In this document: in pieces, positions 1 to 64,000 of the stretch
How the letters are laid out: each line of letters starts with the position of its first letter
How positions within the stretch are numbered: the first letter of the stretch is position 1
Origin: Spartobacteria bacterium
GTDB lineage: Bacteria; Verrucomicrobiota; Verrucomicrobiia; Chthoniobacterales; UBA10450
Length of the DNA: 64,000 nucleotides
Assembly: GCA_003134785.1 (NCBI GenBank)
Contig: PLCN01000003.1
Coordinates: 248,001 to 312,000, forward strand
Direction: 5' to 3'
The notes under the pieces: generated by a model
What the model was told of the DNA's origin: nothing
The model's input: only the letters and a program-made list of their open reading frames with translations
Database searches by the model: none
Program-made: the position numbers and the translations under genes

Positions 1-90
1 TGGGAGCGCAACGTCTTGTCCGATGCCAAAGGTGCCGTCAATCGTTCTGCAGCGCGATACCTTCGCGCGATCAACGGCGCCCCATCCTGA
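1..90 (+). CDS. 3' end of an unidentified gene
   Basis: Reading frame 1 is open from the first base to a TGA at 88-90 and encodes 29 residues, beginning WERNVLSDAKG and ending AINGAPS. The composition is protein-like, but too little is left to name a family. The rest of the gene lies outside the window. No clear terminator follows; the next gene starts 161 bases downstream on the same strand. Confidence 0.45.
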   Translation, partial: WERNVLSDAKGAVNRSAARYLRAINGAPS

Positions 91-251
91 AAAAAGCAGG
101 GGCGGCCCATCACCACCGCCCACGTGTTGGGTCAATCGCTTGCTTCAATAAGGAACGCCGCTTCGCGGTCTATCTCATCCACGGCGGCCGGTTTTGGTCT
201 CGACATTGAAGGATGATCTCGTCACGCTGGAACTTCCGACCAACTCGATCC

Positions 252-1244
252 ATGAAACCTAAAATTCTGTCCAGCTCCATTGCCATTCTGCTCGTCGCCG
301 GCCAGGCTTTTGCCGCCGATTCGAAAAAGGAAGCGCGGGTCACTCAGATCGTTCGCGATGTTAGAATCCTGCCCACGGACGCGGCAGCACGGGCGGCCGT
401 AGTGAACGACCGCGTCGCCGAAGACACCGGCGTGCGGACCGGAGGAAACTCGCGCTCGGAACTGACCTTTGCCGATCTCACCATCACCCGCCTGGGCGCA
501 AACACGATCTTCAGTTTCAACAAGGCGGGGCGCAACGACCAGGTCGATAGCGGCTCCATTCTCCTGCGTGTGCCGAAGGATTCCGGCGGTGGCCGTATCA
601 AGACGAGCGCGGTTACTGTCGCGGTGACCGGCACCACTCTGATCGTGGAATCCACCCGCGGCGGTAGGAACAAATTGATCGTCCTGGAAGGGAGCGCGCG
701 GCTTTCCCTGGTCAAGTATCCCAAGCAGTTTCAGAACGCGCGCGGTGGGCAAATGATCGATGTCCCGCCCGGCGCTACCACCGTTCCGCCGCCGACGAAT
801 ATCGATCTGAACGATGTCATGAAAAACCACCCGCTCATCACCGACTTCCCGCCCTTGCCGAGTCGGGATCTGATCGTCGCCACGAGCCAGCAGCAACCGC
901 CGCCTCCACCCCCAAATCCGAGCGGGCCTTCTGTGTTGCCGATCCTTCCCGTGATCGACTTACTCGGAGGTGGGTTTAACCGCGGACCTCATCGCGGTCC
1001 TACTACTCGACGCAATAATCCGCCCGGCACCACCCAAACGTACCCTCAAGGCCCCGGGCACACTCAGACCAATCCCAAATCCACCCCGCCCCCGGTAATT
1101 TACCGGAAACCGCCGGGTCAGACCAACGCCCAGACCAGGGTCCCACCGGTGACAACCAAGGCGCAAACTTTTCCCAAGACCACACCCTCGCCCAGGAGAG
1201 TGCCAAAGAGGAAACCTACCCAGACTGATAATGGCCCGCGGTGA
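252..1244 (+). CDS. FecR-domain exported protein
   Basis: A protein of 330 residues. The ATG at 252 is preferred over an in-frame start at 213 because it opens directly into a signal peptide (MKPKILSSS..., hydrophobic core, cleavage after AFA near residue 21). Residues about 30-145 resemble the FecR domain: VRTGGNSRSELTFADLTITR, then LGANTIFSF, a DSGSILLRVP strand and VTGTTLIVE. FecR domains are periplasmic beta domains, often linked to sigma/anti-sigma signalling or surface matrices. From about residue 205 the chain is a low-complexity Pro/Thr/Gln tail. No sigma factor or TonB receptor is adjacent, so a regulatory role is not supported here; a structural envelope role is equally possible. 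Confidence 0.8.
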   Translation: MKPKILSSSIAILLVAGQAFAADSKKEARVTQIVRDVRILPTDAAARAAVVNDRVAEDTGVRTGGNSRSELTFADLTITRLGANTIFSFNKAGRNDQVDSGSILLRVPKDSGGGRIKTSAVTVAVTGTTLIVESTRGGRNKLIVLEGSARLSLVKYPKQFQNARGGQMIDVPPGATTVPPPTNIDLNDVMKNHPLITDFPPLPSRDLIVATSQQQPPPPPPNPSGPSVLPILPVIDLLGGGFNRGPHRGPTTRRNNPPGTTQTYPQGPGHTQTNPKSTPPPVIYRKPPGQTNAQTRVPPVTTKAQTFPKTTPSPRRVPKRKPTQTDNGPR

Positions 1245-1267
1245 GTAGCTTGGCTTACCAATAGCGA

Positions 1268-1999
1268 GTGCGGCCAACTGGATTCCTACTTGTGACGTCC
1301 CAGCGCCTATCCCTGGTTCTTTCCGCGTTACTTATCGCCCTGGGTTTGGGTGTCGCGGGTTACTTCATCGGCGAGGGAATATCGGGAAGAAAGAGTGGAA
1401 GCCGGATCATCTCGGTCAAGGGACTCTCAGAGAAGGAAGTTCCGGCGAGTGTTGCTACCTGGACGATAGGCTACGCGGCGAACGGGAATGATTTGGGCGA
1501 GATCAACAAGAAGCTGGCCGAAAGCACCAAGGCCGTTTTGGCTTTCCTCCAAGAAGCAGGTTTCGCGGAGACCGACCTGTCCGTCCAACCGCCTTCACTG
1601 CATGATACCAGCATGGACGTGCGCGAGAAGGATACCCCGCCGCCACCCGAACGATACCGCGCCGACCAGTCGGTCTTGTTACGCACGGCGAAGGTCGATG
1701 CGATCAAACCTGCGCTGGCTTCCGCTTCGAACCTGATGGTGAGCGGCGTGCTTCTTTCCGGCAAGGCAGAACCGAACTACATCTTCAATCAACTCAACGA
1801 CATCAAGCCGGGCATGATCCAAGAGGCGACCAGGAACGCCCGGATAGCCGCGGAACAATTCTCGCGCGATTCGCAAACAACCTTGGGAAAATTACGGAAT
1901 GCCTCACAGGGTTGGTTTCAAGTGGAGAACCGCGACGCAGCTACACCGGAACGCAAGATCGTCCGGGTGGTAGTGGATGTGGAGTACGAAATAAACTAG
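1268..1999 (+). CDS. SIMPL-domain (DUF541) membrane-anchored protein
   Basis: A protein of 243 residues starting at GTG 1268; no strong ribosome site is visible, so the start is tentative. Residues about 10-33 form one transmembrane segment (LSLVLSALLIALGLGVAGYF), and the rest is periplasmic. From about residue 45 the sequence follows the SIMPL/DUF541 pattern: ISVKGLSEKEVPASVATWTI, INKKLAESTKAVLAFLQEAG, a central ERYRADQSVLLRT strand, and a C-terminal VRVVVDVEYEI strand. The domain is widespread in exported proteins and its biochemical role is poorly defined. It follows the FecR gene by 23 bases on the same strand and may be co-transcribed with it. Confidence 0.8.
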   Translation: MRPTGFLLVTSQRLSLVLSALLIALGLGVAGYFIGEGISGRKSGSRIISVKGLSEKEVPASVATWTIGYAANGNDLGEINKKLAESTKAVLAFLQEAGFAETDLSVQPPSLHDTSMDVREKDTPPPPERYRADQSVLLRTAKVDAIKPALASASNLMVSGVLLSGKAEPNYIFNQLNDIKPGMIQEATRNARIAAEQFSRDSQTTLGKLRNASQGWFQVENRDAATPERKIVRVVVDVEYEIN

Positions 2000-2014
2000 G
2001 GCGCGTTGCTTGAA

Positions 2015-2086
2015 CAAGGAGGGGCGCTTTCCAAACCGCCCGCCTTTCTCCGACGGCGGTTTGTAAACCGCCGCTTCTTGGAAAGA
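2015..2086. repeat. palindromic repeat, GGCGGTTT/AAACCGCC family
   Basis: An inverted structure made of CTTTCCAAACCGCC, a short spacer, then GACGGCGGTTTGTAAACCGCCG and CTTGGAAAG. It sits between the SIMPL gene and a convergent helix-turn-helix gene. Related copies occur near 11219, 11732, 13066, 14237, 18257 and 28174. It could act as a transcript end or be a REP-like mobile repeat. Confidence 0.7.
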
Positions 2087-2126
2087 GTTACATCAGCGCG
2101 GATGACTGACGCATAAGAATTAGGAG

Positions 2127-2447
2127 CTACGAGATCCAATGCCGAAGAACGCGGTGAGCGGGTACTGCGGTCGCATGAGCCCGCTTTGTGACGATGAGTT
2201 CACGGTAACGGAGGGTATCCAGCGCGGTTTGCACGGCGCTCTTGGAGAGGCCGGTTTCCTCCGCGATCATCCGGAGACTCATCACGATCGGTCGCCAGCG
2301 CTGTCGCGCAGCGCGGCCAAACAGAAACAGATAAACCAAAAAGGCCGACGGTTGCTGATCGTGAGCAACGAGGTCGCGCATTAGGACGTCGAGCACGTAG
2401 TCGTCTACCGGCACGGTCGTACGAGAGCGGGGCATGAGCGCTGTCAT
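2127..2447 (-). CDS. winged helix-turn-helix protein
   Basis: About 106 residues from the ATG at 2447 (MTALMPRSRTTVPVDDY); an in-frame start 45 bases upstream would run into the divergent gene. The second half has a clear helix-turn-helix: VMSLRMIAEETGLSKSAVQT followed by ALDTLRYRELIVTKR, the layout of a GntR/MarR-like winged helix in which LSKSAVQTAL is the recognition helix. There is no ligand domain. It is divergent from the glyoxalase-fold gene with about 90 bases between starts, so it may control that gene. This is inference from position only. Confidence 0.65.
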   Translation of the reverse strand: MTALMPRSRTTVPVDDYVLDVLMRDLVAHDQQPSAFLVYLFLFGRAARQRWRPIVMSLRMIAEETGLSKSAVQTALDTLRYRELIVTKRAHATAVPAHRVLRHWIS

Positions 2448-2538
2448 AACAGCTATACCGATAATCGGACAACACTTTTCCAGCGAGCGCACCCCTCTCC
2501 GCTCGACGGCGGTGAGGCGGTGCAGCTACGTTCGCGGC

Positions 2539-2907
2539 ATGATCAGTCACATCAAATTCGTCAGCGTCCCAGTGCGCGACCAAAACCGCGCGCTCGAGTT
2601 CTACACGGAGAAGCTCGGCTTCACCATCATCACCGACCAACCCTTCGATGGAAAGCAGCGCTGGATCGAACTGCGCATCCCGAAAGCGGAAACACGCGTC
2701 GTCCTCTTCACACCCGAAGGACAGGAAGATCGGGTCGGTACCTTCTCCCCGATTGTGTTCGCCTGCACCGATGTAGCGAAAACCTATGAGGAACTCAAGG
2801 CCAAGGGAGTGACCTTCGATGGGCCACCCGAGCAGCAACCATGGGGCACGTTCGCCAAGTTCCGCGATAGCGAGGAGAATCAGTTCGTTCTCAGTACCTC
2901 AAAATGA
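2539..2907 (+). CDS. VOC-family (glyoxalase/bleomycin-resistance fold) protein
   Basis: A protein of 122 residues. The ATG at 2539 gives the standard family N-terminus MISHIKFVSVPVRDQNRALE; the open frame upstream has no family similarity. The fold is one pair of beta-alpha-beta-beta-beta modules: FVSVPVRDQNRALEFYTEKL, then WIELRIP and RVVLFTPEG, then VFACTDVAKTYEELKAKG, and a C-terminal WGTFAKFRDSEENQFVL. Family members are metal-dependent lyases, dioxygenases or drug-binding proteins; the usual metal ligands are H5 and E near the C-terminus, and HIKFVS and EENQF are compatible. The substrate cannot be told from sequence. Confidence 0.85.
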   Translation: MISHIKFVSVPVRDQNRALEFYTEKLGFTIITDQPFDGKQRWIELRIPKAETRVVLFTPEGQEDRVGTFSPIVFACTDVAKTYEELKAKGVTFDGPPEQQPWGTFAKFRDSEENQFVLSTSK

Positions 2908-2920
2908 AAATAAGTCAGCC

Positions 2921-3364
2921 TCAAGTCAGGCCAAAGAGAAATCGAAGGAAATGACTGAGAAACTTGGGGTCGGTCAGACATCCGTGATACCAAAGGTAGG
3001 TCGTGGTGGCCGCGAGGCTGGTCAGCGCCACCATGAGCTTGTTTCTTCGTTGGACTCGGGCTTCGGTCGCGGCAATACGAACTGCGATGTAACCGGGCAA
3101 GATCGCCGCCAGCGCGTCTTCATAAAAGCGACGCTGGGCCTTCGGCATCTCAGAGACGTTATTGAACTCTGCGCTGTCACAAACAATCCTGCTTTTGAGT
3201 TTTGGGACAAAACGAGCGGTCCGGCCAACGAAAAGGCTGCCGCTCGCCCTCAAAGCGCCCGATATCACTCGCTCAAAAGCCTGCCGGATATTTTCTGGCA
3301 TGCTATCCTCATTCTGGTAATTGTTGCCGTTTACGCAAATTGTTGTGTCAAAGGTTGCTTGCAT
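2921..3364 (-). CDS. conserved-looking hypothetical protein with C-terminal membrane segment
   Basis: A protein of 147 residues, not recognised. The N-terminal half is mixed and soluble-looking (IRQAFERVISGALRASGSLF, then ALAAILPGYIAVRIAATEAR). Residues about 110-128 (KLMVALTSLAATTTYLWY) could form one membrane helix, followed by a short basic tail. An internal ATG (MPENIRQAF, residue 22) is an alternative start. It is convergent with the VOC gene, 13 bases from its stop. Confidence 0.5.
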   Translation of the reverse strand: MQATFDTTICVNGNNYQNEDSMPENIRQAFERVISGALRASGSLFVGRTARFVPKLKSRIVCDSAEFNNVSEMPKAQRRFYEDALAAILPGYIAVRIAATEARVQRRNKLMVALTSLAATTTYLWYHGCLTDPKFLSHFLRFLFGLT

Positions 3365-3554
3365 GGCTGATGTAACTCCTCCAGTTTACAACTAGCATTC
3401 TGCTTGCCACACAGCTCTCACCGCGCAGCTCCAGGGACTTTCGGTGGTGCGCCTTAGCTGCCCCTCTCCGTCGAGGCGCTCGCTCGAATGCGGCACAAAG
3501 TGCGGCGGATACAGCGGGTTTACTTAACGAATCGCAAACGAATCCTCCGACCAA

Positions 3555-4133
3555 CTATCGCGGCCTGTGTCCCAATCTGCGGATGGCTTCCGCCTTGTTT
3601 TCCTTCCATTGATAATGAGGGTCGCTGTTGATAGGTCCCCAAATAAGGCGCCCCCCGTAACGCCAGTTATCGAGCAGAATGCCCTGGGCGAAGGGCTGAC
3701 CCCGGGCTGTAACTACGATGACATTATGTTCGCTCGCCGTTCTCTCAAAAGATTCGGCCCAATGAAATTCGAGTGTTTCGAGTTTCAACGCATCCAACCG
3801 GATCAGAAGTTCCGTCGCCCATTGGAAACAGAGGCCTCCTTTTCTGGCTCCGGTATTGACGAGGAAGTTTTGCAGACCCGGCGGCCAGACTACCCGCCAC
3901 TCACGCTTCAATTCCCGCCCCGTATTGTAAGCGCATCGGGCGACCTGCTGGGCCTCCTCTGGCCGGACGCTTGGCGAGAGTGCGGCGATTCGGCTTTGCA
4001 AGATTGGATCATCGGCCGAGGTGGCGAAAGGCAATTCCTCACTCGCGCGTGCACTGGCTGAAGGCGCGCAAATTGTGAACACGAGCAACGCGGCTACAAC
4101 GACCGCCAAGCAATGAGTGCGGGAAAGCGACAT
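3555..4133 (-). CDS. exported protein with Cys-His-Asp arrangement, paralogue of the gene at 46257
   Basis: A protein of 192 residues with a signal peptide (MSLSRTHCLAVVVAALLV..., cleavage after ASA). The ATG at 4133 is chosen over one 9 bases upstream because it gives a compact signal peptide. The mature part holds RKGGLCFQWATELL, then HWAES, then SEHNVIVVTARGQPFAQG, then LLDNWRYGGRLIWG. A Cys at the start of a helix, a His at the start of a strand and a downstream Asp is the order of the transglutaminase/papain-like triad. The paralogue keeps all of these residues. An exported Cys hydrolase or transferase, or a dead relative, is inferred; the family name is unknown to me. It is flanked by unrelated genes. 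Confidence 0.7.
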   Translation of the reverse strand: MSLSRTHCLAVVVAALLVFTICAPSASARASEELPFATSADDPILQSRIAALSPSVRPEEAQQVARCAYNTGRELKREWRVVWPPGLQNFLVNTGARKGGLCFQWATELLIRLDALKLETLEFHWAESFERTASEHNVIVVTARGQPFAQGILLDNWRYGGRLIWGPINSDPHYQWKENKAEAIRRLGHRPR

Positions 4134-4325
4134 GTGGCGCATACATTAGCGCGCAGCGCCGAACGTCAAGAGGCACAGATTAATTTTTTGAGCGCTGATT
4201 ACGCGGATAAAAAAACGCTTGCTTCAGGTCAGCGTCATCCACCAAGCTAAACCAGCGTGTATTCCCCGCCGCTCATCATCCGGAAGAACGGTCTGAGGGC
4301 AGGCCGTCTCCAGCGCGTCGTGAAA

Positions 4326-4649
4326 ATGGCCCGCCCTCAGGCCGTTCACTTACCGTGGAGAACCGTAGCCGCAGCCATTCTACTCTGTGCCATGGTTAAC
4401 TGCGGAGGTCCCAAGCATGACATTACCGGCAAGTGGCGCGCGGCCGGTGACGCCAGCACGATGGTTTGGGAATTTTCCGAAGATGGATCGGTCAAGATGG
4501 GAATTATGCGAGGCCGGTATAGCTTCGGCGACCAGGACCGCGTCAAAATCGAAACGCCGTCCGGCACTTCCGTTTACCAGCTCGAGTTATCCGGGAAGCA
4601 CATGATCTTGAAAGACCCAAGCGGTTCCAAGCTCGAGTTCACGAGGTAA
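4326..4649 (+). CDS. small putative lipoprotein, lipocalin-like
   Basis: About 107 residues from the ATG at 4326 (MARPQAVHLPWRTVAAAILL). The N-terminus has a basic start, a hydrophobic stretch and a Cys in AMVNCGGP, a weak lipobox (Asn before Cys is unusual). The mature part alternates short strands: ITGKWRAAG, MVWEFSEDGSVKMG, GRYSFGDQDRVKIETPSG, YQLELSGKHMILKD. This is the pattern of small lipocalin-like exported proteins that carry a GKW motif near the N-terminus. Function unknown. Confidence 0.65.
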   Translation: MARPQAVHLPWRTVAAAILLCAMVNCGGPKHDITGKWRAAGDASTMVWEFSEDGSVKMGIMRGRYSFGDQDRVKIETPSGTSVYQLELSGKHMILKDPSGSKLEFTR

Positions 4650-4722
4650 GACACGCCGGCTCTTTTCCGCTCGCCTCTCCAAGCCAATTGATTATTCTCA
4701 GCAATGATACGCCGGCAATCCT

Positions 4723-5388
4723 GTGAAATCCGACCTATTCGACGCAGCTTTACTCAAGACGCAAAAGACCTGGAAGACCTACGTCACCGCCATTTGCAGT
4801 CTTAACATTGGATTTCTAATTGACTGGCTCGGCAAATTTTCCTTCTTCAAAGGAGAGGCTGAAATAAGTGTGGCCGGGTTCAAGGTAGTTCGTGAGGCTC
4901 TTTCTTTGACCTACGGGCTTCTGTTCGCCGTTTTTATTGCCACGGCGCTTTGCGAGTCACGTTTGCTCAAGGCGTTGAGTGAGACCGCAACCCGCCGTCC
5001 CGAGTCCACCGAGCTGGAATTTTGGTATCTTTCTCCCTTTAGCCGCTCAAGGTGGCGCCGGTTCCTCTGGGCCGGCTTTTTCGTGGATGGTTATGTCTTG
5101 TTAGTAGTCTTTAGCGTTATCCATATTACCAAGTGGATTCCACCTAAAACAATGGAGACGCCATTGTATGTCGGTATTGGATGGTTCGATGCATTCATTT
5201 TCTTCGGTTGCGCCTTATTTGTATGGCCAATCTACCAAAATCTTCGGTCGGTCCGACATAGGATAGAATTGATGGATCCTAGGCTCAACTTTGTAGTGCA
5301 ACATTTGCTAGGTCTGAAGGAAGCATTGATTGGGTGTTTTGTAGCCATGTCTTTTTCTTGGTCGGTTGTTGAGGTGTTCGGCGATTAA
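4723..5388 (+). CDS. membrane protein gene, 3' end replaced by IS30
   Basis: GTG at 4723. The protein has about four hydrophobic segments: near residues 20-35 (VTAICSLNIGFLIDWLG), 60-78 (LTYGLLFAVFIATALC), 115-135 (WAGFFVDGYVLLVVFSVI) and 150-170 (IGWFDAFIFFGCALFVW). The native sequence stops at MDP (about 5279). The remaining 36 codons, to the TAA at 5386-5388, are read from the inserted IS30. Removing the element and one copy of its GGATCC duplication would give MDPNNT and a TAG at 6381-6383, so only about three native residues were lost. Function unknown. Confidence 0.65.
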   Translation: MKSDLFDAALLKTQKTWKTYVTAICSLNIGFLIDWLGKFSFFKGEAEISVAGFKVVREALSLTYGLLFAVFIATALCESRLLKALSETATRRPESTELEFWYLSPFSRSRWRRFLWAGFFVDGYVLLVVFSVIHITKWIPPKTMETPLYVGIGWFDAFIFFGCALFVWPIYQNLRSVRHRIELMDPRLNFVVQHLLGLKEALIGCFVAMSFSWSVVEVFGD

Positions 5389-6364
5389 GTCGCACTCGCT
5401 TTGGGTAACTCGGGCCATGGTCGCTCCTTTGGGCAGATACTGCCGGATGAGTCCGTTGGTGTTCTCGTTGGTCCCGCGCTCCCAGCTGTGATGCGGGGTG
5501 GCGAAGTAGAACTTGACCGGACTGACTGCTTCCACTTGGCCATACCAGTGGAACTCTGTCCCGTTGTCGGCCGTAATGGTGCGCATCCGCCCCGGATGCC
5601 GCGCCAGCAGGCCCAGCAACGCGCGGTTGGTTTCGGCCGCGGTGCGCGCTGGAAGTTTCCCCAGCATGAGGTAGCCGCTCTTGCGCTCGACCAGGGTCAG
5701 CACGCAGTGGCTGCTCTCCCCCGGGCTCTCGCCCATCATCGTGTCGATCTCCCAGTGACCGATCTGACGTCGCCGCTCCACCCTGGCTGGCCGCTCCCCA
5801 ATCATTCTTTTTCCCGCCAGGCGCCCTCGGCTGTCGTAACAACCGTAGCGTTTCCGGCAGCTCTTGCGCGCACCGCGCAGATGTTCGTGCAGCGTGCCTC
5901 CACTTCTCAGATCTCGCCAGATGTGCCGGTAGATGGTCTCGTGGCTGATCGCCAGCTCTTGCTTCAAGCGCAAGTGCCCGGAGACTTGTTCGGGGCTCCA
6001 CTCTTCGCGCAACAACCCTTCCACTCGCTCCCATTGCCCGCGTCCAAATTGGCTGTTGCGCCGCGACCGATAACGCCGCGCGTGGGCCCGTTGGTGCGCG
6101 CGCCGCGCTCGATACCATCCGTCGTAAGGCGCCGCGTTGCGTTTCAGTTCCCGCGACACCGTGCTGCGATGCCGCCCAAGCTCTCGCGCGATCTCCGCCG
6201 GCTTGAGCCCCACCAGTCGCAACGCCGCCAGCACGCTCCGCTCTTCCCCATTGAGTTGCCGATACTTCATCCCCATCTTCCCGCCACTCTTCGGCCCCTT
6301 CCAAACTCTTCTTTTTCCTTTCCCTCCACACGTCCTCCGTGTTGCACTTAGTTTGTGAATTCGC
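5280..6364 (-). mobile_element. complete IS30-family insertion sequence
   Basis: A 1085-bp element. Imperfect ends meet as CTCAACTTTGTAGTGCAACA (5284-5303) and the reverse complement of TGTTGCACTTAGTTTGTGAA (6340-6359), identical over AGTGCAACA. GGATCC lies directly outside both ends (5274-5279 and 6365-6370), consistent with a target duplication, although six bases is longer than the two or three usual for IS30 and the site is palindromic. The left boundary at 5280 agrees with the point where a second partial copy begins (37275). It carries one transposase gene on the minus strand. Confidence 0.85.
5308..6276 (-). CDS. IS30-family transposase
   Basis: 322 residues from the ATG at 6276 (MGMKYRQLNGEERSVLAALR); another ATG lies two codons on, and upstream in-frame codons run into the element end. 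An N-terminal helix-turn-helix (LKPAEIARELGRHRSTVSRE) is followed by a second DNA-binding part (WSPEQVSGHLRLKQELAISH) and the DDE catalytic core: GHWEIDTMMGE, then TITADNGTEF, then SWERGTNENTNGLIRQYLPK with the Glu. The C-terminus NNRPRKRHGYKTPNQCF is typical of IS30. Length is normal and no frameshift is seen, so it is probably active. Confidence 0.95.
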   Translation of the reverse strand: MGMKYRQLNGEERSVLAALRLVGLKPAEIARELGRHRSTVSRELKRNAAPYDGWYRARRAHQRAHARRYRSRRNSQFGRGQWERVEGLLREEWSPEQVSGHLRLKQELAISHETIYRHIWRDLRSGGTLHEHLRGARKSCRKRYGCYDSRGRLAGKRMIGERPARVERRRQIGHWEIDTMMGESPGESSHCVLTLVERKSGYLMLGKLPARTAAETNRALLGLLARHPGRMRTITADNGTEFHWYGQVEAVSPVKFYFATPHHSWERGTNENTNGLIRQYLPKGATMARVTQSECDLIAEHLNNRPRKRHGYKTPNQCFLQT

Positions 6365-6624
6365 GGATCCAAACAATACCTAGAATCGAACGGCCCGGAT
6401 CTGGTTACCGCAGAGGTGCTGTCACGAACCTGAATCGGTTTTCGCCGCTCCCATTATTTTTCTCCGCGGCGCTTAATTCATCGTAAGCGGCTTATGATGC
6501 AACGGAGTAGATGTGACCTATCTTCGCCAAGCTACTCCGAAAGTATTCGCGAGCAGGGGGTAGACGACATATGACGCGCCGATGGGTCGCAGACCACCGC
6601 GACAAACGCGGCCCTTATAGACGG

Positions 6625-7059
6625 TCAGGAACCCATTCGCTTTCTCCGGCCGGCATTCTCCCACGTTTCACTGTCGTCGGCTTCAATCATCAGATTGCGC
6701 ACGTGCCGAATCGTTGAAGCAAAGGATTTGTCGTATACGTGACTCACGTATATCGTCCCACTGTGGCTTTTGCGAGGAGTTGCCGCCCGCCGTCGCGCCA
6801 CCAAGTCGAGGCCTGGCTACCGTTGCAGACATAGCAGGTACGCCCCCGACGTAGAGATGGCGGCCGCAAACTCCACTTCCACTTCCAGTCAGCGATCCCG
6901 CTGGTTGGTCGGATATTGCTGCGCGCCCGTCTAGGTAAACTGCGGCGTGCTCACCAGGTTCTTGGTGATCTTCGTAAGCTGAAAATCAACTGCTCGCGTC
7001 TGGGCCGCGACTATTGAGGCCGCAAACATCCACGCCGCCACGATCAATCCGGTTCTCAT
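6625..7059 (-). pseudogene. decayed exported protein, possibly pilus-like Amuc_1102 type
   Basis: The minus strand from ATG 7059 encodes a signal peptide (MRTGLIVAAWMFAASIVAAQ) and a mature start QLTKITKNLVSTPQFT. This is interrupted by TAG at 6933-6931 and TGA at 6891-6889. Read through, it continues TGAQQYPTNQRDR, LEVEVEFAAAIST; the stops look like TAC and TGG codons that mutated. A shifted frame then gives IYVSHVYDKSFASTIRHV before a TGA at 6627-6625. The layout reminds me of Amuc_1102-type pilus-like proteins of Verrucomicrobiota, but that is from memory and not certain. It lies 68 bases downstream of the next gene on the same strand. Confidence 0.45.
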
Positions 7060-7127
7060 CGCAATACAGATTCGGAAACAATCGAGCACGAGTGCAATTT
7101 CTTTTCCAAAACGGCGAGCGCGACTCG

Positions 7128-8801
7128 CTAGAGCAGAATCGAGGTCTGGTCAATCTGCTTGAGTTTGTCTACCTCGCCCTGGAGACGGAGGGCCTCTTTC
7201 TGCCACGGCTTTGCCTCGCTCGTCTTCGGCTGGATTCCAGTGACATGCCATTCTTTCCAATTCTCCTCCAGAATCCCGGTGAGTTGCTGGAAGGCGAGGC
7301 TCGTCTCGCGTTTGATCCGCCAGTATTCTTTTTCCGCAGCCGGCACCGGGAGCGTCTGCGCGTCGAGGTCCGCCCGCAGCTTATCGATCGCGGCGATCAG
7401 ATCCCGCAGTTTCTCGTTCGGGTCGTGAAGGTCGGCCCGGGTGATTTTTTGCGGGTGATAGGACTTCGCGTCCGGACTTTTGATCCAGCGCGTCGCCTGC
7501 AGTCGTTTCAAGGCCGTGACGTAGTCCGTGACCGCAGGCAGCATGTGCGTTTGTAACGCGAGCTGGTCAAAATTATTGGCGGGAGGCGAAGGAGCGGCGG
7601 TGGGTGTTGCCGCCGTGCGGGGCGCCTTCTGGATCTCGCTATTTTTCGCGTCGACCACCGCCTCGAGCCGTTTCAATTCCCGTTGCCACGGTTTCATGCT
7701 CTTCTCGTCCGGCGCCTCCGGCTGCGCCTTCCACTCGTCCCAGTTCTGCTCGATCAGGGCAAGTCTTTCCAGGCCCGCGCTGTACATCTGCTGAGCTGCG
7801 CGCCATAGCTCCAGCCGCGTCATCTCCTGCGCCGGCCAGGCGCTGGAAACGTCGATTCGTTTCGACTTCGCGTCCTCGAGGACCTTCACGATTCGCTCGG
7901 CCCTTTCCTGAACCTCCAAAGAGAATCCTCGCATCTCTTGAAGATCTTGTCGGGTCCGAGTCCGGGCCTGGTTCGGATCCTTTTTCAGTGTCTGCCAACG
8001 GGTGGCCGTGGTTTTCCGGTCCGCGTTTACCCATGATGTAATCCTCTCACTCAACAGCGCGTTCAGCGCTCCGGCCTCGCTCTTCGAATTGAGTAGCGCG
8101 CGGGCTTCTCTGGACGAGGCCCAGGATGCGTCAATAAGCCGCTGGATTTCGACCTGCCATGGTTTCAAATCGCTCTTCTCTGCCGGGAACGGGTTGGCCA
8201 CCCACTCGTCCCAGTGTTGCTCGATCAGGCCAAGGTAGTCGGAGGTCGCTACATAAACTTCGCGCGTGGTCTGCCAGGTTTCCGGTCGAGCCGCACCCGG
8301 GTCGTCGGAAAGAGTCGAGTGGGCGACTCCTTTCGCAGTGGCTTCAGCGAACACCTTCAGGATGCGATCGGCGCAGTCTCGCATCTCGCCGCTAAGCCCG
8401 CGTGGCTCTTGCAGGTTCTCGCGGGTCAGCGTCCGGATTTTCGCCGGATCCTCGGTCGCGACAGTCTGCAACCATTTCGTAGCCACCAATTTGTTGCTGA
8501 GCGTGTCCAAGGCAGCAAGCTGCTCGTGTAGTTGATGGGGCAAACCCTCGGTGGCGCTGGAGGTGCTCGAGGTGCGCGGCGGCAATTCCACGCGCGGGCC
8601 GCCCGCCATGCGGATGCCAAAAATTCCTATGCCCGAGACGACGGCGACCACGAGGAGAAAAATCCAGCCTCCGCGTGGGGCGTCCTCGGGAAGCGAACGC
8701 AAAATGCCAGGGACGATGCCGATCACACCAATCAGCATCCCGAGCTCGAGTAAAATGCTCAGGGTATTGAGCGTGGGGCTCGGCGCTTCGCCGGCCGGCA
8801 T
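7128..8801 (-). CDS. membrane protein with threefold internal repeat
   Basis: A protein of 557 residues from ATG 8801, preceded by GGAGG. Two hydrophobic segments near residues 15-35 (LLELGMLIGVIGIVPGIL) and 45-65 (GWIFLLVVAVVSGIGIFGI) anchor it. The rest is helical and made of three related blocks of about 150 residues, each with a W-x-Q/W-x-K motif, an R-x-L-Q/HD motif, and an end like LIEQHWDEW...KPWQ-E-RL (near residues 215, 385 and 530). Coiled-coil or helical-bundle structure is likely. I do not recognise the family. It lies just upstream of the decayed exported-protein gene and may have been in one transcript with it. Confidence 0.65.
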   Translation of the reverse strand: MPAGEAPSPTLNTLSILLELGMLIGVIGIVPGILRSLPEDAPRGGWIFLLVVAVVSGIGIFGIRMAGGPRVELPPRTSSTSSATEGLPHQLHEQLAALDTLSNKLVATKWLQTVATEDPAKIRTLTRENLQEPRGLSGEMRDCADRILKVFAEATAKGVAHSTLSDDPGAARPETWQTTREVYVATSDYLGLIEQHWDEWVANPFPAEKSDLKPWQVEIQRLIDASWASSREARALLNSKSEAGALNALLSERITSWVNADRKTTATRWQTLKKDPNQARTRTRQDLQEMRGFSLEVQERAERIVKVLEDAKSKRIDVSSAWPAQEMTRLELWRAAQQMYSAGLERLALIEQNWDEWKAQPEAPDEKSMKPWQRELKRLEAVVDAKNSEIQKAPRTAATPTAAPSPPANNFDQLALQTHMLPAVTDYVTALKRLQATRWIKSPDAKSYHPQKITRADLHDPNEKLRDLIAAIDKLRADLDAQTLPVPAAEKEYWRIKRETSLAFQQLTGILEENWKEWHVTGIQPKTSEAKPWQKEALRLQGEVDKLKQIDQTSILL

Positions 8802-8952
8802 CGACCTCCGGATTAAAGGTAATAGCCAGGAGGATCGTGGCCATCACCGCCGTCGTCCGTTGGCCCTTGCCTTCGCTCACAAAACCATCCTGAGATCTGC
8901 TGCCCGGAAGGGAAGGACTAAACGCGAGAAGGGTTTCCCGCCTTTCAGCCTT

Positions 8953-9942
8953 TCAGTTTTTTAATTGGATCCGTTCTCCGAGCTCGCCGCGCTCGAGACA
9001 GCCGCGGAAATATTCGATCGTCTGCACGATTCCTTCTTCGAAATGGACGCGCGGCTCCCAGCCGAGGACTTTGCGCGCGCGACCGATGTCCGGCTGGCGC
9101 ACTTTCGGATCGTCCACCGGCAGCGGTTTGTATTCGACCTGCGATTTCGTCCCGGTGATCCGGATGATCTCTTCCGCGAATTGTTTGATCGTCATCTCGC
9201 GCGGGTTCCCAATGTTCACCGGCTCGTGAAAATCGCTCATCGCCAGTTTGAAAATTCCGTCGATCAAATCCGAGACGAAACAGAAGGAGCGCGTCTGCGA
9301 TCCATCGCCAAAAATCGTGAGCGGCGTTCCGCCGAGCGCCTGCCCGATAAAGGCCGGCACCACGCGCCCATCGCGCAACCGCATCCGCGGCCCGTAAGTG
9401 TTGAAGATGCGGACGATCTTGGTGTCCATGCCGTGAAAGCGGTGGTAGGCCATCGTCATCGCCTCCGCGAAACGCTTCGCTTCATCGTAAACTCCGCGCG
9501 GCCCGATCGGGTTCACGTTGCCCCAGTAATCTTCTGTTTGCGGATGGACCAGCGGATCGCCATAACATTCCGAGGTCGAGGCCAGGAGGAACGCGGCCTT
9601 CTTCGCTTTCGCGAGACCGAGCGTGTTATGCGTGCCGAGCGCGCCGACTTTCAGCGTGGGAATCGGCAGCTCGAGATAATCGATCGGGCTGGCCGGCGAA
9701 GCGAAATGGAAAACGTAATCGAGTTTTTCTTCCGGGAGAAAAATGTAGCTCGAGACGTTGTGCTTGATGAACCGGTAATTTTCGTTCCCCGCGAGATGCG
9801 CGATATTCTTGAGATTGCCCGTGATCAGATTGTCGATTGCGATGACTTGATGCCCTTCCGCCAGGAGCCGGTCCGTGAGGTGCGATCCAAGAAAACCCGC
9901 GCCCCCTGTGACCACCGAAATTTTCTGCGAATTCGAAGCCAT
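8953..9942 (-). CDS. UDP-glucuronate decarboxylase-like SDR (NAD-dependent epimerase/dehydratase)
   Basis: A protein of 329 residues. Extended short-chain dehydrogenase: the Rossmann motif GGAGFLG begins at residue 13, the active-site Ser lies in [10 protein letters not shown], and the Tyr/Lys pair is in [32 protein letters not shown] and [18 protein letters not shown] match UDP-xylose synthase. That enzyme converts UDP-glucuronate to UDP-xylose, with bound NAD, for cell-surface polysaccharide. Length is typical of the short form. No other sugar genes are adjacent; rfbD lies 18 kb away. UDP-glucose epimerase is the main alternative but fits the motifs less well. Confidence 0.88.
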
Positions 9943-10035
9943 GTTCCGGTGTTTTTAGTTGGCGCCTCGAAAATTGCGAGCGATTTCCGTTCTTAGCGGC
10001 GTCAGCATAACATAACTCGGTGCACATACTTAATC

Positions 10036-10980
10036 GTGTTTTCAGATCCGCTGTGCGCTATATTCGAAGTCGTGATAACTGCGAAACATATTACGGAAGT
10101 CGTCACGACGGCGGATGATTTTGAGCATGAGGTCCGCGTAGGTCGCCTTTTACGTGCCCATCGAGGCAGCGAAACCTCTCATGGCGGCACGTATATCGAT
10201 CCCCTCACCAACAACCCAAGGCAATACGATTTTCGCTGGGTGTTTTGTCACCCAGATGGCTTCGCCGTAAGCTTAGCCGTTGAATGCAAGAATATTAATA
10301 GCAATTCGCCTGTCGTCGTCCGCGGACAGAAGCGAATGAGTATAGAAGCGTTTCACGATCTGATCGAATCGCGAAAAGGCGGAGGGTTCCAAACTTCCAG
10401 AGGAAACATATATCTAGACATCTCAGCAATCGGTCAAGTTCGCCGCGTCGCGGGTGATGATTCAATGTACGGTATGGGCAGTTTCGTCGGAAGAAGTATA
10501 TTGCGCATCGAGGCCTCCCAAACTCGGAGGCCTTCCGATGCCACCATCACTTACTCTCGCTCGAAGGATAAAGAAATCTATGACCGTTGGTCCCAAGCGC
10601 TTGCTTCCGCACAAGATCTCGTACTCGACGCTCGCTACTATGCGAGTCGTTTCAAAATGCCTCATGTATTTACCGCTATTATCCCCGTCGTCGTCGTTCC
10701 GGACGCCGCGCTGTGGTCAATGGAATACGACGCTGACGACGAACTAATTCACGATCCGATCAAAATTGACCAGTGTGAGTTCTACGTTGCTCGGGACATG
10801 AAAATTCCAGGTGAATTTGCAGAGTTTGCGTCCCAAACCTTCAAGTTTTCACATATTCACTTTGTTACTGTGAAGGGGTTCGAAGCATTTCTTCTCAAAG
10901 TCACCAAGGATGCAATTTGGCGGAACCGTTGCTTCAACAACAACATGATTCAGGCCGCGCTAAGCGAACGGCTAAGTTAG
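10036..10980 (+). CDS. hypothetical protein with PD-(D/E)XK nuclease-like core
   Basis: A protein of 314 residues; GTG 10036 or GTG 10072 could be the start. Residues about 27-100 show FEHEVRVGRLLRAHRG (helix with Glu), then RQYDFRWVF (Asp at a strand end) and SLAVECKNIN (the E-x-K signature), an order typical of PD-(D/E)XK restriction-type folds. The rest is mixed alpha/beta with no motif I recognise (FTAIIPVVVVPDAALW near residue 215). No methyltransferase or helicase is adjacent, so it is not an evident restriction system. Codon use is less GC-rich than in its neighbours, which fits an acquired gene. Confidence 0.6.
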   Translation: MFSDPLCAIFEVVITAKHITEVVTTADDFEHEVRVGRLLRAHRGSETSHGGTYIDPLTNNPRQYDFRWVFCHPDGFAVSLAVECKNINSNSPVVVRGQKRMSIEAFHDLIESRKGGGFQTSRGNIYLDISAIGQVRRVAGDDSMYGMGSFVGRSILRIEASQTRRPSDATITYSRSKDKEIYDRWSQALASAQDLVLDARYYASRFKMPHVFTAIIPVVVVPDAALWSMEYDADDELIHDPIKIDQCEFYVARDMKIPGEFAEFASQTFKFSHIHFVTVKGFEAFLLKVTKDAIWRNRCFNNNMIQAALSERLS

Positions 10981-11297
10981 TCAGGATTTTTCTCTCCTTC
11001 GCAGCGGCCTAGATGCATTACAGCTGTTCCTTCAAAGTGCGACGACACCGTAAGAGTGACTGGCAATAGGGTCGTCTGTGAGTTCTCGGCGACCTCCTGC
11101 GGTCTCTCTAACTCGCGCCGAAAGTCTGGGCCATAGCGAATTGCGTTTCGCCGCATCTCGTTTAATCGCGCCGTCCGCGCATCGCGCAGAAAGATATTCG
11201 TTTCTTCCGAAGTCCCGTGGTCTGGAAACCGCCTATAGAAAGAACGGCGGTTGGCAAGCGCTGCTCCTTGCGCGGAGGCTAGTGTCCTAATTTGAAT
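10981..11297. other. gene-poor stretch between the nuclease-like gene and tRNA-Cys
   Basis: About 317 bases. Open frames on both strands here have no protein-like composition. The only clear structure is a degraded copy of the palindromic repeat at 11219-11272. Confidence 0.5.
11219..11272. repeat. degraded palindromic repeat, GGCGGTTT family
   Basis: Contains GGTCTGGAAACCGCC, the spacer TATAGAAAGAAC and CGGCGGTTGGCAAGCGCTGC. It has the same spacer as the copy at 14237 and mismatched arms. Confidence 0.6.
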
Positions 11298-11372
11298 TGG
11301 AGGCGGGTGCGAGAGTCGAACTCGCTCATAGCGGTTTTGCAGACCGCGGCCTTCCCACTTGGCTAACCCGCC
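11298..11372 (-). tRNA. tRNA-Cys (anticodon GCA)
   Basis: The minus strand folds as a cloverleaf: acceptor GGCGGGT paired with ACCCGCC, D arm GCC...GGC, anticodon arm GCGGTCTGCAAAACCGC with GCA in the loop, and T arm GCGAGTTCGACTCTCGC. The discriminator is U and CCA is encoded (75 bases including CCA). The short variable loop fits class I. The stop codon of the upstream gene lies inside its first ten bases. Confidence 0.95.
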
Positions 11373-11650
11373 CGCTGTCTTGCGACAATAGTGGCGCGAA
11401 CGGCGGTATTCGGACAATCAACCGGCGGAATTTCAAGAACCGCCGTGAAGTCACCCCTATCAACGTCGCGCCAGCCATACGCACGCTTCGCTTTGGGGTG
11501 CCCTTCCAACTCGAAAACTTCAACTTCGCCTTCCCAAACTATATTTGTCTTCCAGCCTTCAACCACGATCACTGATTCCAGGGGACGCGCTGGACAACCC
11601 GCAGCCTTTTCGACCGCGCGTTGAATCTCTGGAATAGGTTCTTCGCTCAC
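11363..11650 (-). CDS. small conserved-looking protein upstream of tRNA-Cys
   Basis: A protein of 95 residues, starting MSEEPIPEIQRAVEKAAG. The core CPARPLESVIVVEGWKTNIVWEGEVEVFELEGHPKAKRAYGW looks like a compact alpha/beta domain; such small proteins are familiar to me in this group, but I know no function. Its stop codon TAG is formed by bases 8-10 of the tRNA-Cys gene (GGCGGGTTAG), so the two genes overlap by ten bases and must be separated by tRNA processing or come from different transcripts. Confidence 0.65.
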   Translation of the reverse strand: MSEEPIPEIQRAVEKAAGCPARPLESVIVVEGWKTNIVWEGEVEVFELEGHPKAKRAYGWRDVDRGDFTAVLEIPPVDCPNTAVRATIVARQRAG

Positions 11651-11731
11651 GCTTCAATCATCGCCACCAAATCCCGCCCAGTCCATGCAGAATTTATGAC
11701 GCCAGCAAAGCGGCTCTTCTGGGTTCGTTTC

Positions 11732-11800
11732 TTCCAAGGAGCGACGTCCTCCCGGACCGCGGATAGAAAGCGGCGGCGGTTTGGAAAGCGCCGCTCCTTG
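11732..11800. repeat. palindromic repeat, GGCGGTTT family
   Basis: TCCAAGGAGCGACG, a variable centre, then GGCGGCGGTTTGGAAAGC and GCCGCTCCTTG. The outer arms AAGGAGCG/CGCTCCTT pair. It lies just upstream of the TIR gene and is open in its frame, but upstream of the preferred start. Confidence 0.75.
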
Positions 11801-11878
11801 ATGCGCCTCGTCCGAAGGCGCGACTTTACCTTGATCTTGAATTCTGATTGTCTTGGGCTTTTAGCGGGCCAGCCCCCT

Positions 11879-13039
11879 GTGATTGCTATTTCATATCGCC
11901 GTGAGGATTCACTGCCTATTGCAGGCCGTCTCTATGACCGCCTCCTGGCGGAATTCGGCAAGACCGATGTCTTCATGGATTTCGATTCGATCCCGTACGG
12001 GATGGATTTTCGCACGCACATCAAGAAGACGCTCGAACGCGCTGATGTGGTCCTGGCGGTCATAGGTCCGTCCTGGACCGGTCCCCAGAGTAACTCCACG
12101 CGCAGAATTGACGATCCCAAGGACTTCGTTCGCCTGGAAATTGCGGCTACCCTGGAGCGAGGAATTCCTCTCATTCCTGTCTTAGTCAATGACACCCCCA
12201 TGCCGAAGCCCGAAGCGCTTCCGATGGAGATTGAAGGTTTGGCCTTTCGGAACGCGCTGGCCCTCGATAGTGGGATTGATTTTCACCATCACACCGATCG
12301 TTTGATCGCAAGCATTCGCCAGCTCCTGGACAAAGCCCCTAACTCTGACCGCCCGAAATACCAGAAGGAACAAGAGCGGCGCCGTCCTACTTTATCACCC
12401 ATAGCTCTCGGCTTGGTTCTGACCGGAATTGCCCTGGCGGTCATTGCCTATTTCGGCGTGGTTATGATGCGGAGCGGATCGCCTTTGACTCAAAAAGAGA
12501 ATCCGCCTGCTACCGTGGCGCCAGTCACGCCGCCTAGTATTCCCAGCCCAACGGCGTCGTTGTCCGTTCAACCAGTCATGCCGCCACCTGCTCCCAGCCC
12601 GAGCGCGCCAGTCGTTCCATCCCAGACCGATGAGGATCGAGTGCGAGAATTGATTCGAGGTTATTATCTGGCTTTCTCTCGCCACGATGTCGACGCGGTC
12701 GTGGCGAATTTTGCCGACATCGTCGATTACCAGGGTGAAGGGCTGCGCAACCGCCAGCACATTAGAGCCGAAGCCGAGGCCTATTCACGGCGTTGGGATA
12801 CGTTATCCTTCTCGGTCGGAGATATCAGCGTCTCACGAACGGGCGACAGCGACTTCGCGGCATCGTTTAGTTTCTCCTATACTGTGACGACACGCGGTTC
12901 GTCCCCGGTTACGGGATTATCCGTGAACAAATGGATGTTACACAAGGACTCTCAGGGACAACTGCGAATTGTTTTCCAGCGCGAAACCATCCAGCAAGTT
13001 CGGCAGAGCCCAGGAGATAAACGGAAGGCAAAGCCATGA
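11879..13039 (+). CDS. TIR domain - transmembrane - NTF2/SnoaL-like protein
   Basis: 386 residues from GTG 11879, chosen because the TIR domain begins at once (VIAISYRREDSLPIAGR); ATG 11801 would only add a tail from a repeat. TIR: AISYRREDS, DVFMDFDSIPYGMDF, ADVVLAVIGPSWTG, and VRLEIAATLERGIPLIPVLV, which has a Glu at the position of the TIR NADase catalytic residue. A transmembrane helix follows (IALGLVLTGIALAVIAYFGVV, about residues 176-196), then a Pro-rich linker and a C-terminal domain (RVRELIRGYYLAFSRHDVDA...) resembling NTF2/SnoaL pockets outside the membrane. This suggests ligand sensing linked to TIR signalling or NAD cleavage. That is inference; no partner gene is adjacent. Confidence 0.75.
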   Translation: MIAISYRREDSLPIAGRLYDRLLAEFGKTDVFMDFDSIPYGMDFRTHIKKTLERADVVLAVIGPSWTGPQSNSTRRIDDPKDFVRLEIAATLERGIPLIPVLVNDTPMPKPEALPMEIEGLAFRNALALDSGIDFHHHTDRLIASIRQLLDKAPNSDRPKYQKEQERRRPTLSPIALGLVLTGIALAVIAYFGVVMMRSGSPLTQKENPPATVAPVTPPSIPSPTASLSVQPVMPPPAPSPSAPVVPSQTDEDRVRELIRGYYLAFSRHDVDAVVANFADIVDYQGEGLRNRQHIRAEAEAYSRRWDTLSFSVGDISVSRTGDSDFAASFSFSYTVTTRGSSPVTGLSVNKWMLHKDSQGQLRIVFQRETIQQVRQSPGDKRKAKP

Positions 13040-13065
13040 GGCGGGCGAGTCAGAGACATTCGTTC

Positions 13066-13133
13066 TTTCCAAGGAGCGGCGGTCTCCAGACCGCCGAAAG
13101 GACCGACGGCGGTTTGGAAAGCGCCGCTCCTTG
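13066..13133. repeat. palindromic repeat, GGCGGTTT family
   Basis: The best-preserved copy: TTTCCAAGGAGCGGCGGTCT, CCAGACCGCCG, the spacer AAAGGACCGA, then CGGCGGTTTGGAAAGC and GCCGCTCCTTG. It lies between convergent genes and could end both transcripts. Confidence 0.8.
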
Positions 13134-13142
13134 TATGGCCTC

Positions 13143-14126
13143 TTACTCGGTGGACTTAATCGACGCAATGATATCGCGCTGATGTTCCAGCGCGGGTTTT
13201 TTTGTGCCTTCCGGCGCCAGGCCAAAGACATAGAAGTAATGCATCCCGTCCACGGAGAAAATCGCGAGGTCGAAAAAGAAAGGCTTCCCGTTCATCTTCC
13301 CCTGGTAGGTGGTAATGAAAGCCTTGTTCCCAGCGATCGCCATCTCACTCGGCGGCTTCGTGCATTTTAGGTCGGTGAACTTCATGTCCTTGGTGATTTC
13401 TTCGGAGCGGCGTTGCGCGAAGCCTTTCACGGTGGCATCACTGTGCATGCTCAATCCCTTGAGGGCAAAGTCCCAGAGGGTGGAAATATCTTCGCCGGTC
13501 GTGGTGGAGATGAGCAGGCTGCCATCGCCGCGAATATTCGCCTTCCAGCCTTTTGGCAGCTGGAGGGTGAACTCGGGATGGTCCTTGGGGAAACCTACTG
13601 TCCCGGCGGCGAGCGTGGAAGCAGCGATCGATGCCTTGAGCACCTTATTCCGAGTATAATCCGCGGTGCTGGTATAGTCCCGCAGGCTCACCATTAAGAA
13701 ATATCTTTTCCCGTCGAAAGAAAAGGCGGTGGCCGTGTAGAAAATCCTCAAGCCGCCTTTTTTGCCTTCGGCCTCGACGGCAAAGCCCTTGATCCTGTCG
13801 TTCAGCGATTCTTCAGCTACAGGAGAACGCTTGGTAACTTCAACCGCGAGCGAACGCATTTTGCTTTCGACATATTGTTCGACAAATTTTCTGACTGACT
13901 CGCTATCGTGTGCCTCGCTCGAAGACAATTCAATGAAAACGAAGGAGGCGAGATCTTTCGGCTCTCTCGTCCTGAGAACCATCGCGTCAGAGTCGACCTT
14001 GACGTTCATATCTTCGGGGACGGTGATGGTGAAGACAGAATCGTATTTGGGAAACGCGGCCGTCTCAGCGCAGAGGGTGCCGCTAAGAGCTAGAAGAACA
14101 AGAAGGATGGTCGTTAGCTTTCTCAT
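13143..14126 (-). CDS. exported protein with a duplicated domain
   Basis: 327 residues from the ATG at 14126 (MRKLTTILLVLLALSGTLCA, signal peptide); an upstream in-frame start adds 21 polar residues before the signal and is rejected. The mature protein has two similar halves. The first is FPKYDSVFTITVPEDMNVKV...VMVSLRDY, the second FPKDHPEFTLQLPKGWKANI...FDLAIFSVDGMHYFYV. Each starts with a FPK-F-h-P strand and ends with a phrase like FDGKRYFLMV or VDGMHYFYV. This resembles PsbP/DUF1795-type lipoprotein folds, but the match is only in style. Function unknown. Confidence 0.65.
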   Translation of the reverse strand: MRKLTTILLVLLALSGTLCAETAAFPKYDSVFTITVPEDMNVKVDSDAMVLRTREPKDLASFVFIELSSSEAHDSESVRKFVEQYVESKMRSLAVEVTKRSPVAEESLNDRIKGFAVEAEGKKGGLRIFYTATAFSFDGKRYFLMVSLRDYTSTADYTRNKVLKASIAASTLAAGTVGFPKDHPEFTLQLPKGWKANIRGDGSLLISTTTGEDISTLWDFALKGLSMHSDATVKGFAQRRSEEITKDMKFTDLKCTKPPSEMAIAGNKAFITTYQGKMNGKPFFFDLAIFSVDGMHYFYVFGLAPEGTKKPALEHQRDIIASIKSTE

Positions 14127-14236
14127 CCTTCGATTTTCCAGGAAGGGTAGCTTAAGGCAATAAGATATTTTATCGGCCTGTTCCTCCACCCAGCACCCTT
14201 GCTTTTCGAAGGCTTATTTCTTCGCGAGCGTCGATC

Positions 14237-14304
14237 TTTTCCAAGGAGCGGCAGTCCGAAGACTGCCGATAGAAAGAACGGCGGTTTGGAAAGCGCCGCT
14301 CCTT
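14237..14304. repeat. palindromic repeat, GGCGGTTT family
   Basis: TTTTCCAAGGAGCGGCAGTC and CGAAGACTGCCG, the spacer ATAGAAAGAA, then CGGCGGTTTGGAAAGC and GCCGCTCCTTG. A short partial arm (GACGGCGGTTTGGAAGCG) follows near 14311. Confidence 0.75.
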
Positions 14305-14356
14305 GATGGGGACGGCGGTTTGGAAGCGTAGCTCGTTGACAGAGCCGTAGTGGAAG

Positions 14357-16492
14357 TTACTCCGCGGGCGCGGCGGCGCCATCGAGGCAGTCGCGAATCA
14401 TTTGCGCAAGGGTGTTCAAGCGATAAGGCTTTTGGAGAAAGTTCGTGTCCGAATCCAGGACGGAATCTTCGCCGAAAAGATCGCAGCTATAGCCGCTGCT
14501 GAAAATGACCTTCAGATCGGACCGATCCTGCTGAAGACGCTCGGCTAGTTGCCGCCCGGTGAGGCCTTCCGGCATGACGAGATCGGTCACGACCAGATCG
14601 ATGCGTTTCTGATCCTTCTCCCAAATTTTCACCGCTTCCGGGCCATTACTGGCCTCCATCACCTGATAACCTTGTGTCTCCAGAAACATCTTGGCCATCT
14701 CACGAATCGTTCCCTCATCTTCCACCAGAAGGATGGTCTCGTTCCCGGTAGCTGGTTTGTGCGTCACGGCGGGCGGCGTTATCGCCGCCGGCTTGGCCTC
14801 GAAAAAGGGAAGGTAGACTTTGAATGCGGCGCCCGACCCGATCTCGCTTTCCACGGTCATCCATCCTTTATGCTGTTTGACGATGCCGTAAACCGTTGCG
14901 AGACCGAGTCCGGTCCCCTTCCCCACTTCCTTGGTCGAGAAGAATGGCTCGAAGACTTTGCTCAGATGATCCGGCTCGATGCCGCATCCAGTATCACGCA
15001 CGCTCAGGCAGACGAACCGGCCCGGGGTAACGTCCGATTCCAATTCGATCTCTCTCGCGTCCACCTGCCTCACGCTGGTGACGATGCTAAGCTCGCCTCC
15101 CTTGGGCATGGCATCGCGCGAGTTCACGGCGAGATTGAGCAGGATTTGTTCGATCATTCCGCGGTCGGCCCGGACAAACGGAGGCGGCTGCCGGAACTCG
15201 ACGTGCAGACGAATGTCTTCGCCGAGAATTCGGCCGAGCATGTTGCTCATTTGTGCGACGGTCTCATTGATATCGACGTCGGCCGCCACCATCGGATGCT
15301 GCCGGCTGAAAGTAAGGAGCTGATTCGTTAGGTTCGTAGCGCGCAGCGCAGCCGCGGAGATTTCCTGCAAGGAATCGGCTAGCTTGCCGGGAAGCTTCGC
15401 CTCCTTCATGAGGTCGGTATGACCGTGAATGACGGTAAGCAGGTTATTGAAGTCGTGAGCAATTCCACTAGCGAGCTGCCCGATGGAATTCATCTTTTGC
15501 GATTGGAGCACCTGCGCTTCGAGTCTCAGTCGCGGCGTCACATCTCTCCAACTAAGGGCGATGCCATCGCTGGTCTTACCCGCCCGGAAATCGTAGGAAG
15601 GCGAGGTGAGATCCATTCCTCGTTCCTGGCAAAGCAGGACGGATTCGCGCGCGAAGGGGTTTCCGCTTTCCGCGACGCGGACGAGCTCGTCGAATAATCC
15701 CCTCTCGTGGCAATCGGGAAATAAATCCACGATCGTTTTCGGCGCGGTCTCGGCGCCGTCTTTCGGCCGGAAACACAAGCCGGACTCGTTGATGTAATCG
15801 ATCCGGAAGGAGGAGATCTCTCCCGCCTGGTTTCGCACCTGAGCCAGAAGCGCGAATCCATCCAGCAAGGATTCGATGGAAGCGCGGAAGCGCGCCTCGC
15901 TGCGATGGAAAGCTTCGTCCGCGCGCCGGCGCTCGATCGCGTCTCGGATCGCGCGCGTCAGACCGTTCTCCCAAAGATGGCCTTTGATAAAGTAATCCTG
16001 CGCACCGGCCCGCATCGCCTTGATTCCCATCCGTTCGTCGCTCAGGCTGGTCATCACAATCACAGGCACGCTGGTCGCCGCATTTTGAATCGCCAATAAA
16101 GTATCGAGCCCCGAGCAATCGGGCAGACCGAGATCGGTCAACACCACATCAAAGAGCTTCTTAGCCAGCAATTTCGCTGCTTCGCTCACACGACCGACTG
16201 CTGTTACTTCGAATTGAGCGCTGGTAGCGCCAGCCAGCTCGGTCTCGAGCAAGAGAACGTCGCTGCGACTATCTTCAACAATCAACACGCGGATGAGCGG
16301 AGGCTTGGCGTCGTCGAGTGCGTGGCCAAACTCGAGTTGCGATCGCGCCGCGCCATTACTGCCCTGCGGGTCATTCTTAGTGCTCGTGGGGACCCGCTCG
16401 ACCACTTCCTGGTGGAGTTTCGGCGAGTCAGGCGATTTGCCGAGACCAACGAGTTGGGCAACCGGATTACCGGGACGGAGGAGAAGTGCCAT
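14357..16492 (-). CDS. hybrid sensor histidine kinase with N- and C-terminal receiver domains
   Basis: A protein of 711 residues, cytoplasmic, with no membrane helices. Order: receiver 1 ([12 protein letters not shown], phospho-Asp in [13 protein letters not shown], Lys in YFIKGHL), a PAS-like sensor part (about 200-320), HisKA with phospho-His in [20 protein letters not shown], HATPase with N-box [16 protein letters not shown] and GTGLGLATV, then receiver 2 ([31 protein letters not shown]). The HDFNNLL box is typical of NtrB-like kinases in which the last receiver takes phosphate back. It is divergent from the response regulator/kinase pair at 16639, with 146 bases between starts. The signal is unknown. 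Confidence 0.92.
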
Positions 16493-16638
16493 CAGGGTCT
16501 AGTGCTCAGCCTGTTCCAGTCCACGGCTCGATAAAATCGTGCGCTCATCGAAAAATGCGTAGTTCCCCGAGCGCAATATCAGTAGTTCCCTCAAGTTCTT
16601 GGGCCGGTAATCTGCTTAGCTCCAAGCTAGTCTCACCT

Positions 16639-17106
16639 ATGAAACAACTTCGCATCCATGAGAGTTCTGCCGGGCGGCGCTTTGAGATTTTGTTAGTAGA
16701 AGACAGTCCCACCGATGTCTTGCTGGCCACGGAAGCTCTGGAGGAAGCGAACGTCGCGAATGATCTTCACGTCGTCCGGGACGGCGTCGCGGCCACCGCC
16801 TTTCTGCATCGAAGCGAACCCTATGCGAATGCGCCGCGGCCCGATCTCATTCTACTCGATTTGAATCTGCCGAGGAAAGATGGCCGCGAACTTCTGGCGG
16901 AGATCAAAGCAGATCCAGGCTTGAGAGAAATTCCGGTCGTGGTTCTGACTACGTCGAAAGCAGATGAGGACGTGGTAAAGTCCTACGTGAACCACGCCAA
17001 TTGCTACATTACCAAGCCAATCGACTTTGAATACTTCGCCCAGGTCGTCGGGCAGGTGGTCTCCTTTTGGTTCGTTGTTGTGACCCTGCCTCCCCGGGCC
17101 GTATAA
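16639..17106 (+). CDS. single-domain response regulator (Rcp1/CheY-like)
   Basis: 155 residues from ATG 16639 ([20 protein letters not shown]). Only a receiver is present: acidic pocket LLVEDSPTD, phospho-Asp in [13 protein letters not shown], Thr/Ser in [10 protein letters not shown], Lys in CYITKPIDF. The [12 protein letters not shown] phrase and FLHR segment are typical of Rcp1-type regulators paired with phytochrome-like or PAS kinases. There is no output domain, so it acts by phosphotransfer or protein contact. The stop is two bases before the start of the kinase gene, indicating one operon. Confidence 0.92.
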
Positions 17107-17108
17107 GG

Positions 17109-18251
17109 ATGACTTTGCTCGCGATTGCTTTCTGGCAGCTTCAAACTGGAGGGTTAGCTTCACCTGGCGACCTTGGATTGACTTCTCCCCTGGTCATCGC
17201 CAGTTGCATTGCAGGCGTTGGCCTTTTGATTGGAGTTCTTCTCCTCGTTTACCGCGAACGTGCGGAAAGCCTCGGAGTCGCCGGCGCCCTCGCCCAGAAA
17301 TCCGCGGAGTTACACGCCCAAACCAAGACCGCGGTTTGCCTCGCGCGCGAAGTGGAAGCGGCGCGCGCCGAAATGCAAAGAATCAACGAAGTCATGGAAG
17401 GCCGTGTCCTGGAACGCACGTCGGACCTGAGGACTTCGAAAACAGCTTTGCATCGTGAGATCGTCGAGCGCCAGCAGGTCGGCGCCTCCCTGCGCGAGAG
17501 CGAAAGCAACCTGCTGATGGCGCGGGAAGAATTTGAGAAAGACACGGTCACGCACACAGAGGAATTGGAACGGAGCAATCGCGAGCTGGAGCAATTCGCT
17601 TATGTGGCCTCCCATGATTTGCAGGAACCGCTGCGCGCGATTTCGGGTTGCGTGCAGATCTTGGAAAGGCGCTACAAGGATCAGCTCGATGCCCGGGGTC
17701 ATGAGCTGATCGCGCACACCGTAGAGGGCGTAGCGCGTTTAAGAGAATTGATCGAAGGCTTGCTGGCTTATTCCAGGGTCGGCCGGGTCGGCGCGGAAAT
17801 GGAGCCCGTCTCTCTGGAGGATGCGCTAGCCGCAGCGCGGCAGCACTTGGAATGGGCTATCACGGAAACGGGCGCGGTCGTCGAGCACGAAGCACTGCCG
17901 ATGGTTTGCGGGAATCGCGGGCAGCTCGTTCAGTTACTCCAAAACCTGATCGGGAACGCGCTTAAGTATCGCGGCGTCACCGCGCCTCGCGTCCGCATCT
18001 CCGCGCACCAGGAGAGGGAGATGTGGACCATCGCCGTTCGCGACAACGGCATCGGCATCGAGGCGCAATACTTCGACCGCGTCTTCTCCATTTTTCAGCG
18101 GCTACACACGCGCGACGAATATCCCGGCACAGGGATTGGCCTGGCGATCTGCAAGAGGATAGTCGAGCAGGCCGGTGGTGCGATCTGGATCGAATCGGAG
18201 CTCGGAGTAGGATCTACGTTTTACTTCATGCTCTCCGCGGTGGGAACTTGA
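17109..18251 (+). CDS. membrane-anchored sensor histidine kinase
   Basis: 380 residues from ATG 17109, which follows AAGG and the regulator stop; the upstream in-frame start lies inside the regulator gene. One transmembrane segment (LVIASCIAGVGLLIGVLLLVY, about residues 28-48), a long coiled coil (about 55-160, including LERTSDLRTSKTALHREI), then HisKA with phospho-His in YVASHDLQEPLRAISG, N-box NLIGNALKYRG, G1 VRDNGIGIE, F-box VFSIFQRLH and G2 GTGIGLAICK. The SHDLQEPLR box is typical of the phytochrome-like kinases that partner Rcp1 regulators. No periplasmic sensor domain is seen, so input may come through the coiled coil or a partner. Confidence 0.92.
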   Translation: MTLLAIAFWQLQTGGLASPGDLGLTSPLVIASCIAGVGLLIGVLLLVYRERAESLGVAGALAQKSAELHAQTKTAVCLAREVEAARAEMQRINEVMEGRVLERTSDLRTSKTALHREIVERQQVGASLRESESNLLMAREEFEKDTVTHTEELERSNRELEQFAYVASHDLQEPLRAISGCVQILERRYKDQLDARGHELIAHTVEGVARLRELIEGLLAYSRVGRVGAEMEPVSLEDALAAARQHLEWAITETGAVVEHEALPMVCGNRGQLVQLLQNLIGNALKYRGVTAPRVRISAHQEREMWTIAVRDNGIGIEAQYFDRVFSIFQRLHTRDEYPGTGIGLAICKRIVEQAGGAIWIESELGVGSTFYFMLSAVGT

Positions 18252-18281
18252 GAGTTCAAAGAGCGGCGGTTTGGGGACCGT

Positions 18282-19244
18282 TTAGAGCAATTCGTTGAAG
18301 CTTTGGTAGAGCGCGCGGCGAATGCGCTTCGCGGCGTGGTCCGTAACTTCAAAGGGTCTTTCCATCAAGTTAAGGGCAAAAGGAATCAGGGCTGCCTTGC
18401 GGGATGGAAGCTCAATCGCGCCAATGTGGAACGATCGAATTTTTCGAAAGGGCCATCGATCGAAGAGCCACTCGGCTCCATAGGGTGTTTTCCCTTCCAG
18501 AGATCGACCCGCGCTTCGCTCTTTCTCGCCATAGGTGCCCAACTGAATGTCGTGCAACAAAATCCATCCTCCGCCCTGGACATAGGGCGCGAGCCGGAGC
18601 ACATCGAGCAACGGCCAGGGATGGCGGTGATCGGCATCGATAAAGGCGAGACCGAACTCATTAGGCGCAGCCAGGTGGCGCGCGAAATCCGACTCGCGCC
18701 GTGTGTGCACTTGCACAGTGGAGGCAAGATCGGGAATCAGCTCGCGGATTTCAAAACCGATCTTTTTCGTTTCATCGATGCTGCAGTGCGTGTGGACATC
18801 GATGGTCTCCACCGTGATCGCGTCACCGCCTCCGTGCTGACGATGAATGGCAGCGGCGATGATGGCGGTGGAGAAACCGGTCAGGGTCCCGATCTCGATC
18901 ACGCGACGAGGCGCGAGAATGCTAACCAGAGCAGTGAGAAAGAAGTAATCGCGCGAACCAATCCCTCCGGGATAGCGGACATCATCCAGATCCACCATGG
19001 CATGGAGAAAATCGATCTCACCCGCCGCGGGATTCTTCCCAGCGCGGCCTAATTCCGTCGCCAGCGCCGCGTACTTGATCTCGAATTCTTCGAAGGAACG
19101 AAATTCGCCGATATCGAAACATTCGGCCGCGGCAACCGGGCCCGGACTCGTCACCGCGCGATGGAGTTTCCGAACAACTTCGAAACGGCGGCCGGGAGGC
19201 GCTGAGCGAAAGGCCTCTAGATAATGCGCAGGGGAAAGTTTCAA
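18282..19244 (-). CDS. SAM-dependent methyltransferase (Methyltransf_24-like)
   Basis: A protein of 320 residues. Class I fold: motif I VIEIGTLTGFSTAIIA (about residue 117), an acidic strand end in VETIDVHTH, FGLAFIDADHRHPWPLLDVL as motif IV, and YVQGGGWILLHDIQLG. IDADH with HDI is the pattern of small-molecule O-methyltransferases in which the Asp residues bind a metal. The N-terminal 110 residues are helical and unassigned. A short palindromic relic (18257-18283, GAGCGGCGGTTTGGGGACCG) overlaps its end. The substrate is unknown. Confidence 0.82.
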   Translation of the reverse strand: MKLSPAHYLEAFRSAPPGRRFEVVRKLHRAVTSPGPVAAAECFDIGEFRSFEEFEIKYAALATELGRAGKNPAAGEIDFLHAMVDLDDVRYPGGIGSRDYFFLTALVSILAPRRVIEIGTLTGFSTAIIAAAIHRQHGGGDAITVETIDVHTHCSIDETKKIGFEIRELIPDLASTVQVHTRRESDFARHLAAPNEFGLAFIDADHRHPWPLLDVLRLAPYVQGGGWILLHDIQLGTYGEKERSAGRSLEGKTPYGAEWLFDRWPFRKIRSFHIGAIELPSRKAALIPFALNLMERPFEVTDHAAKRIRRALYQSFNELL

Positions 19245-19562
19245 ATGCGCATCAACTCTCGCTACCCGACCCAGGCAAACCTAACGAGCAGTCCAGGTGC
19301 GGCGAAGAAAGACATTGGGAACTGCACGCCATGTTCTTCGGCGTTTCTACTTCGTGACGAAAAACTTGGCGAGCCATTTTCGTTGTTCCGCGCTGAATTT
19401 GCGGCGATCGATCGCGGATGAACTTATGTCACGTGCCCGGCTATCTCCCTAGAAAATAGAATACGTATTTTCGAGCCGTAATTCTACTCATGCTCGATCT
19501 CTCGTCGCCAAACAAATCCCGCGAGCAATACCGCGACCCGGGAACTGGGAGAGGAAGTGGAT
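19245..19562. other. intergenic region between divergent genes
   Basis: About 318 bases between the methyltransferase and the small gene at 19563. Open frames here lack protein-like composition. An AT-richer patch at 19452-19485 (AGAAAATAGAATACGTATTT) may hold a promoter for the downstream gene. Nothing else is evident. Confidence 0.4.
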
Positions 19563-19901
19563 ATGAATCTACCTTATGTATATGAACTCCTGGCCGCGGC
19601 GGACCACGGACGCAACGGCTTCATAAAACTGATCGGCAGTCAGGCCGATCAAGAAGTGCGGCTGATGGCCCGAGCGGGCCTGGTCGAGGCGAGCTTTAAT
19701 GATGGCAAGAAGGGATCGTGCACTTCCATCGATCGCATTTCGCCGGCGGGCCAGACCTTTCTTCGCGCCTTCAAAGACCATCCCATCCCCGACGAAGCGA
19801 CGGTTGCTGAAACATTCACGGCATCGCAGGCGGTGTTGGTGGAAAAATGGAAATCAAACTTCGACGCCGGGCTTCCCAACTTGAAAATAGTGTCGGAATG
19901 A
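19563..19901 (+). CDS. small hypothetical protein
   Basis: 112 residues from ATG 19563, preceded by GAGAGGAAG at good spacing; a GTG six bases upstream is possible. The N-terminal part (MNLPYVYELLAAADHGRNGF, then IKLIGSQADQEVRLMARAGLVEAS) has the look of a winged-helix fold: helix, turn, helix, then a short hairpin (SCTSIDRISPAGQTFLRAF). It could bind DNA, but no family is recognised. Confidence 0.55.
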   Translation: MNLPYVYELLAAADHGRNGFIKLIGSQADQEVRLMARAGLVEASFNDGKKGSCTSIDRISPAGQTFLRAFKDHPIPDEATVAETFTASQAVLVEKWKSNFDAGLPNLKIVSE

Positions 19902-19902
19902 T

Positions 19903-20289
19903 TTAGTTCGAGCGCTTGATTCCCCTCGGGCGTTCGGTTCGGTCAACGGGGCGGCCTCGCGTGTCCGCTCGGGATCGCTGCGAAAATTCGAGATCGAAAG
20001 CTTCATTCGCTTTGGCGACATCTTCCGGAGCGCCGTCAAAATGCAGGACAAGCTGCCGGGCAGGACCGCGCTTGAGCAAGACCGTTAGCCTCACGATCCC
20101 GGCTCCGGCCAGCTTTGATACGATTTGATTTTTGAAAAATTCCGTCACCGGCCGATCGAATCCGCTCGGTCTGAAATCTGTTTTGAAGGTGATCACGTCG
20201 ATTAGCGCGATCCACCCAAATTCGCGGCAAAGCCGGCGAGCTTGTTCGTTCAGGGGGAATGCGACGGCGCCGAGGCTAACGGCTCCCAA
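19903..20289 (-). CDS. hypothetical protein, possibly the 3' half of a frameshifted gene
   Basis: 128 residues from TTG 20289. Composition is protein-like: EQARRLCREFGWIALIDVIT, FFKNQIVSKLAGAGIVRLTV, RQLVLHFDGAPEDVAKANEA. The C-terminal 25 residues are highly charged. The stop is one base from the convergent gene's stop. There is no good start site, and the frame is entered from the end of the gene at 20276-20566 with a 14-base overlap, so a single frameshifted gene is possible. Not recognised. Confidence 0.4.
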   Translation of the reverse strand: MGAVSLGAVAFPLNEQARRLCREFGWIALIDVITFKTDFRPSGFDRPVTEFFKNQIVSKLAGAGIVRLTVLLKRGPARQLVLHFDGAPEDVAKANEAFDLEFSQRSRADTRGRPVDRTERPRGIKRSN

Positions 20290-20566
20290 TCGTCAACGCA
20301 AGGAGTTCCTTGGGTGACCCGACACCGTCGGCCCTTGTCCACGGCACTGGATTCATTTCCTTCGTCTTCACGCCAGATGTGAGGGCGGATTTCGGAAACT
20401 TGATTACCGGAAGGCCAAAAAAATGTCCTTTCGCGTCATGGTTTTCCGCATTGGAGAATAGATGGAGGATTATGAACCACAGCTCCGCTGCGTTCTGCAC
20501 ATCGAAAAATTGTGGAACTTCGGCGAGCATTATTGGTTTGTCCTCTCGCAGAGAGATGATTAACAA
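20276..20566 (-). CDS. hypothetical small protein
   Basis: 96 residues (MLIISLREDKPIMLAEVPQF). VQNAAELWFIILHLFSNAEN is a possible amphipathic helix. The frame ends SPKELLALTIGSR and overlaps the next gene in another frame. Not recognised; it may be the first half of one gene broken by a frameshift. Confidence 0.35.
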   Translation of the reverse strand: MLIISLREDKPIMLAEVPQFFDVQNAAELWFIILHLFSNAENHDAKGHFFGLPVIKFPKSALTSGVKTKEMNPVPWTRADGVGSPKELLALTIGSR

Positions 20567-20603
20567 TCAGGCCACGATATCCTGAGATTAGGAGTCAAAA
20601 CTT

Positions 20604-23600
20604 ATGCCGCTCATCCAACATCGAGTGTTTCGCAGCAGCCTGCTATTGCTTGGTCTTCTTTGTCTGACCCAGGAACGAGTGGACGCAATCTCTTACGGCG
20701 TTAATCTCCTTGTGAACGGGAATGCCGAGAGCGGCTCGAGTTCAGCCTCCGGCAACCCGGTCAGCGTGCCCGGGTGGACGACGAGCAGCGCGTTTACCGT
20801 CATTCCGTACAGCGCTGGGAACGGTTATCCCGGTACCGGGGATCCGGGACCGGCTGATCGCGCGCTGCAGTTCTTCGCCGGCGGGAACAACGCCGCGACC
20901 AGCACTGCCACCCAGGAAATTGATCTCAGCGCCAATGCCGCGGACATCAATCAGGGGAATGTCATCTTTGATCTTTCGGGTTACTTCGGCGGATACCAGT
21001 CGGACAACGACAACGCCCGTCTCAGCGCGACGTTTTTCAATGGCACGGCGAGTCTTGGCATTGCCACGGTTGGTCACGTGACGGCAAAGGACCGCGGCAA
21101 CGCCACCGGCCTGCTCCTTTGCCGCGGCAGCGGAATTGTGCCGGTGAATACGACTCGTGTCGTGCTCACGCAAACGATGACGCGCTTCTCCAACAATTCC
21201 AACGATGGCTACGCCGACAGCCTTTCCTTCATCTGTTCGCTCAAGGCGGGATCGCAAACCACCGCGGAGTCATTCGCCGGAAACGGCACGAGCACGGACG
21301 CGATCGGCCCATGGAGCGACCCTAATCATTGGGTGTCTGCGCACGTGGTGCCGAATAATGCCGGGAACAGTTTCTTCGACGCGACGATCACGGGGTTGAC
21401 GGAGAGCGGCAAACTAAGCAACGAGGACCGGATCATCACCCGGCACGTCGGAGCCGCGAGGCTCGATATTTCCGCGACCGTCTCCAACCTGACGCTGGTC
21501 GATGCCGGCCTGATCGACGACGGTTCCACAACCTTTGGTGCAAACATCCTGACGGTAACCGGCACCACCACCGACCTCTCTTTGCAGAATCAGACTGGTA
21601 GTTTTGACGATCAGACCGAAAATCCCGGGTTCACCGTCACAACCCTGGCAGGCTTCGCCGACGCGATCCTTTCATTAGGCCATTTCACCAATTTTTCTGG
21701 AGCAACCTTAAGCTCGACGATTTTGAAGCTTTCTTCCGGAGAGCCCGCGGCTACGGTGCAATTCACGGGCGCTGATATCGTCACCCTCAACGCCAGCATC
21801 AGTCTCATCGGCTCAAATTGTCATATCATCGACGAAGTTGGAAATGATGCGCTGCGCCATCTCGCCGTCATTGGGACCGGGTCCCTGGGCATTGGGGCTC
21901 TGGATTTCGCGACCGGGGGAGATCTGACCATCAACGGCGGCCTCGGCCTCCTTGACTACGGACTCGATACCAGCTTCACGGTCACCGGCGCGCTCACGAA
22001 CTTCGACCCCGCGACACGAACGTTAAGCGGGGGGAACATCGGCGTGCAAACCTTTCTCTCCTCCACGGCGAATGTCATCTTCCGGTTCAACGGCGCTGAC
22101 ATAGTCAACAACGCCAGCTCGATTAGTATCACCTCTCCCACCGCCAAGATCGTCGATCAGAATGGTCTCGATGCGTTCCGCAACTTCGCCCATAACCTCG
22201 CGGCCGGTGTCGTGAGTTTCACCGACCACAATTTCTCTTCGGCTGGGGCATTCACCAACGACGGCAGCCTGACTGTCAATGGGCAAAGTCTCCCGACTGC
22301 TTTCACCATAAACGGCCCGCTCACGAATCTCGATTCTGCGACCAAAACCTTAACAGGCGGTGTGTTTCGAGTGTTCGGAAGTTTTTCCAATGCTTCCGCA
22401 ACCGGAACGCTCCAGTTCAACGGTGCCGATATCGTCCACAACGCCGCCGACCTTACGCTCGGCGGCGCAGCAACGATCGTCGACCAATCGAGCAACAACG
22501 GTGTGCGGAATTTCGTCGACAACACGAAGGCCGGCACCTTCTCACTCCTCGGCCAGTCTTTTGCCGCGCCCACGGATTTCACCAACGCGGGGACGCTATT
22601 CATCTCGAACTTCGACCCCTCGCTAGTTTTCAGCGTAGCCGGCGGACACAGTTATATCCAAACCGGCGGTGAGACATCTCTCGGAGACAGCGTCATGACC
22701 GCGGACAACGTCCTGATCCAGGGCGGCATCATTCATCACGGCGGCACGATCAACGGTAACGTCAACGTGCAGCGGGGCACGATCGCTCCGACCGGCACCG
22801 GCGGCGGCGGCTTTGTCCAGCTTGGCGGAGTCGGAATCATCGTCGTTCCCGGCAGTTATTTGATTCCCGGGCCGGACAACATGACCATCAATGGTAATCT
22901 CGCGCTCGCCGCCGACGCGCATTACTCGATGATCATTCGCAATAACACGGCGGGCGAATTCGACACGATGAATGTGAGCGGCTCGGCTACTTTCGGGGGA
23001 ACGCTCGATGTTAGTTTGATCAACCACTTCGTCCCGCAACCCGGTGACAGCTTTACCGTCCTCACCGCCGGCCCGCCCATCACCGGCGCGTTCACGAACG
23101 CGCCCAACGGCATCCGTTTCCCCACGACCGATGGCCGCGGTTCCTTCATCGCGACTTACAGCGACAACCACCTCGTGCTTTCCAATTTCGAGACTCATCC
23201 GCCAGATCAGCTTCTTAATATCTCAACGCGCATGCGGGTGCTGGCTTCCGACAATGTGCTTATCGCCGGCTTCATCATCACGGGCACCGATCAGAAGAAG
23301 GTCATCATCCGTGGAATTGGGCCTTCGTTAGGCAAGGTTGGGGTTCAAGGCGCGCTGGCTGATCCGACCCTCGAACTGCATCAAGGTGATACTCTCATCG
23401 CAACGAACGATAACTGGAAAACCAAACCCGACGGATCGAGTCAGCAGGCGGAGATTGAGGCGACCACGATTCCGCCATCGAACGATCTGGAATCGGCGCT
23501 GGTCGCGACGCTTGATCCGGGCGCCTACACCGCCATTCTTGCGGGCCAGAACCAAGGGACCGGAATCGGCGTGGTGGAAGTGTACGATTTGGCCCAGGGC

Positions 23601-23984
23601 GCTAATTCAAAGCTGGCCAACATCGCCACACGCGGATTTGTCGACACGGCCGATAACGCCATGATCGGCGGGTTCATCGTTGGAGGAAGCGGGGGCGGCG
23701 CCGCCCGGGTAATTGTGCGTGCGCGTGGTCCGTCGCTGCCGCTCAGCGGCGCGTTGCAGGATCCAACCCTGGAATTGCACGATGGGAACGGGAACACGAT
23801 CGCGTCGAATGACAATTGGAAAGACAGCCAGCAGGGAGACATTGAAGCGACCACGATCCCGCCGTCGAATGATTTGGAATCAGCGATTGTCGGGACGCTC
23901 GTACCCGGAAACTACACTGCAGTTGTGCGCGGCGTGAACGACGGCACCGGCATCGCCCTGGTCGAAGTTTACAATTTGCAATAG
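20604..23984 (+). CDS. large secreted beta-structure protein with tandem C-terminal module
   Basis: 1126 residues. Signal peptide (VFRSSLLLLGLLCLTQERVDA). Residues about 30-205 form a jelly-roll-like domain (NLLVNGNAESGSSS, VPGWTTSSAF, ALQFFAGG, IDLSANAADINQG, YADSLSFICSL), similar in style to carbohydrate-binding exported proteins. Residues about 210-860 are repeats built on phrases like FNGADIV-N-A and AKIVDQ-G--A-RNF, a right-handed beta-helix look, ending in an autotransporter-like MTINGNLALAADAHYSM. Residues 870-1126 are two copies of a module of about 130 residues: DN-LIAGFII-G, DPTLELH, NDNWK, ATTIPPSNDLESA, PG-YTA-L-G-N-GTG-G-VEVY. The same C-terminus is present on the proteins at 29229 and 39928. 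Probably a cell-surface protein; the target is unknown. Confidence 0.8.
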   Translation: MPLIQHRVFRSSLLLLGLLCLTQERVDAISYGVNLLVNGNAESGSSSASGNPVSVPGWTTSSAFTVIPYSAGNGYPGTGDPGPADRALQFFAGGNNAATSTATQEIDLSANAADINQGNVIFDLSGYFGGYQSDNDNARLSATFFNGTASLGIATVGHVTAKDRGNATGLLLCRGSGIVPVNTTRVVLTQTMTRFSNNSNDGYADSLSFICSLKAGSQTTAESFAGNGTSTDAIGPWSDPNHWVSAHVVPNNAGNSFFDATITGLTESGKLSNEDRIITRHVGAARLDISATVSNLTLVDAGLIDDGSTTFGANILTVTGTTTDLSLQNQTGSFDDQTENPGFTVTTLAGFADAILSLGHFTNFSGATLSSTILKLSSGEPAATVQFTGADIVTLNASISLIGSNCHIIDEVGNDALRHLAVIGTGSLGIGALDFATGGDLTINGGLGLLDYGLDTSFTVTGALTNFDPATRTLSGGNIGVQTFLSSTANVIFRFNGADIVNNASSISITSPTAKIVDQNGLDAFRNFAHNLAAGVVSFTDHNFSSAGAFTNDGSLTVNGQSLPTAFTINGPLTNLDSATKTLTGGVFRVFGSFSNASATGTLQFNGADIVHNAADLTLGGAATIVDQSSNNGVRNFVDNTKAGTFSLLGQSFAAPTDFTNAGTLFISNFDPSLVFSVAGGHSYIQTGGETSLGDSVMTADNVLIQGGIIHHGGTINGNVNVQRGTIAPTGTGGGGFVQLGGVGIIVVPGSYLIPGPDNMTINGNLALAADAHYSMIIRNNTAGEFDTMNVSGSATFGGTLDVSLINHFVPQPGDSFTVLTAGPPITGAFTNAPNGIRFPTTDGRGSFIATYSDNHLVLSNFETHPPDQLLNISTRMRVLASDNVLIAGFIITGTDQKKVIIRGIGPSLGKVGVQGALADPTLELHQGDTLIATNDNWKTKPDGSSQQAEIEATTIPPSNDLESALVATLDPGAYTAILAGQNQGTGIGVVEVYDLAQGANSKLANIATRGFVDTADNAMIGGFIVGGSGGGAARVIVRARGPSLPLSGALQDPTLELHDGNGNTIASNDNWKDSQQGDIEATTIPPSNDLESAIVGTLVPGNYTAVVRGVNDGTGIALVEVYNLQ

Positions 23985-24026
23985 CGATCGTCGCTGAAGA
24001 GGCCGGCAGTCGGCTCCGGGGCAACT

Positions 24027-24101
24027 GGTAGGCGAGACTCCGTCGAGCCGAACTTAACATATGGCGCTAACCGTTCCGGCTCGACGGAGTCTCGCCCTAC
24101 C
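24027..24101. repeat. palindromic element, GGTAGGGCGAGACTCC family
   Basis: 75 bases. The left arm GGTAGGCGAGACTCCGTCGA (24027 on) pairs with the right arm TCGACGGAGTCTCGCCCTAC (ending 24100). The loop is about 27 bases. The same family occurs inside argJ at 63852. Confidence 0.85.
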
Positions 24102-24175
24102 AAAGCGACAACGACTACGAAACGGCCGCAGCCTTGCGGACGAGAGCGAAACATTGAACACTTCGCTTCCAAACC

Positions 24176-25135
24176 ATGCGCATTCTTTCCGGCATCCAAC
24201 CCACGGGCGTTCTTCACATCGGAAATTATTTCGGGATGATGCGGCCGGCGATTGCGCTGCAGGCGCAGGGAGAGGCGTTTTATTTCATCGCCGATTATCA
24301 TGCACTGACCACGATCGATAATCCGGAAACGCTCCGCTCAAACAGCCGGCAGGTCGCGCTGGACTTTCTGGCTTGCGGCCTCGATCCGGATCGCGCTGCG
24401 CTCTTCCGGCAAAGCGATGTGCCGCAAGTGACCGAACTCGCGTGGATTTTATCGACGGTCACGCCCAAAGCTCTTCTCGAGCGCGCGCATTCTTACAAGG
24501 ACAAGATCGCCCGCGGCTTGCCGGCCTCGGCCGGACTGTTCACCTATCCGGTTTTAATGGCGGCTGACATTCTGATTTACGACAGCGACGTGGTGCCGGT
24601 CGGCAAGGACCAGAAGCAGCATCTCGAAATGACGCGCGATATTGCGCTCAAGTTTAACGAGACGTTCAGTGGCGATCTGAAATTGCCAGAGCCGCACATT
24701 CAGCCCGCCACCGAAACGGTTCCCGGGACCGATGGCCAGAAGATGAGCAAGAGCTACGGAAACACGATCGATATTTTCGGCGACGAAAAAGAAACGCGGA
24801 AGCGCGTTATGAGCATCGTGACCGACTCGAGCTCGGTCGAAGCGGCCAAGGATCCGGACAGCTCGACGATTTTCCAGCTCCACTCTTTGTTCGCGACGAA
24901 AGAGGAAACGGCTGCGATGCGCGAGGCGTTTCACCGCGGGGGCATCGGCTACGGCGAATTCAAAAAGCAACTATTCGCGAAGCTCTGGGAATATTTCGAA
25001 CCGATGCGAAAGCGGCGCGCAGAGATTCTCGCCGATCCCAGTTACATCGGTACGGTCCTTAATCGCGGCGCACAGCGCGCGAACGAAATCGCGGGCCAGG
25101 TCATGGCGCGCGTGAGAGAAGCGGTAGGATTGTGA
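24176..25135 (+). CDS. trpS: tryptophanyl-tRNA synthetase
   Basis: A protein of 319 residues, cytoplasmic, that charges tRNA-Trp with tryptophan. Class I signatures: MRILSGIQPTGVLHIGNYFG, with HIGN as the HIGH motif (residues 14-17), FYFIADYHALTTI, the tryptophan-site segment DILIYDSDVVPVGKDQKQHL, and KMSKSYGNTI near residue 189. Length is slightly below the usual 325-335. It is a single-copy housekeeping gene with normal codon use; palindromic elements lie on both sides (24027 and 25141). Confidence 0.97.
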   Translation: MRILSGIQPTGVLHIGNYFGMMRPAIALQAQGEAFYFIADYHALTTIDNPETLRSNSRQVALDFLACGLDPDRAALFRQSDVPQVTELAWILSTVTPKALLERAHSYKDKIARGLPASAGLFTYPVLMAADILIYDSDVVPVGKDQKQHLEMTRDIALKFNETFSGDLKLPEPHIQPATETVPGTDGQKMSKSYGNTIDIFGDEKETRKRVMSIVTDSSSVEAAKDPDSSTIFQLHSLFATKEETAAMREAFHRGGIGYGEFKKQLFAKLWEYFEPMRKRRAEILADPSYIGTVLNRGAQRANEIAGQVMARVREAVGL

Positions 25136-25140
25136 ATCTT

Positions 25141-25292
25141 GGGGAGCGCAGGCTGCCAGCCTGCACATCTCGGCAGCTTGCCGAGACGCTGATGGGCGAC
25201 TTGGGTGCTGAAAGGCATGCAACGTCCTTAAGTGTAGCCGGCAAGCTGCCGGCAAGCTGCCGGCTACTGCAGGCTGGCAGCCTGCGCTCCCC
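25141..25292. repeat. palindromic element, GGGGAGCGCAGGCTGCCAGC family
   Basis: 152 bases with long complementary ends: GGGGAGCGCAGGCTGCCAGC at the left and GCTGGCAGCCTGCGCTCCCC at the right. The centre holds paired CGGCAGCTTGCCG and GGCAAGCTGCCGGC blocks. Further copies are at 57511 and 62940. It lies between trpS and a convergent gene. Confidence 0.88.
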
Positions 25293-25357
25293 AGCAGAAA
25301 ATCGATGCTCTCATATGTGATTCGCGAGTTGTCTTCTGGGTGGCGCACGGCCCGAGG

Positions 25358-26359
25358 CTACGCGCCCTTTAACTCCGCAAAGATCAGCCGCCCCGCGCCA
25401 GTTTGCAGCGCACTTGAAACCACCACCGTCGCCACCTTGCCCAACTGAGGGCGCGCGTGATTCACCACGATCATGGTTCCGTCCGGCAGATAACCGACCG
25501 CTTGATGACTCTCGCGGCCTTCTTTCACCAGGCTCAATTCCAACTCGTCGCCCGCAGCCACGGCGGGCCGCAACGCGCGCGCGAGATCGGAAAGATTCAA
25601 GGTCTGCACCTGCTGCAACCGCGCCACCTGGCCGAGCGCAGTATCGTTCGTGAGCAGACGCGCTTGCAGCAGCTTCGCGGTGCGCACCAGGCGCGCATCG
25701 GTCGCGAGATCGGCATCGCCCGTCGTGTCGTGGATCGTCAGCTCGCATTCACGCGAGGCCTGGAGCTGATTCAAAATCTCGAGGCCGCGGCGCCCGCGTT
25801 CGCGTTTGAGCGGGTCGCGCGAGTCCGCCAGCGTTTGCAATTCATCGAGAACAAATCGCGGCACGATGAGCGACCGGCTCAGAAATCCGGTCGCGCAAAG
25901 ATCGGCGATGCGCCCATCGATGATGACGTTGGTGTCCACGATCAACGGCTCGTGTTGCGTCGTCTCGCGCGCGAAACGGACATACGGGATGATGAGCGAG
26001 AATTCGTCGCGGCTGCTGCGCATGGCCAGCATCATGCCGAGATAACCGAAGGCGCAATAAACCACCAGGCGCACGGCCCATTGCGTGGTCTCACTTTGAT
26101 AACGCAGGACTTCCGAACCCATGAGCAGATTCGCGAAGAGCAGGCCGAGGAGCAGGCCAAAAGTGGCGGAAGAAAACGCGCGCAGCGAAAAGCCTTTGAG
26201 CAGCCGATCCACCAGCACGATGGCGAGGGCGAAGACCGCGCCAATCAGTATTCCTGGTATCACTTTCCCCTGAATCTCTCCCGTAACGATCCCACCGATC
26301 GCGATGCAGAAGGTGATGAAAAGCGCCCGGAGAAGATTGACCGTCAGCAGCGGCGTCAT
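25358..26359 (-). CDS. PIN-TRAM domain membrane protein (YacL-like)
   Basis: A protein of 333 residues. Four membrane helices in the first 115 residues (LLRALFITFCIAIGGIVTG, VIPGILIGAVFALAIVLVD, FGLLLGLLFANLLMG, AVRLVVYCAFGYLGMMLAM). A PIN nuclease-like domain follows from about 137 (LIVDTNVIIDGRIADL, FVLDELQTLADS, GDADLATDARLVRTAKLL, LLTNDTALGQVA) with the acidic residues expected for metal-dependent RNA cleavage. A TRAM RNA-binding domain ends it (VGYLPDGTMIVVNHARPQLG). The start overlaps the stop of the MlaD gene as TGATG, so the two are translationally coupled. Similar proteins occur in Bacillus and cyanobacteria; the role is unclear. Confidence 0.88.
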   Translation of the reverse strand: MTPLLTVNLLRALFITFCIAIGGIVTGEIQGKVIPGILIGAVFALAIVLVDRLLKGFSLRAFSSATFGLLLGLLFANLLMGSEVLRYQSETTQWAVRLVVYCAFGYLGMMLAMRSSRDEFSLIIPYVRFARETTQHEPLIVDTNVIIDGRIADLCATGFLSRSLIVPRFVLDELQTLADSRDPLKRERGRRGLEILNQLQASRECELTIHDTTGDADLATDARLVRTAKLLQARLLTNDTALGQVARLQQVQTLNLSDLARALRPAVAAGDELELSLVKEGRESHQAVGYLPDGTMIVVNHARPQLGKVATVVVSSALQTGAGRLIFAELKGA

Positions 26360-27282
26360 CAGCGACCTCCCGTTTTTCGCGGCACAGGCGTTTGGCTCCG
26401 CTCGGCCGGCACGCGCGCCTCAGCTTTCGCGGCACTGTCTCGATAGAAAAGAATTCCGTGCGCGCGCAGATTGCTGACCAGCGCGCGCAAATCTTTCGCG
26501 AGTTCCTGATTCGACAACAAGGCGGGAAGCAAACCCTTTCCGCTCGTCGCTTCCTGTATGACCTGCGTCGCGGCTTGAATGGTTTTGCGCGCATCGACGA
26601 TCGCCACCTGCACGTCATCCGCGGCTTTCTTGGCGGAGCCCATCGTCGCGTCCGCTTTTTCGATCACGCCGTTGATTTTTTTTGACGATTCGGCCAGCGC
26701 CGCGGTCGCTTCGCTCAGATGCTCGACGCTCGCTTTCAGGTTCTGCATATTGTCGGGCGAAAGCGCCTGTTCGTTCAAGCGGGTCACGGTCGTGTTGACA
26801 TTTTGCACGGTGCCGCGCAAATCGCTGACCAAAAATCCGCCTTCGCGCGTGAGATCGTCGAGACCGGTTTCGCGCGTGCCCTCGATCATGATGTTCTTTT
26901 GCAGGAAGGCCGTGGGCTGGCCCGGAGGCATCGTCACCGCCACGAAGCGATCGCCGAGCAAGCCGGAGCTGCCTACGGTAAATTTGCTCCCAGCCGGAAT
27001 CTTTACGTAATCATAAATGCGCAACGGCACTTCCACGCCTTGACCCGGCGCCAGCCGCGGCCCACCCGAAACACGGCCGATCTTCGCGCCCGCGAGCAAG
27101 ACGTCGGATCCCTTCAGCAGGCCGCTCGCATCGGGAAAACGAACCGTGAGAGCATAGTAAGTTTTAAAACCTTCACCGACCCGGCCGAATTGAACCACGA
27201 GCGCCGCGAGCACCGCCAGACCGGCAATGACAAACACGCCAACTTTCAGCTCCAGAGTTTTTTCGCTTGGAGGGGTAGCCAT
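26359..27282 (-). CDS. MlaD/MCE-domain lipid-transport protein
   Basis: A protein of 307 residues. One N-terminal membrane helix (VGVFVIAGLAVLAALVVQFG), then an MCE domain: FPDASGLLKGSDVLLAGAKI, GRVSG, VPLRIYDYVKIPAGSKFTVG, LLGDRFVAVTMPPGQ. After about residue 130 comes a long helical region (LNEQALSPDNMQNLKASVEH..., KKINGVIEKADATMGSAKKA) that in relatives forms a hexameric channel, then a Pro-rich tail. MCE proteins carry phospholipids between membranes together with an ATPase (MlaF, next gene upstream) and a permease (MlaE), which is not in the neighbourhood. Confidence 0.9.
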   Translation of the reverse strand: MATPPSEKTLELKVGVFVIAGLAVLAALVVQFGRVGEGFKTYYALTVRFPDASGLLKGSDVLLAGAKIGRVSGGPRLAPGQGVEVPLRIYDYVKIPAGSKFTVGSSGLLGDRFVAVTMPPGQPTAFLQKNIMIEGTRETGLDDLTREGGFLVSDLRGTVQNVNTTVTRLNEQALSPDNMQNLKASVEHLSEATAALAESSKKINGVIEKADATMGSAKKAADDVQVAIVDARKTIQAATQVIQEATSGKGLLPALLSNQELAKDLRALVSNLRAHGILFYRDSAAKAEARVPAERSQTPVPRKTGGR

Positions 27283-27320
27283 TGTCTCAGGCTGATTTTA
27301 ACACGGGTTGGGAGAATACG

Positions 27321-28097
27321 TCAGGCAGATTCCATCTTCGCGATCAATTGCGAATCCTCCGAGCGACCAAGCAGGAAATCCTGGAGGAGTGGATCGGCCG
27401 AAAGCTGGAGCTCCCGCGAAGAGCCGTGGAAATAGATTCGGCCCTCGTGCAAATAGGCGATGTGGTCCGCAACATGAAAGGCGCTCTTCATATCGTGCGT
27501 CACTACAATGCTGGTGATCTGATAGCGCTCCTGCAATCGGCGGATCAATTTGTTGATGCTGTCCGATACGACCGGATCGAGCCCGGCGGTCGGCTCATCA
27601 TATAAGATGCAGGAAGGCCGGCGGATGATGGAGCGCGCAAGGCCGACGCGTTTTTTCATTCCGCCGCTCAGGTTCACCGGCATTTTTTTTTGCTGACCTT
27701 CCAATTCGATCACCTCGAGCATTTCGTTCACCTTCTCGCGAATCACCTTCGAATTGCGCTCGCCCGCCTCACGCAGCGGAAACGAAATATTTTCTTCGAC
27801 CGTCATCGAATCAAAGAGCGCGCCACCCTGGAACAGGATCCCGACTTTGCGGCGGATCGCCGCCAGCTTGCGTTCGCTGAGGCCGATAATGTTTTGGCCA
27901 TCGATCCAGATCTCGCCGGCATCTGGTTGCATCAATCCGATCAGATGTTTTAAGAGAACGCTTTTGCCGGCGCCGCTGCGGCCGATGATCACGAGTGTCT
28001 CGCCTTTGGCCACGGTGAGACCGATCCCGCGCAAGATTTCCTGGCGGCCGAGTCTTTTTGCCAGGTCCCGCACCGCGATCATTGGCGAAGTCGTCAT
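27321..28097 (-). CDS. ABC transporter ATPase of Mla type
   Basis: About 258 residues from ATG 28097 (MTTSPMIAVRDLAKRLGRQE); a GTG at 28160 would add 21 low-complexity residues and cannot be excluded. Walker A GRSGAGKS, Q-loop ILFQGGALFD, signature NLSGGMKKRVGLAR, Walker B CILYDEPTAGLD, switch His in VVTHDMKS. LFQGGALFDSMTV and the C-terminal DPLLQDFLLGR are typical of the MlaF subgroup. It energises retrograde phospholipid movement through MlaE/MlaD. It lies 38 bases upstream of mlaD on the same strand. No MlaE permease gene follows or precedes it here. Confidence 0.9.
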   Translation of the reverse strand: MTTSPMIAVRDLAKRLGRQEILRGIGLTVAKGETLVIIGRSGAGKSVLLKHLIGLMQPDAGEIWIDGQNIIGLSERKLAAIRRKVGILFQGGALFDSMTVEENISFPLREAGERNSKVIREKVNEMLEVIELEGQQKKMPVNLSGGMKKRVGLARSIIRRPSCILYDEPTAGLDPVVSDSINKLIRRLQERYQITSIVVTHDMKSAFHVADHIAYLHEGRIYFHGSSRELQLSADPLLQDFLLGRSEDSQLIAKMESA

Positions 28098-28173
28098 CGA
28101 TGCCGCTCTTGGCGACGGAGGAACAGGTGCCGGGTCACTGATAACTGGGGTGTTCTCCACGCCTTTGTTTACA

Positions 28174-28202
28174 ACAAGGAGCGGCGGTTTCCAAACCGCC
28201 GA
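28174..28202. repeat. single hairpin, GGCGGTTT family
   Basis: AACAAGGAGCGGCGGTTTCC followed by AAACCGCCG. The inner arms CGGCGGTTT and AAACCGCCG pair almost without a loop. It is upstream of mlaF. Confidence 0.7.
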
Positions 28203-28207
28203 TGAAA

Positions 28208-28272
28208 ATGTAGAGGCGCTTTTGAAAAGTGCCTAACCAAACAACAGGCGCTTGGCACAAGCGCCTCTACAT
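28208..28272. repeat. hairpin with 14-bp perfect arms
   Basis: ATGTAGAGGCGCTT (28208-28221) pairs exactly with AAGCGCCTCTACAT (28259-28272) across about 37 bases. It lies five bases after the stop of rfbD and may end its transcript, or be a separate REP-like family. Confidence 0.75.
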
Positions 28273-28277
28273 TTACC

Positions 28278-29156
28278 TCATCTGACGTGATCACGCACAT
28301 AAGCCGCCACCGCGCCTCGCCAGGGCCGCGGAACTTCACCGGTGGCCTGGTGGTACTTGCCGGTACCGAGCACACTGTAGACTGGTCGCCTCGCGATGAA
28401 ATTTTTCATATCGGCGAGTGACGCGGCGCCAACCTTTCTCGCCTTCATTGGCACTCCTTCCGCGTGGCAGCAATCGAGCGCCCATTGCGCGTATTCTTGC
28501 CAACTGCATTCGCCACCGTTCGCCAGGTGCAGGATTCCACCTTCCGCTCGATCGAAGAGGAAAGACCTCAGCCACGCCGCGAGATCGAGCGTATACGTCG
28601 GCGTGGCCCACTTGTCCGCCACCGCTGAAATTTCTTCTTCGTCCCGCGCCTTTTTCAGGATCGCATCGATGAAGCTCGGCCGGTCCGGCCCAAAGACCCA
28701 CGACACGCGCACGATCAACGCGCGATCGTTTGCCTCGAGCGCGCGGCGCTCCCCGTCCCGCTTCGATTCGCCGTAAACACTGATCGGCCTCGCCTCGTCG
28801 TCCTCTGCGTAAGGCTCGCGTTTCTCGCCGTCGAAAACGTAATCGGTGCTGATGTGAATGAAGCGCGCTTTCTTCTCCCGACAGATTTCCGCCAACACGC
28901 GCGGCGCTTCCGCGTTCAGCGCGAACGCCTCCTCCTGCTCTGTCTCGCAACGATCGACATTCGTTTGCGCCGCCGCGTTGATCAGCACATCGAAATCGAG
29001 ACCTCCCAACGTCGACCGCAACTGCTCCGGCGCGCCGAGATCAAGCTGCGCATGATTGAATCCGACCACCTCGAAGTCGCGGGAGTACTCACGCGCCAAC
29101 GCCGCGCCTAATCTTCCGCCTGCACCGACAATGACTATTCGTCGGCTCGTGTCCAT
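28278..29156 (-). CDS. rfbD: dTDP-4-dehydrorhamnose reductase
   Basis: A protein of 292 residues that reduces dTDP-4-keto-L-rhamnose with NAD(P)H, the last step of dTDP-L-rhamnose supply for surface polysaccharide. Rossmann motif IVGAGGRLGAAL at the N-terminus, LINAAAQTNVDRCE, FIHISTDYVFDGEKREPYAE, the Tyr/Lys pair in SVYGESKRDGE, RVSWVFGPDRPSF and YTLDLAAWL. All are RmlD signatures. It stands alone without rmlA, B or C. A related SDR with methionine adenosyltransferase-regulatory function is less likely given the STDYVFDG motif. Confidence 0.88.
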   Translation of the reverse strand: MDTSRRIVIVGAGGRLGAALAREYSRDFEVVGFNHAQLDLGAPEQLRSTLGGLDFDVLINAAAQTNVDRCETEQEEAFALNAEAPRVLAEICREKKARFIHISTDYVFDGEKREPYAEDDEARPISVYGESKRDGERRALEANDRALIVRVSWVFGPDRPSFIDAILKKARDEEEISAVADKWATPTYTLDLAAWLRSFLFDRAEGGILHLANGGECSWQEYAQWALDCCHAEGVPMKARKVGAASLADMKNFIARRPVYSVLGTGKYHQATGEVPRPWRGAVAAYVRDHVR

Positions 29157-29228
29157 CCGACAGGTTTAGGAGGAATGCAGCAACGTCAAGAAATCCCCAG
29201 TCTCCACTGCATCGTTCGATGCTGTCGT

Positions 29229-30821
29229 TTACCGGAGGTCGTAAACTTCAACCAGTCCTATTCCGGTCGTGTTGTTCTTCCCACGCACAACGGCCGTATA
29301 GTTGCCGGGCGGGAGTGTCTGAACGAGCGCCGATTCCAAATCGCTTGCGGGCGGAACCGTCGTCACCTCGATCTCTGCCTGCTGGCTGCTGCCGTCAGGC
29401 CGCGTCTTCCAGTCGTCGTTGGTCGCGAGCGTTGTTCCGCTTCCGTCGTGCAGTTCAAGCGTGGGATCGGCCAATGCCCCTGCTACGGGAACCGACGGTC
29501 CGAGTGCGCGCACAATCACTCTCCCACCATTTCCGCTTCCTCCACCGACAATAAATCCGCCGATGATGACGTTATCCCCTGTGTCCACAAATCCACGCGA
29601 ACTAATGTTTGCCAGCTTGGAGTTCGCGCCTTGCGCCAGATCGTAAACCTCCACTACGCCCACGCCAGTTCCGCCATTCTTACCCGCAAGGATTGCGGTG
29701 TATGCTCCCGGACTAAGCGTCATCAAAATTGCCGACTCCAAGTCGTTCGACGGGGGAATTGTCGTGGCGCGGATGTCAGCTTCCTGGGATTGGCCGGTCT
29801 GATCGTTGATCTTCCAATTGTCGTTGGTGGATAGCGTCACGTCGCCTTGGTGTAGTTCCAGAGTTGGATCCGCCAAAGTGATGCCCGCCCCAGTTAGCGA
29901 AGGACCGATCCCGCGAATAATTACATTCTTTGGTTCAGTCCCCGTGATGATGAATCCAGCGATTAACACATTGTCGCCCGTGAGGACACGCATGCGGGTG
30001 GAAATATTCAGCGGGAAATCCGTGGCCGGTTCAAAGGCCAGGTATTGCGGATTGCTGAAGCCGGAGGCGAAAATAGTGCTAGTTCCGCCGGGAGGATATT
30101 TCCAGATCAATCCCGTCGCATTGTCAGAGACGAAGAGATTTCCGAAGTGGTCTACCGCGACGCCATTTGGCTGGCTCAAGCCAGACACCGCCGTACTCTT
30201 GGCGCCGGAGGGATCGAACTTGAAGACGTGACCGCTGCCCGAGTCCCCCTCAAATACATTTCCATGGGTATCGACAGTTAAGCCGTCCGGAGATTTGAGC
30301 GCGGAAGCAAACGTGCTCTTCCCGCCGGCGCCCGTAAATTTGAAGATTGTGCCGCTGCCGAAATCGTTCTCGAAAAGATTGCCCGCAGCATCGAAAGCCA
30401 GGCCCGCCGGCGTGCTCAAGCCGGAAGCAAACGTGCTCACTGCGCCTCCGACCGGGAACTCGAATATATTCCCGCTGCCGGAATCGGCCACGAACAGATC
30501 TCCGTTTGGATCAAACGCGAGACCGAATGGCTTATTCAATCCGGACGCGAAAATGGTGGGCGTTCCATTGGGCGCGACTTCGTAAATTTTGCCGGACCCC
30601 GCACCCGCGGCGAAAGCCGAATCCGCTATGAACAAATTGCCTTTCGAATCGAAGGCAAGCCCGGATGGATTCACCAAGCCCGACGCGAAGATGGTAACCG
30701 TCCCGCTCGGGGAAATTTTGTTAACAGTCCCGCTACTGAAGTCCGCTTCGTAGAGATCGCCAACGTTTCCCAGCGCAATGGCAGGAATCATCACGGAGAA
30801 TGCGATCCAAAGCCTCCTCAT
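29229..30821 (-). CDS. secreted NHL/SMP-30-type propeller protein with tandem C-terminal module
   Basis: 530 residues from ATG 30821 (MRRLWIAFSVMIPAIALG, signal peptide); upstream in-frame codons are polar and rejected. Residues about 20-265 are six or seven repeats of the form IFASGLNKPFGLAFDPNGDL then FVADSGSGNIFEF, a beta-propeller like NHL/Vgb proteins. Residues about 268-530 are the same duplicated module found at the C-terminus of the proteins at 20604 and 39928 (DNVLIAGFIITGTEPKNVII, DPTLELH, NDNWK, PPSNDLESA, GVVEVYDL). It probably sits on the cell surface; no catalytic site is seen. Confidence 0.82.
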   Translation of the reverse strand: MRRLWIAFSVMIPAIALGNVGDLYEADFSSGTVNKISPSGTVTIFASGLVNPSGLAFDSKGNLFIADSAFAAGAGSGKIYEVAPNGTPTIFASGLNKPFGLAFDPNGDLFVADSGSGNIFEFPVGGAVSTFASGLSTPAGLAFDAAGNLFENDFGSGTIFKFTGAGGKSTFASALKSPDGLTVDTHGNVFEGDSGSGHVFKFDPSGAKSTAVSGLSQPNGVAVDHFGNLFVSDNATGLIWKYPPGGTSTIFASGFSNPQYLAFEPATDFPLNISTRMRVLTGDNVLIAGFIITGTEPKNVIIRGIGPSLTGAGITLADPTLELHQGDVTLSTNDNWKINDQTGQSQEADIRATTIPPSNDLESAILMTLSPGAYTAILAGKNGGTGVGVVEVYDLAQGANSKLANISSRGFVDTGDNVIIGGFIVGGGSGNGGRVIVRALGPSVPVAGALADPTLELHDGSGTTLATNDDWKTRPDGSSQQAEIEVTTVPPASDLESALVQTLPPGNYTAVVRGKNNTTGIGLVEVYDLR

Positions 30822-30933
30822 GGCATCCCGTGATCTACTTGGTGAAAAATTATGTCGATCTTCGCCATTATTTCCGTCTGGAGACGAATAATCATAGCGC
30901 GATTCGACTGGCCCGTAAAATACAGGAGTGTGC

Positions 30934-31317
30934 GGTAGTGGCTCAGTTTTCAATCCTTCCGCGTCACGCCCGCAATGGAAGCGGGGAATTTCAGATCACG
31001 TTTGGTCGCTTGAGGAAATTATCGCTTTATTGCCGGAATGGATTATCTTGAGCGTCTGGACGCGCTCATTCAAGACGTGCGGAACGACCGCCCGACGCTG
31101 AAATCTCAAGTCGCAAATGTACGACGGGAGATTCAAGAATACGGCGAAAGCGTCGTTGGTTGCGAAGAATTGCGCGTGCTCTGCCCGGATGAAGTTCCGG
31201 TAAGCACTCAATGGGACGCAATCGCAAGGATCGCTAAAAGCGAAAATTGGAGTTTCACGTATTTCCCAAACGGCAGCGTCGGGTTTGCGAATCTCTAATC
31301 CAAACTGAGCCACTACC
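30934..31317. mobile_element. 384-bp cassette with 16-bp perfect inverted ends
   Basis: GGTAGTGGCTCAGTTT at 30934-30949 is exactly matched by its reverse complement AAACTGAGCCACTACC at 31302-31317. The ends enclose one small gene (31038-31298) and nothing else. No transposase is inside and no clear target duplication is seen. It could be a MITE with a passenger gene or an element moved by a transposase elsewhere. Confidence 0.6.
31038..31298 (+). CDS. small hypothetical protein in inverted-repeat cassette
   Basis: 86 residues (MDYLERLDALIQDVRNDRPT). Composition is normal for a soluble alpha/beta protein: LKSQVANVRREIQEYGESVV, then VPVSTQWDAIARIAKSENWS and a terminal strand FTYFPNGSVGFANL. 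No transposase motif is present. It fills most of the cassette and its stop lies three bases before the right inverted repeat. Function unknown. Confidence 0.5.
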   Translation: MDYLERLDALIQDVRNDRPTLKSQVANVRREIQEYGESVVGCEELRVLCPDEVPVSTQWDAIARIAKSENWSFTYFPNGSVGFANL

Positions 31318-31417
31318 AAATTCTGCGTGGCGTTCGAGAACGACTTGGACCCCGTTTGGCCGCGCGAGAAATTGCCACGAGAGAAGCGCCGCCAACTCAT
31401 CCCGGCCTTTGCCCATG

Positions 31418-31903
31418 TTAGCCCGGCTCCTCGAGCTCTTCCGATTCGGATAAGCCTAACTTTAGGAGATTGAGCAGATCGTTGCCGCCGACCTGGAGGA
31501 GCTGCGGGTTGGTAAGGCACGGGAGATCGCAGTGTGCCATCGCGTTGATGACCGCACGCAGATAGTAGAGATCGAAAGGCTTGGATATCATTCCATCAAC
31601 GCGCAAGGCATCGTATGCGGCGCAGTTTTCGGGCGATAGATGGGCCGAGAGGACGAGAATCTTCCCGCTAAATGGAGTCTCGCGGAGTCGCCGCACGAGT
31701 TCGACTCCGGTCATCCGTGGCATGTTGTTGTCGGTGATTAGCAGGTCGAACGTGCCAGGCTCGGCCGTGAGCTTCGCAAGCGCCTGCTCCCCGTCGTTCA
31801 CGATTTCGATTCTGTGACCATCGCATTTCAGGGCAAACGAGATGGAGAACGCGACGGAGCGCTCGTCTTCCGCGAGCAAGATGTGAAGGGGAGGAGCATT
31901 CAT
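31418..31903 (-). CDS. single-domain response regulator
   Basis: A protein of 161 residues. Receiver fold: ILLAEDERSVAFSI (acidic pair), phospho-Asp in LLITDNNMPRMTG, ILVLSAHLSP, Lys in GMISKPFDLYYL. About 35 residues follow the receiver (AHCDLPCLTNPQLLQVGGND and an acidic end) without an output domain. No kinase is adjacent; the nearest are at 14.4-18.3 kb. Confidence 0.88.
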   Translation of the reverse strand: MNAPPLHILLAEDERSVAFSISFALKCDGHRIEIVNDGEQALAKLTAEPGTFDLLITDNNMPRMTGVELVRRLRETPFSGKILVLSAHLSPENCAAYDALRVDGMISKPFDLYYLRAVINAMAHCDLPCLTNPQLLQVGGNDLLNLLKLGLSESEELEEPG

Positions 31904-31953
31904 ACAGGGGGCTTTGGGGGTTTAAACCCCAATCATACCAAAACAGAGCGGAG

Positions 31954-32229
31954 ATGCTAATAAAAAGCCGCATTTATGCGGCAGACCTCAAAGCACATTC
32001 TTTGCCACCCTCTGGCGTGGATTCACGCGAGATATTTGGTCGGAACATTGCCCGAATGCGGGCCAGAGCGACCCTCACTCAAGAACAACTCGCGGAAAAG
32101 GCAGATCTCGACCGTTCACAAGTTCAACGAATCGAAAACGGCACGTCGAGTCCGACCGTCGAAACTGCGACACGTCTAAAGCGGTCCCTGCGATGCTCTT
32201 GGAAGGAATTGCTTGCAGGATTGGATTGA
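31954..32229 (+). CDS. XRE-family transcriptional regulator
   Basis: A protein of 91 residues; a GTG at 32020 (VDSREIFGRNIARMRARATL) is a possible later start. One helix-turn-helix of Cro/C1 type: NIARMRARATLTQEQLAEKA, then DLDRSQVQRIENGTSSPTVE, TATRLKRSLRCSWKELLAG. Small XRE proteins often control restriction-modification or toxin genes, and a methyltransferase remnant starts 55 bases downstream on the same strand, so it may once have been a controller protein. This is inferred from position. Confidence 0.85.
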   Translation: MLIKSRIYAADLKAHSLPPSGVDSREIFGRNIARMRARATLTQEQLAEKADLDRSQVQRIENGTSSPTVETATRLKRSLRCSWKELLAGLD

Positions 32230-32283
32230 GAGAAGAGGAGACTCTTCATTGACGCCGCTCGTGACAGCCCGATAACTTCCGGT

Positions 32284-32505
32284 GTGCCAACAAAACCCTC
32301 GGCGCTCGTGGATACGCGCGTCATTTATTGCGGCGATAATCTCGACCAGTTGCGCAAGGTGCCGGAGGGTTGCGTTGATCTGATCTATATCGACCCGCCG
32401 TTCAATTCGAATCGCAACTACGAAGTCTTTTGGGGTGAGACGAAAGAGAAGCGTTCGTTTGCAGACCGGCACGAGTCGACAGGGCCGTACCCCCACCATT
32501 TGTGA
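32284..32505 (+). pseudogene. 5' fragment of a site-specific DNA methyltransferase gene
   Basis: GTG at 32284. The encoded TRVIYCGDNLDQLRKVPEGC, then VDLIYIDPPFNSNRNYEVFW and GETKEKRSFADRHEST match the start of a well-known class of adenine/cytosine-N4 methyltransferases, with DPPF as the catalytic motif IV. After about 32482 the similarity stops (GPYPHHL, then TGA), so the target-recognition and SAM-binding parts are missing. The gene's own C-terminal end seems to survive at 33179-33364, beyond the HEPN gene. Confidence 0.75.
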
Positions 32506-33203
32506 AACTTCATTCAGAGCAGCGCATTCCCGCACGACCAAGCCTGACAAAGCTCGGCCGACATCGAAAACGTTTCGATATTTTGACGACGCGCCTTGCG
32601 ACTGCGAAAAGGCACATCGACTGCTTTTCGGCGCTGTGGGATGCCCAAGAAAACTTCAACAAGGAACTGTTCGCAACGCGCGATTTTTGGTCCTTGACGG
32701 CTGCGGCGCACCTAAACTGTGGGCTTCTTCAATTGTGCGGCGTATATGATTGCAACGACCAGGCAATAAACCTGCGAAGGTATCTTACGGAGGTCCAAAA
32801 AAGTTGGTCACGGGAAGTGGCCGAAGCCAGCCTCACGTTGCAACTACGGATTGACATCGCAATTTGTGCTCGACGGCCCTCTTGTGCATACCCTGATCGA
32901 CAGCCCTACGTCACTCTTGTAAGGACGCTGCGGGAGTGGCGCAACAAAATTGTCGCTCATTTGAATTACGATGTGGCTCTCTTCAACGGAGACGCGTTTC
33001 GGACGCGAAACGCATGGACAGTTTCAGACATCCGGCAGCTAATTGGCGAAGCTGTAACGATAGTTGATCGATATTCGTTCAGTCGTGGGAAAGACATCCA
33101 CTATACAGAGTGTTTCGAGGGCCGAGCCGACTACCTTCTCGCAGAGGAGGTGATTTCTAAATCCGTTAGATCAGCTGGGTGGAAGTCGATGCCTTCAACG
33201 TAA
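32502..33203 (+). CDS. HEPN-type protein lying inside a split methyltransferase gene
   Basis: 233 residues from GTG 32502, whose last two bases form the stop of the methyltransferase fragment; no other start is near. It is all-helical. RNKIVAH (residues 147-153) fits the HEPN RNase signature R-N-x4-H, in the context TLREWRNKIVAHLNYD. Earlier helices (SALWDAQENFNKELFATRDF, LNCGLLQLCGVYDCNDQAIN) resemble AbiU2/HEPN proteins of phage defence. Its last 8 codons overlap the 3' methyltransferase fragment in another frame, so the native C-terminus may have been cut. A defence or toxin role is inferred; no MNT antitoxin is adjacent. Confidence 0.55.
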   Translation: MKLHSEQRIPARPSLTKLGRHRKRFDILTTRLATAKRHIDCFSALWDAQENFNKELFATRDFWSLTAAAHLNCGLLQLCGVYDCNDQAINLRRYLTEVQKSWSREVAEASLTLQLRIDIAICARRPSCAYPDRQPYVTLVRTLREWRNKIVAHLNYDVALFNGDAFRTRNAWTVSDIRQLIGEAVTIVDRYSFSRGKDIHYTECFEGRADYLLAEEVISKSVRSAGWKSMPST

Positions 33204-33364
33204 TCATGAACCGCGAAGAACGAACACTGGGTAACTTCATCGGCTTCGAATTCACCTGCGATGCCTTGTTCGAGATTGATCGCTTTCCCCGAAAAGAAGG
33301 TCGTGAGATCAAGGTTCTCACAGTCAGCGAGATTTTGGATGAAGAAATGCGAGACCGTAAATGA
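33179..33364 (+). pseudogene. 3' fragment of the same DNA methyltransferase gene
   Basis: The frame reads VEVDAFNVIMNREERTLGNF, then IGFEFTCDALFEIDRF and KVLTVSEILDEEMRDRK to a TAA. From memory this matches the C-terminal, Mrr-like end of methyltransferases whose N-terminus looks like the fragment at 32284 (D-DAF--VM-R--RT-G-FV-F--T-DAL-EI, L-TV-EIL-EE). A deletion of most of the gene, with the HEPN gene in the gap, explains both fragments. Confidence 0.6.
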
Positions 33365-33400
33365 TTCTTGGCCGGTAGCTACACCGCCGTCCGCGTGCTG

Positions 33401-34198
33401 ATGAGAACTCTTCGTGTCCTCACCGGAGACCGATACGTAATAGGAGTTCGCTGCGGACCTGACTTGGTACGAAAGCTATTTCAGATTACCCCGGCAAGAG
33501 ATGGTAGTCTCTACGTTTCCTTTCCCTATTCTCCGTTTGATCGCGGAAGAGTCGGCATCCCGACCTTGCCTAAGGGACCGGATCAGTGGGTTCTCGTTGA
33601 AGATTTCCCATTGACCAGTCATCACGTGAAGTATGCCCATCATCCCAGCGGCCTAGCACATTTTTCCCAAAGTGGACGGGTCAAGAGCACGGTAAGAAAG
33701 TTCAGCGTCCCTTTCGGAGAGATCTCCGGACATATTTTCACTGTTAGCTTTCAGGGCATTGATCGCTACAAATGTGTCGACTTCTCTTCTGACGGGAAGC
33801 GTCATCGTGGAATTGTCGCCTTTCCGTATCAAGATAACCGCGCATACAAGTTCGTGGCCCGAATCTACTCGGAATCCGAGCTGGCGAGAATGACGATGGG
33901 ACGTGGTAGCGCACTTTGGCTGCAAACCGTGACGGCTGATGGTACGGTTGCCCCTGCGATCACCTTTGAAACAAATTTTCGATCAACGGAAGGTCGTAGA
34001 TACCTTCTACTGTCTTTCAAGACGGTTGAGAAAATCTCTGCGGATGAGGAAGAGTGTGTTTTATTTCTGGGTGGATTTGATCCGCCGGCGATCGCTTTGG
34101 ATCGATCTCGCGACACACGCGCCCTCATGTTCTTGTATCCCGAAAACGATCGTACCGAAGATTTATTGCGAAGAGTAGGCACCGTCGATTTGCGATGA
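33401..34198 (+). CDS. hypothetical protein in accessory region
   Basis: About 265 residues from ATG 33401 (MRTLRVLTGDRYVIGVRCGP). Beta-rich: LYVSFPYSPFDRGRVGIPTL, WVLVEDFPLTSHHVKYAHHP, GHIFTVSFQGIDRYKCVDFS, YLLLSFKTVEKISADEEECV. His-rich segment SHHVKYAHHPSG near residue 80. No membrane helix or signal peptide. I do not recognise it. It starts 36 bases after the methyltransferase remnant on the same strand; base composition is less GC-rich than in the core genes, which suggests transfer. Confidence 0.55.
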   Translation: MRTLRVLTGDRYVIGVRCGPDLVRKLFQITPARDGSLYVSFPYSPFDRGRVGIPTLPKGPDQWVLVEDFPLTSHHVKYAHHPSGLAHFSQSGRVKSTVRKFSVPFGEISGHIFTVSFQGIDRYKCVDFSSDGKRHRGIVAFPYQDNRAYKFVARIYSESELARMTMGRGSALWLQTVTADGTVAPAITFETNFRSTEGRRYLLLSFKTVEKISADEEECVLFLGGFDPPAIALDRSRDTRALMFLYPENDRTEDLLRRVGTVDLR

Positions 34199-34270
34199 CC
34201 GGCGCAGATTAATATATGGATCTGGACGTTCATTTCTTTTTCCCGGTCAGACCGGGTCAGTCCCAGAATC

Positions 34271-35212
34271 CTAGAGGATTTCCAACTCTCGATGGACAGT
34301 ACCCCGAATAATTAGATCGGCGTCGTGTTCGAAATCGGCGATCTCTTCGCCAGTCATTTTAGGCTTCAGCTGAACAGTTGAGCCTTTTTGAACTGCATGA
34401 CGGGTGTGATAGCGATTGTTCGCCATATCCATGAGCCAATGGAAGGAACGGTGTAGATTGTCTGCTATCAGAGTATTCAAGACTTGTTGTTTCGTTGTAT
34501 CGCTTTTGCCCGGCAGAATCTGCCGAGCTAGCTCAAGCGCCTTCGCAAGGCCGAATAGTCGACCTTCACCGTAGCTGGATTTCAACGCGCTATAGTGAAG
34601 ATCGACAAGCGCTTGTCCCGAAGGAGTAGCAGACTGATACGCTGCGCGCGCTCGTAACGCTGGAACAAGGGGGAACTGTGGCATGACGACCCAATGCTGG
34701 TCACGGGAATCCACGACAGCGAGCATTTGTCGGCAGTTTCGCACGAGATAGTCACGGACCTGCAGTTCGTTGTGACTCCAACCCGCGATGCCGCGTTCCA
34801 ATGAGACGCGTTTCACGATCGGATTGAGCGGTTCGCCGGCTGCATATATCCAAAACTTGTCCAGATCTGAAACAAAGCCCCTGACCTCCGCCGATGCCGT
34901 GAGTAGCTCGTCAGACGATTTTACGGTTCTTTCAATGGAGAGGGTGTATTCACCAACTTCCGGCGGCAAGCCATTTCTGACTGCGACTCTTAGCGTCTCC
35001 TGAAGACCGAAGCCCTCAAATTCTCCGACTGAGGGCTCGCCCCCGCCGGTGACTCCATAAAGTTTTGTTGTCGACGCATAGTGGAGAGTTTGAGGTTCTG
35101 GTGCGACGACACCTGGCGGCAGAATAGGCACACCCGGAACCGGCAGTCCTAATTCAGGTTCTTGCAGCTCATGCGAGAGTATGGCGTTCGATTGAAACTT
35201 GAAGGTGTTCAT
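34271..35212 (-). CDS. hypothetical protein in accessory region
   Basis: A protein of 313 residues, no signal peptide. The N-terminal third contains a Pro-rich stretch (LGLPVPGVPILPPGVVAPEP), the middle is beta-rich (VGEYTLSIERTVKSSDELLT), and the C-terminal half is helical (LFGLAKALELARQILPGKSD, LNTLIADNLHRSFHWLMDMA). It ends TGEEIADFEHDADLIIRGT. Not recognised. Convergent with the unknown gene at 33401, 72 bases away. It may belong to the same acquired set. Confidence 0.55.
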   Translation of the reverse strand: MNTFKFQSNAILSHELQEPELGLPVPGVPILPPGVVAPEPQTLHYASTTKLYGVTGGGEPSVGEFEGFGLQETLRVAVRNGLPPEVGEYTLSIERTVKSSDELLTASAEVRGFVSDLDKFWIYAAGEPLNPIVKRVSLERGIAGWSHNELQVRDYLVRNCRQMLAVVDSRDQHWVVMPQFPLVPALRARAAYQSATPSGQALVDLHYSALKSSYGEGRLFGLAKALELARQILPGKSDTTKQQVLNTLIADNLHRSFHWLMDMANNRYHTRHAVQKGSTVQLKPKMTGEEIADFEHDADLIIRGTVHRELEIL

Positions 35213-35543
35213 CGCTTAGATATTAGGGATCAATCTTAGAATCTAGGCAGATCTCATGGGAGCGCCGGGAAATTCGTCCGTTCCAACTCGTGCCGGACGA
35301 CAAGCTTGGCCTCCTGCGGGACCTCGACGCGCGGCGATCATTGCGGCGACGATTGCCGCCAGGGATGGAGCAGGGAAACGAAGAGTTTTTTCAGCACTGC
35401 AACATTACAAAGCATCGCTGTTTGTTGACGCAGCATACATGTTCAGCCCTTTGGCAGCGCCGCAAGGAAACGAGGGAGCAATGCTTCGTACCTAAACATT
35501 TAAGCGAAGACTCGGTACGGCGCTCCAAAGTGAGCAAACGGGG

Positions 35544-35756
35544 ATGTTTCGCGACAAAGCAACGCTGACTTACCGCGAAGCAGGTAAACAAACTCTCCAG
35601 ACGGCGCTGCAAAGCGATAAAACATTGCTGCAAAGCGTCGGTACAGCGTTGCAAAATGACAAAGCAACGCTGCAAAATGGCTCCGCAGCGCTTCAAATCG
35701 GGCAACACCCGGGTAGAATGGCTGCGACCCGGTATTCTTCGAAAATTCAGGGTTGA
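35544..35756 (+). CDS. possible small heptad-repeat protein
   Basis: 70 residues from ATG 35544. Eight seven-residue units run in register: FRDKATL, TYREAGK, QTLQTAL, QSDKTLL, QSVGTAL, QNDKATL, QNGSAAL, QIGQHPG, giving a coiled-coil-like pattern. There is no clear ribosome site. All frames here are partly open because of the repeat, so it may not be translated. It precedes the fibronectin-III gene by 172 bases. Confidence 0.3.
   Translation: MFRDKATLTYREAGKQTLQTALQSDKTLLQSVGTALQNDKATLQNGSAALQIGQHPGRMAATRYSSKIQG
35604..35708. repeat. 21-bp tandem repeat, about five units
   Basis: Units of 21 bases beginning GCGCTGCAAAGCGATAAAAC, then TTGCTGCAAAGCGTCGGTAC, GCGTTGCAAAATGACAAAGC, ACGCTGCAAAATGGCTCCGC, GCGCTTCAAATCGGGCAACA. 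The core is G(C/T)TGCAAA. Scattered related words (ACAAAGCAACGCTG, ACAAAGCATCGCTG) reach back to about 35405, so the array was probably longer. Confidence 0.8.
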
Positions 35757-35928
35757 CGGCGGATCGGCGGGCGCGTCAATATCGCGGCGTAAGCGGAACG
35801 TTCCCTCCCGGAGTTCGCGAGCGAAAGTTCCGCCCCAAACCTGGTATCATGAGCGTTCCCCCTACGCGTTTCTTCAAGCCGTTGCGGGCGTGTCTCTGGA
35901 CCGCAACTAAAATGAAAGGAGATTGCGT

Positions 35929-36540
35929 ATGCAATTACGTGTCTCTCTGGCCTTCGCCAGACTCCCAGACAAAGAGCTGGATAACTTCACGCTCGGCGTG
36001 AAGGATCGGATGACGGGTAACGGCGCCTACCCCACGCCACCGGTAACGACGGTCAACCTCGAAGCCGCGCGAGTCGACTTCGAGGAAAAGATCGCCAAGG
36101 CCGCGAGCGGAGGGCCGCCGGATACGGCGGCAAAGAATAACTCGCGGCAGGTGTTGCTCGGAGAACTGCGGCAGCTCGCCAGTTATGTGCAAATCAATTG
36201 CAATAACGATATGGCGACTTTGCTCGGCTCTGGCTTCCAGGCCATGAGCACCAATCGCGCGCAATCGCCGTTGGACCAGCCGACCAGTCTGGATGTCCAG
36301 AACGGCACGAGCGGGCAGCTCATCGCCAGTGTGACACCGGTGAAAAACACCAGCCTGTACGAAGGCCGGATCAAAGGGCCGACGGGCGACTGGCTTCCGA
36401 GCGTCTTCACCGGCGACTCCCAGCACATCGTTTTTGATGGGCTGACCCCGGGAACGACCTACACGGTGCAAGTGCGCGCGCTCGGTGGAGCGACCGGCCA
36501 ATCCGATTGGAGCGATCCCAGTTCGCACATGGCAATGTGA
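35929..36540 (+). CDS. fibronectin type III domain protein
   Basis: 203 residues from ATG 35929, preceded by AAAGGAG at 8-base spacing, which decides the start. The N-terminal half is helical (VSLAFARLPDKELDNFTLGV, AARVDFEEKIAKAASGGPPD, RQVLLGELRQLASYVQINCN), then QPTSLDVQNGTSGQLIASVT opens a fibronectin-III-like domain closed by DGLTPGTTYTVQVRALGGAT and WSDPSSHMAM. No signal peptide. I have seen this architecture as a repeated family in Verrucomicrobiota and Bacteroidota; its role is unknown, perhaps adhesion or scaffold. Confidence 0.75.
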   Translation: MQLRVSLAFARLPDKELDNFTLGVKDRMTGNGAYPTPPVTTVNLEAARVDFEEKIAKAASGGPPDTAAKNNSRQVLLGELRQLASYVQINCNNDMATLLGSGFQAMSTNRAQSPLDQPTSLDVQNGTSGQLIASVTPVKNTSLYEGRIKGPTGDWLPSVFTGDSQHIVFDGLTPGTTYTVQVRALGGATGQSDWSDPSSHMAM

Positions 36541-36749
36541 TCGCGAGGACTGTCTGACGGGGGGAAGAACGGAAGGGCGGGCTGCAAGGCTCGCCCTTCC
36601 TGCATCTCCGAAGGCGAAAGCGACCCGAACGCTGCAGCGAACCGCTGGATCTCCGATGCGTAATTTTCAGATGACTTCAACACATCCGTTGCAATTCATG
36701 CTCGCTCTCGCCAGCGGTCGCTGATCTTGTGTCTCGTTAGGCGAGTGCT

Positions 36750-37277
36750 ATGACTATCCAGGACCTAGGAAGTATCGGCGAGCTCGTGGCGGCGATAGCT
36801 ACCGTTGCAACTCTTGTCTATCTTGCTATTCAAATTCGCTCAAACACGAGCGCGGTGCAATCTGCCGCTGCGCAATCAGTCCACGAGGCATTCACAACCT
36901 GGTATCGACTGGTCGCTGCGGATGTATCGCTGGCCCGGCTTGTCACCGAAGGGTTGCAAAGTTATTCTAGTTTGGCGGAGGGTGATAGGCCTCGCTTTGT
37001 GGCCACATGCATGGCGTTTTCATTTTGCGCTCAGGACGCCTTTCTGAAGTGGCGGCAAGGCTCGCTCTCCCCAGAGCTCTGGAGGGGTTGGGAACTTGTA
37101 TTTATGAATCTCGTGCACGCACCCGGTGGCAAGGAATTTTGGAATGAGCGGGGTTATCTTTTTGGAGACAGATTCCGAGAACACGTCGAGAACGACTTGA
37201 TGAAACGAAAGCCACACCCTCTCGCGAAACCACTGGGGGCCTTTCCTATCGGCCCGACTCCTCATCCGGACGCTTAG
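36750..37277 (+). CDS. membrane-anchored hypothetical protein, stop supplied by IS30 end
   Basis: 175 residues (MTIQDLGSIGELVAAIATVA). One N-terminal membrane helix (IGELVAAIATVATLVYLAIQI) with the pattern I-I-R-NT typical of a common small family of unknown function, then a helical soluble part (VHEAFTTWYRLVAADVSLAR, DAFLKWRQGSLSPELWRGW). The TAG stop uses the T of the IS30 fragment that begins at 37275, so the native end may have been lost, though the length is near normal. Confidence 0.65.
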   Translation: MTIQDLGSIGELVAAIATVATLVYLAIQIRSNTSAVQSAAAQSVHEAFTTWYRLVAADVSLARLVTEGLQSYSSLAEGDRPRFVATCMAFSFCAQDAFLKWRQGSLSPELWRGWELVFMNLVHAPGGKEFWNERGYLFGDRFREHVENDLMKRKPHPLAKPLGAFPIGPTPHPDA

Positions 37278-37501
37278 GCTCAACTTTGTAGTGCAACATT
37301 TGCTAGGTCTGAAGGAAGCATTGATTGGGTGTTTTGTAGCCATGTCTTTTTCTTGGTCGGTTGCTGAGGTGTTCGGCGATTAAGTCGCACTCGCTTTGGG
37401 TAACTCGGGCCATGGTCGCTCCTTTGGGCAGATACTGCCGGATGAGTCCGTTGGTGTTCTCGTTGGTCCCGCGCTCCCAGCTGTGATGCGGGGTGGCGAA
37501 G
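37275..37501 (-). mobile_element. 227-bp terminal fragment of the same IS30
   Basis: It matches 5280-5506 with a single visible difference (T in TTGGTCGGTTGTTGAGG becomes C), changing Asn to Ser in the transposase tail. After ...GGGGTGGCGAA the sequence is unrelated (GATCAGCCGGACGCGG). Only the left end and the last 65 codons of the transposase remain, fused to MLFDQVGYRVRLI of unknown origin. It is a recent partial deletion or recombination product. Confidence 0.9.
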
Positions 37502-38017
37502 ATCAGCCGGACGCGGTAGCCGACCTGATCGAACAACATGCATCACCCCCTAAATAGTACTCATGCTCCGCACCTTCTCCGCTTATGAGTTTGAGTTGCA
37601 ATAGGACGCCGCCTAACCCCTATGTAGGGATTCAAGCGCGGATGTAAGGTTTGGGTTGATTTTAGTTCATTGGTTTTTTGTGGGTTAACGGTTTGAGTCA
37701 ATCTTCGGGCGCTTCCTCTTCCTTTGGCTCGTTGGCTTTGTGGTTCCAGCCCCGAAAGCCTTCGGGGTGCCTGCGGCCGAGCCGCATCAGCAATTTGACT
37801 CCGAAAGCTTTCGCGAGTTGATCAATGCGATCGATGGAAGAGGAACGTAGGCGTGGCCCAATCTAAAGCGTCGAACTGGCAGTGAGGCCCGATCAGGTTA
37901 GGCCACGGGCACACGCCAACGTCCCAAAGTGGATGTTAGGTTTAGCTTAAGGGTTCGTTAGGCTATGCCGGTGCGGCTCGCACTCCTTTTTTTCTGTTCC
38001 CCTCAAACTCATTTGTT
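37502..38017. other. gene-poor stretch with decayed coding sequence
   Basis: No intact gene. The minus strand 37862-37698 has a 54-codon open piece ending in a stop: SIDRIDQLAKAFGVKLLMRL, then GRRHPEGFRGWNHKANEP and EEEAPED. It looks like a genuine C-terminus cut off by a TAG at 37865-37863. The family is not recognised. AT-rich patches around 37640-37700 hold nothing I can assign. Confidence 0.4.
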
Positions 38018-38194
38018 TTAATCCGTCAGCCCGAGTTGCTCTGGGTTGAGCCGGCCGGTGCGGATGCGCCACAGATCGGAGCCTGCGGGAAGCAGTGCAA
38101 CATAGACGGGCAGCCCGAAGGGGGCCTGGCTGGGAAGCCAGGCATCCAAGCGTTCGCGAGCAGGCTGGTCGGCAGGTCGGCTCTTCACTTTCCG
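38018..38194 (-). pseudogene. C-terminal remnant of an unidentified gene
   Basis: The minus-strand frame is open for 58 codons to TAA at 38020-38018: ARERLDAWLPSQAPFGLPVY, then VALLPAGSDLWRIRTGRLNP and EQLGLTD. This is clearly protein-like, but it begins after an in-frame TAA and has no start. Just upstream (about 38220-38370) another frame gives RRLEAALGAQKLRLRGRWRQ then a stop, suggesting further fragments. Not recognised. Confidence 0.35.
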
Positions 38195-38416
38195 TTAGGT
38201 CCCATCGCCCATGGAAAGCGATTTACCAATTCCGTAAAGTCTGTGTCAGTGGTTCATCCTGGCTTTGTCGCTGTTCCTGGCGGATTCGTTGGCGCCATCT
38301 TCCCCGCAATCGCAGTTTTTGCGCGCCCAAGGCCGCCTCCAGGCGCCGCGAGGGCGACGTCGCAGCTCAAGGCGACGTTCGGAAGTGATGTCGATAGTCT
38401 AAAATTCGCTCCCTTG

Positions 38417-38968
38417 TCAAGGACGTGTTGTTGTATTTCCGGCCGAAGCTAGCGCCTTCATAGCCTCCGCCAGCGGCCGTGCCTCCTCAGGGCTTCCCGT
38501 CCCGGAGGCGGAGAATTTTAAGACGCCGCGCCCATCGATTAAATAAACGTTCGTCACAGAGTCACGAAAACCATAGGCGCTCGCTATCTGGCCGTTCCAA
38601 TCCAGGATGACCGGCGGAGATGGCTGGCCGTTCGCCGTTTTGCCTAAGAATTTACGCTTTACGAAACCCTGCATGAACCCCGGGACTGCCTTCAGGTTCG
38701 CCGCTTGGATTATTTTCACCCCGGCCGCTTTTAATTCCGGCCTCACGGCTTGCACCCAGGCACCCATATAGTCGCTGCCTTTGCGGTCCCCGTAGATCAC
38801 CAACACCGGCTTGCCACGGTAGGACGATAACTGGATGGGATGATCGTATTGGTCGTTAATCGAGAAATCAGGCGCAGCCGATCCGATTGTCGCTGCACTG
38901 GAGCCCATCGCGGTACAAACTGCGAGGGAGGCGGCCAATACGAAAATTCCGGAACGAGTTGTTTTCAT
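38417..38968 (-). CDS. exported redoxin-fold protein lacking the peroxidatic Cys
   Basis: A protein of 183 residues. Signal peptide (MKTTRSGIFVLAASLAVCTA..., cleavage after SSA). Thioredoxin/AhpC-like layout: GSAAPDFSINDQYDHPIQLS, SYRGKPVLVIYGDRKGSDYM, LKAAGVKIIQAANLKAVPGF, PPVILDWNGQIASAYGF, VTNVYLIDGRGVLKFSASGT. Where thiol enzymes have a Cys after the VLVIYGD strand, this protein has DRKGSDYMGAW and no Cys. The mature part has none at all. YtfJ-like proteins show similar loss, so a binding role rather than redox chemistry is likely. Confidence 0.75.
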   Translation of the reverse strand: MKTTRSGIFVLAASLAVCTAMGSSAATIGSAAPDFSINDQYDHPIQLSSYRGKPVLVIYGDRKGSDYMGAWVQAVRPELKAAGVKIIQAANLKAVPGFMQGFVKRKFLGKTANGQPSPPVILDWNGQIASAYGFRDSVTNVYLIDGRGVLKFSASGTGSPEEARPLAEAMKALASAGNTTTRP

Positions 38969-39065
38969 AGCGTCGTTTCTAATGAGATGCGATGAGCGCC
39001 GGATTTGGATTCGAGAAAATCCCCTGACGATAGGGGTCAGTCAACAAATCTGCCTCTTCGCTGTT

Positions 39066-39278
39066 TTAAGTGGGTAATAGAGGGGAAGTGTCGATTGGAA
39101 GCTTGCCGGTATTCCAGTAAGCGATGGTGCGCAGATAGAGGAAGTTTCGGAAACCGCGAGCGCGGCGCTTGGCGAGTTGGATGATACCGTTGATGGCCTC
39201 AATTGCCTCTTCTACTTGCTTGTCGATGCTGATATTCGCGGGCTGCCCCGGCCTCTTATGGCGGGACCTTTCCGGCAT
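39066..39278 (-). pseudogene. C-terminal fragment of an ISL3-type transposase
   Basis: The segment EEAIEAINGIIQLAKRRARG followed by FRNFLYLRTIAYWNTGKL is the standard end of ISL3-family transposases (NGIIQ-AKR-ARGFRN). Only about 40 codons remain; the preceding MPERSRHKRPGQPANISIDK is unrelated. No inverted repeats are evident nearby. The sequence from 39279 to 39484 contains nothing I can assign. Confidence 0.7.
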
Positions 39279-39484
39279 TCTTTTAATACACCGCAGCCCT
39301 GGTCCGACAGTCTAGGTGACGCGTGCTTATAGTTGGATTTTACTCCAGCCTTAACGCTAACGAGACATCGTGGATTGGCTACCGTGATGCCGCCGCCTCA
39401 GAGCCGCTTCTTCTTTAAGTATGTGGTTTTCCCTTCCGGTGTGGTTGCCTCCTTTTAGTTAACTGTTCCCCTCGAACTGCTTTT

Positions 39485-39853
39485 TCAACTAGAGAGGGGT
39501 TGCGCCTGGTAGCACGCTTGGGTGCGCAACAGCTCCCAGATAAAACCGCAGAGCTCGCGCGCGATCGCGACGATCGCCTTGTTGCGTTGGAGTCGGCGCG
39601 CCATTAAGCGGGTGTAAGCGGTTCTGGGCGCGCTCCAAAGGGTCGCCAACAAAGGGTTCTCTGTGACTTGGACATAGGCGTCCGCGTCACGCCAAAGCGG
39701 CGGTATGGTCGCGATCATCCAGGCGGACGGTGCGAACAAGCACAGGAGAAGCGCGCCGTTCTGGATAAAGCCTAAAGTAGATGCACGCATTCGCGGCCTC
39801 AATAACAAGGCCTTTGGTTCGGAGAGACAACACTTATCTGCGCCCTGGTCCAT
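39485..39853 (-). pseudogene. chimeric ORF: membrane protein N-terminus joined to a transposase-like tail
   Basis: The first part (MRASTLGFIQNGALLLCLFA, then PSAWMIATIPPLWRDADAYV and QVTENPLLATLW) resembles the N-terminus of large integral membrane proteins with a PPLWRD-DAY-Q motif. The rest (TRLMARRLQRNKAIVAIARE, LCGFIWELLRTQA) looks like the C-terminal part of an IS110-type transposase. The two halves meet near SAPRTAY. Neither is complete, so the frame is probably debris. Confidence 0.4.
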
Positions 39854-39927
39854 GCGTCTACGCGGCCTCGGAGCGGCAGTGAGTTCCCCGTGTCGATTGC
39901 GGAACTTAGCGGCGATGAGACGGCTGC

Positions 39928-42900
39928 CTAGGGCAGCGCGTAGACCTCCACTAGCCCAACTCCAGTAGAATCGTTCTTCCCCCGAACCTGCGCGGTATAG
40001 TTACCAGGTTGAAGGGTCACGACGAGAGCTGACTCCAGGTCGTTGCCCGGTTGAAGTCCTGTCGCCATAATATCTGTCTCCTGAGTCTCTCGCCAGTTGT
40101 CATTCGCAAGGACGATGCCGCCATTGGCATCGCGCAGTTCCAGGGTGGTATCGCTGAGGGCGCCGGGCACCCCTGCGGCGGTAAGCGTCGGTCCAAGGGC
40201 ACGAACAACCAGTTTCACCGGACCGGTTAGGACGATGAAGCCGCCGATCATGATGTTATCCCCGGTTTGAACGAATCCTCGGGTGCTGACGTTGGCCAAT
40301 CGCGCCGCCGAGGCAAGGCTAAGATCGAAGACTTCGGCGAGACCTATTCCGGTCGTGTTGTTCACTCCGCGAACCTGGGCGGTATACTGGCCGGGAGTAA
40401 GAGTAGCAATCAGGGCAGATTCCGCATCGTTCCCGGGCGCGGCCATGGTCGCGGTGATGTCAGCCTGTTGGTCAGCGGTAATAAGGCCGCCTATGATGGT
40501 CGTGCGCCAGTTGTCGTTGCTGGCCACGATGGCGCCGCTGGCATCGTGAAGTTCCAGCGTTGGATCGGCCAACGCCCCCGGGACATTGCTGGAAGGTCCC
40601 ATTCCTCGCACCAGCACTTTCTTAGTCGATCCCGCCGGCCCCGTGATAATGAATCCGGTAATAAGCAAATTGTCACCCGTGCCGATAGGTAGCCGGGTGG
40701 AAATATTAGCTACCGAGCCTTTGACTGTGCCATCGACCTGAGCTTCGTAAACTCCGCGGCCATGGGTGCCGGCGCGCAAGACGCGGTTCGCTGCTTGAAA
40801 GGCAAGGTCGACGACTTGAACCCGTGGCATTCCGGTGCCATAAGCCGCCCACGTCGCACCGCCATCGGTGGAAGCATAAACGCCCACGTCCGTCCCCGCA
40901 TATACCTTGTTCGAGTCAGCCGGATCGACGGCGAGAGAATCAACCGGAAAGTCTGGAATCCCCGGGCCAGTGGCCACCCAGGTTCCGGCCCCGCCAGTGA
41001 GATTAGTGGTTTTCCAGACGTGGGCGACATTGGGTCCGGTAAACCCAGCAAGGCCAACAAAAGCAGTGTTAGAGTTACTCGGATCGATGAGGACTCGGCC
41101 AATATATATCCCGGCGGGCCATGGGCCGGTCACATCCGTCATGGTGGTCGCGCCGGCAGCCGAGGAAGCGAAGACCTTTCCGGTAGTTAGTCCTACAATG
41201 CGCACGTTGTCATCCTTGGGCGAGATGCCGATGGTTGATACGATGCTGCCTAGGTCCAACGGCTGGCTTACCGGAGCCATGGTTACCCCCATATCGGCCG
41301 ACCGGTAAAGCTTGTCCGTTCCGTAATAGACAGTATTCGGGTTACCAGGTCCCTGTGCCATGGGAGCATAGAAATTAACCGGGTCGTCGGTGATCCCGTT
41401 TGCTACATAGGTGCCGTTCATGATCTCGTCAGGAGTCGGGTTCGCCTTATAGCCATAAAAAACAAAAGGATCGGTCGCAGTATTTCTTCGGTTGAATCCC
41501 AGCTCCGTGCCTGTCTTCGAGAAAAAAGTCTGGTAGGTCACCACGTTAGTCGTGTCTTTGGCGTTTTGATCGATGAGGCATGCGCCGCCATCGCCACCCG
41601 CGAACTGTGTCCAGGTGCCATCGGCTTGCCGCAGGTTGGTTCCGTTGTCTTGCGTGCCACCTATGATGTAATTGCGATCCGATGGATGCTGCGCGATCGC
41701 GATGAACTGGGTCGCGCTAAACGTCGTGTTATTCAGGTTTATCCAGGTGGCGCCAGCGTCGGTTGATTTGAAAATGCCGCCGTCATTACCTTCATAAATG
41801 ATCGACCCATTCGAAGGCGCGACGGCCAGCGCATGGACATCCGCGTGAAGACCTTGTTCCGACACCGCGTAAATGTTGCCATCGGTTGAGCCCGAGAAAG
41901 CAGTCGCGGTGTTTTTATAGAAAAAGTTGCTTGAGCCGCCAATGGCAGAATTCGCGTCCTTGCTGGTAACCGCGATATCATAGAAAGCCTGAGGGTCGGC
42001 GAAACCGCTGGCTGACGTGATCGGGGCCGACCAGGTCGCGCCGCCATCAGTCGAGCGTCGTAAGGTTCCCTGGCCGGAAGGAGCTTGAGTCTCGCTGGTG
42101 GCCGCAAGCACAGTGACGGCACCGTTCGCGCTACTCAAACTCAGACGGACATTACTAAGGGCCGCTTGAAACGTGAAAGTGCGAACGAAGAGGGGCGTGG
42201 CGCCAAGAGCATTCACCGATCGGTAAATGCCGTTAGCGGTGGCGCAGACCAGGTTATTCGCATCCGCCGGGTCGGATGCCAGGTCGAGGACAAGCTCGTC
42301 GGGCGTGACTGGATCGACGGTGATCTTTGTGAACGTGGGCGCAGGACTTAGCGCGTTGGTGCAGAGGTAAATGCCCTGGCTCGAACTATTCGGCACGATC
42401 ACCCGATCGTCACTTGGCCCGCCGTGCCCGAAGACCGTGGAAATAAAGAAAGTATTCGGATCGGCCGGGTTAGCGATAACTCTGCTGATTCCACGGCCCG
42501 TGAGGACATCGTTATTTGCGCCATCCTTGGTAAAGGGGCCGCTGAGAGTTGGGTTGGTTCCCGCGTTGGTAATGATGTAAACGCCCGCTCCACCAATGCC
42601 TCCTGAACTGCTTTCGCCGGTCCCGACGATAAGGGTATTTGGATTACTGGGAACCAAAGCTACATCGCCGATGGATTGCGTGAGCGCGTTCTCAAACAAC
42701 TGCGTCCAGCTCGTGCCACCATCAAGCGTGCGATAAACCCCTCCTTGCGCGGTCCCAACGTAAACGATGTTAGGATTAGTCGGATGAATGGCAATGCTTG
42801 AAACTCGCCCAGCCACGTTATCGCCAGGACGGTTGGTGAATCCATTCAGGATCGGCGCTGGCCCAATGGGAATCCAGGTAACGGCGGCTGCCGCGACGGA

Positions 42901-43125
42901 AGTAACACTCGAATCCGAGTTGGACATCTGGGCGCGGTCGCCCGGAGCACCGGCCCGGGTTGGCCGCTCGATTTCGTCCGGAAGTCTCTGAGCGGCCGCC
43001 GACCAAAAGGCCAGTATCGAGAAGAGTGTTACCAGGAGCGCGAGACTTACACGGCCAGGAGACGCGGTTAAGATGGACCGGGATTGAATAGACCGCGGTG
43101 GCTTAGTTGTGATCGTTGGTTTCAT
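39928..43125 (-). CDS. secreted BNR/sortilin-type propeller protein with tandem C-terminal module
   Basis: 1065 residues from ATG 43125 (MKPTITTKPPRSIQSRSILT), followed by a hydrophobic segment VSLALLVTLFSILAFWSAAA as signal. Residues about 80-790 are BNR-type repeats: VYVGTAQGGVYRTLDGGTSW, GIYRSVNALG, TLRRSTDGGATWSAPITSAS, GGIFKSTDAGATW, GVYASTDGGATWAAYGTGMP, the pattern of sialidase-like or sortilin-like propellers; no sialidase catalytic set is evident. Residues about 804-1065 are the duplicated C-terminal module shared with the proteins at 20604 and 29229 (DNLLITGFIITGP, DPTLELHDASG, NDNWR, GVGLVEVYAL). Confidence 0.85.
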   Translation of the reverse strand: MKPTITTKPPRSIQSRSILTASPGRVSLALLVTLFSILAFWSAAAQRLPDEIERPTRAGAPGDRAQMSNSDSSVTSVAAAAVTWIPIGPAPILNGFTNRPGDNVAGRVSSIAIHPTNPNIVYVGTAQGGVYRTLDGGTSWTQLFENALTQSIGDVALVPSNPNTLIVGTGESSSGGIGGAGVYIITNAGTNPTLSGPFTKDGANNDVLTGRGISRVIANPADPNTFFISTVFGHGGPSDDRVIVPNSSSQGIYLCTNALSPAPTFTKITVDPVTPDELVLDLASDPADANNLVCATANGIYRSVNALGATPLFVRTFTFQAALSNVRLSLSSANGAVTVLAATSETQAPSGQGTLRRSTDGGATWSAPITSASGFADPQAFYDIAVTSKDANSAIGGSSNFFYKNTATAFSGSTDGNIYAVSEQGLHADVHALAVAPSNGSIIYEGNDGGIFKSTDAGATWINLNNTTFSATQFIAIAQHPSDRNYIIGGTQDNGTNLRQADGTWTQFAGGDGGACLIDQNAKDTTNVVTYQTFFSKTGTELGFNRRNTATDPFVFYGYKANPTPDEIMNGTYVANGITDDPVNFYAPMAQGPGNPNTVYYGTDKLYRSADMGVTMAPVSQPLDLGSIVSTIGISPKDDNVRIVGLTTGKVFASSAAGATTMTDVTGPWPAGIYIGRVLIDPSNSNTAFVGLAGFTGPNVAHVWKTTNLTGGAGTWVATGPGIPDFPVDSLAVDPADSNKVYAGTDVGVYASTDGGATWAAYGTGMPRVQVVDLAFQAANRVLRAGTHGRGVYEAQVDGTVKGSVANISTRLPIGTGDNLLITGFIITGPAGSTKKVLVRGMGPSSNVPGALADPTLELHDASGAIVASNDNWRTTIIGGLITADQQADITATMAAPGNDAESALIATLTPGQYTAQVRGVNNTTGIGLAEVFDLSLASAARLANVSTRGFVQTGDNIMIGGFIVLTGPVKLVVRALGPTLTAAGVPGALSDTTLELRDANGGIVLANDNWRETQETDIMATGLQPGNDLESALVVTLQPGNYTAQVRGKNDSTGVGLVEVYALP

Positions 43126-43167
43126 GAATTGGTTTATTGCTACTGCCATTGCGAAGACTGGATTGAG

Positions 43168-43794
43168 CTAGCGCACATTTGCGGAGTCCGCGTAGAAGGC
43201 GCGGAGATGTTCGGTGCGCCGGGTGGTGATCAAGAGCGCCAGGGCCGTTCCGCCGAGCGCGCGGTTGGCGTCCACATAGCGTGTCCAGGCGGTCTGGGCA
43301 TCGCGCAGGCGATTGGCCTCGTTAGCTGTCAAAGTGCCGAGCGATTGCTGGTAAACGGAACCGAGCGTCGCCTCTGCTTGCTGCACGGTCGTTGCACTCA
43401 CCGGCTTGGACTGTTTCAGAGCGTTGGGGCTGAGGATCGAGCGAAGCTGATCGCAGCGCGCGCGGATTTCCGCCGCACTGTGATCCTGTAACTTCGAGAG
43501 CGGAATGTGCCGCTGGGCCGCCGTAGTATGGAAGGCGGTGTTATTCTTCCCGACAAAATCAAGCCAGGCAGCTTCCGCCACGAGCAGTTGAGCGCGCTTA
43601 TCGGCGGGCAGGGATGCAAGGAGTTGTTGGTAGAGCAGGTCGTGCTGTTCATCGGCTTGTTTCAAGTCGGCGCGCGGTTCCTGCGGCTCGACCGGGTCTT
43701 CCGGAAGAGGCGGCTTGGCGCCGGCTGATCCCAGGTCGAAGAGAAAGAGGGCTCCGAAGAGAAGTGCGAATATTTTCATGGCGGAAGTTTTCAT
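43168..43794 (-). CDS. exported LprI-like (DUF1311) protein with two repeats
   Basis: A protein of 208 residues. Signal peptide (MKIFALLFGALFLFDLGSAGA). Two related helical repeats: LLYQQLLASLPADKRAQLLV, AEAAWLDFVGKNNTAF and VYQQSLGTLTANEANRLRDA, QTAWTRYVDANRAL. Each has the Y--L---L--------L--A---W--F/Y pattern of the LprI/DUF1311 domain, which in some species inhibits lysozyme. Conserved cysteines of LprI are absent, so a disulphide-stabilised fold is not expected. Located just upstream of the large BNR protein on the same strand (42 bases). Confidence 0.75.
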   Translation of the reverse strand: MKTSAMKIFALLFGALFLFDLGSAGAKPPLPEDPVEPQEPRADLKQADEQHDLLYQQLLASLPADKRAQLLVAEAAWLDFVGKNNTAFHTTAAQRHIPLSKLQDHSAAEIRARCDQLRSILSPNALKQSKPVSATTVQQAEATLGSVYQQSLGTLTANEANRLRDAQTAWTRYVDANRALGGTALALLITTRRTEHLRAFYADSANVR

Positions 43795-43950
43795 GGTCGT
43801 GGTTCGGTGATTGCCTTCACTGAGTAAGGCGATGAATGCGGTGAAATCCTGTCAGGAAATTTGAGGGGGCGCGATCATTTCTTCGCGCTCTGCCCGGAAT
43901 CCCTGCCGGATGTGATCCCGAGGGTTGGGAGCCGGCCTGTCATCCGGCCG

Positions 43951-44098
43951 CTGTAGCCACCGCCCTGCCTGCCACGCCGAAGCAAAGCGAAGGAGGGTGG
44001 GCGGCGCGAGAGGAAACGTCATCGCCGCCGTAGTCCCGGCGCTTCGCACCCGCCGCCGCTGAAGCGCTCCGGCGCGCAGGAGGCAGCGAAGCGGAGCC
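43951..44098. repeat. palindromic repeat with CTGTAGCC ends
   Basis: A GC-rich region with CTGTAGCCACCGCCCTGCCT, AAGCAAAGCGAAGGAGGGTG and GCTGAAGCGCTCCGGCGCGC followed by AGGAGGCAG. The last block recurs at 51712 as GCTGAAGCGCTTTGGCGCGC AGGAGGCAG in the repeat at 51638. It is a degenerate member of that family. Confidence 0.6.
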
Positions 44099-44195
44099 GA
44101 CGTCTGGATGGTGACGCTGCACCAGGAAGGACCGGAGCGGATATTCGCGGTGGCTTTTCCTTGCTGCTTTTCCGGACGCAGTTATAAGAAGCGCG

Positions 44196-44540
44196 ATGGC
44201 AGACCAACGAGAAATTGGGAGCGAAGGTGCGCCAATCAATTGGGAAGCGCTGGCCGCGAGCGATCGGTTTCATCGCCTGTTGAAAGCGAAACGGCGCTTC
44301 GTTGTTCCGGCGATGATCTTTTTCATCGTCTATTATTTTGCGCTCCCAGTGCTGGTTGGTTACGCGCGTCCCTTCATGGAGAAGCGCGTTCTTGGGCCGG
44401 TGAATCTCGCTTATCTCTTCGCGCTTTCGCAATTTTTCATGGCGTGGATCATCGCCGCGCTTTATGTCCGCGCCGCCGCGAGATTCGATAAAATGGCGGC
44501 TGATGTCATCAAGCCCGACGATAGCTCGGCTCCGCGATGA
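44196..44540 (+). CDS. DUF485 membrane protein
   Basis: A protein of 114 residues. WEALAASDRFHRLLKAKRRF is the conserved cytoplasmic start of DUF485, followed by two membrane helices (VVPAMIFFIVYYFALPVLVG and AYLFALSQFFMAWIIAALYV) and a short soluble tail. DUF485 proteins (YjcH in E. coli) are small partners encoded just before acetate-type sodium symporters, as here. Separation from the symporter is 95 bases, with a strong hairpin between. Confidence 0.88.
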   Translation: MADQREIGSEGAPINWEALAASDRFHRLLKAKRRFVVPAMIFFIVYYFALPVLVGYARPFMEKRVLGPVNLAYLFALSQFFMAWIIAALYVRAAARFDKMAADVIKPDDSSAPR

Positions 44541-44556
44541 TGACTCTCTTTCGTAA

Positions 44557-44618
44557 TCGTGCTCGTGCTCGTGCTCATGCTCGATTCCTCACGATCACGA
44601 TCACGATCACGAGCACGA
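44557..44618. repeat. hairpin built of hexanucleotide repeats between DUF485 and symporter genes
   Basis: The left arm is TCGTGC/TCGTGC/TCGTGC-type repeat (44557-44583), the right arm GATCAC repeats ending GAGCACGA (44592-44618). The arms pair over 27 bases with about four mismatches around an 8-base loop (ATTCCTCA). It ends 17 bases before the symporter ATG, next to its ribosome site GAGGAGAGGAAG, so it may limit transcription or translation of the symporter. Confidence 0.75.
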
Positions 44619-44635
44619 GTGAGGAGAGGAAGTAG

Positions 44636-46243
44636 ATGACACCGGCGCTGGCGATGTTCCTTCTCTTCGTGCTGATCACGCTGGCGATCACGTACTGGGC
44701 CGCGCGAAAATCACAAAGCGCGGCGGCGTTCTTCACTGCGAGCAGGCGGATCACCGGCTGGCAAAACGGTGTGGCGGTAGCCGGCGATTATATGAGCGCG
44801 GCGTCCTTTCTCGGCATCGCGGGTTTGATCGCTTTCTTCGGCTACGACGGATTCATGTTCTCCGTCGGCTGGCTCGTGGCGTATCTGACGGTGTTGCTGG
44901 TGGTGGCTGAGCCTCTCCGCAATGCGGGCAAATACACCATGGCGGATGTCCTGGCCTACCGCCTCAATCCGCGCCCGGTCCGCGCCATGGCGGCGCTGAG
45001 CACAATCACGGTCAGCACTTTTTATATGATTGCGCAGATGGTGGGCGCGGGCGCGCTGGTCACTCTGTTGCTGGGCAGCTCACATGTGACCTACGAATAT
45101 GCCGTCATCGGGGTCGGCGCGCTCATGATCACCTACGTGATTTTCGGCGGCATGCTCGCGACCACCTGGGTCCAGATCATCAAGGCAATGCTGCTCATGG
45201 CTGGGACAATCTTGCTCAGCCTGCTCGTCCTGGCGCATTTCGGCTGGAGCTTTGCTAACTTTTTCGATGCCGTGACGCGAGTTACCTATCACGACAAGGG
45301 AGTGCTCGTAACGAAGAACTTTCTCGAGCCAGGGCTGCGCTACACCGCGGCTAATCATGGCGCGCTCGATCTGATCTCGTTAGGTATGGCACTGGTGTTC
45401 GGGACTGCGGGCTTACCGCACATCCTCGTCCGGTTCTACACCGTGCCCGACGCGAAAACCGCCCGGATCAGCGTGGTGTGGGCCATGGTTTTGATCGGAA
45501 GTTTTTATATCATGACGACGTTTCTGGGTTTTGGCGCCGCGACGATTGTCGGCCGCGACCAGATCGCGATCAGCGGCGGGAACAACATGAGCGCGCCACT
45601 CCTGGCGCAGGCCCTCGCGGGCGATATCTTCTTCGCCTTTATCGCGGCGATCGCGTTCGCCACCATTTTGGCGGTCGTGGCTGGCCTAACGATCAGTGCC
45701 TCCACTTCTTTCGCGCACGATTTTTACACGGCCGTCATTCACAAGGGCACAGAGCGGCGGCCGGGCGAAGAGGTACGGGTGGCGCGGGTCACTGCCTTCG
45801 TCGTCGGCGCAGTCGCGATTGGAATTGCAATCCTGCTGGGCAAGGACGCCAACGTCGCGTTCCTGGTCGCGCTCGCTTTTGCCGTGGCAGCCTCGGCGAA
45901 TTTGCCGGTCATCGTGCTCTCACTTTTTTGGAAACGATTCAACACGACCGGCGCGGTGCTCGGATTGGCGACTGGTTTGGTCGCGTCGCTCGCGCTGATC
46001 ATCATCAGTCCGAACATCATGAAAGTGGATCCGCCCGGTGTCGTAGGGGCGGCGCGGCACTTGATTCAGCATCCGCCGATATTTCCCTTGGAAAATCCTG
46101 GCATCCTCAGCATTCCACTCGGATTTCTCGGAGCAATTCTCGGCACGTTTCTCCGGCGCGAACCGCGCGCGGAAGCAAGGTTTGCGGAACTAAGCGTGCG
46201 CGCGAACACCGGATTAGGCGCGGAAAAAGCCACGACGGACTAG
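44636..46243 (+). CDS. actP: sodium:solute symporter, acetate permease-like
   Basis: A protein of 535 residues. About 13 membrane helices. SSS-family motifs: [100 protein letters not shown]. These, especially the [11 protein letters not shown] and FGTAGLPH signatures, match the ActP cation/acetate symporter branch, which takes up acetate and other short acids with sodium. ATG 44636 follows GAGGAGAGGAAG. The DUF485 partner is directly upstream. Substrate beyond short monocarboxylates cannot be told. Confidence 0.92.
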
Positions 46244-46256
46244 AAGCGCGTGCTCG

Positions 46257-46928
46257 CTACGGGTGATTTTCTTTAGGACGGGTCTTTGACCGGTGGTGGG
46301 TTTTCTTTTTGGGATGTGTCGCCCGTTTTGATTGATCCGCCGTGACTGGTTTTGGTTTTATCCTGGCGGCGTAGGCAGCTTTATTTTCCTGCCACGTGTG
46401 ATCGGGGTCCCCACTGAGCGGGCCCCAGAGCAGGTGTCCCGAACGCCGCCAATTATCCAGCATGATTCCCTGTGCAAACGGCTGGCCTCGCGCGGTGACT
46501 GCGATGACATTATGCTCGGTGTCAGTTCCCGCATCCGATTCGGCCCAGTGGAATTCGAGCGTTTTCAGCCTCTGCGCATCCAGCCGGACGAGTAACTCGG
46601 TTGCAAATTGATAACAGTAACCGCCTTTCTTCAGTCCGATGTTAATGAGAAAAGATTGCATGGTTGGTGACGAAACCATTTCCCATTTGCGGGCGAGTTC
46701 CAATCCCGTGGTGTAAGCAATGTAAGCCACGCGCCGGGCTTCTTCTGGATTGACGCTCGGAGATAATCCGGCGAGCCGCGCCCTCAAAGCCGCGTCTTCC
46801 GCGGACGTCGCGAGGACCAGTTCGTTCCGCGGACGGGCCTGAGCCAAAGGGATGCAGACGACAAAGGCCAGCGGCGCCGCCACGGTGAGGATGAAAAGAT
46901 TGGAGCAGAGACGCCGCGGAAAAATCAT
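46257..46928 (-). CDS. exported protein with Cys-His-Asp arrangement, paralogue of the gene at 3555
   Basis: 223 residues from ATG 46928 (MIFPRRLCSNLFILTVAAPL, signal peptide). It keeps every landmark of the protein at 3555: LSPSVNPEEARRVAYIAYTT, KKGGYCYQFATELLVRLDA, TLEFHWAESDAG, TEHNVIAVTARGQPFAQGIM, LDNWRRSGHLLWGPLSGDP. The putative catalytic set is Cys in GGYCYQ, His in TEHNV, Asp in LDNW. The C-terminal 30 residues are a basic tail (KKKTHHRSKTRPKENHP) not seen in the paralogue. Function unknown; the thiol-enzyme idea rests on residue order only. Confidence 0.75.
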   Translation of the reverse strand: MIFPRRLCSNLFILTVAAPLAFVVCIPLAQARPRNELVLATSAEDAALRARLAGLSPSVNPEEARRVAYIAYTTGLELARKWEMVSSPTMQSFLINIGLKKGGYCYQFATELLVRLDAQRLKTLEFHWAESDAGTDTEHNVIAVTARGQPFAQGIMLDNWRRSGHLLWGPLSGDPDHTWQENKAAYAARIKPKPVTADQSKRATHPKKKTHHRSKTRPKENHP

Positions 46929-47157
46929 TGGTGCAATAAGCTGCGACACTAAGACAGGGTCGGCGAAGAAGAATCAAGCTCTGCCTTGCGCCAGCTGCAG
47001 TCAGCAGGGAGCAGAACACACCGGAGGCTTTCGCCTGGAGCGGACAAGAAAAGATTTTCGACTTTCGTTCTCGTGTGGCGAAATTGCAGGTGCAGGATTC
47101 CTCGGCCCGAAAATATTCGGGGCTCGGAATAATACCGGCAGCTCAACCACTATCCTT

Positions 47158-49008
47158 ATGCATAGAAGTATTCTGATCGCTTTGATGGGTCTTCTTTCGA
47201 TTGGCTCAACCTCGTTCGCGCAGGGACCGGCGAGTCCTTCACCGGCCGCCGCTCCAATTTCCGACCCAATCGCAGTCGAGTCGAAATGCGCGAATGAATT
47301 TCTCGACAAGGTTTTCGACGAATTCGTCGCTACTCATCCGCAGATCGAATCGCAGCTCGGGATCAAGACGCATTACGATCAGTGGGACGATATTTCCGAT
47401 GAAGCGGCCAAGCGCGATCTCGAGACGGAGCAGAAAAATCTCGCGGAACTGAAGAAGCAATTCCCGAAAGAGAAGCTCGATGCGCAGACGAAACTCAGTG
47501 TTGAGCTCTATGAATTCAACACCGCGCGCGACGCCGAGGCCTATCAATTCCGGCTCGACAGCTATCCGGTGAATCAAATGTTCGGCGTGCACTCCGAGAC
47601 GCCCACGTTCCTGATCAATATTCACAAAATCGACAGCGAAAAGGACGCGCAAGCCTACATCGCGCGGCTCAATGGCGTGACGAAGTTGTTCGATCAATTG
47701 ATCGTCAATCTGAAAGAGCGTGAGGAACACGGCGTGATTCCACCGAAGTTCGTTTTCCCGCTCGTGCTCGAGGCCTGCGCCAATGTCACGAAAGGTCAGC
47801 CGTTCGAAGACTCCGGACCAAACAGCCCGCTCTTCGAAGATTTTTCGAAGAAGGTCGGCGCTTTGAAAAATGTCGACCAGGCCGTGCGCGATCGTTTGCT
47901 AGCGGATGCGCGGAAAGCACTGACCGATTCGGTGAAACCGGCTTACACGAAATTGGTCGCGGCGTTGCAAGCGCTGGAAAAGAAAGCGAACGACGACGCG
48001 GGCGTCTGGAAATTTCCTGACGGCGCCGCGTTTTACGCTTCCGCACTTCGCCGCACCACCACGACGAAACTAACCGCAGACCAGATTCACGAGACCGGCT
48101 TGAAGGAAGTCGCGCGCATCCACGGCGAGATGCGCAAGATCATGGAGAAAGTCGGCTTCAAGGGCGACCTGCAGGCGTTCTTCAAGTTCATGCGCGAAGA
48201 TCCGCAGTTTTATTTGCCACAGACCGAGGAAGGGCAGCAGAAGTATCTCGCCATGGCGACGAAGATCATCGACGACATGAAAAAGCGGCTCGACGAACTG
48301 TTCATCACCAAGCCGAAAGCGGACATCGTGGTGAAAGCCGTCGAGAAATTCCGCGAAAGCTCAGCGGGCAAAGCTTTCTACAATCAGCCCGCGCCGGACG
48401 GATCACGGCCGGGCATGTTCTATGTGAACCTGTCGAATATGAAGGACAATCCGACTTACGAGTTGGAATCGCTCGCGCATCACGAAGGAATTCCAGGGCA
48501 TCACATGCAGATCGCGATCGCGCAGGAATTGAAGGGGCTTCCGAAATTCCGGAAGTTCGGCGCCGGTTACACGGCTTACACCGAAGGGTGGGGACTCTAT
48601 AGCGAACTGACTCCCAAAGAGATCGGGATGTATCAAGATCCGTATTCCGATTTCGGCCGGCTTTCGCTCGAGCTTTGGCGCGCGGGACGGCTCGTAGTCG
48701 ATACCGGAATTCATGCGAAACGCTGGACGCGCCAGCAAGCGATCGATTACTTGAAACAGAACACGCCGAATGCGGAGACCGATTGCATCGACTCGATCAA
48801 CCGCTACATCGTCAGGCCGAGTCAGGCCACGGCCTACAAGATCGGGATGCTGAAGATTCTCGAGTTGCGCGAAAAAGCGAAGAAGCAGCTCGGTGCGAAA
48901 TTCGATCTCCGGCAATTCCACGAAGTGGTCCTGACCAACGGTGCGGTCCCCCTCGATGTGCTCGAAGAGCTGGTGAATGCCTGGGTGAAATCGAAGAGTT
49001 CCGGCTAG
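47158..49008 (+). CDS. DUF885 zinc peptidase-like exported protein
   Basis: 616 residues from ATG 47158 (MHRSILIALMGLLSIGSTSF, signal peptide); the frame is open upstream but overlaps the divergent gene. It is almost all helical, as expected for DUF885, a family related to M32/M3-like gluzincins. HHEGIPGHHM (H442, E443, H448) is the metal-binding motif in its family form, followed by AGYTAYTEGWGLYSE with a third ligand Glu. RLSLELWRAGRLVVDTGIHA and RPSQATAYKIGMLKI are further family landmarks. Length is normal. Probably a periplasmic peptidase; the substrate is unknown. Confidence 0.92.
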   Translation: MHRSILIALMGLLSIGSTSFAQGPASPSPAAAPISDPIAVESKCANEFLDKVFDEFVATHPQIESQLGIKTHYDQWDDISDEAAKRDLETEQKNLAELKKQFPKEKLDAQTKLSVELYEFNTARDAEAYQFRLDSYPVNQMFGVHSETPTFLINIHKIDSEKDAQAYIARLNGVTKLFDQLIVNLKEREEHGVIPPKFVFPLVLEACANVTKGQPFEDSGPNSPLFEDFSKKVGALKNVDQAVRDRLLADARKALTDSVKPAYTKLVAALQALEKKANDDAGVWKFPDGAAFYASALRRTTTTKLTADQIHETGLKEVARIHGEMRKIMEKVGFKGDLQAFFKFMREDPQFYLPQTEEGQQKYLAMATKIIDDMKKRLDELFITKPKADIVVKAVEKFRESSAGKAFYNQPAPDGSRPGMFYVNLSNMKDNPTYELESLAHHEGIPGHHMQIAIAQELKGLPKFRKFGAGYTAYTEGWGLYSELTPKEIGMYQDPYSDFGRLSLELWRAGRLVVDTGIHAKRWTRQQAIDYLKQNTPNAETDCIDSINRYIVRPSQATAYKIGMLKILELREKAKKQLGAKFDLRQFHEVVLTNGAVPLDVLEELVNAWVKSKSSG

Positions 49009-49021
49009 TTCGCCAGACGGG

Positions 49022-49852
49022 CTACAATCCTTTGCGCAACCAGCGGAGCCCTTCCAGCAACCGGGCGGGCGGGAGTTCGTGCCCGCCCGGGAAGCTCGTG
49101 TGCCGGATGTTTTCGAATCCCGTGCGTCGCATCGATTTCTCCACGGCGTTTTGCTGCTCGGGCGTGGCGACCATGTCGTACATTCCGCTGTTTAAGAAAA
49201 TCGGAGTGCGGAGAAAGTCGCGGCCCGGTTTAAATCGTTGGTAGGCTTCCGTGATCCTCTCCTCGTTCATCCCCGAGAGAAAAATTCCCGCGACCCGATA
49301 GCCGCCGGCGGCGAGCAGCGGCGCGAGATAAGTTGCCCGTTTCGCGCCGCCGGATTGACCAGCACACACGATCGACCAATTTTTCGAGCCGGGGAAGCTG
49401 CGATTCAAGGCATCCAGCGCTGCCAGAGTGTGACCGGCACGCCAGCCGGAGCTGTCGAGGCGGGGAGGTGGCTGTGGCCCATCGCCAGCGAGCAGGACCC
49501 AGCCTTCCGCAAGCGCAGTCGCGCGGTAGATGGCCATCAGGTCGAACCAGCTCGGATGTTGGTTCTGGCTCGACGAGAACACGACTAGCACCGGCCACCT
49601 CTTGTTAGGATCAAACCCGCGTGGCACGGCCAGCGTGGCCACGGTGTAGGACGGCACGGCGTTGCCCCCTTCCGCGACATACGATTTCTCCAACTCACTC
49701 AAAGGCACGCTCACGCGCACCGTGGCACCAGGAATAAGAGGCACACCAGCAAAGCTCAAACCCCCGGGGAACGCGCTCGCGGAAAATGCGAGCCACGCGA
49801 GAGCGCAGAAGATCTTCGCGACCCGTGAGCGCAGATTTTTGGACGCGCGCAT
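49022..49852 (-). CDS. exported alpha/beta hydrolase, PHB depolymerase-like
   Basis: 276 residues from ATG 49852 (MRASKNLRSRVAKIFCALAW), with a hydrophobic export signal ending near FAGVP. Core: RWPVLVVFSSSQNQHPSWFD, WVLLAGDGPQ, WSIVCAGQSGGAKRATYLAP with the nucleophile Ser in GQSGG, PIFLNSGMYDMVATPEQQNA supplying an Asp, and HTSFPGGHELPPARL supplying the His. Order and spacing match polyhydroxyalkanoate depolymerase or feruloyl-esterase type enzymes. The true substrate cannot be assigned. Convergent with the DUF885 gene. Confidence 0.8.
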   Translation of the reverse strand: MRASKNLRSRVAKIFCALAWLAFSASAFPGGLSFAGVPLIPGATVRVSVPLSELEKSYVAEGGNAVPSYTVATLAVPRGFDPNKRWPVLVVFSSSQNQHPSWFDLMAIYRATALAEGWVLLAGDGPQPPPRLDSSGWRAGHTLAALDALNRSFPGSKNWSIVCAGQSGGAKRATYLAPLLAAGGYRVAGIFLSGMNEERITEAYQRFKPGRDFLRTPIFLNSGMYDMVATPEQQNAVEKSMRRTGFENIRHTSFPGGHELPPARLLEGLRWLRKGL

Positions 49853-50033
49853 CACATAGGATGGTACCACAACCCGATCTGGAACAGTGAGTTTTTGGTG
49901 GGCTTGAACGAAGGCCGATGTCGCTGTCGATCTTGGACCGGGCGCGAGGATCCGCAGACTTTCCAGGCAAGAAATAAGGCCTTTCGCGTTTTTTGGCCTG
50001 GCGGACAGACTGAGCCTCGATATTGTATTGCAA

Positions 50034-50579
50034 ATGAAGAAATTGATCTGCAGGACCACACTGTCTCTCCTTCTCATTGCAGTTTCCGTGGCGCACGGCT
50101 CGGTTCCGGTAATGAATGTTAGCGTATCCGATGCGAGCGGCAAAGCCGCCTTCAAAGGCATGACAGATTCAAAGGGCACCTTCGCGACCGCAAATCTCAA
50201 GCCCGGCAATTACGTCGTGCAGATTAACTCGAAGAGTGCTGCCAAAGGCACTTTCTATGCAATCGTCGTTTCCGCAGGCAAGAAAAAGGTGTCAGCTAGC
50301 GCCGTTCCTGCAGAGAAATTCGCCGCTGGCGGCGTCGCCTTAAAGGTTGATGTCGGTGCCGGATTGAACATCACGGGCCAAGTCGCTGCAGAGGAGAGGG
50401 GTGCCATGAAGAACGGGAAAAAAATGGTTTGGATTGCGCCGCAACTCGGCAGCAATATGCCGGGCCATTGGGTAGCGGAAGATTCGCCCGAAGCGATCGC
50501 GGCTAAGAGCGCGGGCACTTTGAGCACGCAAGACGTTAGCAAAATACAGGAACGCATGCATAACCCAGGCGGGAATTAG
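50034..50579 (+). CDS. exported protein with carboxypeptidase-regulatory/CnaB-like domain
   Basis: 181 residues from ATG 50034 (MKKLICRTTLSLLLIAVSVA, signal peptide). The mature start MNVSVSDASGKAAFKGMTDS, KGTFATANLKPGNYVVQI is the beta-sandwich repeat of carboxypeptidase-regulatory-like and CnaB domains (GKAAFKGMTDSKGTF, LKPGNYVVQI). The second half (VDVGAGLNITGQVAAEERGA, KMVWIAPQLGSNMPGHWVAE) is unassigned, with an alpha-helical tail. The role is probably structural at the cell surface. Confidence 0.75.
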   Translation: MKKLICRTTLSLLLIAVSVAHGSVPVMNVSVSDASGKAAFKGMTDSKGTFATANLKPGNYVVQINSKSAAKGTFYAIVVSAGKKKVSASAVPAEKFAAGGVALKVDVGAGLNITGQVAAEERGAMKNGKKMVWIAPQLGSNMPGHWVAEDSPEAIAAKSAGTLSTQDVSKIQERMHNPGGN

Positions 50580-50946
50580 GCGGTGCCAATCTCATCGCAC
50601 GCGTTCAGCAATTGACGGAGAAGGTGCCAGGGGCCCCAACGGTAACTAGGGCTGCAAAGCGGCCACCTGTTACGCAGTCGCAGTCGGGCACGATCGGCCC
50701 GTATGCGACTGGTGCCGGCGACGATGAAGCAGTCGTCTTCGGCGAAAGATCGCGGTCCTCCGAGTAATAGACGTGATGTCGAATTCCGCGCTCGTGATCC
50801 AAAGGCCGAGATAAACGCCGGCGACGTGAATAGCGCGGTGAGCGTCACGGCGAGCGCGGCGCGGAACCGAAATGCCTCAGATTGAGTATTTCGGCGACCT
50901 AGCGTGTCCAACGAGTCGATCAGTTCGTATTCGAGACTCCATCTCC
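50580..50946. other. intergenic region with a possible decayed gene
   Basis: About 367 bases without an intact gene. The minus strand ends SPAPVAYGPIVPDCDCVTGG, RFAALVTVGAPGTFSVNC at a stop (50605), and a different frame upstream reads FRFRAALAVTLTALFTSPAF, like a signal peptide. One frameshifted exported protein could explain both, but there is no start codon and the case is weak. Confidence 0.3.
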
Positions 50947-51468
50947 ATGAAAACCATTCACCTAATCGCAATCGTTCTTGCTGCTGCTTCCTTGTCCGCG
51001 CTGGAGGCGAAAGAACAGCCAAGACCCAATCCGATGATCGATTATCCGGGTTTCCTGGCGAACGCTTCCGTCGTGGGAAAACTCCGCCAGGATCGCCGCA
51101 TCACCGAAGCTGAGTTTGTGCGAATGGCGGCAGAGCCGGGGACAATCATCTTCGACGCCCGCAGCGATTCGAAGTTCAACCTGCTTCACATCAAGGGAGC
51201 CAGGCATCTTTCGTTGCCCGACGTCACCGCCGCGGAGCTGGCGAACGTGATCCCCGACAAGTCTTCGAGGATATTGATCTACTGCAATAACAACTTCGAA
51301 AACGAACCCAGGGCGTTGCCCGGAAAGATGGCCACCGCCTCGTTGAATCTCTACACCTTCAACACGCTCTACAGTTACGGATACAAGAATGTCTACGAGC
51401 TGGGTCCGCTCATCGATATCAAGAAATCCGTTTTGACCTTTGAAGGTTCGCTCTCGACGAAGAGGTGA
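50947..51468 (+). CDS. exported rhodanese-domain protein
   Basis: 173 residues from ATG 50947 (MKTIHLIAIVLAAASLSALE, signal peptide). Rhodanese fold: RRITEAEFVRMAAEPGTIIF, DARSDSKFNLLHIKGARHLS, LPDVTAAELANVIPD, SRILIYCNNNFENEP with the active-site Cys in YCNNNF, and YGYKNVYELGPLID. The loop after the Cys is not a standard CxxGxR, so sulfurtransferase activity is uncertain. It ends 18 bases before the convergent tRNA-Leu. Confidence 0.85.
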   Translation: MKTIHLIAIVLAAASLSALEAKEQPRPNPMIDYPGFLANASVVGKLRQDRRITEAEFVRMAAEPGTIIFDARSDSKFNLLHIKGARHLSLPDVTAAELANVIPDKSSRILIYCNNNFENEPRALPGKMATASLNLYTFNTLYSYGYKNVYELGPLIDIKKSVLTFEGSLSTKR

Positions 51469-51486
51469 GCCGCCTGACCCAGACAC

Positions 51487-51570
51487 TACCGGCGGAGGGG
51501 TTCGAACCCACACACTCTTGCGAGTACTGGATTTTGAGTCCAGCGCGTCTGCCAGTTCCGCCACGCCGGC
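51487..51570 (-). tRNA. tRNA-Leu (anticodon CAA)
   Basis: The minus strand gives a class II cloverleaf: acceptor GCCGGCG with CGCCGGT (last pair G-U), D arm GCGGAACTGGCAGACGC, anticodon arm CTGGACTCAAAATCCAG with CAA, long variable arm TACTCGCAAGAGTG, T arm with GGTTCGAACCC, discriminator A. CCA is not encoded. Long variable arm plus CAA identifies Leu (UUG codons). Confidence 0.95.
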
Positions 51571-51637
51571 TGGTGTCGCTACCGTTTCGCATCGGATCAA
51601 AAGCGCGCAAGTGAAATCACAAGCGTATTGTTCCGTG

Positions 51638-51757
51638 CTGTAGCCGCTTCGCTATGCGAAGCGTGGGACGGGTGCGCAATCAGCAGATCCCTTCGCCGCC
51701 CACGCACCGCTGCTGAAGCGCTTTGGCGCGCAGGAGGCAGGGCGGCGGCTACAGCGC
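51638..51757. repeat. palindromic element with GCTGTAGCCGC ends
   Basis: 120 bases bounded by GCTGTAGCCGC and GCGGCTACAGC, with internal CTTCGCTATGCGAAGCG hairpin and GCTGAAGCGCTTTGGCGCGC AGGAGGCAG. It lies between tRNA-Leu and the alpha-2-macroglobulin gene. The related degraded copy is at 43951. Confidence 0.8.
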
Positions 51758-51822
51758 GTCTTTTGCTGTGGCGATTTGAGTTGAAGGAGAGACGGCTTGG
51801 CGTGGTAGGCTCCGCTTCCAAG

Positions 51823-54800
51823 ATGTCTCGATCATTTTGGCTCGCGCTGTTTTTTTCCGTTGTCGCAACTGCATTCGCGCAGGAACGCGCCGTGCAGTTG
51901 CTTTTGCCTTCCCGGCAACTCGAACCCAGCAGCACTTTCGAACTTCGCTTCGCGAACGAGATGGTGCCGTCAGATCAAGTGGGCAAACCGGTCGCCCTCT
52001 CTCCGCTTGTTTTTGCTCCGGCGATGGAGGGACAATTTGTTTGGCTCAGTAGCCGCAGCGGAACATTTGTACCCAAGGGAGTCTTGCCGCTCGGCACGAA
52101 GTACCAAATTTCCTTGCGCCCTGGACTGAAGGATTTGGCGGGTCGCGCGGTGACGGCGACTCTGAAGGAAACCGCGGAAACTCCGCCGCTGCGGGTGAAA
52201 GGAGCGTATGCGCTCGACAGTGGCGAGACAGACGATGCGTCGGCGACGCCGCGTTATCTGATTCTCTTCAACGCCAACGTAAAGGCGGAAGCCTGCGCTA
52301 AATTCTTCCGGTTCACGAATGCATCGGGAGCGAAGATCGAGGCGCGCGTCGAGCAATCGACCGCGACCAAAGGTGATCGCGCGTTCCCAACGTATCGAAG
52401 CGACGACCGCTCGCTTTCGGCCTGGGGCGAACCGCCGCCGCCTCCCTCCGAATCAAACGAGTTCGGTGACGAGGACGAATCCAAGGACAAGGATAAACCG
52501 GCTGTGCCCCGGCGAAATATTCTTCTGGTTACGGCCGTCAAACCGCTTTCTCCGGGGAACGATTGGAAGCTGGGGATCGATCCTGGTCTGCCCGCCGCGG
52601 AATGGAAGGCGACCTTGCCCCGGCGCGCGGAAGTCATCATCGGCAACGTGAAGCCGTTCGCCGTGAGTAAAGTCGCGGCGGAAAGTAATCGAATCGCGGG
52701 CCGGCGCATCATCGTCGATCTCTCGAAGACGTTAGGTGTCGAGATCACTCCGGAGACAGTGTCGCAGTGGATTTCAATCGCGCCGCAGCCGGAAAATCTT
52801 AAGGCGGAAGTCGAAGACAAGACCGTCACGCTCAAAGGCAAGTTCGCGCTCGGAGTGAAGTATCGCGTCGCCTTCAAGGCAGGTCTGCCCGCGCGCCAGC
52901 CCTTCAAGCTCGACCGCGCGCAGACCAGCGAAGTCGTCTTCAAGGAAATTGCGCCGCGGCTTTACTTCGAGGATTTCGCCACGCATCAACATCTGGCCGG
53001 CACCCGCCGCTTTCGGTTGCTCTCAGTCAATGTGCCGCGCATTCGCGTGACCGCTCGGCTCTTCACCGGCGACACGACGTCCGTGGCGGTGAAGGCGTAC
53101 GATCATTACGAAGATCACTCGGAAGATTTGCCGGCGGACGAAGTTTACAATCGCGTCGACGTCGAAAAACTGCCCGGAAAAATAATTTGGGAACGCGAAC
53201 TAAAACCCCAGGCGTCCGTCGACCAAACGGAAATGCTTCCGCTCAACTGGGGCGAGATTCTGGGCGAACATAAAACCGGCGCGGTGTTGCTGACCGCGGA
53301 GTCGGTCGATCCCGTAACGGCGGAACACAAGCGCGTCGGGACACAGGCAATCATTCAACTGACCGATCTTGGCGCGCTCTGGAAACGCGATCGGGAAGGT
53401 GCGCTCTCCGTTCACATCTTCTCGCTCGAGAAGGGCCAGGGACTCGCCGGCGTAAAACTTCGCCTCCTCGACGAGGACCAAAAGCCGATGGAGGACGGCG
53501 AGGCCGTGACCGACAAAGACGGCAATGCGAGCCTGCCGGTGGCGAATGAGATGCGCTGGCTTTTGGCGGAGCGCGAAGGCGACGCGCATCTCATTGCCAT
53601 CCGCAATTCGGACACGCTGGTGCCGCTCTATCGCCTGGGCGTTTCAGACAGCGAGGAGGGCGACGAGGAAGTGAAATCAGTTTTCCTCTTCACGGAACGC
53701 GGAGTTTATAAGCCGGGCGATGTCGTTCATCTCAAGGGTTTCGCGCGCAGCCTGGATGATGAGCCGTCGAGTCTTCCGGCGGGCAAGACGCTCAAGGTCA
53801 AGGTGACCGACGCGAAAGACAGGGAAGTTTTCAACAAAGAGGTGACGCTTTCCGATTTCGGTTCGTTCGCGGAGGAGATCAAGCTTCCGGCGGAAACGCT
53901 CGGAAAATATCGCGTCGCCGCCACGGGCGAAGAAGGCGACCGCCTGAACGGAAATTATTATTTCCAGGTGCAGCAATATCGGCCGAACGCATTTGAGATC
54001 ACGATCCCGCCGCCGCCGTCCGCGACCGGACCGGCGCAGCTCGATCTGGCGATCGCGGCGAAATATTTCATGGGCAAACCGCTCGTGAAAGCGAAGCTCA
54101 CCTGGTCGCTCATCGCGCGCGATGACGCCTTCAAGCCCGAGGGTCTCGAGGACTTCGCCTTCTGCAATGCGATCGAAGATTTCCGGTTGAATCGCGCGCT
54201 CGATCGCATCTCGCAGTTCAACGCGCAGGGGGAAGCGGACGTCGATGCCAGCGGCGTCGCGAAAATCGCCACGCCACTGCCAATCAATGCGAAAGCGCCA
54301 CAGCCGCGCGCCGCCAAGCTGCTGTGCGAAGTGACGGATCTCAGTCAGCAAACGGTTTCGGAGTCGCGCGCGTTTGTGCAACACAGCTCGGATTTTTATT
54401 TCGGTTTGCGCCGGCTCGACGGGGTCTTTAAGGAAGGCGCGCCGTTGCCGATCGAGCTGATCGCGGTAGCGCCCGACGGCAAGACGCTGTCCGCGCCCGT
54501 GAAATCGACGCTGCGTTTGCGGCGCATCACCTGGCAGACGAATCGGCTCGCGGCTGCCGGCGACACGACTGAATTCGACAGCAAAGCGCAACTCGACGTG
54601 GTGTGGGAACGCGAGGTATCGACCACGCCGGGTCTCGGCACGGATCGGAAACCATTAGCCGCGACGCTGCCCGATGCCGTCGCGGGAAAGCCGGGCGAAT
54701 ATTTGCTGGAAGCGAGCGGCAAGGACGCGCAAGGCCACGACGTTCTGACTTCGGTCACTTTCGAAGTCGCCGGCCCAGGCGAAACGGTTTGGAATTATCG

Positions 54801-57492
54801 GAATCCGTACGCGATCGATCTGGTCACCGACAAGGACAACTACGAGCCGGGTCAGACCGCGACGATTCTGGTGAAGACTCCAATCGCGGGAGACGCGCTC
54901 GTGACCGTCGAGCGTGATAGCATCCTGCGTTCTTTCGTCACGCATCTCAACGGCAACGCGCCTTCCATCCAGGTGCCGGTAATGGAAACGGACACGCCGA
55001 ATGTTTTCGTCTCGGTCATGCTTTTGCGCGGCGCGAACGACAGCCCGCGGAAAATCAAAATGCCCGAATACCGGATCGGCTATTGCGAGCTGCGAGTCGC
55101 GCGCCCGGGCGACAAGCTCACCGTTCAGGTGAAGCCGTTGAGCGCGACTGCGAAACCTGGCGATAAAGTTCAGCTCGACGCGGACGTGCGCGACGTGAAG
55201 GGCAAGCCCGCCGCCGATGCCGAAGTTGTTCTCTACGCCGTCGATGAAGGAGTGCTTTCTCTCACCGACTACAAAACGCCGGACCCGCTCGCCTTTTTCA
55301 ATCAACGGCGCACGCTTGGCGTGCAAACGAACCTCACGCTGCCGACCCTGTTGAAGGAGGACACCGATGAATCGGATTTCGCGAACAAAGGATATTTGAT
55401 CGGCGATGGCAAAGGTGGGCCGCCGTTGCTCAATGGCCTGCGAAAGAATTTTCTCGCGTGCGCTTTCTGGAACGCGACGCTGCACACCGACGCGCAAGGA
55501 CACGTGCACGCGGAGTTTACCGCGCCGGATAGTCTGACGCGCTATCGCGTGATCGCGATCGCCGCTTCAAAGCAGAATCAATTCGGCACCGGCGAGTCGG
55601 CGTTCGAGATCAACAAGCCGGTGATGGTGGAAGCGTCGCTGCCGCACTTCGCGAATCTCGGTGACAAATTGATTTTGCGCGGCGTGCTGCACAACACCAC
55701 CGACCTCGCGGGCGACGCCGATGTCGAGCTGCAACTCGATGCGACGGCGAAGGCAGGCGAAACCAAGCGTCACGTCACGCTGCCCGCGCATGGTTCGCTG
55801 TCGATCGATTTTCCGATGGAGATCGTGGCCACGGGAAAAGCGCAGTGGCACTGGAGCGTCCACTTCGTTTCGACCGACAAGAAAACGGAGTTTAATGACG
55901 CGCTGCAATCCGAAGTGAACGTCGGTTATCCCGCGCCGCTTCTGCGCGAAGTGGAGACGAAACGAGTGGAAAGCAACGAAGCGGAATTGAAACGCATTTC
56001 CGATCCCCAAATTATCGAAGGCAGCGGACAGGCGATCGTGGACGTGGCGAACACGCGCGTGATCGAGCTGCGCGAATCGCTCCGGTATTTGCTCCACTAT
56101 CCGTATGGCTGCGTCGAGCAGACCACTTCGAGTCTCCTGCCGTGGCTGATGGTGCGCGATTTGCGCGCCACGCTGCCGGAGCTGGCCAAGACCGATGCGG
56201 AGATCGCGGACGCGGTAAACCGCGGCGTCAATTTGCTGATGTCGATGCAGACCAGCAGTGGCGGACTGAGCTTTTGGCCCGGCGGCCGCGAACCAATTCT
56301 TTGGGGCAGCGCCTACGGCGGACTGGCGCTGGCCCTGGCGCAGAAACAAAAATTTTCCGTGCCCGAAGCGGAGGCGAAACAACTGTTCGCTTATCTGAGC
56401 AAAGAACTTCGCGGCATGGCAAAGGACGCAACGGGCTACGGACTTTCCGCGCAATGTCTCGCAGTCTACACGCTGGCGATCGCGGGCCAGCCGGAGCCGG
56501 CTTATCACGATCTCCTTTTTCAAAAACGCGCGAAACTGAGCGCGGAAGATCGAGCGCTGGTCGCGCTCGCGGTGATCGAGAGCAAAGGCCCGAAAGCGAT
56601 GATCGAGGAGTTACTCAAACCACCCGCGGCGACCGACGCCTACGTCGATCAATTTTTCGGATCGGTCGCGCGCGAGAACGCCTTGCACTTGCTCGCCTGG
56701 ACGCAGCATCAACCGAAGTCACCGCGCGTGGACGAGCTGGCCGTCGAACTTTTCCGGCGCCGCAGCAACGGCCATTGGAGCACCACGCAGGCGAATGCAT
56801 GGTCGCTGCTGGCGCTCGCCTCGTATCTGCGTCAGATCGAAACTGGCGATAAAAACGCGGCCGGCCAAATCGTGTGGGACAAAGCGACCGCGCCATTCTC
56901 GGTGAGCAAAGACAAACCGCTCGTGAGCGCGACGTTTCCAATTGTGAACGCGACAGCCGCGGAACCGATTCGAGTGAGCAAGAACGGCGGTCAGATTTTC
57001 TCCGAAGTGACAGTCGAAGCCCGGCCGAAACTGGTCGAACGCCCGCGACAGGATCGTGGGTATGCGATCACGCGGCGCTATTTTAAGCTCGGAGACGACG
57101 GCAAGCTTTCCCCCGCGGAAAACTTGCGGGTGGGCGATCGCGTGTTGGTCACGCTCGACGTCGATGTGCGCAGGCGCGCGACCTATCTCGCGGTGGAGGA
57201 TCCCTTGCCCGGTGTGTTCGAGGCGATCAATCCCGCGTTCAAGTCGCAGGAAGTTGCCGCGGGCGAAACGCTCGGAACGGAATGGGTGAGCGACTATCAC
57301 GAATTACGTGAAGATCGCGCCGTGTTCTTTTCCGATCTTCTTTATCCCGGCCATTACACCCTGCGGTATCTCGCGCGTGTGATCTCCGCCGGCGACGCCA
57401 TCGCGGCGTCGGCGAAGATCGAAGAGATGTACCATCCCGAACGATTTGGAACGACGGAGACGGTGCATGTTCGTGCGGAATCATTGAAGTGA
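51823..57492 (+). CDS. bacterial alpha-2-macroglobulin
   Basis: 1889 residues from ATG 51823 (MSRSFWLALFFSVVATAFAQ, signal peptide); the frame is open upstream but runs through a repeat. It is a chain of macroglobulin beta-domains (LLLTAESVDPVTAE, FLFTERGVYKPGDVVHLKGF, AVDEGVLSLTDY), with the alpha-2-macroglobulin core RVIAIAASKQNQFGTGESAF and the thioester site YPYGCVEQTTSSLLPW (C1430, Q1433) intact. It would trap periplasmic or external proteases by covalent capture. It is directly followed by pbpC, its usual neighbour, where the pair is thought to guard and repair damaged peptidoglycan. Length is longer than the E. coli-type 1650. Confidence 0.94.
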   Translation: MSRSFWLALFFSVVATAFAQERAVQLLLPSRQLEPSSTFELRFANEMVPSDQVGKPVALSPLVFAPAMEGQFVWLSSRSGTFVPKGVLPLGTKYQISLRPGLKDLAGRAVTATLKETAETPPLRVKGAYALDSGETDDASATPRYLILFNANVKAEACAKFFRFTNASGAKIEARVEQSTATKGDRAFPTYRSDDRSLSAWGEPPPPPSESNEFGDEDESKDKDKPAVPRRNILLVTAVKPLSPGNDWKLGIDPGLPAAEWKATLPRRAEVIIGNVKPFAVSKVAAESNRIAGRRIIVDLSKTLGVEITPETVSQWISIAPQPENLKAEVEDKTVTLKGKFALGVKYRVAFKAGLPARQPFKLDRAQTSEVVFKEIAPRLYFEDFATHQHLAGTRRFRLLSVNVPRIRVTARLFTGDTTSVAVKAYDHYEDHSEDLPADEVYNRVDVEKLPGKIIWERELKPQASVDQTEMLPLNWGEILGEHKTGAVLLTAESVDPVTAEHKRVGTQAIIQLTDLGALWKRDREGALSVHIFSLEKGQGLAGVKLRLLDEDQKPMEDGEAVTDKDGNASLPVANEMRWLLAEREGDAHLIAIRNSDTLVPLYRLGVSDSEEGDEEVKSVFLFTERGVYKPGDVVHLKGFARSLDDEPSSLPAGKTLKVKVTDAKDREVFNKEVTLSDFGSFAEEIKLPAETLGKYRVAATGEEGDRLNGNYYFQVQQYRPNAFEITIPPPPSATGPAQLDLAIAAKYFMGKPLVKAKLTWSLIARDDAFKPEGLEDFAFCNAIEDFRLNRALDRISQFNAQGEADVDASGVAKIATPLPINAKAPQPRAAKLLCEVTDLSQQTVSESRAFVQHSSDFYFGLRRLDGVFKEGAPLPIELIAVAPDGKTLSAPVKSTLRLRRITWQTNRLAAAGDTTEFDSKAQLDVVWEREVSTTPGLGTDRKPLAATLPDAVAGKPGEYLLEASGKDAQGHDVLTSVTFEVAGPGETVWNYRNPYAIDLVTDKDNYEPGQTATILVKTPIAGDALVTVERDSILRSFVTHLNGNAPSIQVPVMETDTPNVFVSVMLLRGANDSPRKIKMPEYRIGYCELRVARPGDKLTVQVKPLSATAKPGDKVQLDADVRDVKGKPAADAEVVLYAVDEGVLSLTDYKTPDPLAFFNQRRTLGVQTNLTLPTLLKEDTDESDFANKGYLIGDGKGGPPLLNGLRKNFLACAFWNATLHTDAQGHVHAEFTAPDSLTRYRVIAIAASKQNQFGTGESAFEINKPVMVEASLPHFANLGDKLILRGVLHNTTDLAGDADVELQLDATAKAGETKRHVTLPAHGSLSIDFPMEIVATGKAQWHWSVHFVSTDKKTEFNDALQSEVNVGYPAPLLREVETKRVESNEAELKRISDPQIIEGSGQAIVDVANTRVIELRESLRYLLHYPYGCVEQTTSSLLPWLMVRDLRATLPELAKTDAEIADAVNRGVNLLMSMQTSSGGLSFWPGGREPILWGSAYGGLALALAQKQKFSVPEAEAKQLFAYLSKELRGMAKDATGYGLSAQCLAVYTLAIAGQPEPAYHDLLFQKRAKLSAEDRALVALAVIESKGPKAMIEELLKPPAATDAYVDQFFGSVARENALHLLAWTQHQPKSPRVDELAVELFRRRSNGHWSTTQANAWSLLALASYLRQIETGDKNAAGQIVWDKATAPFSVSKDKPLVSATFPIVNATAAEPIRVSKNGGQIFSEVTVEARPKLVERPRQDRGYAITRRYFKLGDDGKLSPAENLRVGDRVLVTLDVDVRRRATYLAVEDPLPGVFEAINPAFKSQEVAAGETLGTEWVSDYHELREDRAVFFSDLLYPGHYTLRYLARVISAGDAIAASAKIEEMYHPERFGTTETVHVRAESLK

Positions 57493-57510
57493 GTGCCTCG
57501 GCTTTGCTTT

Positions 57511-57652
57511 GGGGAGCGCAGGCTGCCAGCCTGCCGTGGCCGGCAGCTTGCCGGCCACATTGGCGGCGCGTGTATTACTCTCCGACGCCGCGCGTCGCGC
57601 GAATCGTCTCGGCAAGCTGCCGAGACGTGCAGGCTGGCAGCCTGCGCTCCCC
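57511..57652. repeat. palindromic element, GGGGAGCGCAGGCTGCCAGC family
   Basis: 142 bases, from GGGGAGCGCAGGCTGCCAGC to GCTGGCAGCCTGCGCTCCCC, with inner GGCCGGCAGCTTGCCGGCC and CTCGGCAAGCTGCCGAG hairpins. It separates the alpha-2-macroglobulin and pbpC genes and could soften read-through between them. Confidence 0.88.
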
Positions 57653-57694
57653 AAGACGGCAACGTTAGCGCAAGATGAATCGAAAATTGATCAC

Positions 57695-59926
57695 ATGAGG
57701 CGCAAATTTATTCCGGCCTTGATTATCGGGACGTTGGCGCTTCCGATCGCGGGCAATTTCGGCCTAAAGCTCATTCCCATTCCACCCGCGCTGCTCCGCC
57801 CGCCGGTGCAAAGCATCTCATTGCTTGACCGAAACGGGATCCCATTGCGCGAAGCACGCGTCGCCGAGCGTTTCAGCCGCGAACTGTCTCTCGACGAAGT
57901 CCCGCGTCACGTAATCAACGCGGTGCTCTCCGCCGAGGACAAACGCTTTTTCCGGCATCATGGAATCGATTGGCTCGCGGCCACCCGGGCCGCCATCACG
58001 GGGCTGAGCCACGGCCGCATCACCTCCGGTGCATCGACGATCACGCAACAACTCGTGAAAATTTCCGAGCGCCGGCCACGCACTCTTCGCGCAAAACTAA
58101 TCGAAACCGCGACAGCTCTTCGCCTCGAACAACTGTGGTCGAAAGATCAAATTCTCGCTGCTTATCTCAACCGAATCGACTTCGGCAATCTGAACATCGG
58201 CCTTCTCTCAGCGGCCGATTATTATTTCGACAAACCGGTCGCGGACTTGAGCGACGCAGAAGCGGCGTTTCTGGCTGGCCTCCCGAAAAACCCTCGGAAA
58301 CTGAATCCGCACGTGGCGCTCGACGCGGCGCGGAACCGGCAGGCGACAGTCCTGCATCGCATGCGCGCGAATGGCTGGATCGACGCGGCGCGGTTCGACC
58401 GCGCGCAAAGTGAGGCGCTCGCGCTTCGCCCTCCAGCGCGTCGCTTCCGGGCACCGCACTTTGTCGAGCTAGTTCTGCAACAGCCGCAGGAAAACCCGCA
58501 CGCTGAGCTGAAAACGACGCTCGATCTCCGGCTCAACGAACAAGTGGAAAAAATCCTGCGCGAACGCCTCTCGCAACTGCGCGAGCAAAATGTGCGCAAC
58601 GGCGCTGCCGTCGTGATCGATAACGCCAGCGGCGATGTCATTGCGCTCGTCGGTTCCGAAAATTATTTCGCGCCGGGCGCAGGACAGGTGAATGGCGCCT
58701 GGGCGCAACGTTCGGCCGGGTCGGCGCTAAAGCCATTCACGTATTTGCTCGCACTGGAACGCGGCGCGACTCCCGCCACCATCGTGGCGGACGTCCGCAC
58801 GAGCTTCCCTGCCGCCGATGGATTTTACCGGCCGGAAAATTACAATCGCCGTTGCTACGGCCCCGTCCGCTACCGGACGGCCCTCGCCAGCTCCCTGAAC
58901 ATTCCGGCGGTGAAAGTCCTGCTCGCGGCGGGAGGACCGGAGGCGTTGCACGAACGTTTGCGTCTTTGCGGCCTAACGACACTAAACCGGCCGGCCGAGA
59001 TCTACGGTCTCGGCCTCACGCTCGGAAATTGCGAAGGGCGTCTGCTCGAGATCACGAATGCGTACGCGAGTCTCGCGCGACTGGGCGAATACCGCCCCTG
59101 GCGTGTTCTCACCACGAGTCCGACCGTGGCCCGCCGCTACTCGCGGCCGGAGCTGGTCTGGCAGATCGCCGATATCATGAGCGATAATTCCGCGCGGACA
59201 CTGGCCTTCGGCATGAACTCGGCGTTGCGCTTCGATTATCCGGTCGCCTGCAAAACCGGGACAAGCACCGACTTTCGAGACAACTGGACCATCGGATTCA
59301 CGCCGGAGTTTTCCGTCGGCGTCTGGGTGGGAAATTTCGACGGCGCGCCGATGCGTGAAGTTTCCGGGGTGACCGGCGCCGGACCGATCCTCCATGCGGT
59401 CTTCGATTATCTGCACGCTAATCGCGGCACGAGTTGGTATCGAACTCCGGCGGAAATGGTGGAGCGTAATGTGCATCCGCTCACCGGAAAGTTACTCGCG
59501 GATTCGGATCCCCGCGGTGTCCGCGAAAAATTTCTTCCTGATCGCCTGCCGGTGCCGGAGTCCCCCGCTGATTATGACGCGGCTGGCAACGTGCAGCTCG
59601 GGCCAGAGTACGCTGATTGGTTTAACAGCGCTGAAAATGGCCTGCGCGATCACGCCATTCTCGCATCGACGAATGGGGAATTGCGCATCACCTCGCCGTT
59701 GCCGGGAAGCGTTTACGTAGTCGATCCCGATGTGCCGTCGACGCGCCGCATTCCATTGGCGGCGAACGGAGCAACGCAGATGAAGTGGGAGAGCAAATCG
59801 CTGACGTGCCGCTCCGAGCCCGGCGCCGACTTCGCCCTCGCGGCGGACGGCGACCACCGAATCACGGTCACGGATCTCGCCAGCGGCCGCCACGCCGAAA
59901 CCTGGATTCGAATTCGCTCCCTGTAG
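57695..59926 (+). CDS. pbpC: penicillin-binding protein 1C
   Basis: 743 residues from ATG 57695 (MRRKFIPALIIGTLALPIAG, membrane anchor); upstream in-frame codons lie in the repeat. Glycosyltransferase 51: LSAEDKRFFRHHGIDWLAAT, ITSGASTITQQLVKI, WSKDQILAAYLNRIDFGNLN, EAAFLAGLPKNPRKLNP. Transpeptidase: AGSALKPFTYLL (Ser and Lys of SxxK), ASSLNIPAV (SxN), ACKTGTSTDFRDNWTIGF (KTG). A C-terminal beta domain follows (ITSPLPGSVYVVDPDVPSTR). It polymerises and cross-links peptidoglycan in the periplasm. The pairing with alpha-2-macroglobulin is the known pbpC/yfhM arrangement. Confidence 0.95.
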   Translation: MRRKFIPALIIGTLALPIAGNFGLKLIPIPPALLRPPVQSISLLDRNGIPLREARVAERFSRELSLDEVPRHVINAVLSAEDKRFFRHHGIDWLAATRAAITGLSHGRITSGASTITQQLVKISERRPRTLRAKLIETATALRLEQLWSKDQILAAYLNRIDFGNLNIGLLSAADYYFDKPVADLSDAEAAFLAGLPKNPRKLNPHVALDAARNRQATVLHRMRANGWIDAARFDRAQSEALALRPPARRFRAPHFVELVLQQPQENPHAELKTTLDLRLNEQVEKILRERLSQLREQNVRNGAAVVIDNASGDVIALVGSENYFAPGAGQVNGAWAQRSAGSALKPFTYLLALERGATPATIVADVRTSFPAADGFYRPENYNRRCYGPVRYRTALASSLNIPAVKVLLAAGGPEALHERLRLCGLTTLNRPAEIYGLGLTLGNCEGRLLEITNAYASLARLGEYRPWRVLTTSPTVARRYSRPELVWQIADIMSDNSARTLAFGMNSALRFDYPVACKTGTSTDFRDNWTIGFTPEFSVGVWVGNFDGAPMREVSGVTGAGPILHAVFDYLHANRGTSWYRTPAEMVERNVHPLTGKLLADSDPRGVREKFLPDRLPVPESPADYDAAGNVQLGPEYADWFNSAENGLRDHAILASTNGELRITSPLPGSVYVVDPDVPSTRRIPLAANGATQMKWESKSLTCRSEPGADFALAADGDHRITVTDLASGRHAETWIRIRSL

Positions 59927-60012
59927 CGGCGGTCTATGACCGCCGGAATCGAGGTACGGAGAGGGGCGCTTCTCCAAAACGCTGTTTACGATGCCGGCGG
60001 TCTATGACGCCG
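59925..60012. repeat. palindromic repeat, GCGGCGGTCTATGACCGCCG family
   Basis: TGTAGCGGCGGTCTATGACC GCCG, then GGGGCGCTTCTCCAAAACGC, then CGGCGGTCTATGACGCCGC. It begins at the pbpC stop and ends 24 bases from the convergent gene, so it may end both transcripts. A related copy is at 61738. Confidence 0.7.
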
Positions 60013-60035
60013 CTCCCCCGTTTGCTGACGCGCAA

Positions 60036-60623
60036 CTAGAAGCCGCTGATTGGATCGAGTGGCTGCAAACTTCGTGGCGGTCCGAAGATTTCGCGCAGGA
60101 CAATGGCGCTGCGCAAACCTTGCGCCGACGCGAGTTTGCTCAGGAGGCCCTGCTGCTCTGTGGCGGCGCGTCGACTGTCCGCGGGCAACTCGTTTGCGAT
60201 TGGCGCACCAATATCTCGCACTTCGAAGCTCGCTTCTTGCACGACCGCCGGCGCGAAGACCCGACGCTGCATCGGAATGGGAGGTGGCGTCCGCGCGGTG
60301 GAAGCTGGCGAAGCCGGCAGCGGTGGTGGCACCGTCGTGAGCGGTGGCAACGTTGGAAAAACGCGCGGCTGTATTTTCTGTTTCGGCGCGACTTTGGGTG
60401 GCGGCGTAGATCCCTTCGGTTGGCCTAACGCTTCCAGAAATCGGCCAATACGCTCTTCCTCGGTCTGGGAATCATCGCGAGGAATCGGTTGGGTCGGCGG
60501 CGGTGAAGCGGACGTCTGGGATTCTTTCTTCGCCGCGTCACCCTTTTGCGAGAGCCAGCGCAACAAGCCTACCGCGATGGCAATGAGGACGATCCAAGGC
60601 TGGTTGACAATGGTGGAGATCAT
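60036..60623 (-). CDS. Pro-rich membrane-anchored protein downstream of floA
   Basis: A protein of 195 residues. One N-terminal membrane helix (WIVLIAIAVGLLRWLSQ), a charged stretch with a helix (TEEERIGRFLEALGQPKG), a long Pro/Ala/Thr-rich middle and a helical end (LLSKLASAQGLRSAIVLREI FGPPRSL). The end motif LRSAIVLREIFGPPRSL occurs in several Verrucomicrobiota proteins known to me only as hypotheticals. It follows floA by 47 bases on the same strand; a partner of the flotillin is possible. Confidence 0.6.
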   Translation of the reverse strand: MISTIVNQPWIVLIAIAVGLLRWLSQKGDAAKKESQTSASPPPTQPIPRDDSQTEEERIGRFLEALGQPKGSTPPPKVAPKQKIQPRVFPTLPPLTTVPPPLPASPASTARTPPPIPMQRRVFAPAVVQEASFEVRDIGAPIANELPADSRRAATEQQGLLSKLASAQGLRSAIVLREIFGPPRSLQPLDPISGF

Positions 60624-60670
60624 TGATCGATAAAGTGTTGAAGCGATTAACGCGTTAACTTTTCAACGTG

Positions 60671-61690
60671 TTAGGTCGTCCCCTCGCTCCGCGGCTTATC
60701 TCCGCCGGCGATTGATTCGCGCATCGAAGTATCCGCCTGCACGTTTTTCATTCGCACGTAATCCATGATGCCGAGATTGCCGGAGCGAAATGCATCGGCC
60801 ATCGCCTGCGGCACGAGCGCCTCAGCTTCGACAACCTTCGCCCGCATTTCCTGGGTGCGGGCGCGCATTTCCTGTTCGACCGCGACTGCGGCGGCGCGGC
60901 GCACTTCGGCCTTGGCTTGGGCGACACGTTTGTCGGCTTCGGCTTGCTCGGTCTGGAGTTTCGCCCCGATGTTTTCGCCGACATCCACATCGGCGATATC
61001 GATCGACAAAATTTCGAAGGCCGTTCCGCTATCGAGTCCCTTGGCCAAAACGGTTTTCGAAATTCGATCCGGATTTTCCAGCACATCTTTATAAGAAGCG
61101 GCCGTTCCGATCGAGCTGACGATTCCTTCGCCGACACGCGCGATAATGGTTTCCTCGGTGGCGCCTCCGACGAAGCGGTCGAGATGCGAGCGTACGGTCA
61201 CGCGCGCTTTCACCTTCACGCCGATGCCATCTTGCGCCACGCCATCGATGGTCGTGCGTCCCATCGCGACGTTCGGACAATCGATCACTTTCGGGTTGAT
61301 GCTCGTGCGCACCGCTTCGAGCACGGTTTTGCCGGTGCCTTTTGTAGCGAGGTCGATCGCGCAGGCGCGGTTGAAATCGAGCGAAATGCCGGCTTTGTCC
61401 GCGGCGATCAGGGAGAGGATGACGTGGGTAACGTCGCCGCCCGCGAGGTAATGCGCCTCGAGCGGATCGCTCGGAATGTCGATACCGGCTTTGACTGCGG
61501 TGATCCGGTTATCGACGATCAATCCGACCGGCACTTTGCGGAGGCTCATCCCAAACATCTTGAACAATCCGACTGGGGCGTTTGCGAGCCGCGCCCGAAG
61601 CCAAAAGTTGAAGAATCTGAAGATGATGATGCAAAGAATGAACGCGATCAGCGCGATGACTGCGACGCCGACGAAATAGAGCGATTCCAT
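60671..61690 (-). CDS. floA: flotillin-like protein FloA
   Basis: A protein of 339 residues. Membrane segment [20 protein letters not shown] at the N-terminus, followed by a SPFH-type core ([120 protein letters not shown]) and a coiled-coil rich in [20 protein letters not shown]. The [11 protein letters not shown] segment and length match FloA (YqfA) rather than FloT. It scaffolds membrane microdomains. Confidence 0.94.
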
Positions 61691-61737
61691 GAGCGGAGAT
61701 TAGCGGATGCGGATCACCGCGGAAAGTTTAATCGGTC

Positions 61738-61798
61738 TGTAGCGGCGGATCGATGAGCGCCGAAATCTTCGGCCGGCAGTCATAGACCGCTGCTACAA
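61738..61798. repeat. palindromic repeat, GCGGCGG/AGACCGCTGC family
   Basis: CTGTAGCGGCGGATCGATGA GCGCCG, then CGGCCGGCAGTCATAGACCG CTGCTACA. Outer arms TGTAGC and GCTACA pair. It lies between the divergent floA and argC genes. Confidence 0.65.
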
Positions 61799-61848
61799 CG
61801 GAGACTTTTCGTTGCAATTGGGGCGAGACGTAATACGCATTGCGCGTT

Positions 61849-62919
61849 GTGAAAACTTCAGAGGTGACGCGCGTGGCGATAATGGGAGCTTCCGGGTACA
61901 CGGGCGAGGAGCTGGTGCGCCTGATTTTGCGCCACCCGCGCGCGGAGCTTACCGCCGTCACCTCACGGCAATTGGCGGGAAAACCCCTCGGCGAAGTCTA
62001 TCCGCGGGTTGGTTATCATCCGAGGGCAAAAGCGTTGCGATTTACCGACGCATCGCCCGAGAAAATCGCCGAACAAGCCGCTGTGGTTTTTCTCGCGCTG
62101 CCGCATGGCGTGGCCATCGATTTTGCGGCGCCGCTGTTGAAAGCCGGAGCGCGAGTGATCGATCTGAGCGCGGATTTCCGGATCAAAAACGCCGCGACCT
62201 ATCAGGAGTTTTACGTGCATGAACATCGCGCGCCGGATCTGTTGCCAATCGCCGTTTATGGTCTGCCGGAAATTTATCGCGACAAGATCCGGGAGGCCCG
62301 GCTGGTGGCTTGTCCGGGTTGTTATCCGACCAGCATTTTGTTGCCGGTGATTCCGTTGCTGCGCGCAGGGCTGGTCGAACCCGGCAGCATCATTGCGAAT
62401 AGTCTGAGCGGCGTGAGTGGTGCGGGCCGGAAAGCCGAGATCGATTACTTGTTTGTGGAATGCAATGAGAGCGCGCGTCCATATGGATTGCCGAAGCATC
62501 GCCATCTCGCGGAGATCGAGCAGGAGTTATCCATCGCGGCCGGTGAACGCATTGCGATTCAATTCACGCCGCATCTGATCCCGGTGAATCGCGGGATTCT
62601 GACCACGATTTACTGTGCACCCACGCGTGACCTGAGGGGCGCTGAGAATTGCGCGGCGTTTGTGGATCGAATCAGTGCTGCGTTTCAATTGGCTTACACC
62701 GATGAACCATTCGTTCGCTTGCTAGATGACAAAACGCTGCCCGACACAAAGAATATCGTCGGCTCGAACTTCATCGAAATTGCGTGGCGTCTCGATCAGC
62801 GGACGGGCCGGCTCATCGTGATGAGCGCCGAGGACAACATCCTCAAGGGCGCGAGCGGCCAGGCGATTCAATGCTTCAATTTGATGTGCGGTTGCGAAGA
62901 GAGCACGGGGCTGATTTGA
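61849..62919 (+). CDS. argC: N-acetyl-gamma-glutamyl-phosphate reductase
   Basis: 356 residues from GTG 61849 (a TTG at 61840 is an alternative). The third step of arginine synthesis: NADPH reduction of N-acetylglutamyl phosphate to the semialdehyde. Rossmann motif VAIMGASGYTGEEL, VVFLALPHGVA, VIDLSADFRI, active-site Cys in RLVACPGCYPTSILL, SGVSGAGRKAEID, PYGLPKHRHLAEIEQEL and the C-terminal VVGSNFIEIAWRLD-type segment (NIVGSNFIEIAWRLDQ). Length is typical. The stop overlaps a TTG that may begin argJ (TTGA), so the two are likely coupled. Confidence 0.95.
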   Translation: MKTSEVTRVAIMGASGYTGEELVRLILRHPRAELTAVTSRQLAGKPLGEVYPRVGYHPRAKALRFTDASPEKIAEQAAVVFLALPHGVAIDFAAPLLKAGARVIDLSADFRIKNAATYQEFYVHEHRAPDLLPIAVYGLPEIYRDKIREARLVACPGCYPTSILLPVIPLLRAGLVEPGSIIANSLSGVSGAGRKAEIDYLFVECNESARPYGLPKHRHLAEIEQELSIAAGERIAIQFTPHLIPVNRGILTTIYCAPTRDLRGAENCAAFVDRISAAFQLAYTDEPFVRLLDDKTLPDTKNIVGSNFIEIAWRLDQRTGRLIVMSAEDNILKGASGQAIQCFNLMCGCEESTGLI

Positions 62920-64000
62920 AAGCGCAGCGACAGATTCCTGGGGAGCGCAGGCAGCTTGCCCGCGGTGTTCGGCAGCCTGCCGAACATGATTCTCGCCGGC
63001 AAGCTGCCGGCGAGTGCAGGCTGGCAGCCTGCGCTCCCCAGATTGCACACAACTTTACATGCATCGCGGGTTCCATCACCGCGCCAAAAGGCTTTAAGGC
63101 CGCGGCGGTTTTTTGCGACATCAAGCGGATCGGCACAGGCAAGGGCTCGGAAAAAGGGGCGAAACGCGATCTCGCTTTGATCGTTTCGGAAGTTCCCGCA
63201 GCCGTGGCCGGGATGTTCACGACCAATCAAGTTTGCGCCGCGCCGGTTAAGATCAGCGCGAAAAACGCGGCCCGAAAAAGCGCGCGGGCGATCGTGGTAA
63301 ATTCGGGAAACGCGAATGCCTGCACCGGAGCTCGCGGAATGGCGGACGCGAAATCGATGACCGAAATCACGGCGAAGAATCTCGGACTTTCCGCGCATGA
63401 GGTGCTGGTTTGTTCTACCGGCCGGATCGGCGTGCCGATGCCGATGGCAAACGTGAAGCGCGGAATCATGAGTGCGGCGCGTTTGCTCTCGGGAGCGCCA
63501 GCTCGCGCTCGAGAGGTCGCGGAAGCGATCATGACTTCTGATACGCGGCGAAAAGAAATCGCGGTGGAATTTGAACTCGGCGGAGCGCGTGTGCGGCTCG
63601 GAGGAATTTGCAAAGGCGCGGGGATGATTCAGCCGGGAATGAGCCGCGACGGAAAGCGGCCGTCCGCCGGATTACATGCCACCATGCTCGGTTTCATCAC
63701 GACCGATGCGGCGATCGAACCGGCGCTGTTAAAGGATGCGTTGGAAAGCGCGGTCGCTCAGAGTTTCAACCGCATCACGGTCGATGGAGATATGAGCACC
63801 AACGATACGGTGTTGATCCTTGCGAACGGTTTGGCAGGGAACTCAAAGATTGGTAGGGCGAGACTCCGTCGAGCCGAGGGCTCTGAAGGCCGCGGATCAC
63901 AAAAGGCCGACGCGCGGCTCGACGGATTCTCGCCCTACCGGGATTTCCAGATTTTTCAGGGTGCGCTCAATTTCGTCACGCTCGAGCTGGCGAAGATGAT
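62916..64000 (+). CDS. argJ: ornithine acetyltransferase/glutamate N-acetyltransferase, with two in-frame repeat insertions (partial)
   Basis: Runs off the window end (361 codons shown). TTG 62916 overlaps the argC stop; no ATG, GTG or TTG is in frame between the repeat at 62940-63040 and the conserved start FTCIAGSITAPKGFKAAAVF. ArgJ motifs follow: VFCDIKRIGTGKGSEKGAKR, AGMFTTNQVCAAPVKIS, VVNSGNANACTG, CSTGRIGVPMPM, CKGAGMIQPGM, then LHATMLGFITTDA, where the Thr is the autocleavage nucleophile, and TVDGDMSTNDTVLILANG. The palindrome at 63852-63939 adds about 29 residues before FQGALNFVTLELAKM. The enzyme recycles acetyl groups in arginine synthesis. Whether it works with both insertions is unknown. 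Confidence 0.85.
   Translation, partial: MKAQRQIPGERRQLARGVRQPAEHDSRRQAAGECRLAACAPQIAHNFTCIAGSITAPKGFKAAAVFCDIKRIGTGKGSEKGAKRDLALIVSEVPAAVAGMFTTNQVCAAPVKISAKNAARKSARAIVVNSGNANACTGARGMADAKSMTEITAKNLGLSAHEVLVCSTGRIGVPMPMANVKRGIMSAARLLSGAPARAREVAEAIMTSDTRRKEIAVEFELGGARVRLGGICKGAGMIQPGMSRDGKRPSAGLHATMLGFITTDAAIEPALLKDALESAVAQSFNRITVDGDMSTNDTVLILANGLAGNSKIGRARLRRAEGSEGRGSQKADARLDGFSPYRDFQIFQGALNFVTLELAKM
62940..63040. repeat. palindromic element, GGGGAGCGCAGG family, inside argJ 5' end
   Basis: 101 bases from GGGGAGCGCAGGCAGCTTGC to GCTGGCAGCCTGCGCTCCCC, shorter than its relatives at 25141 and 57511. It is open in the argJ frame and would be translated if argJ starts at 62916. Confidence 0.85.
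63852..63939. repeat. palindromic element, GGTAGGGCGAGACTCC family, inside argJ
   Basis: 88 bases. The left arm starts GGTAGGGCGAGACTCCGTCG and the right arm ends CGACGGATTCTCGCCCTACC, with one mismatch. The same family is found at 24027. It is open in the argJ frame. Confidence 0.88.

Follow-up and report, generated by a model that had tools for sequence, protein, structure and literature searches.

Palindromes read in frame within coding sequences are already known, as the GTAG REPs of Opitutus terrae and others and as the palindromic elements (RPEs) of Rickettsia (PMC3733652; PMC10969869). GTAG REPs occur within ORFs singly or as inverted pairs, in uvrA and in genes for a ligase, helicases and tRNA synthetases, and are linked to RAYTs (PMC3733652). 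The two elements in argJ described here resemble those reported by Di Nocera et al. (2013, PMC3733652), which include the ones of the verrucomicrobium O. terrae, in being palindromic and in frame in housekeeping genes. Element 1, on the other hand, lacks the GTAG tag and carries GGGGAGC, and for this reason it was not classed as a GTAG REP. That study (PMC3733652) also does not describe in-frame copies with a complete transposase gene, or the same loops re-occupied by different elements across genera.

The Rickettsia elements are likewise palindromes of ~100-150 bp that lie in frame in many unrelated proteins, their own reading frames being compatible with those of the hosts. They are CGTC-tagged, are found only in Rickettsia and have no associated transposase known, whereas here RAYTs occur and the tags read GTAG and GGGGAGC. 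The argJ elements thus failed the criteria for Rickettsia RPEs, both by their tags and by their host (Chthoniobacterales/Spartobacteria).

RAYTs (TnpA-REP) and REPtrons (PMC2817692; PMC6006769) share with the transposases found here the HUH motif, the Tyr motif (YI..NP) and flanking inverted REPs. In RAYT subclass 2.4, REPs lie in frame inside tnpA itself (HuH survey 2018, PMC6006769). The same survey excluded members of excessive length, which it regarded as fusions or annotation errors (PMC6006769). The RAYTs known so far are genes that stand on their own, whereas those described below are internal to RecG, MetH, CarB, LeuS, ValS and others.

Two palindromes in the argJ reading frame

The analysed genome, designated G000, comprised 4.39 Mb in 25 contigs. 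The window, i.e. the whole stretch of 64,000 nt that was studied, corresponded to C10:248001-312000. The features at the argJ locus were as follows.

61840..62919, + strand: argC (from the ORF list); its stop codon, TGA, shares bases with the argJ start (TTGA)
62916..64000 in the window, on to 64439 (C10:312439), + strand: argJ, single copy
62938..63041, + strand: element 1, a GGGGAGC-ended composite palindrome, in the argJ frame an N-terminal extension, PGERRQLARGVRQPAEHDSRRQAAGECRLAACAPQ
62967..62985, + strand: inner hairpin of element 1, GTTCGGCAGCCTGCCGAAC (from the RNA fold)
62992..63014, + strand: inner hairpin of element 1, CTCGCCGGCAAGCTGCCGGCGAG (from the RNA fold)
63016..63032, + strand: REP-like hairpin GCAGGCTGGCAGCCTGC, adjoining the right GCTCCCC end of element 1 (from the sequence)
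63852..63939, + strand: element 2, a GTAG...CTAC palindrome in the site B loop, in frame as GRARLRRAEGSEGRGSQKADARLDGFSPY

The first-pass annotation had noted that argJ appears to be read through two different, unrelated palindromes without loss of frame. In the sequence, this was confirmed. The gene was open from TTG 62916 to a stop at 64439, which is 439 nt past the window end, giving 507 codons with no internal stop and no frameshift at either element. The coordinates given earlier for the elements proved correct to within a few bases (62938-63041; 63852-63939). The product scored 427 bits against the ArgJ family PF01960 and exceeded the NCBIfam equivalog cut-off. A second intact argJ, which would have refuted the claim, was absent; the gene is unique in the genome. 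A frameshifted gene or pseudogene was ruled out by the single copy, the open frame and the family match. The named relatives of this ArgJ belonged to Spartobacteria/Chthoniobacterales assembled from soil and permafrost.

Many genomes of the same family had no argJ (e.g. G009-G013, G021, G022, G025, G027 and G028). This suggests that these members use another acetyl-ornithine route or have lost the gene.

We interpreted the argJ palindromes as REP-type mobile elements, moved by RAYTs and retained because they are in frame at permissive sites of a needed enzyme, element 1 being a RAYT-less member of its family and element 2 a GTAG inverted pair. Our confidence in this reading, which was drawn from sequence, is high; translation and transposase activity are inferred. 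RAYT (HUH/Y1 tyrosine) transposases would move both palindromes, and selection on the host gene would remove out-of-frame insertions. The inserted residues would be translated and remain in ArgJ as disordered loops or tails without stopping its function, an inference made without expression or protein data.

Element 1 is 104 nt long, with 45-nt arms that are 78% complementary, and separates the TTG start from the conserved ArgJ N-terminus. Its RNA fold was predicted at -81.1 kcal/mol (z -8.1 vs shuffled sequence), and its REP-like hairpin unit, GCAGGCTGGCAGCCTGC, was high-copy in 1.49 Mb of G000. TTG 62916 had been proposed as the only usable start, and the proposal held for the standard start codons. 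No ATG, GTG or TTG was present between element 1 and the GSITAP motif in G000 or in G007, its sister species, and the nearest standard start was 51 codons upstream. In about 20 relatives a start lay 5-16 codons upstream of the motif.

Alternatively, ArgJ may begin beyond element 1 at a rare codon, and the palindrome between argC and argJ may serve as a 5' leader or control element at the RNA level; a non-canonical start (ATT, CTG or ATC) would make such skipping possible. In G004, G006 and G001, other GGGGAGC-ended palindromes were found at the argC-argJ junction and were followed by ATG, so that the palindrome there can be untranslated. N-terminal REPs are often extragenic, as Di Nocera et al. 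(2013, PMC3733652) warned. Element 1 was also strongly conserved. It differed between G000 and G007 at 3 of 105 positions (97% identity), when the argJ core was ~80% identical and 43% of its third codon positions differed. This was more than expected for a merely tolerated insertion, and suggests a structural rather than a coding constraint. On the other hand, the TTGA/GTGA overlap was the only start before GSxxAP, 5-9 codons away, in five family members free of the element (G005, G017, G019, G020 and G026), and the net insertion at element 1, 42 codons, kept the frame with that overlap start. With no standard start before the conserved N-terminus in G000 and G007, an untranslated element 1 appeared possible but doubtful. 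Judged from the sequence, read-through, particular to G000 and G007 within the genus, is the best reading but not a certain one.

Separate recent insertions of element 1 in G000 and G007 were ruled out, because the two copies share one diverged left arm, unlike the other copies in G000.

Element 2 is 88 nt long and takes the place of a short loop. Its arms (25 nt, 96% complementary) are inverted around a spacer, and its ends, GTAGGGCGAGAC... and ...CTCGCCCTAC, carry the GTAG tag. The predicted fold was -60 kcal/mol (z -7.5 vs shuffled sequence). In the alignment with the solved ArgJ structure 1vz6, the query positions 313 and 346 fell on chain residues 238 and 239, leaving a clean insertion of 32 extra residues with no frame change.

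Element 2 copies were 86 nt in G000, 74 nt in G007 (12 nt shorter) and 137 nt in G004, where a second GTAG element was nested in the first with the frame kept. The indels were multiples of three. The arms were conserved among the three genomes, and the spacer was replaced. Site B of G017, which belongs to another genus, held an unrelated GTAG element, and in-frame GTAG elements were present at site A (before VLVCSTGRIG) in G005, G017 and G019. G007 had both argJ elements, and other relatives lacked one or both or had different in-frame elements at the same loops. With the ArgJ tree, this pattern of sites requires several independent insertions.

In the AlphaFold model of G007 ArgJ, for which the best structural match was 1vz6 (TM 0.87 by target length), the core blocks mostly had a pLDDT of 80-96, and the values were 52-74 near site B and ~30 for residues 1-43.

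The conservation of element 1 (3/105 against a gene core about 80% identical) and the kept arms of element 2 with their turned-over spacer could also mean that the elements are functional additions under selection, such as regulatory loops or RNA structures, and not tolerated insertions. This was considered unlikely in view of their patchy presence, the different elements at the same loops and the low predicted order. Moreover, arms were kept and spacers turned over in other shared elements as well, one of them intergenic, which points to homogenisation or constraint at the level of the repeat. Repeat homogenisation or structural constraint could likewise explain the conservation of element 1.

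Tagged palindromes and transposases elsewhere in the genome

A search of 1.49 Mb of G000 gave 120 tagged palindromes, 78 with GTAG, 25 with GGGGAGC and 17 with AAGGAG. Two GGGGAGC-family palindromes were in the window outside argJ.

25139..25304, no strand assigned: GGGGAGC-family palindrome, repeat families D2/D5
57509..57654, no strand assigned: GGGGAGC-family palindrome, with an orthologous copy in G007

About 110 of the 120 were not intragenic. At least eight were flanked on either side by coding sequence whose frame they kept (argJ, nuoE-nuoF, an amylase-like gene, obgE, kdsB, uvrB, pheT and dnaE). No clear intragenic out-of-frame element was found among the 120 (1.49 Mb), and two same-strand cases in a different frame resembled gene boundaries. 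The chance of eight out of eight being in frame, if the frame were random, is near (1/3)^8.

GTAG elements were open in 2.2 of six frames on average, compared with 3.3 for random segments, and element lengths showed no excess of multiples of three. Palindromes designed to be open in many frames were thus ruled out for the GTAG elements. This suggested that in-frame placement would reflect survival through host-gene selection, and not design.

In the case of nuoE and nuoF, the two formed one open frame of 680 codons (C10:41737-43777, L042) with an AAGGAG palindrome at the junction, and the genes appear to have fused at this repeat. Elsewhere in the window, two 227-nt copies (5280-5506 and 37275-37501) were identical; their reverse strand presumably resembles the C-terminus of an IS30-type transposase (by eye only). 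A plasmid source was rejected, as no match was found.

G000 contained eight Y1_Tnp (RAYT) genes. Two were flanked by inverted GGGGAGC ends and lay in frame in recG and metH, and a third in-frame RAYT, with other ends, was in sua5.

C9:144663-147392: recG with RAYT, 910 codons, ends shared with element 1
C15:5346-9884 (L114): metH with RAYT, 1513 codons, ends related to those of element 1
C23:47550-49298: sua5 with RAYT, other ends

Both recG (combined score 675 bits) and metH (1604 bits) were single copy and over the cut-off. Pfam placed Y1_Tnp between host domains, in recG within the DEAD domain. Genes with such inserts, argJ, recG and metH among them, retained an open frame, a single copy and scores beyond the equivalog cut-offs.

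Element 1 and the recG RAYT insert had the same 26-nt right end, and in both the tag, the REP hairpin and the inner hairpin followed in the same order. On this sequence evidence, the best reading of element 1 is a member of the in-frame RAYT class without its transposase. A second metH site held a RAYT-less GGGGAGC palindrome in G000 and a full RAYT, at the same place, in G011 and G018. With a CACGGGCTTCCAGCCCGTG element besides the full RAYT and the RAYT-less GGGGAGC palindrome, the metH of G000 contained three in-frame insertions in all.

For element 2, pairs of its type beginning GTAGGGCGA numbered only five in 1.49 Mb, against 26 of GTAGCGGCG. The GTAGCGGCG family had an adjoining RAYT at C3:211537. 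None adjoined the family of element 2 itself at the loci checked, those of the eight Y1_Tnp genes of G000.

In-frame RAYTs in relatives and across the phylum

Of 58 genomes, 12 had a RAYT insert of roughly 270 codons at one site in carB, and these extended to another family of the order. Other forms of the site, all in frame, were an internally deleted insert (G023), short scars of a few residues (G004, G007 and G020) and, elsewhere, an empty 36-residue spacing. Between G005 and G006, the carB cores were 93% identical and the RAYTs only 51%, and the trees of host and insert disagreed. This suggested that the site has probably been re-invaded.

In two further genomes carB was split at the RAYT site, between two contigs in G025 (L279, L280) and between two reading frames in G030 (L282). 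An assembly break or a real disruption is possible.

The HUH motif (MPNHVHV/MPDHxHL) and the Tyr motif (YI..NP; YISQNA in the alaS of G015) were kept in all 24 inserts examined. No start of their own (ATG, GTG or TTG) was found up to the LPH motif in the carB inserts of G005, G016, G027, G028, G029 and G045, nor in the alaS RAYT of G015 from 60 codons upstream to that motif.

Across 289 Verrucomicrobiota, roughly 30% of the matches listed lay in frames of at least 540 aa. The hosts confirmed in other Verrucomicrobiota and relatives included carB, leuS, priA, dinG, hypF, valS and alaS, and the RAYT-bearing valS and leuS were single copy in their genomes. In these groups sua5 was also among the genes with an intact in-frame RAYT.

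We consider it likely that Verrucomicrobiota host translationally transparent transposons, in which one open frame runs through the REP ends and the transposase, so that single-copy essential enzymes (CarB, LeuS, ValS, AlaS, MetH, RecG and PriA) contain the complete transposase as an internal domain, often without a start of its own. Such elements would invade the same sites again in different genera, and would lose the transposase without losing the frame, leaving palindromes like those in argJ and then scars. With an essential frame occupied, the transposase would be protected from frameshift and stop mutations, and this residence may shelter it from decay. The activity of the in-frame transposases is inferred from their motifs only.

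Inteins are likewise in frame and patchy, lie at the same site in conserved enzymes and show signs of re-invasion. The RAYT segments could on these grounds be inteins or spliced domains, as the recurrence of one site in many species and the discordant trees of host and insert would allow. However, no splicing (Hint) domain was found by Pfam in the RAYT-bearing hosts, only Y1_Tnp between host domains, and the insert seems to be retained in the product. An intein reading was made very improbable also by the REP hairpins at the insert ends and by the reduction of inserts to scars only a few residues long.

Mis-assembly of metagenomes or chance long frames in GC-rich DNA (most genomes are metagenome assemblies; GC 58%) can hardly be credited, given that the same sites recur in independent assemblies, that the sequence on either side of the insert exceeds the equivalog cut-offs of the host models, and that RAYTs within frames longer than 540 aa were also present in the one-contig genomes G408, G409 and G421 (hosts not identified).

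Meaning of the in-frame insertions

The first-pass annotation had further proposed that such repeats can act as protein-coding insertions. The single-copy argJ, the indels in multiples of three among element 2 copies, the empty sites and the similar cases in other essential genes support this at the level of sequence, and protein-level proof is lacking. The argJ palindromes are less new than had been implied, given the Opitutus and Rickettsia precedents. For in-frame RAYTs, no published account was found in the open-access literature (subscription papers were outside the scope).

Transposons are usually taken to break the genes they enter. Here, entry was in frame into single-copy needed genes (carB, those of three tRNA synthetases, metH and recG), in some cases with a whole transposase as an internal domain. 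This amounts to an intein-like lifestyle without splicing. This class may have been missed by annotation pipelines, and by surveys in which transposases of excessive length are treated as errors.

The in-frame inserts show where well-studied enzymes naturally tolerate additions, and they make it possible to test directly how extra protein loops arise. The presence of in-frame repeats and RAYTs in single-copy essential genes across the phylum suggests that a transposable element can persist as part of an essential protein.
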